From a virus: a stretch of DNA of 26,574 bases. Location: positions 1 through 26,574 of the IMG/VR virus record IMGVR_UViG_3300031688_000112. One strand, 5' to 3'. The notes beneath the pieces are model-generated. The model did not search any database, had not been told where the DNA came from, and saw only the letters and a list, made by a program, of their open reading frames with translations. The position numbers and the translations under genes are program-made. Positions 1-26,574 of the stretch are shown piece by piece (the stretch's first letter is position 1; each line of letters starts with the position of its first letter).

Positions 1-3000
1 ATGTGTGAACTTCTTCACCAGATTCTTCGTCTATCAAAACAACATCGTCTTCGAATACTATTCTAGAATTATCTTCCATGTACATGTAAGGATTGTCTAG
101 TTCAATGGACCTTTCAGTTACGAAATGTTCTCTAGTCTCAGGTACAGTATCATCTTCTAATAAGAAACTACCTTCGCCATTTTCCATTAGTATCTTTTCG
201 CCATGTAAATCTCTATCAAATGGGTCGAGTCTTACATAGTTTAAAGGTTCTTCGTTTAGTATTTTAGTTCCATCTTCAAGTATCAATATTTCTTCTGACG
301 GTTGCCATAATTGGAATACTTTACCTGAGTCAGCAGGTCTTATTGCAATATTACCAAATTCACTTGTTAAAGGAACATCTGTATTGTTTACATAGTAATC
401 GTGGTCTGCTGTTTCGAGATTTAATACAGTCACAGCGCCATCTCTTCTTGGAGATTTTTGTATGAATGTATTGAATTCTGTTATTGTTGGTCTCTTGGTT
501 GATGCTACAGTACTTGGGTCATTGTCTAGTTTAGTATCTAATGCAGTTGTTATGAACTCTTTTCTGTTTAGAATGTTTAAGTGACCTGCACCTTTAATCT
601 CTCCACCGTGAACTCTAAGACCATTAGTAGATGCATTTATTCCTGATGCCTCTTTATATTGAGTGACCATTATCTGATTATCAACTTCAGTTGAAGTTGT
701 GTGGAATAACATGAGAGTTTCTTTACTTAGATGTGCTTTGTTCTCTCTTGAGTCTTCGTTCTCTAATAGATGATTATCTTCAGTCTCTAATCTTACAGGT
801 ACATCTCTAGTAGATTCTTCCATTAATACATTGTCTGTAGGGTAAGCCTGAATGACAATTGTAGGAACAAACTTGGTTGAAACTATACCCATTTTGTTTT
901 CTTCGTTCACATCAAATGGTATATCTTTGACACCAGATTTAGAGGATCCTAAGAGTTGAGATTTAAGTGCAACCTCACCAAAGAATAAATGACCAGATGG
1001 ATGAACTAGGTCTTTAACTATTGAACGATACTTATTAATACTCTCGCCAACTTTAATGACATAAGAGTGTGATTGATAGAATTTACTATCATGTATATTT
1101 GCGACTTTAGAAGATAAGAAACCTTTATCACTCAAGAAATTGTCATTTACAATACCCTCACCAGCAACTTTACCTCTTGCAGTGTACGGGTCATTCTTAA
1201 GAATTAAGAAACTGTCTGTACTTTCAAAGGTTACTTTCTCATCGTTGATAAACATACCAACAAGATTAGTGTATTTAAGTATGTTTCTGATATTATCATA
1301 TGACTCTACTTGCGCTGTTGCACCAGAGATAACACCAGTAATTGTTACACCTTTGTTTGGTGTACCTGAAGGAGTAGTTACCAACATGTTATGCATAGAT
1401 GTAAGTTCATCTAGTACTGCATTAGCATCAAATTTACTACCTTGATTAGATAATGTTAGTTTTTCAACACCACCAATCTTAGATGACCATGCATAGAATT
1501 TACCACCTGTACCTTCTGTAACTTTTGCAGTAGTACAAACTAAATTGGTAGAAGAATTACTACCGACTACGTTTTCGCCCTTGACAAAAATACCAGTATC
1601 AGAAGATGACCTTTTGATTACAAGTCTATTAGTCTTTGGTTCTAATCTAAGAACTGTACCTGTTGCATTTGATGTTGCACCAGTAACAATTTCTCCTTGT
1701 TGATATCCTGTGATATCTTTGAAGTATAGATAACCACCTGGGAATACGGATGGCAATGTTGAATAACCTGCGCCACCATTTGTTATCTGAACTCTTCGTA
1801 CTCTTTGGTCTGTTGATATAATAGAGCCGCCTACAGTGTTCTGATAGGCATTAAGTAACATCTCGTCACCGTCTTCGTATAAGACTCTACTCTTATCTGT
1901 AAATATTTCTACTCTTTCTCCACCAGACAAATTAGGATTTGTTGTGAATGTTATCTTTTGTGGTTCTATAGTATATGTTGATTGCGACTGAACTATGCCG
2001 TCAATGTGAACTTCACATGCACCATGAAATCTATTAATAGATATTGGGAAACCATGGTCATCTAATACATTGTCGAATCTATCGCCTGTTTGTATTACAC
2101 CACCAAATACTGTTTGGTTTGCAGTTGCGGTTATCTCAAACTGTTCATCTGACATCGCATCTTCTAGTATTATCTCATCACCAACTGCACCAATGACGGC
2201 CTCTGCACCATTACCACCGGAACTTGCATCGTCAAAGACAACTATTTCTCCGCCAGTATAGTTTTGGCCAGATAAATCTATGTAGATATGTTCTACCGGA
2301 CCTCTCGACAATTCTGTTATGTTTGATGTAGCTCTATTTACATCTGTATCTAATTTTCCACCAGTGAAGTTTACAAAATCTGCTGGACTATACATAGAAC
2401 CAGTTGAGGTTTCTTCGTGTAGTAATCCATTTCCGTCTTCGTCTAGTATCTCACCAGAATTATCTTCTAGTTCAAAGTATATAGAACCTTCGGTGTCATC
2501 AACTTTTGATATGATACCTTGAACGGTTCCTGTATATGTAGTAACACCATCTCTGTCTAATACTGTTGCTGATTTATTGAATTCAAATACACCCCTATGT
2601 TCTCTCGTAATAGAGAGTGAGTATATGTTGTTTGCTAAATCTATAGGTGATACTTGTTCTACGATTGCCTCTGCTGTTACTATAGTAGCATCTGAAACAT
2701 CATATTGTCTTATTCTATCGTTACTCTTTGGTGCGCCACTAACCATGGCAATAGCCAATCTTCTTTCTTCGATGTATCCTGATTCCGATGCAAATACTGT
2801 TTCATCTATCGGATATTTTATCTCGGCATCTTCACCATATAGTAATCTCATTAAGAACTTGACTGAATCAGCAGTACCCTTTTGTTTGTATAGGGTGCCT
2901 ATGTTCTTAAGAGTTAATCTTGGGTTTTGTGTCTCTTTTAAATCAAGAGACGGTATAAAATCTTTTTGGAAATATTGTAAAAATGTATCCAATGTTTGGT

Positions 3001-3508
3001 CTATATCTGAATAGTCTAGTAGTCTGTTATTTGCTACTACTGAATTCTCTTTGTATGTTGATATAGTACCTGTTTGAGAACTATCTCTTCCTACAATCGT
3101 TTCTGTTGGTGAGAAACCTGTACCTGATATAGTGTCAACTATTAATGTTAGTCCATTAATAACTTTAATTTTTGCGACTGAACCACTTTTGTTTCCGTAG
3201 ATGTATTCACCCACTGTAAACGGTTCTGTCACTCCTTCTTGTATTATTCTAGATGTTAATATATCGGGAGCCGAGGTGTCGGTACCTGCTTCAATCAGAA
3301 TCGTTGACGCTGTTTGAGAGGTACCGTCCTCTAATCTTATTCCTGTTAATTCACCTTTCGATGTCAGGACTATGATTTCGGATTCTAGATACTCAAAATA
3401 CGATTGTAGGAACAACTCAAATACTGGTGCCTCATCTCTGATATACTCAGGAAGAAGACTTGGTAGTCGAGTAGATAATCTATCTACAATATGTTTTTCA
3501 TGTGCCAT
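1..3508 (-). CDS. Large T4-like virion structural protein, gp7 position (3' part off the window)
   Basis: The frame starts at ATG 3508 (MAHEKHIVDRL...), preceded by AGGA, and stays open to base 1. At least 1169 residues are visible and the C-terminus is missing. The N-terminus (LPEYIRDEAPVFELFLQSYF) and a segment near residues 205-230 (KGTADSVKFLMRLLYGEDAE) are typical of large baseplate-associated structural proteins of marine T4-like phages. Near residue 830 there is a YRSIVKDLVHPSGHLFFGEV segment, also common in that family. The middle is Gly/Thr/Ser/Asp rich and predicted beta-rich, with no catalytic motif seen. It lies last in the order gp25-gp6-small protein-this gene, where T4 has gene 7 (about 1030 aa), so a wedge role is inferred from position and size. 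A fibre or other peripheral baseplate protein remains possible. Confidence 0.75.
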   Translation of the reverse strand, partial: MAHEKHIVDRLSTRLPSLLPEYIRDEAPVFELFLQSYFEYLESEIIVLTSKGELTGIRLEDGTSQTASTILIEAGTDTSAPDILTSRIIQEGVTEPFTVGEYIYGNKSGSVAKIKVINGLTLIVDTISGTGFSPTETIVGRDSSQTGTISTYKENSVVANNRLLDYSDIDQTLDTFLQYFQKDFIPSLDLKETQNPRLTLKNIGTLYKQKGTADSVKFLMRLLYGEDAEIKYPIDETVFASESGYIEERRLAIAMVSGAPKSNDRIRQYDVSDATIVTAEAIVEQVSPIDLANNIYSLSITREHRGVFEFNKSATVLDRDGVTTYTGTVQGIISKVDDTEGSIYFELEDNSGEILDEDGNGLLHEETSTGSMYSPADFVNFTGGKLDTDVNRATSNITELSRGPVEHIYIDLSGQNYTGGEIVVFDDASSGGNGAEAVIGAVGDEIILEDAMSDEQFEITATANQTVFGGVIQTGDRFDNVLDDHGFPISINRFHGACEVHIDGIVQSQSTYTIEPQKITFTTNPNLSGGERVEIFTDKSRVLYEDGDEMLLNAYQNTVGGSIISTDQRVRRVQITNGGAGYSTLPSVFPGGYLYFKDITGYQQGEIVTGATSNATGTVLRLEPKTNRLVIKRSSSDTGIFVKGENVVGSNSSTNLVCTTAKVTEGTGGKFYAWSSKIGGVEKLTLSNQGSKFDANAVLDELTSMHNMLVTTPSGTPNKGVTITGVISGATAQVESYDNIRNILKYTNLVGMFINDEKVTFESTDSFLILKNDPYTARGKVAGEGIVNDNFLSDKGFLSSKVANIHDSKFYQSHSYVIKVGESINKYRSIVKDLVHPSGHLFFGEVALKSQLLGSSKSGVKDIPFDVNEENKMGIVSTKFVPTIVIQAYPTDNVLMEESTRDVPVRLETEDNHLLENEDSRENKAHLSKETLMLFHTTSTEVDNQIMVTQYKEASGINASTNGLRVHGGEIKGAGHLNILNRKEFITTALDTKLDNDPSTVASTKRPTITEFNTFIQKSPRRDGAVTVLNLETADHDYYVNNTDVPLTSEFGNIAIRPADSGKVFQLWQPSEEILILEDGTKILNEEPLNYVRLDPFDRDLHGEKILMENGEGSFLLEDDTVPETREHFVTERSIELDNPYMYMEDNSRIVFEDDVVLIDEESGEEVHT

Positions 3509-3522
3509 CTATAAATCCTATT

Positions 3523-3537
3523 TGGTATTAGATACCA
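3523..3537 (-). other. Perfect triloop hairpin over a stop codon
   Basis: TGGTAT-CTA-ATACCA forms a 6-bp stem with a 3-nt loop and contains the TAA (3528-3530) of the 163-aa gene. No U-run follows, so it is not a standard intrinsic terminator. It could stabilise or mark an mRNA 3' end, or be chance. Confidence 0.35.
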
Positions 3538-4019
3538 GCTACTACTGAATTAGTACCAACTACTGAGAGTGGATGCCAAGTCAATGAACCTTCTGAACCT
3601 AGAGCAATACAAATTACTGCACCACCAGTTTCTAAAAGAATCTGAGGGGCTGCGACTGTAGAGTCTGTCCAACCAGTTACCGTGATATCACAATTGTCTG
3701 TATCGCCGTCATCTAATCTTACGATAACTTTGATTTGTCCAACTGATGTTCCTCTTGCAAGGGTGAACTGTTGGTCACCACTGACACTAGCCATATTGAT
3801 TTGTGTTACAGCTTTAGTGACACTAATCGCTGTTCCAGTTGTCAATGCTTCAACATCATCAAATGCAATGTAAGTTGGTAGATTGTTAAACATTCTAGCC
3901 AAACTCATTTTTTTATTAACCGGAGTCCCGCCTGGGTTATCAACCACATGTAGTAAATCTACACTGTTGACATCACCTGCCGCTATCTCTGTTAATGCTG
4001 TTATTTTCTTATCTGCCAT
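3528..4019 (-). CDS. Small virion structural protein (MADKKITALT family)
   Basis: This 163-aa protein begins MADKKITALTEIAAGDVNS. The start at 4019 is chosen over an ATG eight codons upstream because AGGAGG lies 9 nt before it. The N-terminal pattern (ITALTEIAAGDV, then DLLHVVDNPGGTPVNKKMSL) is seen in many marine phage tail and fibre proteins that share an attachment-type N-terminal segment. The rest is predicted beta-rich, with no enzyme motif and a Gly/Ser/Thr-rich C-terminus. It sits between gp6 and the large structural protein, so it is probably a virion component near the baseplate, perhaps a fibre or decoration subunit. Assignment to a specific T4 gene is not possible. A 77-nt leader with a hairpin separates it from gp6. 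Confidence 0.7.
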   Translation of the reverse strand: MADKKITALTEIAAGDVNSVDLLHVVDNPGGTPVNKKMSLARMFNNLPTYIAFDDVEALTTGTAISVTKAVTQINMASVSGDQQFTLARGTSVGQIKVIVRLDDGDTDNCDITVTGWTDSTVAAPQILLETGGAVICIALGSEGSLTWHPLSVVGTNSVVAGI

Positions 4020-4059
4020 TTTAATTTTCCTCCTATAATCCAATTAAATGGGAAACTAC

Positions 4060-4077
4060 TCACGGCATAAACCGTGA
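4060..4077 (-). promoter_or_regulatory. Leader hairpin upstream of the 163-aa gene
   Basis: TCACGG and CCGTGA form a perfect 6-bp, G+C-rich stem with a 6-nt loop in the 77-nt gap between gp6 and the 163-aa gene. It lies about 40 nt before the start codon and upstream of the AGGAGG site. No U-run follows, so a processing or stabilising role for the downstream message is more likely than termination. Function unproven. Confidence 0.4.
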
Positions 4078-4096
4078 CCACTTGTTTCATATTTTT

Positions 4097-5968
4097 TTAA
4101 TAATTAGTACTAGAAGTAGAAACAAATCCTACCCCAGCACTGCTTTCACCACTACTAATGGTGTCGACTTCTGCTGTTACCTTAATGTCGTCAACACTGA
4201 TGTCAATTAGGGAACCCCTAATTGCAACAACATCTGAACTTGAGGGTACAACGGTGAAGTCTATCGATGTGTCACTGTTTACTGTTGAGGTAAACTTGAT
4301 GGCATCAATCGAAATTTTTCCACTGGCATAATTTATAGTGCCAGCACTTAGGTCTGCGAAAACTCTTGTACCACTATTGACTGAATATCTTCTGACTAAA
4401 CCAGAACCATTATCATCAAAGAAGTAAGTATTAACGGTATCGCCATCGACCTTAAAACCTGTTGAGGTTAAAACCCCACCTGACGCCTTATTATGACCGT
4501 CATGTGGATGATAAAAACCATTTCCAAATAGAACATTAAATCCTTCAGAGAAACTTATCTTAACTTGTTTTCTCTTTTGTAATCTAACATTCGTAATGTT
4601 CGATAGTATAGATACACTCGTCTCATCGATTGCCTTAGCAAGATTTGAATGTCTGAATATACTGTCGAAGTTGTTTAAATTTGTATTATCAAAAGCAACT
4701 ATAGAACTTCTTACGATAGTCTCTAATTCTCCTTTTGATAATGTAGTATCAGCGGCATTGTATTTGAATACAGTAGTCAATAGAATCTTAACTATTTCTG
4801 CATCTATAATTACTGGTCTAACAGTCAACATGTTTAATTGATTTAACTTGTTCTGTACTACTGACTTTTCTGAAACTGATAGATAGTCTGCGTTCTGAGG
4901 TTTAAGTGTTATGAATACTTTACCATACTCAGGTGGGTCATTATCTTCTCCACCCCATACTGCAACTGCATCTGCGTTCGGGTAATACTCACTGACCTTT
5001 GCTTTGTAGTCATTCAGTGTTACCAGTCTGTTCTGAGATGTATAGAACTTTGTTGCTTTAAATTTGATTGAGTCTATAGATTCTTTCTCTGCACCACCAC
5101 CCGAAACAACCAAAGTCGTGATACTAGCGTTTGAGAATCCATTAACATTATTAATCATACTGAATAGTTTTGCACCATCGGCATGAATGTCATCTACTGC
5201 AATATAAGTTGCGTTAATAACATCACCATCTTTTAGAGCTGCACCCAACACGCCATCACCAAAGTATATCTCAGTGAATCCTTCTTCGTTCTCTTGTGCA
5301 TAGAATACACGAGATGCACTTACTATAGTTGATACATCTGTTGATAAAGCATACTTAGATACTACACCATTTGAGTTTACAGATATTTCTAATCTGGATT
5401 TGTCAACTCTTGAATTAGATACTACAAACTTTGCGTTCTTAATTTGGGTATCAAAGACAAATGAATCTGTTATGTATTGTCCTTGAATGATATCTACTGG
5501 ACTGTATGTAAATATGTTGCCGTCTCTAGTAGGTACTTTAGATGATGCACAAACATAGTTATATGATACGCCATCATATGATGTAGCGAAGTTATGTCCT
5601 CTAAATATAGTCATATCATTCGCTGTCGGCGTACTTTGGTCTGCGTTTCTAATGTTACTCAGTTTGATTTCTAGTTGAGCAGTCGATGCCCTTTCAGATG
5701 CAGGAGTAAACCCTAAGTCTTTTGCACGAGATACTACATTCTTTCTGAGTTGTGCTGAGTCTAAAAACATCTCTGAGGCTGCAAGGTTTAAATTTAGACC
5801 ACCAATGTGTCCTGCATATGCCAACATGTCAATTAGAACTGACATATTAGAACCTTCGAAGTCGTAATCTTTAAATTTCTCTTGACCCTTTAGATATGTT
5901 TTGATATTCTCTGCGATAGTATCAAAATCTAAATCGGTTGCGTTTATTTGTGAACTGTTTGTTGCCAT
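4097..5968 (-). CDS. 6: Baseplate wedge protein gp6
   Basis: This 623-aa protein is close in length to T4 gp6 (660 aa). The N-terminus (DFDTIAENIKTYLKGQ, then FEGSNMSVLIDMLAYAGH and SEMFLDSAQLRKNVVSRAKD) is the recognisable start of T4-type gp6, which belongs to the baseplate J-like group. gp6 forms dimers that link the wedges into a ring around the hub and change shape during sheath contraction. Its start shares one base with the gp25 stop (TAATG), indicating translational coupling, and T4 has the same gene pair 25-6. The C-terminal 130 residues are beta-rich and less recognisable. The identification is firm. Confidence 0.93.
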   Translation of the reverse strand: MATNSSQINATDLDFDTIAENIKTYLKGQEKFKDYDFEGSNMSVLIDMLAYAGHIGGLNLNLAASEMFLDSAQLRKNVVSRAKDLGFTPASERASTAQLEIKLSNIRNADQSTPTANDMTIFRGHNFATSYDGVSYNYVCASSKVPTRDGNIFTYSPVDIIQGQYITDSFVFDTQIKNAKFVVSNSRVDKSRLEISVNSNGVVSKYALSTDVSTIVSASRVFYAQENEEGFTEIYFGDGVLGAALKDGDVINATYIAVDDIHADGAKLFSMINNVNGFSNASITTLVVSGGGAEKESIDSIKFKATKFYTSQNRLVTLNDYKAKVSEYYPNADAVAVWGGEDNDPPEYGKVFITLKPQNADYLSVSEKSVVQNKLNQLNMLTVRPVIIDAEIVKILLTTVFKYNAADTTLSKGELETIVRSSIVAFDNTNLNNFDSIFRHSNLAKAIDETSVSILSNITNVRLQKRKQVKISFSEGFNVLFGNGFYHPHDGHNKASGGVLTSTGFKVDGDTVNTYFFDDNGSGLVRRYSVNSGTRVFADLSAGTINYASGKISIDAIKFTSTVNSDTSIDFTVVPSSSDVVAIRGSLIDISVDDIKVTAEVDTISSGESSAGVGFVSTSSTNY

Positions 5969-6396
5969 TATCGTACCCTACTTACTTTAAAATCTACACT
6001 TGATTGGTTTAGACCATTTCTAATGATATAACTTACTCTTACATCTATATTATTAGACTCTGTTTCGCTTATATCTACTCTAATACTACCGATTCTTGGT
6101 TCTAGTATCGATAAGGTCTTAATTATGTTCTTTTTTATTCTCTTTTTTGCGCCAATGCCGTCTAATTCAAACAACATTGCTCTTAAGTTAGCGCCAAAGT
6201 TCGGCTTAAATGGTCTCTCATAGTGATTAGTCAACAAAATGTTTTTTACTGACCTCTTAACTGCATCTGAATCCTTCTTTGTTGTGATATCACCTGAGAT
6301 AGGATTAGCAGAAAACATAATATCCAAGTCTGCATAGATGTCTTTAGTAGCATTTACCTTAGAGTTAGGTTTTGAGTAGTCATTTAGATTTGCCAT
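5968..6396 (-). CDS. 25: Baseplate wedge protein gp25
   Basis: This 142-aa protein (T4 gp25 is 132 aa) belongs to the gp25/GpW-like baseplate family. The landmark segment NHYERPFKPNFGANLRAMLFE lies at about residues 57-77, followed by the conserved EPR (LEPRIGSIRVDI) typical of this fold. gp25 is a conserved sheath-initiating wedge protein in contractile tails and a structural relative of type VI secretion TssE. The ATG lies exactly 6 nt after the last A of a TATAAATA late-promoter box. A GGAG at about 6411-6414 is about 16 nt away, so there is no normal ribosome-binding site. It is followed directly by gp6. Confidence 0.93.
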   Translation of the reverse strand: MANLNDYSKPNSKVNATKDIYADLDIMFSANPISGDITTKKDSDAVKRSVKNILLTNHYERPFKPNFGANLRAMLFELDGIGAKKRIKKNIIKTLSILEPRIGSIRVDISETESNNIDVRVSYIIRNGLNQSSVDFKVSRVR

Positions 6397-6401
6397 ATAT
6401 C

Positions 6402-6409
6402 TATTTATA
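6402..6409 (-). promoter_or_regulatory. Late promoter box TATAAATA for gp25-gp6
   Basis: This is a perfect match to the T4 late -10 element. With T4 spacing (box at -13 to -6), transcription would start at 6396, the A of the gp25 ATG, giving a leaderless message. The sequence between box and ATG is GATAT. Confidence 0.65.
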
Positions 6410-6427
6410 CATCTCCGTTTGTTAAAT

Positions 6428-6444
6428 TTTCAGTCAGACTGAAA
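6428..6444 (-). other. Perfect 7-bp triloop hairpin over a stop codon
   Basis: TTTCAGT-CTG-ACTGAAA contains the TGA (6434-6436) of the 513-aa gene and lies just upstream of the gp25 late promoter. Only a short AU-rich stretch follows, so it is at best a weak terminator. It resembles the hairpins at 3523 and 20384 in form and position. Confidence 0.4.
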
Positions 6445-7975
6445 CTATTTTCAGTATTGATACACTTTCGTTTAATAAAGGTGCCGTATTGAAAATCACT
6501 TTGCCACCCGATACTGTATAGTTTGTTATTATCTCTAATTCTACACCATCTTTAAAGACTCTTGTGTCTCCTGATGCGACAGGAATATCAAATGATTTTG
6601 TCTCACTCGGTGAACCATCAATGCCGTCCCATTCTCCGTTCTTAAAATTGACTCCACTATCATCTCCTTTATCAGGAACATATGTATTGACTTTAGGTGT
6701 AGTACCGACTATACTAGCGAAACCTGCAATTGCAGCTATCTTGGGTATCGATGGAGGGAAACCAATCAGTTTCAGTAAGTCGCATAGAGTGAAAAACATA
6801 AAGTCGAAAATTTTACCTAATCCTATTGCACTGAAAAACTTCTTGACTATCGTTACCCACTCAAACAGTAACTTTTTTTGCCAGTTCTGTTTGAAGTCTT
6901 CGAATGCAATTTTAATCTCACAAATCTTATCTTCTATAGAGGTTATAGTTTCATCTATTTTGCCACCTATAATCTTTGCAATATCAAAACCAAAAATACT
7001 AAATTCATCTAATATACTCAGTATCTTATCGTTCACACCACGAATCTCTTCTAGTAGTTTATCTCTGGCCTTTCCTAATAAATCTGGGTCTTTTAGTTTC
7101 TCTACTAACTTATCTCTCTTCTCTTTGAATGATTTTATAGCCGCATCGATTAGAGCGGGAACGTCCATAGTAAATAGAGCTACGAGATTAGGCAAACCTA
7201 ATGCATCCCATATCTTATCAAACTTGTCAATCAACTTGCCGAAGACTGCATGTATACCACCAGTTAAGAATTCTTGTATCTTAGTTTTAATGTATTGCCA
7301 AGTCATCTTTCCTTTCCACTCGTCACACTTGACACCAAAATCACCATCGAATCCTCTAATGTTTTCTGGAATCAATGCAAAGAATTTATTAACAATCAGA
7401 CTCTTCTTCTCGTTCAGTTCTTTTAATTTTTTGTTAAACTCTTCTTGGGTCATTACACCCTTTTCTAAATCTTCTTTTAATTCTTTAAGTTTGTCTAAGT
7501 GTTCTTTTGTTATTCCTGTTATCTGGTCTTGTAGTTCCTTTTGATATGCTGGGTCGAACAATCTAAGACAATCTATTGTCAACCCGAAGAGACTGAGAGT
7601 CAATGATACGGGTATAAGTTTTGATATCAGTTCTGCAATCTTAGTTGGTATATAGATATGAAACTCTTGTATAAATTCTGTAATGGCATCTCTTGCCTCT
7701 TTCTGCCAATTACGAGTTTGACCTTTCTTCCAATATGGACTCAATATCTCAGATATAGTTTCTATAAACTTTTCTATGTCTTCACATATCTTATCTATCT
7801 GTTCTTGCGCTTCTGCTGTGAGTTCATCTTTAATTTTTACAGCCTCAGCTCTTAACTGACTTGGTATCTTTGCAATATCATTTATAGCATTGATTAAATC
7901 TTCTCTAGTTGGTAGAGAGAATATGTCATCATTTGGACAAGCGAAAGCACTTGGAACTTTTAGTGTAATAGCCAT
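6434..7975 (-). CDS. Helical tail-module protein of unknown function (between gp5 and gp25)
   Basis: This 513-aa protein is not confidently recognised. Residues 20-95 and 145-195 are highly charged Lys/Glu helices with coiled-coil character (KEHLDKLKELKEDLEKG). Residues about 105-140 are hydrophobic (ELISKLIPVSLTLSLFGLT), and a second hydrophobic stretch lies near residues 395-425. The last 55 residues change to a beta-type tail domain (SFDIPVASGDTRVFKDGVEL, then YTVSGGKVIFNTAP), a motif common at the ends of phage virion proteins. Marine T4-like phages usually have a structural protein of this kind between gp5 and gp25. Its start overlaps the gp5 stop by one base, so it is probably made with the hub. 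A virion or effector role is inference. Confidence 0.6.
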   Translation of the reverse strand: MAITLKVPSAFACPNDDIFSLPTREDLINAINDIAKIPSQLRAEAVKIKDELTAEAQEQIDKICEDIEKFIETISEILSPYWKKGQTRNWQKEARDAITEFIQEFHIYIPTKIAELISKLIPVSLTLSLFGLTIDCLRLFDPAYQKELQDQITGITKEHLDKLKELKEDLEKGVMTQEEFNKKLKELNEKKSLIVNKFFALIPENIRGFDGDFGVKCDEWKGKMTWQYIKTKIQEFLTGGIHAVFGKLIDKFDKIWDALGLPNLVALFTMDVPALIDAAIKSFKEKRDKLVEKLKDPDLLGKARDKLLEEIRGVNDKILSILDEFSIFGFDIAKIIGGKIDETITSIEDKICEIKIAFEDFKQNWQKKLLFEWVTIVKKFFSAIGLGKIFDFMFFTLCDLLKLIGFPPSIPKIAAIAGFASIVGTTPKVNTYVPDKGDDSGVNFKNGEWDGIDGSPSETKSFDIPVASGDTRVFKDGVELEIITNYTVSGGKVIFNTAPLLNESVSILKIVSV

Positions 7976-9009
7976 TATGAATTAAGTTTAACTTCTGCAC
8001 CATTAATTGATACAGTTGCTGAAGTAATTTCGATTTCTTTACCTGAACTTAAAGTCATCTTTTCTCTTGAGTCAATTGTTAGTGTCTTCTTAACATCTAT
8101 CTTTGCATCACCTCCGATATCTACAGTTGCATCACCAAGAACTTTTATGTTTACTTTACCACCAACATAGAGTTCGTTATCTTTACATATAACTGTATAG
8201 TTATCATTGACTACTCTATGAATCTCATTACCATCTTTATCTATCTCATAGAAGGTGCCTGTTCTATGTTCTATTGATATTCTTTCATTGTCCCTTGTAT
8301 CATCTAGTTCTATTATATGACCAGACTCAGTATACAAAGCCTTGTTGAAAGGATACATAGGGGTTGCATTAGATGTCGCTTTTGTGATATACTCGGACAT
8401 ATCTCTGTCATCGTATTTTGCATCGCCTGTTGAAAATATATTTAAGTCTGTTGCATCTGTAACTAGGGGATAGTAAGGCAGTGTCTTTTCTGCCTCTGTA
8501 AATTCTGTTCTAACTGAACCTTTGCCATCGTATTTTATACCGGAATCTTTAAGTAGATGTGGTGAAGTTTTTAGTGCAAGTGATAGCGAGTTTGGTCTTT
8601 TAGCATCACCTGGCGGATTGGTTCCGTCTGCGGTAGTATCATAATCTGATTGTAGTTTTCTTCTAGGGTCATTGAAACCCTTGTCGACACTGTTATCTAT
8701 CAGTTCATCTGTTATGGTTTCTTTATATCCTTTTTGTGAGATACCTTGTTGAACACCCATGACAACAAAGTCTTGCATGTCCTCATCTCTCCAGAAACCG
8801 AATACAGTAGTACCCTCTACGAGAGAATGTTGAATACCGAAACCACCAAGACCAGCATTTGTTACTGGCATGATAACATGTGACCAAGGTAAATCTGGTG
8901 AACCTATTTTACTTTTGTCGTCTGTATGACAACCATGAACACGAACTCTTACACGACCAATCTTTAATGGGTCATTTCTATCTTCTATTATTCCGTAATA
9001 CCAATCCAT
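7975..9009 (-). CDS. 5: Baseplate central spike/hub protein gp5, without a lysozyme domain
   Basis: This 344-aa protein starts MDWYYGIIEDRNDPLKIGRVRVRV, the N-terminal OB-fold of T4 gp5 and VgrG-like spikes. The C-terminal third (from about residue 225) is a run of short alternating strands (DNELYVGGKVNIKVLGDATV and on) expected of the trimeric beta-helix that forms the spike. T4 gp5 is 575 aa because a lysozyme domain sits between these parts. Here the middle (residues about 100-225) has no such domain, so this spike probably punctures without cutting peptidoglycan. Its start shares one base with the end of the gp27-like gene, matching the known gp27-gp5 partnership. Confidence 0.85.
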   Translation of the reverse strand: MDWYYGIIEDRNDPLKIGRVRVRVHGCHTDDKSKIGSPDLPWSHVIMPVTNAGLGGFGIQHSLVEGTTVFGFWRDEDMQDFVVMGVQQGISQKGYKETITDELIDNSVDKGFNDPRRKLQSDYDTTADGTNPPGDAKRPNSLSLALKTSPHLLKDSGIKYDGKGSVRTEFTEAEKTLPYYPLVTDATDLNIFSTGDAKYDDRDMSEYITKATSNATPMYPFNKALYTESGHIIELDDTRDNERISIEHRTGTFYEIDKDGNEIHRVVNDNYTVICKDNELYVGGKVNIKVLGDATVDIGGDAKIDVKKTLTIDSREKMTLSSGKEIEITSATVSINGAEVKLNS

Positions 9010-10499
9010 TATGTCGCCTCTGGTCCTCTGCCCTCAAGCAATGGTTTGTATGTTCCGATATCGGCACCATAACTTTCTTTTATGGTTTGTAATGTTAGTC
9101 TTCCTGAATTCTTTAATGGATTTATACTCATGGTAATTTTTCCTATCAGATATCTATTATCCATCATTTTATCTCCTGAGGCCTCATCATCTTTCAGTTC
9201 AGCAGTCGGTAGAGTTAATTTAACTATAGTGCCTACTGACATGTCACTTCTAAATGGTATAACAACCCTAACTAAATTTTGTTCGAACATAGATAACAAT
9301 GCCTTTCTTTCTAAAGGTCCAGTATCTCTATACTCTTGTCCTTTCTGTTGAGTTAGTTGTTTCTTATCGTTTGTCGCATCAATTAACTTGGCTTCATCTG
9401 AAAATGCATTTGTCATATTAACTTTATGCATAGTGAAGGAATCATAAGAGACATCTGGTGCAAGAGTTATAGTATCTTCAGAAAATTCTGGATCGTCATT
9501 GCCACTTAGTAACTCCTCTGCCTTATAAATTGTTTCGGGTTCTGATGTTCTTATCATAGGAAACTTAGATACATGACCTGAATCATTTCCTCTTTTGAAC
9601 ACTTCTGTTATAGAGTATACATTCTCTTCTTCTAACTTTCTAATCGGGTCATAAGTTTTTAGTGTTGATGCATATGCACCTGAAGTTACACCCTTAAGTG
9701 TGTTGAATCTTTGTGGCACATCGTAACCAAGTATTTGTGTATTGAGACCTGTAAACTCTGCATTAAGGTTTTCACCTTCTGAATTTGCATGGGAGTTTCT
9801 CGGATAACAATCGAATCCAATTGGAAATTCTCTTGCGGTCATACTCTGAAAACTATCAAATCTAAATTCACCGTTTATTGTTTGATAAAAGAACATACTA
9901 TTCTTCCAACTGGTGTTGCCCTTAAGTTCTGCATTCTCACATACGAAACTTATGAACTTGTTTACATTCCAGTTAGGAATAACGACTTGCATATGTTCGG
10001 GTACTGTTTCTTCCCATTGGTCATATGCAGTTTTAGGAAGTTTCTTGAAACCTGCATTCTCTTCTAGAATTTGTAGTAACATGTTTGAGTATGAACCACG
10101 AATAGTTTGACTGAGTTTTGTTTTTTGACATATAAAGTACTTGGGGTCTACAAAATTCAAAACATAAGTTTTGGTATTCTGGTCAACAGTTTTTATGTCT
10201 GACACACTATAGATTCTAAATACTTTATCTATTGAGAAGTCTGGTGCAGACATTTCGTCACCAACGTGTTCTCTTTGTCTTACTTTGATTGTGAGTGATT
10301 CTTGTCCCACTAGTTTGTAGTTCTTAATCATATCTAGTCCATCAACAACAGATATACGACCAGATAAAAATGGTTTATCGATAGCTTCGTATATGGTTAT
10401 GTTTGATGTTAGGGCAAGTATATCTACAGATTCTTGTTCAGAATTAACTATAGTTACCGCATCAACAACAAGTTCACCTTGTTGATAATTTGTACTCAT
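9009..10499 (-). CDS. Baseplate hub protein, gp27-like
   Basis: This 496-aa protein (T4 gp27 is 391 aa) has an N-terminus (ILALTSNITIYEAIDKPFLSGRISVVDGLDMI cut at residues 27-58) that resembles the first domain of hub proteins of the gp27/Mu gp44 type. It sits directly upstream of, and overlaps by one base, the spike gene gp5. In T4, gp27 trimers hold the gp5 spike and match the six-fold tube to the three-fold spike. Identification rests on the N-terminal pattern, mainly beta composition, and neighbourhood. The C-terminal half has extra length relative to T4 and is not recognised. It starts with an ATGA-type overlap with gp53 and has a late-promoter box 34 nt upstream. Confidence 0.65.
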   Translation of the reverse strand: MSTNYQQGELVVDAVTIVNSEQESVDILALTSNITIYEAIDKPFLSGRISVVDGLDMIKNYKLVGQESLTIKVRQREHVGDEMSAPDFSIDKVFRIYSVSDIKTVDQNTKTYVLNFVDPKYFICQKTKLSQTIRGSYSNMLLQILEENAGFKKLPKTAYDQWEETVPEHMQVVIPNWNVNKFISFVCENAELKGNTSWKNSMFFYQTINGEFRFDSFQSMTAREFPIGFDCYPRNSHANSEGENLNAEFTGLNTQILGYDVPQRFNTLKGVTSGAYASTLKTYDPIRKLEEENVYSITEVFKRGNDSGHVSKFPMIRTSEPETIYKAEELLSGNDDPEFSEDTITLAPDVSYDSFTMHKVNMTNAFSDEAKLIDATNDKKQLTQQKGQEYRDTGPLERKALLSMFEQNLVRVVIPFRSDMSVGTIVKLTLPTAELKDDEASGDKMMDNRYLIGKITMSINPLKNSGRLTLQTIKESYGADIGTYKPLLEGRGPEAT

Positions 10500-11233
10500 G
10501 ATGTCATTACTTTTTCAAATCTTCTCACTATGTTATTTATAATTGCTGGTGAAATGATTTTTATATGTCTCTTTGTTTCGTTTGCATCATACTCGTCATT
10601 GTATAATGATGTTGATGTGTATCCTGCTAATGCAGTATTTCTTTTTAAACCACTTGTGTTCTTATAATACTTTACACCATCTCTATGATTGATGACGGTT
10701 GTTGGTGTGAATGAGTTTGTTGATACTGTACCTGTTATGGCTTCATTTGCAACAAAACTTCCAGTAACATTTTCAATTGCGATTCTGAATTTTTCAGGTT
10801 CAACAGTTATGATTCTTCCTTCTGCTGAGGCACTTGTGACTTTTTCGCCCAATAGAAACTTGTGGGATGTATCTGAAATGAATGCTTTAGCAGATACTAT
10901 ATCAGTAGTCGCATCTCCTATAGCATACTGACCTGGATATTTTTTGTCAATGTATCTTTCAAATGTTCCAACATCTTTGTGCCAATCATAATAGTTTTCT
11001 ATATCATTGACGAGAAAGAATGTCCAATGTAGATTACTATTACCATACAACTTAGTTGCAAGTGTATCTGGTCTCTCTCCATCCGACAATGTAAAGAGTT
11101 CATATTCGACTAATGCACTTACTGATTCTCGTTCAATCTTAGACTTTCTAAAAAAATCTTTAATGTATACAATCTTACCATCAGCAAGTTGATACTCTAT
11201 CTCCGGAAAATTACTGAAAAATTTATCTGCCAT
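10496..11233 (-). CDS. 53: Baseplate wedge protein gp53
   Basis: This 245-aa protein (T4 gp53 is 196 aa) contains the typical gp53 core: KIVYIKDFFRKSKI, then DGERPDTLATKLYGNSNLHW and TFFLVNDIENYYDWHKD. The LYG-N--LHW block belongs to the LysM-like baseplate wedge family found also as separate wedge domains in other phages. gp53 joins wedges to the hub ring. Compared with T4 there is a longer C-terminal region (residues about 110-190), predicted beta-rich. GGAGG lies 7 nt before the ATG and is formed by the last codons of gp48, so the two are coupled. The stop overlaps the hub start by 4 nt. Confidence 0.9.
   Translation of the reverse strand: MADKFFSNFPEIEYQLADGKIVYIKDFFRKSKIERESVSALVEYELFTLSDGERPDTLATKLYGNSNLHWTFFLVNDIENYYDWHKDVGTFERYIDKKYPGQYAIGDATTDIVSAKAFISDTSHKFLLGEKVTSASAEGRIITVEPEKFRIAIENVTGSFVANEAITGTVSTNSFTPTTVINHRDGVKYYKNTSGLKRNTALAGYTSTSLYNDEYDANETKRHIKIISPAIINNIVRRFEKVMTS
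10534..10541 (-). promoter_or_regulatory. Internal late promoter box TATAAATA before the hub gene
   Basis: This perfect T4 late -10 match lies inside the last codons of gp53. The predicted start at about 10528 gives a leader of about 29 nt before the hub ATG at 10499. The spacing is similar to those predicted for gp48 and gp4, which favours a real promoter, though the box also encodes gp53 residues. Confidence 0.5.
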
Positions 11234-11235
11234 TG

Positions 11236-12405
11236 TTATCCTCCTTCAGGTGGTGTAGGTTGGTCTATATCACCCATAGTTAAGGATTCTCTGTTATGGG
11301 TTGTGTCTGAGGTTGTGGGTTTCTGGTATTCTGAAAATAATTTGGATCCATTACTAATTGATTCATAGTTACCAAGAGTAAGAGTTTTAATCTCTAAGAA
11401 GTTGAGAGTTAATTGAATGTGAACGGGTTGACCATCTGCAAAGGTTGAGAATTTTTGACCACCAGTATAATCTACCTGTGCGTTTGTGCATACCGCAGGC
11501 AAGAACCCATCAACTTTACCACCAATTGGTCCCTCGAATGAGATATCAAATACATTTGGATAGTTAAAGTAACTTGCATTTAAGTCTGCATCTTTTATTA
11601 CCTCTTTCATACCACCTGCATCTTTACCAAAAACGCCTTCGCCGGGTTTAGTTATATCAAAACTTTCAGAATAAGCATCTGGTAACATAGAACTTCTGAA
11701 TGCATAAATGATTCCATTTACTATTTCAGCTTCAGATGCTGACTGTGGCCAGAAATCAAATGTAAAGTCCCATGACCTAAACGGAACACCATCTAACATC
11801 TGTTCTTGTAGAGGGTTACTAGCACGGCCTCTTTTTAAGTTTCTTAATCCACCTTGCATAGTATTCAAGGCATTCTGTACAAATTTTGTTCCCATTTTCT
11901 TAGCGCCTTCAAGTGCTTGACCAGCAAAGTCGCCTGAGAGTTCCATATTTTCCATTAAGTTATCTATTGTTCTTTGGAATGTGTTTATACCTTCATTTCT
12001 ATACCCAACACTTGCTTGTGATATGAGTGCATCTGGAATATACAATGCTATACTTCTTGACGAATGAACAGGATGAGCTACAAACTCTCCTCTAGGTCTT
12101 CTTGGTCTAATGTCAAAGACTATGTAGTTTTCCAATTTGTCATGATAAGGATAAATCAAATCTGCGCCTTTAATTTCTGGTGGCGATTTAGAATGATTTG
12201 CGGCCATACCCTTAGACCCCAGTTGAGTTTCTAGGGTAGTTCGTCTCGTTTCTATAAGAAGTTTAGCTGCGTCCTTCTCTATACCCAATGCATCTATAGC
12301 TGATGTGTAGTTTATTGCTTGAATTTTACTCTGAATACCCTTAATGCTGTTAATTGCGTTCTTAGCTTTGTTGAACTTGTTCAGGAGTTTGTCGATATAG
12401 GCCAT
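11236..12405 (-). CDS. 48: Baseplate tail-tube cap gp48
   Basis: This 389-aa protein is close to T4 gp48 (364 aa). Segments such as IVFDIRPRRPRGE, SIALYIPDALISQASVGY, WDFTFDFWPQSASEAEIVNGII and the C-terminal IQLTLNFLEIKTLT are characteristic of the gp48/gp54 tube-initiator group, whose core is a tail-tube fold with long insertions. gp48 sits on the hub and begins tube polymerisation with gp54. It is the first gene of the minus-strand baseplate operon and has a CATAAATA box 33 nt upstream. The C-terminus is a low-complexity Thr/Pro/Gly tail (QPTPPEGG). Confidence 0.85.
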   Translation of the reverse strand: MAYIDKLLNKFNKAKNAINSIKGIQSKIQAINYTSAIDALGIEKDAAKLLIETRRTTLETQLGSKGMAANHSKSPPEIKGADLIYPYHDKLENYIVFDIRPRRPRGEFVAHPVHSSRSIALYIPDALISQASVGYRNEGINTFQRTIDNLMENMELSGDFAGQALEGAKKMGTKFVQNALNTMQGGLRNLKRGRASNPLQEQMLDGVPFRSWDFTFDFWPQSASEAEIVNGIIYAFRSSMLPDAYSESFDITKPGEGVFGKDAGGMKEVIKDADLNASYFNYPNVFDISFEGPIGGKVDGFLPAVCTNAQVDYTGGQKFSTFADGQPVHIQLTLNFLEIKTLTLGNYESISNGSKLFSEYQKPTTSDTTHNRESLTMGDIDQPTPPEGG

Positions 12406-12412
12406 ATAAATA
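12405..12412 (+). promoter_or_regulatory. Late promoter box TATAAATA for the gp4 operon
   Basis: This perfect late -10 match has a predicted start near 12418 and a 25-nt leader to gp4 ATG at 12443. Its first base is the last base of the complement of the gp48 start codon. The leader has no clear ribosome-binding site but begins with the palindrome AGATTAATCT (12418-12427). Confidence 0.65.
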
Positions 12413-12437
12413 CTCTTAGATTAATCTTTAATATAGT

Positions 12438-12445
12438 TATTTATG
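12438..12445 (-). promoter_or_regulatory. Late promoter box CATAAATA for the gp48 baseplate operon
   Basis: A one-base variant of TATAAATA with a predicted start near 12432 and a 27-nt leader to gp48 ATG at 12405. The box overlaps the gp4 start codon (12443-12445) on the other strand. It faces the plus-strand box at 12405-12412. Confidence 0.55.
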
Positions 12446-12892
12446 TCATACAGTGGACGGTTCAAACCAAAGAACTACAAAAAATATAAAGGAGACCCAA
12501 CAAGAATCTTTTACAGGTCGCTTTGGGAGAGACGATTCATGGTATATTGCGATGTTAGCGCCGCTATATTAGAATGGGGAAGCGAGGAAGTAATCATACC
12601 TTACAAGTCTCCCCTTGATAATAGAGTGCATAGATACTTTCCAGACTTCTACATTAAGTATAAGAATAGAGAAGGTAAGATAATTCGTGAGATTATTGAA
12701 GTGAAACCTAAGAAGTATCTTTCGCCACCGAAAGAACCTAAAAGAAAAACCAAACGATACCTAACAGAAGTATCTAATTACGCAGTCAATCAATCCAAAT
12801 TCAAGGCGGCCGAAGAGTTTTGTGCTGAAAGAAAGCTTGCGTTCAGAATATTAACAGAAGACCACTTAGTTCCTAAGAAGGCAAAAAAATGA
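12443..12892 (+). CDS. 4: Head completion nuclease gp4 (T4 gp4/gp50)
   Basis: This 149-aa protein is equal in length to T4 gp4 (about 150 aa) and has the same plan: SGRFKPKNYKKYKGD, YRSLWERRFMVYCD, ILEWGSEEVIIPYKSPLD, HRYFPDFYI, IIEVKPKKY. D68 in YFPDF and E86-x-K88 in IIEVKPK form a PD-(D/E)XK-type nuclease centre like TnsA and Holliday-junction resolvases, with E29 in the N-terminal helix. In T4, gp4 is needed to finish DNA-filled heads before tail joining. It is first in the plus-strand operon. The lysine-rich C-terminus overlaps the HAD gene start by 4 nt. Confidence 0.9.
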   Translation: MSYSGRFKPKNYKKYKGDPTRIFYRSLWERRFMVYCDVSAAILEWGSEEVIIPYKSPLDNRVHRYFPDFYIKYKNREGKIIREIIEVKPKKYLSPPKEPKRKTKRYLTEVSNYAVNQSKFKAAEEFCAERKLAFRILTEDHLVPKKAKK

Positions 12893-13485
12893 AACAACTA
12901 TATATGTTTGACCTCGATGGTGTACTCATCGACTCAAAAGAGAACATGCGTATGTCTTGGACATCATGCAAAGCAGAACATAACTTAGAACAAGAATTTG
13001 AAGAATACTTTAAACATGTCGGCAAACCGTTTAAGGTCATACTAAAAGAAATCGGTATCATGACAAATCATGATGCTATCAAAAAGACTTATGACAATGC
13101 ATCATTAAGTCACATTGATGATGTCACTATATACCAAGGCGTAAAGGAAACATTAACTTCACTCAAAGAAGACGGATTCAAAATCGCAGTTGTCACCTCA
13201 AAGGATGCAAATAGAACCCAAGAGATGATAAAAGACTTACCTGAATTCGATTATGTTGTAAGTCCAAAATCAGGACTAAGAGGTAAACCCAATCCAGACC
13301 AACTCTTATTCTGCATGGCGATGTGCAATGTTGACCCTTGCGACACATATTACATTGGTGATATGCAAACTGATTATGATGCAGCCCAAAGAGCAGGCAT
13401 CAAATTTATACATGTTAATTATGGATACGGAAAAGTAAAATGCGAAGTCTCAATCAGTCACATAGAACAACTCATACTACCGTAG
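12889..13485 (+). CDS. HAD-family phosphatase (C1-cap type)
   Basis: This 198-aa protein has all four HAD motifs: D8-L-D10-G-V (nucleophile and acid/base), T103-S, K133 in GKPNPD, and G157-D158 with D162. Residues about 16-75 form a small helical cap as in phosphoglycolate-phosphatase-like enzymes, unlike the capless KDO-8-phosphate phosphatase KdsC. The substrate is therefore unknown. Its place directly before a CMP-KDO synthetase, with a 46-nt overlap, suggests a sugar-phosphate substrate in the same pathway, but this is inference. It overlaps gp4 by 4 nt. Two Cys-rich spots (CMAMCNVDPC) at 142-151 are unusual but not clearly metal-binding. Confidence 0.85.
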   Translation: MKQLYMFDLDGVLIDSKENMRMSWTSCKAEHNLEQEFEEYFKHVGKPFKVILKEIGIMTNHDAIKKTYDNASLSHIDDVTIYQGVKETLTSLKEDGFKIAVVTSKDANRTQEMIKDLPEFDYVVSPKSGLRGKPNPDQLLFCMAMCNVDPCDTYYIGDMQTDYDAAQRAGIKFIHVNYGYGKVKCEVSISHIEQLILP

Positions 13486-14174
13486 GTTTAATACCTGCAA
13501 GATGGCACTCAAGTAGATTCGCTGGTAAACCTCTAGCAGAGATAGATGGTGTGCCTATGATTAAACGAGTCTATGACCAGGCAATGAAATGCAAAAACTT
13601 AGACACTGTTGTGGTACTTACAGATGACATGAGAATATATTCTTACTGCCAGGGGTTGACAATGCCTGTGGAAATGATAGTAAACCCAGACCTCAAGACA
13701 GGTACAGATAGGTGTGCCGAAGCAATAAAGTTTCTAGAAGGAAGAGTCTTTGTCAACATACAAGGAGACGAACCTCTTATCAATCCAGATGCGATTGACA
13801 CACTCATAGAGAATCATAATGACGGTGTATCGAATGCATATGTCGATATATACGATGACTACAAACTGCATGATAAGAATGTGGTGAAGGTTGCAATAGG
13901 GACACCACAACTTCTTAAGACTTATGCATTACACTATTCAAGATTACCAATATCAAATAAACAACAACTAGGTTTGTATGTATTCGATAGAGACATGTTA
14001 GAAATGTTTCCTAATTTGACTGTAGGTGAGAATGAAAAATCAGAATCAGTAGAGATGTTGAGATATCTAGAAAACGGATTAAGAGTTAGAATGACCAAAG
14101 TGAAAGATGACGGTCTTTCAGTAGACACAATAGAAGACCTGAAAAGAGTCGAGGAGTATATACAGAATGTTTGA
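13440..14174 (+). CDS. kdsB: CMP-KDO synthetase (3-deoxy-manno-octulosonate cytidylyltransferase)
   Basis: This 244-aa protein is about the size of bacterial KdsB (248 aa). Conserved features in order: LIPARWHSSRFAGKPL (CTP-binding loop, residues 17-32), TGTDRCAEAI (87-96), VNIQGDEPLI with D110, KNVVKVAI, LHYSRLPI, QLGLYVFDRD, ESVEMLRYLENG and SVDTIEDLKRVE with D229. Both metal-binding aspartates are intact. The enzyme activates KDO with CTP for lipopolysaccharide core synthesis. The ATG at 13440 adds 14 residues before the family start and gives an unusually long overlap (46 nt) with the HAD gene, with only a weak GGA upstream. No other ATG or GTG lies closer to the core. A related CMP-sugar synthetase is less likely. 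Confidence 0.88.
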   Translation: MRSLNQSHRTTHTTVGLIPARWHSSRFAGKPLAEIDGVPMIKRVYDQAMKCKNLDTVVVLTDDMRIYSYCQGLTMPVEMIVNPDLKTGTDRCAEAIKFLEGRVFVNIQGDEPLINPDAIDTLIENHNDGVSNAYVDIYDDYKLHDKNVVKVAIGTPQLLKTYALHYSRLPISNKQQLGLYVFDRDMLEMFPNLTVGENEKSESVEMLRYLENGLRVRMTKVKDDGLSVDTIEDLKRVEEYIQNV

Positions 14175-15039
14175 AGATGACAATATAGAAGATAACAAAT
14201 ATAAAAAGTTTCGACACTTTCACTATCATGATTTGACTGAAGAAGAAATATCAGAACTAGATGTTGAAGTGAAAGAATATTACGAGTGGATATCTAATAA
14301 CTCATCCGTACCCTATCTCGTTACCTTAGGTGAGTGCGAGGAAAAGAACATGATAGGTGAGAACAACGGCAGATACAATGATTCGATATTACAAACAGCA
14401 GTAACTAAATTACTTGATAACATAAATGGTACACCGATAACTCAAAAAACTCTCAGTGATGTAACACAAAACATATTAGACAATGAATCATATCACTGTA
14501 GTAAGATAATGTATCTTATTGACCAATATAGAACGGTAGGATTAGATTCTACCATGCAAGCTCGCACCGAAAACATACATATGTTCGTTCATCCTGGCAT
14601 GTCTCGTATACATGCGTTATGGTATCTAAAAGCGAGAACGGAGAAGATAGTTATGTGGGATAATGTAGGGCATTTTAAAAACAAAGCGGCTCTCCGCTTC
14701 AAGGAATGGCGAGATATCTTCACCGTAGAAGGTAAAACAGTTTTCTTTGCAAATGTTGACGGTAATATACTGGAAGTTCACATGCAAGAAGACAGACCTA
14801 GTATTGCCGGTTGTGTAGATTTGATTCGTGCGATGTTTGATTGGAAACTTCCCGTGTTGCGTGGCAAAGCTGACGATGATGTTATGTCATATGTTAGAAC
14901 CGAAGGTTCAACAGGTGTGGCAATTGAAACCAAAAACGACTACACTCTAAAAGCGATTGACCTGCTGGAGATTTTGGGCCTTTATCCCGAGTCAGTTGAA
15001 AGAATCGAAAAAGAAAACTTCAGTATATATAAAATTTGA
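14167..15039 (+). CDS. Protein of unknown function downstream of kdsB
   Basis: This 290-aa protein is not recognised. It begins with a very acidic segment (MFEDDNIEDNKYKKF). A distinctive central block runs ENIHMFVHPGMSRIHALWYL followed by RTEKIVMWDNVGHF (about residues 136-175). The HPG-SR-HAL pattern looks like a ligand-binding or catalytic loop but matches no family known to me. The C-terminal half (KTVFFANVDGNILEVHMQED, then VDLIRAMFDWKLPVLRGK) looks alpha/beta. It overlaps kdsB by 8 nt and lies between the sugar genes and the tail genes, so it may act in surface-sugar metabolism or head/tail completion. The order gives no decision between these. Confidence 0.6.
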   Translation: MFEDDNIEDNKYKKFRHFHYHDLTEEEISELDVEVKEYYEWISNNSSVPYLVTLGECEEKNMIGENNGRYNDSILQTAVTKLLDNINGTPITQKTLSDVTQNILDNESYHCSKIMYLIDQYRTVGLDSTMQARTENIHMFVHPGMSRIHALWYLKARTEKIVMWDNVGHFKNKAALRFKEWRDIFTVEGKTVFFANVDGNILEVHMQEDRPSIAGCVDLIRAMFDWKLPVLRGKADDDVMSYVRTEGSTGVAIETKNDYTLKAIDLLEILGLYPESVERIEKENFSIYKI

Positions 15040-15047
15040 CATAAATA
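15040..15047 (+). promoter_or_regulatory. Late promoter box CATAAATA before the 207-aa gene
   Basis: The box ends 6 nt before ATG 15054, so with T4 spacing transcription would begin one base before the start codon. It lies in the 14-nt gap after the 290-aa gene. Confidence 0.5.
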
Positions 15048-15053
15048 ATAGGC

Positions 15054-15677
15054 ATGGAAAGTCTATTACAACAGTTACAGAACGAAAGTCCATCAGGATT
15101 GAAGGCTCGTTCTTTAGAAAGTCTAACATGGTTTAGACAAAAAGTTACGACATTAAAACTTTCGTCTGAGGCATTTTACAGACAAAGTAGTTTAAAGAAA
15201 CTGGCAGGAAGAAGATATCTAGAAGGAAGAATGTATTTGTTCTTCTATGATGCGAAAACTAAAAAGAAACTTCCATATTGGGATAGATTTCCCTTAGTGT
15301 TTATATTAGAAATGAAACAAGACGGATTCATTGGACTAAATCTACATTATCTACCACCTAAAATTCGTGTTAGATTCTTGTATGAATTATATAAGTATGA
15401 GATGTTAGAACCAGAAGATGACCTCGATGGTGAAGGTGAACATGGAAGATTGATGAGAACAAAAATCAATATGACCCAAGAGTTGCTAGAAGCTATACCA
15501 AAATTGAGATACTATAAAGCTTGTTACAAAAGATATCTGACAACTCAAATTTATGGTAGACCATTAGAGGTAACTCCTGACCATTGGGATGCAATGGCAA
15601 TGTTACCAGTTGCCCAATGGCAAAAACAGAATTCAAAAACAGTATACAAAGAGAGTATGGAGAAAGTAAATGGCTGA
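15054..15677 (+). CDS. Conserved tail-cluster protein of marine T4-like phages, function unknown
   Basis: This 207-aa protein has a strongly conserved-looking centre: LEGRMYLFFYDAKTKKKLPY, WDRFPLVFILEMKQDGFIGL, NLHYLPPKIRVRFLYEL (residues about 56-120). Proteins with this centre (YD-K-LPYYDRFPLV...GLNLHYLP) are common beside tail genes in cyanophages and pelagiphages and usually carry no function. The C-terminus (PDHWDAMAMLPVAQW) is also typical. No transmembrane segment or clear enzyme motif is visible, and it is rich in Lys/Arg. It precedes the tube-like gene and overlaps it by 8 nt, so assembly of the tube or tail end is a reasonable guess only. Confidence 0.7.
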   Translation: MESLLQQLQNESPSGLKARSLESLTWFRQKVTTLKLSSEAFYRQSSLKKLAGRRYLEGRMYLFFYDAKTKKKLPYWDRFPLVFILEMKQDGFIGLNLHYLPPKIRVRFLYELYKYEMLEPEDDLDGEGEHGRLMRTKINMTQELLEAIPKLRYYKACYKRYLTTQIYGRPLEVTPDHWDAMAMLPVAQWQKQNSKTVYKESMEKVNG

Positions 15678-16359
15678 TAGATTAAATATTGATAAGTTTA
15701 GATATAACTTTGACCAAGGTGCAAGAGCAAATAGATTCGCCGTAAATTTCTTTTGCGAAAAACTATTTCCAGGAGCATCCTTTGAGGGATTAAGATGTAT
15801 CAATGCATCATTACCAGGTAGACAATTAGAGACTGCTGATTGGTCTGAATACGGACCAACTAGAAAGATGCCGTTTAACTTATCACATGACGGAAGTGAA
15901 ATATCATTTACATTTCTATGTGATTCAACATTTGCTGATAGATATGTCATCGAAGCCTGGCAGGCATCCGTGTTTGCAGGAGGCGAGGCAGGTACATCAA
16001 TCAATCCACAATTTGCATACTATCAAGATTACATTGGCGAGATTGAAATATCAGCCATAACAAATTCGGATAAAGACTCATTAGTCTACAAACTATATGA
16101 AGCATATCCAATCGCCTTCGCACAACAAGAGTTGAGTGCTGAGAGTGGCGACATCATGAGATTTGAATGTACTTTCGCATTCAGAACATTCACAACCGAT
16201 TACAGAAATCCACCTAATGCAGGCGGGATAAATAAAGGAAGAAGATTATTAGATATCATTAACGGTGTAAGAAACCTTAGAAAAGGTGGAAACTCAGCGA
16301 ACGATACTACACAACGATTTCAAGATAGACTGGCTCGATTAGCTGGTATTTTTGGATAA
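15670..16359 (+). CDS. Tail tube-like protein (gp54 or gp19 type)
   Basis: This 229-aa protein has a T4 gp19-type tube fold signature: NIDKFRYNFDQGARANRFAV, then RCINASLPGRQLETADWSEY and FTFLCDSTFADRYVIEAWQA. T4 gp19 (tube) is 163 aa and gp54 (tube initiator, same fold) is 320 aa. The 229-residue length, the extra charged C-terminal tail (residues 185-229), and the position beside gp26, tape measure and the divergent gp48 favour a gp54-like initiator. The main tube subunit cannot be excluded, since the rest of the genome is not seen. It overlaps the preceding gene by 8 nt and has GGAG 8 nt before its ATG. Confidence 0.75.
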   Translation: MADRLNIDKFRYNFDQGARANRFAVNFFCEKLFPGASFEGLRCINASLPGRQLETADWSEYGPTRKMPFNLSHDGSEISFTFLCDSTFADRYVIEAWQASVFAGGEAGTSINPQFAYYQDYIGEIEISAITNSDKDSLVYKLYEAYPIAFAQQELSAESGDIMRFECTFAFRTFTTDYRNPPNAGGINKGRRLLDIINGVRNLRKGGNSANDTTQRFQDRLARLAGIFG

Positions 16360-16386
16360 TATATAATAAGTTAGGAGAACTACATT

Positions 16387-17094
16387 ATGGGTTTACCAAT
16401 ACAGACTGCACCCTCGTATACATGCGAATTACCAGTCAGCAAAACAAAGGTCAAGTATAGACCTTTCCTTGTCAAAGAACAAGCTTTTCTTTTACAGGCA
16501 AAAGAGAGTCAAGACAGCACTGATATTTTTAGTGGTATATTAGACTTAATTAAATCAGTTACAGATGGCAAAGTAGATGCAAACAAACTACCCATTGCTG
16601 ATTTAGAATATCTGTTTTTACAGATAAGAGCAAAATCAATTGGTGAGAGTGTTACTCTTCCTTTGATTTGTCAAACAGATGAAGATTGTAATGGCATGGT
16701 TAATGTTGAAATTGACTTGTCTACAATTACAGTAGATACATCTGGTATGGAAGATAACAAGATAGAACTAAACGATAATTTAGTTGTTGAACTTGCACCA
16801 CCTTTAACTAAACTAATAATGTCTATAGAGGATAAAAATGAACAAGAATCTATTTTACCCATTCTAAGAGGTTGTATGGTTAGACTGTATGATGATGAGA
16901 ATGTATTCGAGTTATCTGAGTATAGAGATACAGAGATTAATGAGTTTATCGAAAGTTTAACAGTAGCACAATTTGAAAAAATCTCTGCATACTTTGATTC
17001 TGTACCAACATTACAAAAACGAGTAGAGTACTCATGTCCTATATGTAAGGAGAAGAGTTCGTTATTGTTAGAGGGAATTAATAATTTTTTTTAA
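16387..17094 (+). CDS. 26: Baseplate hub assembly protein gp26
   Basis: This 235-aa protein (T4 gp26 is 208 aa) belongs to the T4 baseplate protein family (gp26). Typical parts are the start LPIQTAPSYTCELPVSKTKV, YRPFLVKEQAFLLQA, and the C-terminal half with TVAQFEKISAYFDSVPTL. Two Cys pairs, CQTDEDC near residues 98-104 and CPICKE at 217-222, could form one zinc site. gp26 helps assemble the hub in T4, and homologues in other phages act like tape-measure chaperones. AGGAG lies 9 nt before the ATG. The stop and the next start share one base (TAATG). Confidence 0.87.
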   Translation: MGLPIQTAPSYTCELPVSKTKVKYRPFLVKEQAFLLQAKESQDSTDIFSGILDLIKSVTDGKVDANKLPIADLEYLFLQIRAKSIGESVTLPLICQTDEDCNGMVNVEIDLSTITVDTSGMEDNKIELNDNLVVELAPPLTKLIMSIEDKNEQESILPILRGCMVRLYDDENVFELSEYRDTEINEFIESLTVAQFEKISAYFDSVPTLQKRVEYSCPICKEKSSLLLEGINNFF

Positions 17095-17282
17095 TGGCCC
17101 TTTCGCATGAGAGTCTAGTTAATTATTATACAACTAACTTTCAGATGATGCAACACCATAAGTATTCATTGTCGGAGTTAGAAACAATGATACCATGGGA
17201 AAGGGAGATATACATTAAGATGTTAATGCAACATCTTGAAGAAGAAAAAGAACGCCAGAAGGCGCAAGCAAATAGGAGATAG
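17094..17282 (+). CDS. Small helical protein after gp26, probable tail assembly helper
   Basis: This 62-aa protein contains HHKYSLSELETMIPWEREIY then MLMQHLEEEKERQ. The SL-EL--M-PWERE-Y pattern followed by a charged helix recurs in small genes placed after gp26-type or tail-chaperone genes, just before the tape measure, in many myophages. It is likely a tape-measure or hub assembly chaperone, but no T4 gene number can be given. It is translationally coupled to gp26 by a one-base overlap, and its C-terminus is basic (AQANRR). Confidence 0.7.
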   Translation: MALSHESLVNYYTTNFQMMQHHKYSLSELETMIPWEREIYIKMLMQHLEEEKERQKAQANRR

Positions 17283-17284
17283 TT

Positions 17285-17665
17285 ATGAGTGACGAAAGTA
17301 AAGACACTAGTAAGAATGAAGTCGAGATTGATTTAGATAAGTATATGGCTCTCATCGAGAAGCTTGATGCACAGGAAGATGTCATCAAGGAGATGAAAGA
17401 CGATGCTATCAAAGCGAGAAATGGACTTGAACCACCTAAGAGAACATTCGGTGGATTATTCTTAGATGATAATGATGTCAATGAAAAAGCAATCATAGGA
17501 TTCGTATCGTTCTTCTTAATGGTCGTATTCGGCCTCACTGATTTAGTTACTGCTCTTGCATGGGATATGGACTTAAAAGTATCTGAAACAATCTACACAT
17601 CGTTTGTAGTTGTGACATTGGGTGCATTTGGAATATCTGAAGCAGGAAAAGCGTTCGGCAAGTAA
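17285..17665 (+). CDS. Two-helix membrane protein, possible holin or tape-measure partner
   Basis: This 126-aa protein has an acidic, helical N-terminal half (residues 1-65) followed by two hydrophobic segments: about 70-92 (IIGFVSFFLMVVFGLTDLVT region) and 101-119 (ETIYTSFVVVTLGAFGI). The short hairpin between them carries WDMD. The ending GISEAGKAFGK is basic. Small size and two helices are holin-like. The position immediately before the tape-measure gene could also mean a virion protein acting at the inner membrane during DNA entry. No family is recognised with certainty. It starts 2 nt after the preceding gene, with GGAG before its ATG. Confidence 0.7.
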   Translation: MSDESKDTSKNEVEIDLDKYMALIEKLDAQEDVIKEMKDDAIKARNGLEPPKRTFGGLFLDDNDVNEKAIIGFVSFFLMVVFGLTDLVTALAWDMDLKVSETIYTSFVVVTLGAFGISEAGKAFGK

Positions 17666-17671
17666 AGAAAG

Positions 17672-17679
17672 GATAAATA
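17672..17679 (+). promoter_or_regulatory. Possible late promoter box GATAAATA before the tape-measure gene
   Basis: A one-base variant of TATAAATA whose spacing to the ATG (17685) places the predicted start exactly on the A of the ATG, as for gp25. An AAGGA ribosome-binding site overlaps the box, so upstream transcripts could also be translated. GATAAATA also occurs inside the tube gene, so this match is weaker. Confidence 0.35.
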
Positions 17680-17684
17680 GTTAT

Positions 17685-19772
17685 ATGAGTGCAAGATTAC
17701 CCAACCCACATGCAGGTACAGAAACCCATTTAAAAGGTCAAGCTATAACCTTAAGGGAAGCACTCGTTCATCAAGAAGAAACTAGTATCTTTCAAAGAAA
17801 CACCGATGTAAACACGTTCAAGGGCCAAATAGAATCTAAGGGTGGTCTCAAGAAGATATCTGACTCTCTTCTCAAAGATGTTTCCGGCGGAGGTAGTCTA
17901 CAAGGAGTTCAAAAGTCCATAGATGATGAGAAAAAAGATGAGACAGCAGAGACCAAGAAACAGGGTAGTGGTCTTAGAAGAGCTTTTGATACTTTCATCG
18001 AACCCTTTGATAAATTAAGAAAGACTCAAGGTGCCTTGATAAACTTTAACAAGTTTGATGTGGGTTTAGAACAAGGTGCTGAAAGATTTAATTCTGGTAT
18101 GAAAGAACTGACAAATGGTGTTGGTTCCTTAGGTCCAGTTATAAATGCTTTTAAAACAGGTCTATTCAAAGCTCAGGCCGTATTCAATGTAATGATTGGT
18201 ACTGTCCAAATGTTGGGCGCTGGTCTCATAAGAATGAGAAAGTTACCAGGAGTATTAATGGATGGGTTTAAAAAACTTATGCCTATAATCGAGGGCAGAA
18301 AGGATTTAGTCCTGGATTCCAAATATGACGAAGCTGTCGATGCCGCCAAAGCAGAACAGAAAACTGCCGATGATAAGAGAGCAAACATAGAAGCGATATG
18401 GGTAAAACTTCATCCGATTTCAATGGGTGAAATTACTGATGCGATTATTAATGGCGGTGACGCTCAAAGTCTTGGCGATTCTACATTTCAGCATAGTGCA
18501 GAATTGCAAAAACAAAAATCAGATATCTTGGACGAACAAGTAGCAGCTCAGCGAAAGGTTTTTAAAGCGCAAAAGGAACGCACAGGTGCTCAAACTGCCC
18601 TTCAAAAGAAAAGTGATAATCGTTTCTGGAGTAAAAGAAGTGTCGCAAACAACAAGGCTGAGTTAAGGGCGAAAGTGTCTTTTGCGAAAAACTCGGCAAT
18701 CGGAATGAAAAACTCATTGATAGAGAGAAAGGATAATGCTAAGAAATATGTCTTTGAGAAAGCACAATATGGTAAACAAAAACTATTTGAGAAAGTACAA
18801 ACACTAAAGAAATCTGCATTTGAAAAAGGACTAATGATAAAGAATGCAATGTTAAGGGGCCTAATCATGTTGGCACCCTTTATTGCTGTTGGGGCTGCAC
18901 TTGCCTTAACATGGAAAGCAATCGAAGATGGCGCTGTTGCTGCCTTGGCCAGAGCGGCTACATTGATGACTGACAAAGTAACATCAATCTTTCGAGGTCT
19001 TAGAAATGGTCTACATAAATTATTCCCTAAACTGATTGGACCTGCAAAGGTAACCAGCACAGCAAAAACCACAAAGCCCCTTACAAGCGAAACACCAGAT
19101 AAAAAACCAAACGCAAAACCAAAATTAACTCCCGGCAAGATTGGTGGTCAATTACTTAAGAGAATACCAGGTCTAGGTGCCGTTGCCGAAAGTGGTATGG
19201 ATGCGTATCAACAAGACAAGAAGATGGACCTCATAACAGATGCTTTCGAGAAGAAGGCCAATGTCATAGAAGGCGAAGACGGTAACTTAAGACCAATGAC
19301 TAAAGAAGAATACGAAATGGCAGTTAAAGCCAACAGAGCTAATATGACTGGTTCAGTTGGTAAAGGTGCAGGTGGTTTTGGTGGCGCCTTGGCTGGTGGA
19401 GCTGCCGGTGCAGCCATTGGTTCTGTTATACCTGTAGTCGGCACACTAATCGGTGGAATTGTTGGTAGTCTTATTGGTGGTCTATGGGGTAGTAAAAAGG
19501 GTGACGAAGTAGCTACAAATATTGCAGCTGACATGCAAGGCATTGAAGACCCTCAAGCAATGATTGATAGTTTAGCTACGAATGCCGAAGCGGCTAATTC
19601 TGGAGATACTATGTCGAATCTTCAAAGTGAAACATCTGACCTTAAGGTCGCATCAAGTGGTGGTGGTTCTGTAACAACTAATGTTTCTAATGTCAACAAC
19701 TCATCATCTAGTGAATCGGTTTCATATGTTCCAGATGGTGGGCAAGATAACAACTTCGCCTACTCCACTTAA
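17685..19772 (+). CDS. Tape measure / tail-length protein (gp29 position)
   Basis: This 695-aa protein starts at ATG 17685 (MSARLPNPHAG), with AAGGA upstream. A start 21 codons earlier would overlap the membrane-protein gene by 44 nt and lacks support. It is Lys/Ala/Gln-rich and mostly helical, as expected of tape measures, with a hydrophobic stretch near 394-415 (LAPFIAVGAALALTW). A long glycine-zipper segment lies at about 556-609 (GGALAGGAAGAAIGSV, then GTLIGGIVGSLIGGLWG). Such segments are thought to insert into the host membrane when DNA enters. The C-terminus is Ser/Asn/Gly-rich. It is the last gene of the plus-strand tail operon after gp26, as gene 29 follows hub genes in T4. Direct similarity to gp29 was not established. 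Confidence 0.75.
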   Translation: MSARLPNPHAGTETHLKGQAITLREALVHQEETSIFQRNTDVNTFKGQIESKGGLKKISDSLLKDVSGGGSLQGVQKSIDDEKKDETAETKKQGSGLRRAFDTFIEPFDKLRKTQGALINFNKFDVGLEQGAERFNSGMKELTNGVGSLGPVINAFKTGLFKAQAVFNVMIGTVQMLGAGLIRMRKLPGVLMDGFKKLMPIIEGRKDLVLDSKYDEAVDAAKAEQKTADDKRANIEAIWVKLHPISMGEITDAIINGGDAQSLGDSTFQHSAELQKQKSDILDEQVAAQRKVFKAQKERTGAQTALQKKSDNRFWSKRSVANNKAELRAKVSFAKNSAIGMKNSLIERKDNAKKYVFEKAQYGKQKLFEKVQTLKKSAFEKGLMIKNAMLRGLIMLAPFIAVGAALALTWKAIEDGAVAALARAATLMTDKVTSIFRGLRNGLHKLFPKLIGPAKVTSTAKTTKPLTSETPDKKPNAKPKLTPGKIGGQLLKRIPGLGAVAESGMDAYQQDKKMDLITDAFEKKANVIEGEDGNLRPMTKEEYEMAVKANRANMTGSVGKGAGGFGGALAGGAAGAAIGSVIPVVGTLIGGIVGSLIGGLWGSKKGDEVATNIAADMQGIEDPQAMIDSLATNAEAANSGDTMSNLQSETSDLKVASSGGGSVTTNVSNVNNSSSSESVSYVPDGGQDNNFAYST

Positions 19773-19966
19773 TCTTTATACTTTTCTTTTCTAGGAATAA
19801 CTTTCGTTTTATCTGAATGCATCTGAGTAGATGCGTGTGAGGGTGTCTCTTTACGAGCTTTGACTTCTGGTTTCTTTTTGCCGAATGCAAGTTCCCATCC
19901 GTCAGCATAGGCTTTATCGTTTGCGTTCCTTCTTTCGGAACCTTTGCCACCATGCCATTGTTTCAT
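19769..19966 (-). CDS. Small basic phage protein (WHGGKGS type)
   Basis: This 65-aa protein starts [20 protein letters not shown] and continues ADGWELAFGKKK. Small proteins with WHGGKGS-RR...W--IFGKK are common in marine T4-like phages and have no known function. The high Lys/Arg/His content suggests binding to nucleic acid. The start overlaps the bS21 stop by one base (TAATG), so it is probably co-translated with bS21. At its end, its TAA and the TAA of the oppositely directed tape-measure gene share the same TTAA (19769-19772), leaving no room for a terminator between the convergent operons. Confidence 0.75.
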   Translation of the reverse strand: MKQWHGGKGSERRNANDKAYADGWELAFGKKKPEVKARKETPSHASTQMHSDKTKVIPRKEKYKD

Positions 19967-20202
19967 TATCTTCTTTTTCTTATTGGGTTCTGTAGAGCTC
20001 TTTTAGCGTTTAACTTCTTCTGTCTCTTTAAATCTTGATTCTTTTGATTCTTAGTATCGTTTGGTTTCTCATAGTACTGTCGTTGTCTTACCTCTGGTAC
20101 TATCTCTGCCTTATCACATGCACGTTTAAATCTCCGCAACAGACTATCAAACGATTCCGTTTGTCTCGTTTTAGGATTTAATTTTGGTGTTACATTTGGC
20201 AT
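19966..20202 (-). CDS. rpsU: Phage-encoded ribosomal protein bS21
   Basis: This 78-aa protein (bacterial bS21 is about 70 aa) shows the family core [20 protein letters not shown] (residues 18-37) and YYEKP (43-47), followed by a basic tail ([11 protein letters not shown]). bS21 sits on the 30S platform near the anti-Shine-Dalgarno end of 16S rRNA and affects initiation. Phage copies are known from pelagiphages and are thought to replace or supplement the host protein. It has ten extra N-terminal residues ([10 protein letters not shown]). It lies downstream of gp32, after a 181-nt non-coding region with strong hairpins, and has a weak AAGAGA site before its ATG. The assignment is firm. Confidence 0.92.
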
Positions 20203-20216
20203 ATTATATTTCTCTT

Positions 20217-20340
20217 AAAAAGTGTACAGTCGCCCCAACGCTTACAGCAACCCGCTCTGTACCGATTATCCCGCTTTTGCTGATAACCTTTCCCCTACTT
20301 CGATGCCCCCATATCCACGGCCGAAGTTTGTAGTTGCATT
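20217..20340 (-). ncRNA. Candidate structured RNA or leader between gp32 and bS21
   Basis: The 181-nt gap 20203-20383 has no gene. By hand count about half of 20222-20337 is G+C, against a clearly AT-rich setting. On the minus strand three hairpins follow each other. C: ACTTCG/CGAAGT (20322-20327 with 20297-20302), extended by GCC/GGC. B: GGTTATC/GATAATC (20282-20288 with 20264-20270) with one G-U pair and an inner GC-AAAA-GC. A: GTACAG/CTGTAC (20257-20262 with 20224-20229), then AC and five U. The 5' GCAAC (20333-20337) can pair with GTTGC (20247-20251) in loop A as a pseudoknot. It may be a cis-regulatory leader of bS21, an attenuator or a separate small RNA. It matches no family I recognise. 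Confidence 0.55.
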
Positions 20341-20383
20341 CAAAAAACACATAATATATTACAACTACACCCTACTAAGAAAA

Positions 20384-20398
20384 TTAGCTATCAGCTAA
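20384..20398 (-). terminator. Triloop hairpin at the gp32 stop codon, possible weak terminator
   Basis: TTAGCT-GAT-AGCTAA forms a perfect 6-bp stem that includes the gp32 TAA and is followed by UUUUC. The stem is AU-rich and the U-run short, so it is a weak intrinsic terminator at best. It may instead protect the gp32 mRNA 3' end. Confidence 0.4.
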
Positions 20399-21280
20399 CT
20401 TCTTAAAGTAATCCATCGCATCATCTTCATCTCCTTCGGATGTAGATTCTACTGATGAGATTACAGGTTCTTCTGCTACTGTTTCAGTATTAACTCCAGA
20501 CCATGGCACTTCTTCCATGTCGTCTGCAATTGATTCAGCAGTAGAATTTGCTACAGCACCTGCAAGACCAAGAACTCTGTCGAGTTTCTCTTTAAGTTCT
20601 TCATAGGACTTAAACTTACTAGGTGATATAATCTCCGAAAGACTCTTTGTAGACATAGCGATGTTTTCTAATCTCGCCTCATCTTCAAATAGATTCGCTG
20701 ATGCATCGAACTCAGATTTGTCATAGTTCCAGTAGCCGTCTACTTTTCTAATCTTAATCTTAAAGTTTGCACCTTCGCCTCTTAAGTCAAAAGGATTAAT
20801 AGCAGACTCATCTTCAAATGCTGGAGAGATAGCCTCTTTCAACATTTCAAAAATCTTCTTACCATATCGGTACTGAAATACCTTCCCTTCATTATCAGGA
20901 TTCTTGGGGTCTGAAACTACAAAGATGTTAGAAACATAGTGAAGCCTTCGCTTCTGTTTTCTAGCCATTTCTTTGTTGGCTTCAATTCCTGTGTTCCACA
21001 ACGATGTGTTGTATTCACTTACAGGGTCTTTTTTACCAATGGTAGTCAAAGACTTTTCGATATACCAACCACCTGGACCTTGGAAACCATGGTCGAAGTA
21101 AGATACCCATGGCATCTCATCTCCTTGTGGAGTTGGTAAGAAACGAACTACTGCATAACCGTTACCACTCTTATCGAGTTCGGGTTTCCAGAAAGTATCG
21201 TCTCCGTAGGTTTTTTTATCACCTTGTGCTGGTGATGCAGACTCCATAGCCTGTCTGAGCTTATCTAACGATGTTGACAT
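20384..21280 (-). CDS. 32: Single-stranded DNA-binding protein gp32
   Basis: This 298-aa protein (T4 gp32 is 301 aa) has the full domain plan: a basic N-terminal cooperativity region with LDKLRQAM, an OB-fold core (FWKPELDKSGNGYAVVRFLP, WVSYFDHGFQGPGGWYIEKS, NFKIKIRKVDGYWNYDKSEF), and an acidic C-terminus (EGDEDDAMDYFKKLADS) that in T4 binds gp59 and other partners. The zinc site is changed. H64 is kept, but the usual Cys-Pro-Val-Cys is DPVS (85-88) and the whole protein has no cysteine. GGAG lies 7 nt before the ATG. The gene follows gp59 with one gene inserted, and a strong hairpin lies 37-64 nt upstream. Confidence 0.95.
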   Translation of the reverse strand: MSTSLDKLRQAMESASPAQGDKKTYGDDTFWKPELDKSGNGYAVVRFLPTPQGDEMPWVSYFDHGFQGPGGWYIEKSLTTIGKKDPVSEYNTSLWNTGIEANKEMARKQKRRLHYVSNIFVVSDPKNPDNEGKVFQYRYGKKIFEMLKEAISPAFEDESAINPFDLRGEGANFKIKIRKVDGYWNYDKSEFDASANLFEDEARLENIAMSTKSLSEIISPSKFKSYEELKEKLDRVLGLAGAVANSTAESIADDMEEVPWSGVNTETVAEEPVISSVESTSEGDEDDAMDYFKKLADS

Positions 21281-21308
21281 TGTATTCTCCTATTGTATTC
21301 ATATCGCA

Positions 21309-22064
21309 TTATATTTTAGACTCTAGGCCTTGACCTAGAATCCATTTATCTTCGACTTTAAATCGAGATAATAATTCATTATACACGATTAAGTCAAATC
21401 CTTCAATGGGGTTTTTAAAATAAACCTTAATTTCAGGATACTCTTTATTTATGTGTCCTATAAGGCTCACAAATTGAGATTGTTGCATATCTAGTACACC
21501 TGTACCTCTATGCTCATCGGCATATGTGTGATGGTCTTTTCGACTATACACATTGCCAGATTCATTAAACTGTAGTGAATCATAACCCACTAGACATATG
21601 TTTTTGTATCCGTGGTGTACTGCATATCCTAATGCATACATTCCACAATATAGATTCTTGAGGAGTTCATTCTTATATATAACTATGTTATTCCCATAGG
21701 CCCGATTATATCCAATCATATAACATCTCATGTTATCGCCGTGATAATCTTCCCCTTGCATCACGAATGCATCATCGTCCGGAAGGCGAGTTTCGACTAA
21801 CTCTCCTGGCAATCCTAGTCTCATCATGTCCCACATTTCTATAGGGAGTTCTTCCCACTCTGCAACACACACCTTACCTCTCTTATAGTACTCTTCTTTA
21901 ATCATCTCATTCTGAGGTGAGACATCATGTATGAATGTCATATCTGGAGTATGGGTTCTGTATATCATATTCATTCCCCACCACTCTGAAAAAGTCTTGA
22001 GGTCTATATTCTTTCTTGACGGACCATTGCCTACTAAGTATAACATATCTAAGTTGTCTTGCAT
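21309..22064 (-). CDS. Rossmann-like protein with GNGPS motif, MptE- or sialyltransferase-like
   Basis: This 251-aa protein starts with a nucleotide-binding-like strand-loop LYLVGNGPSRKNIDL (residues 8-22). In the middle it has YCGMYALGYAVHHGYKNICL then VGYDSL (139-164), followed by YSRKDHHTY. The layout GNGPS...G-YAL-YA---GYK-I-L-G-D is shared by DUF115/MptE-like proteins and GT42 sialyltransferases, both acting on nucleotides or sugars. I infer a sugar- or nucleotide-related enzyme but cannot choose a substrate. It sits between gp59 and gp32, genes that are neighbours in T4, so it looks like an insertion into the replication cluster. It overlaps gp59 by 16 nt. Confidence 0.6.
   Translation of the reverse strand: MQDNLDMLYLVGNGPSRKNIDLKTFSEWWGMNMIYRTHTPDMTFIHDVSPQNEMIKEEYYKRGKVCVAEWEELPIEMWDMMRLGLPGELVETRLPDDDAFVMQGEDYHGDNMRCYMIGYNRAYGNNIVIYKNELLKNLYCGMYALGYAVHHGYKNICLVGYDSLQFNESGNVYSRKDHHTYADEHRGTGVLDMQQSQFVSLIGHINKEYPEIKVYFKNPIEGFDLIVYNELLSRFKVEDKWILGQGLESKI
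21317..21344 (-). promoter_or_regulatory. Candidate gp32 translational operator hairpin
   Basis: The minus strand forms an 11-bp stem (core GATTCTAGG with CCTAGAGTC, two G-U pairs including one in the core) and a 6-nt loop TCAAGG. It spans -64 to -37 from the gp32 ATG and is followed by an unstructured A/U-rich leader containing the GGAG site. In T4, gp32 represses its own translation by nucleating on a pseudoknot at about -67 to -40 and spreading over an AU-rich leader. Here the hairpin overlaps the last codons of the upstream gene. Confidence 0.5.
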
Positions 22065-22645
22065 ATTTTTATGAGTTTTTGTTTATAGGTGTTAATGTTA
22101 TAATTCATGAATGACTTATACTTGTCAATCTTGTTTATTGTATCTGGATATATCAGTGTTTCTGATATTAGATTATTCCATTTCTTACTGAATTCAGTTA
22201 CATCATCTAGTATACACATTGTCTCTAGTGATATGTTCTTACCAAGGAACTGTTTGAGTAGATAGGGGTGTTGTCCGTTTGTTACAGTCAATACCTCTTG
22301 TATCGTTTTCTTCTTTAGTAGATACATCATGTCTTGTTCAAACTGATAAGATAATCTCTGTTGTCTTTTCTTCCAATCTAAGTAGAGTTTCTTAGATTCA
22401 TTTTCTAGTAAATCACCAACCCATGCATCTTTCAACGATAGGTTGGCAACATAGAAATCAAGTAGTTCACTCTTATATGTTCTTGCCAGTTTGGCAAAGT
22501 GATACTTGTCTTTTCGTTTCATGAAGGATGGTAAGTCTGCCTTGACCTTACCATTGTATTTGATGAAGTCATACGATGCCGAATTAAAATGTAATTTAAT
22601 TCCTAAGTATAACTGATAACTATCAAATCCTTCACGACTCGACAT
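22049..22645 (-). CDS. 59: DNA helicase loader gp59
   Basis: This 198-aa protein (T4 gp59 is 217 aa) contains YQLYLGIKLHFNSASYDFIK, the sequence KRKDKYHFAKLARTYK, FYVANLSLKDAWVGDL and a C-terminal half with FLGKNISLETMCILDDV and WNNLISETLIYPDTI, matching T4 gp59 segment by segment. gp59 binds forked DNA and gp32 and loads the replicative helicase gp41, allowing recombination-dependent replication. It is all-helical, as known for the T4 protein. Its ATG shares one base with the preceding stop (TAATG). The order gp33...gp59...gp32 agrees with T4 apart from inserted genes. Confidence 0.9.
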   Translation of the reverse strand: MSSREGFDSYQLYLGIKLHFNSASYDFIKYNGKVKADLPSFMKRKDKYHFAKLARTYKSELLDFYVANLSLKDAWVGDLLENESKKLYLDWKKRQQRLSYQFEQDMMYLLKKKTIQEVLTVTNGQHPYLLKQFLGKNISLETMCILDDVTEFSKKWNNLISETLIYPDTINKIDKYKSFMNYNINTYKQKLIKICKTT

Positions 22646-22941
22646 TACTTACTCATTATAATCTTTTTCTTCTTAGGTACTTGTATACCCGAAAATGCGG
22701 TCATATAAGCTTCTTTTACATCATCGTTTGTATCACAAACAAAAACATAACTATCAATCTGCATGTATTCAGGATCCACTTTACCTGTTACTGCAACCCC
22801 TTTCGCAAAGCCCATGCCACCGTTAGGCGCTTGCACTATCATGCGTGGGTTCTCTAATCTGAGTCCTGTTTCTGACTCAGCGTATTTACCAATGTACTCA
22901 CCACTCGTGGTAACTACACTTACTAAATTTCCTACTTTCAT
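22645..22941 (-). CDS. Small Sm-like/Hfq-like conserved phage protein
   Basis: The start at 22941 (MKVGNLVSVVTTSGEYIGKY) is chosen because AGGAG lies 6 nt upstream. An earlier in-frame ATG would overlap the DUF805 gene. The 98-aa protein has a beta-rich first half (GNLVSVVTTSGEYIGKY, then RLENPRMIVQ) that looks like a small barrel where a strand pair presents the substrate loop, as in Sm-like folds. It also has a GMGFAKGVAVTG segment common in marine phage homologues. The Lys-rich end is PKKKKIIMSK. An RNA-binding role is a guess from fold pattern. It is directly before gp59, with a one-base overlap. Confidence 0.6.
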   Translation of the reverse strand: MKVGNLVSVVTTSGEYIGKYAESETGLRLENPRMIVQAPNGGMGFAKGVAVTGKVDPEYMQIDSYVFVCDTNDDVKEAYMTAFSGIQVPKKKKIIMSK

Positions 22942-22951
22942 ATTTTTCTCC

Positions 22952-23374
22952 TTAATAACGGAACCCAAATGGGTTCTCATATGTTAATGCTTCAGGTGTG
23001 TCCTTTGCATCTCTTACTAACCAATAGAAAACTATAAAGTTTAATCCTGGTACTATTAACATTAACTGCCACCAACCACTACGACCTCTGTCGTGTAGTC
23101 TTCTTGCTGTTACTGATATACTTTGAACTACAGTCGCAAGTGTAAATAATGCTACTAACACTCCACTGTCGTTGTTTCCACTAAATGGTTCTAACATACT
23201 AAAGAATGTAAATCCTAGTACAAAGTTATCTGCTAACGCCAGTAGTCCTACTACTATACATGCGTATAGTGTGAAATACCAGTACTCTGGTCTGTCACTT
23301 CTGCCGTCAAAATCTGTTGCTCTTTCGACCAACACCGTTTTCATTGTATCAATGAAATGTTTCATTATATTCAT
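22952..23374 (-). CDS. DUF805 family membrane protein
   Basis: This 140-aa protein shows the DUF805 hallmarks: DGRSDRPEYWYF (residues 23-34), then after two hydrophobic segments (about 35-60 and 70-88) SVTARRLHDRGRSGWWQLML, and a last segment LIVPGLNFIVFYWLV. Three to four membrane helices are expected. The family is common in bacterial inner membranes and its function is unknown. Presence in a phage suggests acquisition from a host and a role at the cytoplasmic membrane during infection. AGGA lies 4 nt before the first ATG. A second ATG three codons later is possible. Its stop codon lies in the ribosome-binding region of the next gene. Confidence 0.85.
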   Translation of the reverse strand: MNIMKHFIDTMKTVLVERATDFDGRSDRPEYWYFTLYACIVVGLLALADNFVLGFTFFSMLEPFSGNNDSGVLVALFTLATVVQSISVTARRLHDRGRSGWWQLMLIVPGLNFIVFYWLVRDAKDTPEALTYENPFGFRY

Positions 23375-23382
23375 ATTTTCCT

Positions 23383-23619
23383 TTATGTTGATATAAAACT
23401 TTCAAGTGAACCACGACTTGCCTTCTCTCTGTTAATCAGTTTTAGTTTCTCTGCCTCAGCAGTCAACTTCTCCTTTAACGGAATAGAAAGTAATCGTTTC
23501 GCACCTTCGGGTTCTACATTATTATTCTCGCACACTCTAAGTATTGCACTCATTATGTCCGTCTTATTACCTACAAGTAATCTTTCTACTTGTTCCGTAA
23601 ACTCTTTTCTACTTATCAT
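23383..23619 (-). CDS. 33: Late-transcription co-activator gp33
   Basis: This 78-aa protein (T4 gp33 is 112 aa; marine homologues are nearer 80) starts MISRKEFTEQVERLLVGNKT and has DIMSAILRVCENNNVEPEGA, then KRLLSIPLKEKLTAEAEKLK, the pattern of the phage late-transcription co-activator family. gp33 binds the RNA polymerase beta flap and connects it to the gp45 sliding clamp, so that the gp55 sigma factor can fire late promoters with TATAAATA boxes. Such boxes occur in front of the tail operons here. It overlaps the preceding acidic gene by 11 nt. The C-terminus (SLESFIST) could be the clamp-binding end. Confidence 0.8.
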   Translation of the reverse strand: MISRKEFTEQVERLLVGNKTDIMSAILRVCENNNVEPEGAKRLLSIPLKEKLTAEAEKLKLINREKASRGSLESFIST

Positions 23620-23917
23620 TTAAGCCACCCATTTCGAAATGATACTCGACATTACCCTTTCTCTCGGAGTAGTAATCTTCATACTTGTCCATGGTCTCTG
23701 CCTCAGTTATTATTTCAAAGATAGCCTCACTCTTAAGTTGGCCATCGTATTCACCTTGAAGTAGTTCTTCGTCTTCATCTAAGCCATCTGACTCAATGTA
23801 CTCTAAAACTTCTTCTTCTGTTATTCCACACTCTGTCAAGTATCCGCCATCGATATGTTTTTCTCTTTTAACATAAACTGTATGGTCTTCTATGACGGTT
23901 AAAATTATATCACTCAT
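23609..23917 (-). CDS. Acidic hypothetical protein upstream of gp33
   Basis: This 102-aa protein is not recognised. It is strongly acidic (for example GITEEEVLEYIESDGLDEDE), with a short beta-like N-terminus (IILTVIEDHTVYVKR) and a C-terminal EYHFEMGGLND. No Cys pair or membrane segment is seen. It overlaps the oxygenase gene by 4 nt (ATGA) and gp33 by 11 nt, so it belongs to the same translated chain. Small acidic phage proteins of this kind sometimes mimic DNA or bind host proteins, but nothing here proves it. Confidence 0.6.
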   Translation of the reverse strand: MSDIILTVIEDHTVYVKREKHIDGGYLTECGITEEEVLEYIESDGLDEDEELLQGEYDGQLKSEAIFEIITEAETMDKYEDYYSERKGNVEYHFEMGGLNDK

Positions 23918-24525
23918 TTGATTTCTCCAAATCTATTTTCTCTGAACCATAAATTAAATGCATACTTCTCGCCTTCTAATACAGGTAGACCTGCATGTTG
24001 CGATAATATTTCTCGTTTATTGGTATCTGGTTCAACATTATACCATATAACGATTGTGCCTCTTTTTGGTTGAACATTGATTCCTAATCTATTGAATCCT
24101 GTTTCACCACCTTTCGGTACATCTCGTAAATAACCTAATACAGTTATTATTCTCTGACCACTTTGGCCCACATATAAATCATTGTGTTCTTCGTCTGATT
24201 CATCAAATGAGTCCCAATGATATTTGTATTCTTGTCCTTCTTTGTAATGTACAACCTGAAATGGTTCTGCATTCTCTAAGGGTATACGAACTGTATCTGA
24301 AATTCTATTTGCAACACCAAGTATAACATCGTTGGTGTGATGTGGCAACCAGGTATTTGAACCTGTTCGACCTGCATGTTTCATGCCCTTGCCGTCTTTG
24401 CTCGCAACATCTGATAACTCTAAAGAGGCAAGTGAATGTTGTAGGATGTGTTCGCATTCATGTTCTGTCATGAAGTCGTGAACGATACTCATCATGTGAG
24501 TATCATTATTGTGGATGTTAATCAT
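23914..24525 (-). CDS. 2OG-Fe(II) oxygenase (prolyl 4-hydroxylase-like)
   Basis: This 203-aa protein has the jelly-roll dioxygenase core: H103-x-D105 in YKYHWDSFDE, the strand RIITVLGYLRDVPKGGETGF, and distal H177 with K187 in SQHAGLPVLEGEKYAFNLWF. These are the iron-binding triad and the 2-oxoglutarate-binding residue of the prolyl 4-hydroxylase group. Similar enzymes are very common in marine T4-like phages. Their substrates (protein residues, nucleic acid or small molecules) are mostly unknown. GRTGSNTWLPHH before the HxD is also typical. It overlaps both neighbours by 4 nt (ATGA) between the nuclease and the acidic gene. Confidence 0.88.
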   Translation of the reverse strand: MINIHNNDTHMMSIVHDFMTEHECEHILQHSLASLELSDVASKDGKGMKHAGRTGSNTWLPHHTNDVILGVANRISDTVRIPLENAEPFQVVHYKEGQEYKYHWDSFDESDEEHNDLYVGQSGQRIITVLGYLRDVPKGGETGFNRLGINVQPKRGTIVIWYNVEPDTNKREILSQHAGLPVLEGEKYAFNLWFRENRFGEIK

Positions 24526-25199
24526 ACGCCGTATAGATTCTTGTATTGTTCTCTTAGTTGAAATAGTTCATCCACATAGTCTTGAGGTTGTGCCTCGAAT
24601 ATCTGGAAGGTATTCATACCCTCTACACCAACTATTGCAACGATGTTGTCAACAGCGTGTCCTGTCATCTCTTCTACCATGATTGCATATGCAGTCATTT
24701 GTATGTACCATGGTTTCGCCATGTATTCTTTTTTAATCTTTGATGATGATTTGAAGTCTATGATAGCTAACTCATTCTCCCATAGCCCTACGCAATCGAC
24801 TCTACCTGCCATTCTCAATTCATTGGAGTAGAGAGGTGCCTCTAAGGCGATAGGTATAATTTCATCTAATACTGGTTGAACTGCCTTGAACATTCCTTCT
24901 TGTAGAATGTTTTCAAAGATTATCTCTTTCTTATCTTGTCTTAGATAGTCTTCTACATGTTGATGAAATTTAGTACCTCTGTTAGTTGCGGCCTTGGTAA
25001 TCTTGTTCGCCTCTTCAGCGCCAACTCGTTCTCGCCACAACTTAATATGTTCTCTATTGAGAATGCCTGTGACTGTGGTGACTGATGGATACTTTATAGT
25101 ACCTTCGCCATCTGTATAGTATCTTTTACCATTCTCGTACATGGTACTAAGTTCTATACTCTCTAATTCATGCAGTTCGCATATCGGTGCTGTGTTCAT
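24522..25199 (-). CDS. PD-(D/E)XK nuclease (RecB/Cas4-like)
   Basis: This 225-aa protein carries a complete RecB-type nuclease centre: RGTKFHQHVEDYL (motif with H79 and H81), GRVDCVG with D135, LAIIDFKSSSK with D148-x-K150, and QMTAY (Q167 to Y171). The N-terminal part has YPSVTTVTGIL and WRERVG, as in phage exonucleases that process DNA ends. It has no Fe-S cysteine set, so it is not a true Cas4. It probably acts in DNA recombination, repair or host DNA breakdown. It lies in the same reading chain as the oxygenase and the FmdB-like gene, with a 3-nt gap on the upstream side. Confidence 0.88.
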   Translation of the reverse strand: MNTAPICELHELESIELSTMYENGKRYYTDGEGTIKYPSVTTVTGILNREHIKLWRERVGAEEANKITKAATNRGTKFHQHVEDYLRQDKKEIIFENILQEGMFKAVQPVLDEIIPIALEAPLYSNELRMAGRVDCVGLWENELAIIDFKSSSKIKKEYMAKPWYIQMTAYAIMVEEMTGHAVDNIVAIVGVEGMNTFQIFEAQPQDYVDELFQLREQYKNLYGV

Positions 25200-25202
25200 A
25201 AT

Positions 25203-25514
25203 TTACTTCCTATTGTTTTGGAGTTTGATGTGTTTACTAACGACTTCTCTAGTCTGAGATTCTTTGACACTCATACCATTATATTTTCTGTCAACATCAC
25301 TTCCTGGATATGCCTTACCTACATTTGATAAGACTTCTTTAAACCCACCATCAATCTTAACTCTATCCCCTGTTCCACCTGTGGTTGGGGGTGCAGTTAA
25401 TATGACTTGTTTTAAGTGTGGGTTGTCTATCTTGAATTGGTCGAGTACTTTATAGGACATGAATCGTTCTTCGATACATCCTGTCTCTGAGTTTTCGAAA
25501 TCGTAACTAGGCAT
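25203..25514 (-). CDS. FmdB-like small phage protein lacking zinc cysteines
   Basis: This 103-aa protein starts MPSYDFENSETGCIEERFMS and continues with LDQFKIDNPHLKQVI and GGFKEVLSNVGKAYPGSDVD. This matches a marine-phage family often labelled FmdB-like: an N-terminal Y-F----TG---E---M pattern, then NPHL, then GFKEVL. True FmdB proteins have CxxC pairs in a zinc ribbon; here only one Cys (residue 13) remains. Its function is unknown, and the name reflects N-terminal resemblance only. It overlaps the 56-aa gene upstream by 8 nt. Confidence 0.65.
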   Translation of the reverse strand: MPSYDFENSETGCIEERFMSYKVLDQFKIDNPHLKQVILTAPPTTGGTGDRVKIDGGFKEVLSNVGKAYPGSDVDRKYNGMSVKESQTREVVSKHIKLQNNRK

Positions 25515-25677
25515 TTAACTGGTCCTCTACAATTTGTTTGACTTTCTTTTCACTGTACCAAAGGCCACTAAACAGTTGTTCTGTTCCGTCTTTCCATTGT
25601 ACATAATATCGTTTGTAACCATAAGGTCTTTCTGAGAAGATTCTAACTTCTCCATAATTCTCTACTAATAATCTCAT
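25507..25677 (-). CDS. 56-aa hypothetical protein
   Basis: This short gene reads MRLLVENYGEVRIFSERPYG then YKRYYVQWKDGTEQLFSGLW and ends in VKQIVEDQLNA. Its ATG overlaps the TGA of the 177-aa gene (ATGA), and its TAG overlaps the start of the FmdB-like gene by 8 nt. It thus exactly fills the gap between two genes with coupled starts and stops, the usual sign of a real gene in this cluster. It is predicted as a small beta-sheet unit followed by a helix. No family is recognised. Confidence 0.7.
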   Translation of the reverse strand: MRLLVENYGEVRIFSERPYGYKRYYVQWKDGTEQLFSGLWYSEKKVKQIVEDQLNA

Positions 25678-26207
25678 AACATAAATTGTGGGACATCTCT
25701 TTTAGTCCACTTCGCAAAATCTTTTTTGTATTCTCTGTAGTATTTATGATACGCATCGATGGCGCTTTCTGATTTGACATCATCTGGCATACACTGTGGT
25801 GGTTCTCGCCACGCACCTAGATTGCAGTTATCTGGTATGTTGTCTAGTAACTGTCTGAGTTTAGTATCTGTCATATGTGTTCTGCCGTAACGGTAAGTAT
25901 ACTCGTCACATAGATTGGTGAACATGTCATATGCATATTGATACTGTATTGCATTTTCACGAACCCATACAGTAGACGGATGATTGATATGAGATGCCTT
26001 GTATAAGATATCTTCTCTGTCATCAAGCATACGCCATCTCTGTAGTCTACGGCCGTTCTTAGACAAACCATAATACGACTCGCCATCTAACATGCGATGA
26101 GCAGTAGATAACATCTGAGCATACTCGATAATCATCTTGACTACATGTTTGTCGCAATGTAGTGTAGCAGATATATCTGGTTCTTTGTCTAAGTAAAATA
26201 AATTCAT
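25674..26207 (-). CDS. Conserved phage protein (HCDKHVVKM family), function unknown
   Basis: This 177-aa protein starts MNLFYLDKEPDISATLHCDK and continues HVVKMIIEYAQMLSTAHRML. The N-terminal -HCDKHVVKM-(I/L)-E--Q-LS-AHR block is widespread in tailed phages of many hosts. The C-terminus has WREPPQCMPDD and a Tyr/Lys-rich helix (YHKYYREYKKDFAKW). Conserved His, Cys, Asp and Lys near the start suggest a metal or catalytic centre, and a nucleic-acid role is often assumed but not shown. It is coupled to both neighbours by 4-nt overlaps. Confidence 0.75.
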   Translation of the reverse strand: MNLFYLDKEPDISATLHCDKHVVKMIIEYAQMLSTAHRMLDGESYYGLSKNGRRLQRWRMLDDREDILYKASHINHPSTVWVRENAIQYQYAYDMFTNLCDEYTYRYGRTHMTDTKLRQLLDNIPDNCNLGAWREPPQCMPDDVKSESAIDAYHKYYREYKKDFAKWTKRDVPQFML

Positions 26208-26482
26208 AATTGTTTAATCTCTTCTAGGTACAGTTCAACTTTTTTCCATGCAAGATAACCTATAACATCTTGTGTGATAGGAGTATGGTAACACAGCTCG
26301 TCATCACTGTCAAGTACCGCAATCTCCCATAGTCCAGATTTGCCACCGTAACTGTAATCATGTTTGACTACACTGGCGCCATAACCGTTCTCGAACTTAT
26401 AGACATGTTGTACACCATCGTTTATATATTTGGTGTCTTGTAAAAAGTCTCTATACTTTCCCCATGAATCTAACATCTCCAT
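26204..26482 (-). CDS. Small conserved phage protein (YGASVV / VIGYL family)
   Basis: This 92-aa protein contains ENGYGASVVKHDYSYGGKSG, then LWEIAVLDSDDELCYHTPIT and QDVIGYLAWKKVELYL. The G-GASV--H--SYG---GLWE-AV---D-ELCY-TPIT-DVIG-L series is found in hypothetical proteins of many phages. A single alpha/beta domain is expected. AGGAG lies 7 nt before the ATG, and the stop overlaps the next gene by 4 nt. No function is known to me. Confidence 0.75.
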   Translation of the reverse strand: MEMLDSWGKYRDFLQDTKYINDGVQHVYKFENGYGASVVKHDYSYGGKSGLWEIAVLDSDDELCYHTPITQDVIGYLAWKKVELYLEEIKQL

Positions 26483-26491
26483 CTTTATCTC

Positions 26492-26574
26492 CTACTTGTA
26501 AAATATGTGTTCATTAATAACTACTGTTTCGTTTAGTGTGCCTGCCCAATACGGATTGACATACACATTATGAT
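26492..26574 (-). CDS. C-terminal end of a hypothetical gene, cut by the window edge
   Basis: A frame open to the right edge ends at TAG 26492-26494. The visible 27 residues are HNVYVNPYWAGTLNETVVIN followed by EHIFYK. It continues the minus-strand cluster and stops 9 nt before the next start. Too little is visible to name it. Confidence 0.5.
   Translation of the reverse strand, partial: HNVYVNPYWAGTLNETVVINEHIFYK

Follow-up and report, generated by a model that had tools for sequence, protein, structure and literature searches.

A structured noncoding RNA family located 3′ of gp32 in uncultivated marine T4-like phages

The gp32-bS21 intergenic region

The window analysed here is a stretch of 26,574 nt covering IMG/VR virus record IMGVR_UViG_3300031688_000112. 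On its minus strand it carries the gene of a gp32 single-stranded DNA-binding protein followed by a phage bS21 gene (Table 1). The gap between them measures 181 nt (20203-20383), and a first-pass annotation, made from the letters alone, had placed a possible new structured RNA in a G+C-rich island of this gap. Both the gap and the island are real: positions 20217-20340 reach 50.0% G+C against 36.9% for the whole window, and only 0.6% of 124-nt windows are as high. Three hairpins had been noticed there, which correspond to P2, P3 and P4 of the present description, and the U5 tract that had been reported is also present. The limits assigned to the element were, however, too narrow, P1 reaching 20369 and P0 about 20404. 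Folding energy by itself was equivocal, with z of −3.43 for the 181-nt gap and −0.76 for the 129-nt island. Hence the case for a structured RNA was built on comparison of relatives.

The bS21 of the window shows the pattern FDxxLRRFKRxCxKA, which it has in common with a bacterial S21 chain, the best match in the PDB. The small gene after it (19769-19966, minus strand) has relatives (MTKQWHGGKGSKQRP..., MGKGSKRRP...) that directly follow the RNA in clade B. In another part of the window, among phage structural genes, positions 12889-14174 (plus strand) encode a HAD hydrolase and then a cytidylyltransferase (Pfam CTP_transf_3, E 1.9e-31), a pair that resembles sugar-activation genes, e.g. for KDO.

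Table 1. Features of the gp32-bS21 region in the window, with the evidence for each
Feature	Position	Strand	Evidence
gp32 single-stranded DNA-binding protein gene	20384..21280	-	Pfam gp32, E 1e-37; constant 5′ neighbour of the RNA
P0 hairpin over the last gp32 codons and stop codon (AAGAAGTTAGCT GAT AGCTAATTTTCTT)	20377..20404	-	fold z and codon-UTR covariation
Structured noncoding RNA, P1-P4, 146 nt	20224..20369	-	match to model R1 (built with the window sequence included), 137.5 bits, E 1.8e-35; covariation in alignment A2
P1 hairpin, AUG-containing loop (AUGUGUCC in many relatives)	20329..20369	-	double changes in 9/9 pairs, 94.8% of cells paired (alignment A3, fitted to the structure)
P2 hairpin, conserved GUGG / GGGG internal loop	20297..20327	-	95.5% of cells paired, double changes in 6/9 pairs (A2)
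J2/3 purine-rich linker, AGGGGAAA (GAGGAAAG in clade A)	20289..20296	-	GG-AA near-invariant in all clades (alignment A4)
P3 hairpin, conserved GCGG loop (AGC...GCGG)	20264..20288	-	98.2% of cells paired, double changes in 6/7 pairs (A2)
P4 helix, GCGGG and GGGGC motifs	20224..20262	-	99.6% of cells paired, double changes in 6/8 pairs (A2)
U5 tract 3′ of P4, terminator-like	20217..20221	-	T6-T7 in several lineages whose bS21 has its own promoter
Phage bS21 gene	19966..20202	-	Pfam Ribosomal_S21, E 2.7e-13; 3′ neighbour here, not a constant partner of the RNA

Comparison of relatives reveals a conserved fold

A search of IMG/VR with bS21 gave 54 loci, most of them with a clearly related element upstream, and a DNA pattern derived from P4 alone matched at least 119 contigs. 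In an alignment of 32 diverse relatives made by sequence alone (A2), 86.8% of the cells of P1-P4 were paired and changes on both sides were observed in 27 of 33 pairs. Covariation reached 0.50, compared with 0.17 for shuffled and 0.06-0.15 for slid controls; P1 was under-counted in this alignment owing to misalignment. The value rose to 0.70 for 73 members aligned to the model, an alignment which leans to the structure. Aligning the gap from relatives, the check proposed with the first-pass annotation, thus turned up compensatory changes in most pairs, and the structured RNA placed in the gap is borne out: on this comparative covariation evidence, 20224-20369 of the minus strand is a real structured RNA with a conserved fold. 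The choice of strand, already made in the annotation, is supported by the many G-U pairs, which would become A-C if read on the other strand; P3 columns 101-131, for instance, contain 19 GU, 11 AU and 2 GC.

We considered whether the element could be a small protein-coding gene. The AUG in the P1 loop is invariant among aligned window-clade members, and in the window it opens a frame of about 28 codons. However, 55-85 of 92 sequences contain stops, depending on the frame considered, and relatives differ by 1-2 nt indels that break the frame, which argues that the RNA is not protein-coding. With the compensatory base pairs added, a coding gene is scarcely credible. A short peptide starting at the P1 AUG was likewise rejected, as no conserved frame was found.

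P0, the hairpin at the end of gp32, showed a mean folding z of −4.8 among 74 distinct P0 regions. The third base of the P0 Lys codon and the matching 3′ UTR base were G:C in 14 cases, G:T in 8, A:T in 28 and A:C in a single one. An earlier and narrower test of P0, with the stop codon outside the 3′ arm, gave little signal and was replaced by this test including the stop codon.

Two pairings between distant portions of the RNA were rejected. The pseudoknot suggested by the first-pass annotation, GCAAC (20333-20337) with GTTGC (20247-20251), conflicts with P1, since GCAAC is the P1 3′ strand and already paired with the P1 5′ strand; moreover, GCAAC varies in relatives with no matching change in the P4 loop, hence no covariation. 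Pairing of the P3 loop with the P4 loop (CAGCAA and UUGCUG in the window) is lost in relatives carrying GGGGUC or CGUGA loops.

Association with gp32 and relation to bS21

Two pattern scans blind to gp32 yielded 184 matches, 175 of them directly 3′ of gp32. The remaining ones comprise four at contig edges and five chance matches in GC-rich DNA, the latter unmatched by R2, a second model derived from sister clades alone. Of 46 gp32 loci (L175-L220), model R1 detects the RNA in 45, and the missing one stops within gp32. Each of six records matched by R1 contains a single copy, as do two sister contigs according to R2. No R2 match was obtained in the records of HTVC008M, Mosig, S-T4, S-H68, metaG-MbCM1 and two single-cell marine viruses. 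Among 17 pattern matches in bacterial genomes, L255 alone passes the model; it appears to be a phage contig that was binned with a Sphingobacteriales MAG. By its distribution the RNA follows gp32 and not bS21.

The first-pass annotation had envisaged a leader of the bS21 gene, either for autoregulation by the ribosomal protein or as a riboswitch. Within the window clade the gene order would fit, bS21 following the RNA directly or one gene on in nearly all gp32 loci with enough downstream sequence. In addition, bS21 can bind structured noncoding RNA, being a component of the OLE RNA complex (PMC12054373). The other clades contradict this reading for the family. Clades A and B have bS21 on the other side of gp32, at a distance of about 1.4 kb upstream, with about 1.35 kb measured for clade A. 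The gene next to the RNA is a small same-strand gene in clade B, whereas in clades A and C it is on the opposite strand (convergent), ending 2-30 nt after P4 in 18/19 loci checked. The RNA of clade A is thus not in the 5′ UTR of bS21, as a ribosomal protein leader would be across the family, and it has no adjoining same-strand gene downstream for which it could serve as a cis aptamer.

Even in the window clade, bS21 is often not the next gene: many loci have a DNA methylase gene (Pfam N6_N4_Mtase, E 1.2e-22) in its place, with bS21 only after it. In ten sequences of this clade the RNA is separated from bS21 by a sigma70-like promoter (TATAAT, 18-nt spacer), so that bS21 mRNA could start after the RNA. 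The RNA contains no CCUCC-type anti-SD mimic, and when aligned locally with 16S and 23S rRNA of E. coli it scored no better than shuffled sequences, in a test that addresses mimicry of sequence and not of structure. Taken with the late-promoter box that precedes the RNA of sister clades (see below), these results make a bS21 leader very improbable, and the alternative offered by the same annotation, a separate small RNA, appears to be the better reading of the comparisons.

The ten sequences with a bS21 promoter are L217, L044, L072, L157, L200, L215, L059, L160, L170 and L090. Only about 6-8 nt separate the end of their TATAAT from the bS21 ATG, and their bS21 mRNA may be nearly leaderless. 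An example of the DNA N6/N4 methylase (MKSEYYKNILPW...) is found at L035:2106-2999.

Sister clades carry a divergent RNA and a late-promoter box

More distant gp32 loci (about 56-61% identity), missed by R1, carry a divergent form of the RNA. R2, which was built from these clades (alignment A5; covariation 0.37 versus 0.20 shuffled), matches window-clade members at the exact place, with a best E of 3.3e-4 and an E of 0.017 for the window. Matches to individual window-clade members are weak; over 236 kb, R2 gave 19 matches, every one of them at the element. R1 in turn matches clade C contig G007 (E 1.3e-4). P1 and P2 diverge strongly between clades and the common core consists mainly of J2/3-P3-P4. 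Invariant or nearly so across clades are GG-AA in J2/3, one G in the P3 loop, and GCGGG and GGGGC in P4.

The T4 late-promoter consensus reads TATAAATA. We observed this sequence between the gp32 stop and the RNA in 37/37 distinct sister-clade gaps, for an expectation of 0.65 by first-order resampling. It was not found in the gap of the window, nor in that of the window clade. In L372 and L375 the order is box, RNA, bS21. Late promoters of T4 consist of an 8-bp TATA box that precedes the start by about one helical turn; cyanophage S-PM2 and other members of the T4 family are reported to have similar consensus sequences (PMC2988020). As the window has no such box, the RNA there must stem from gp32 read-through or from another promoter. 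Inverted repeats flank the box in sister-clade gaps, e.g. in L357, L340 and L314 (AGTTTTAGTC...GACTAAAACT). They are possibly the counterpart of P0, which is suggestive but weak (mean z −1.2).

The box bears directly on the main rival explanation, in which P0-P4 form a cis-acting 3′ UTR of gp32 mRNA that would stabilise the messenger, end transcription or give gp32 feedback. The RNA is always directly 3′ of gp32, P0 spans the gp32 stop codon, with covariation between the two, and the window-clade gap is devoid of the box, all of which are consistent with such a role. T4 offers a parallel, its gp32 binding its own mRNA and an RNase E site lying near the gene 32 stop codon (PMC3014915). The autoregulation as known works, however, at the 5′ end of gene 32 mRNA, via a pseudoknot (PMC3014915). 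Also, the conserved unpaired motifs exceed the needs of a stability hairpin, and a late promoter between gp32 and the RNA in all sister-clade gaps would yield the RNA without gp32. We therefore consider a cis-acting 3′ UTR unlikely.

Another reading limits the element to terminating or attenuating transcription between gp32 and the downstream genes. The U tract after P4, extended to T6-T7 in several lineages whose bS21 has its own promoter, points in this direction. In many members, however, the tract is weak or interrupted, as in ACCTAATT or ACTATTT, so that a G+C-rich hairpin followed by a U run, as expected of an intrinsic terminator, is not shared by all of them. Termination alone would moreover leave P1-P3, the invariant unpaired motifs and the preceding late promoter without a purpose, and we hold this explanation to be highly improbable.

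Proposed origin and role of the RNA

The reading that we favour, and consider probable, is a new noncoding RNA family of about 130-200 nt, located 3′ of gp32 in uncultivated marine T4-like phages, which would arise as an independent late transcript in sister clades and through read-through in the window clade, and would act in trans. In sister clades it would be transcribed late, as its own transcript, from the TATAAATA box. In the window clade it would derive from gp32 read-through transcripts, be cut from gp32 near P0 and end at P4 and the U tract. We infer promoter, ends and processing from sequence comparison. The RNA is predicted to act late in infection and in trans, not by cis control of bS21, and would most likely be the RNA part of a ribonucleoprotein recognising the invariant G-rich loops (GGNAA, GCGG, GCGGG...GGGGC). 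Some points weigh against this proposal: the window-clade RNA could be only part of the gp32-bS21 mRNA, TATAAATA being absent there; the unvarying association with gp32 may point to a cis role on its mRNA; and the clades share mainly J2/3-P3-P4, with weak R2 matches to single window-clade members.

More speculatively, a large set of marine T4-like phages might produce, late in infection, a ribonucleoprotein or regulatory machine with this RNA as its core, and the G-rich loops of the RNA would bind a host or phage factor, e.g. the ribosome or gp32. We regard this extension as doubtful, yet with a real chance of being correct; if true, it would represent a new class of functional phage RNA. The four conserved G tracts possibly form a quadruplex.

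The family is well supported. Hundreds of contigs from uncultivated marine phages contain it, and it was not found in the cultivated phages examined. It enlarges the short list of phage noncoding RNAs and marks a conserved, probably late, gp32-tied function in abundant ocean viruses. It also calls for caution: an RNA that precedes a ribosomal-protein gene in a phage is not necessarily the leader of that gene. With the family models and the promoter box, direct testing in metatranscriptomes becomes possible.

Comparison with known RNAs

The first-pass annotation had recognised no known family. Accordingly, Rfam gave no match in the window at the gathering score, and permissive Rfam scans of the window and two sister loci returned chance-level matches only. 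No significant match was obtained by blastn against 50,697 phage records of cultivated phages, and no earlier description of the RNA was found in the literature searched. By sequence comparison it thus constitutes a new phage family of structured noncoding RNA, the general kind being already known.

Marine T4-like phages (cyanophages) and metagenomes are the source of other structured RNAs, manA, wcaG and PhotoRC-II (PMC2864571), which share this origin with the RNA described here. Rfam has a family for each of the three, and none of these families matches our RNA. manA and wcaG are in potential 5′ UTRs of metabolic genes, unlike the present RNA.

GOLLD and ROOL are, like OLE, stand-alone structured noncoding RNAs, a type whose functions are either unknown or a recent finding. 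The RNA 3′ of gp32 resembles this type in its conserved fold with invariant unpaired nucleotides, which sets them apart from typical cis leaders. OLE works as a ribonucleoprotein including bS21 (PMC12054373). Compared with OLE, GOLLD and ROOL, the present RNA is much shorter (about 150 nt), has no match in Rfam 15, and in the present searches occurs solely beside gp32 of T4-like marine phages.

Phage and bacterial sRNAs can arise from or beside mRNA 3′ ends. Similarly, our RNA is sited at the 3′ end of a protein gene, with a terminator-like 3′ helix and, in sister clades, an internal promoter box. It differs from these sRNAs in what is conserved, namely a fold and G-rich motifs and not one single-stranded base-pairing seed. 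Finally, the control elements of T4 gene 32 are comparable as structured RNA tied to this gene, with possible processing near the stop codon (PMC3014915). The RNA described here is distinguished from them by its position 3′ of the gene, its unrelated fold and, in sister clades, a late-promoter box of its own.
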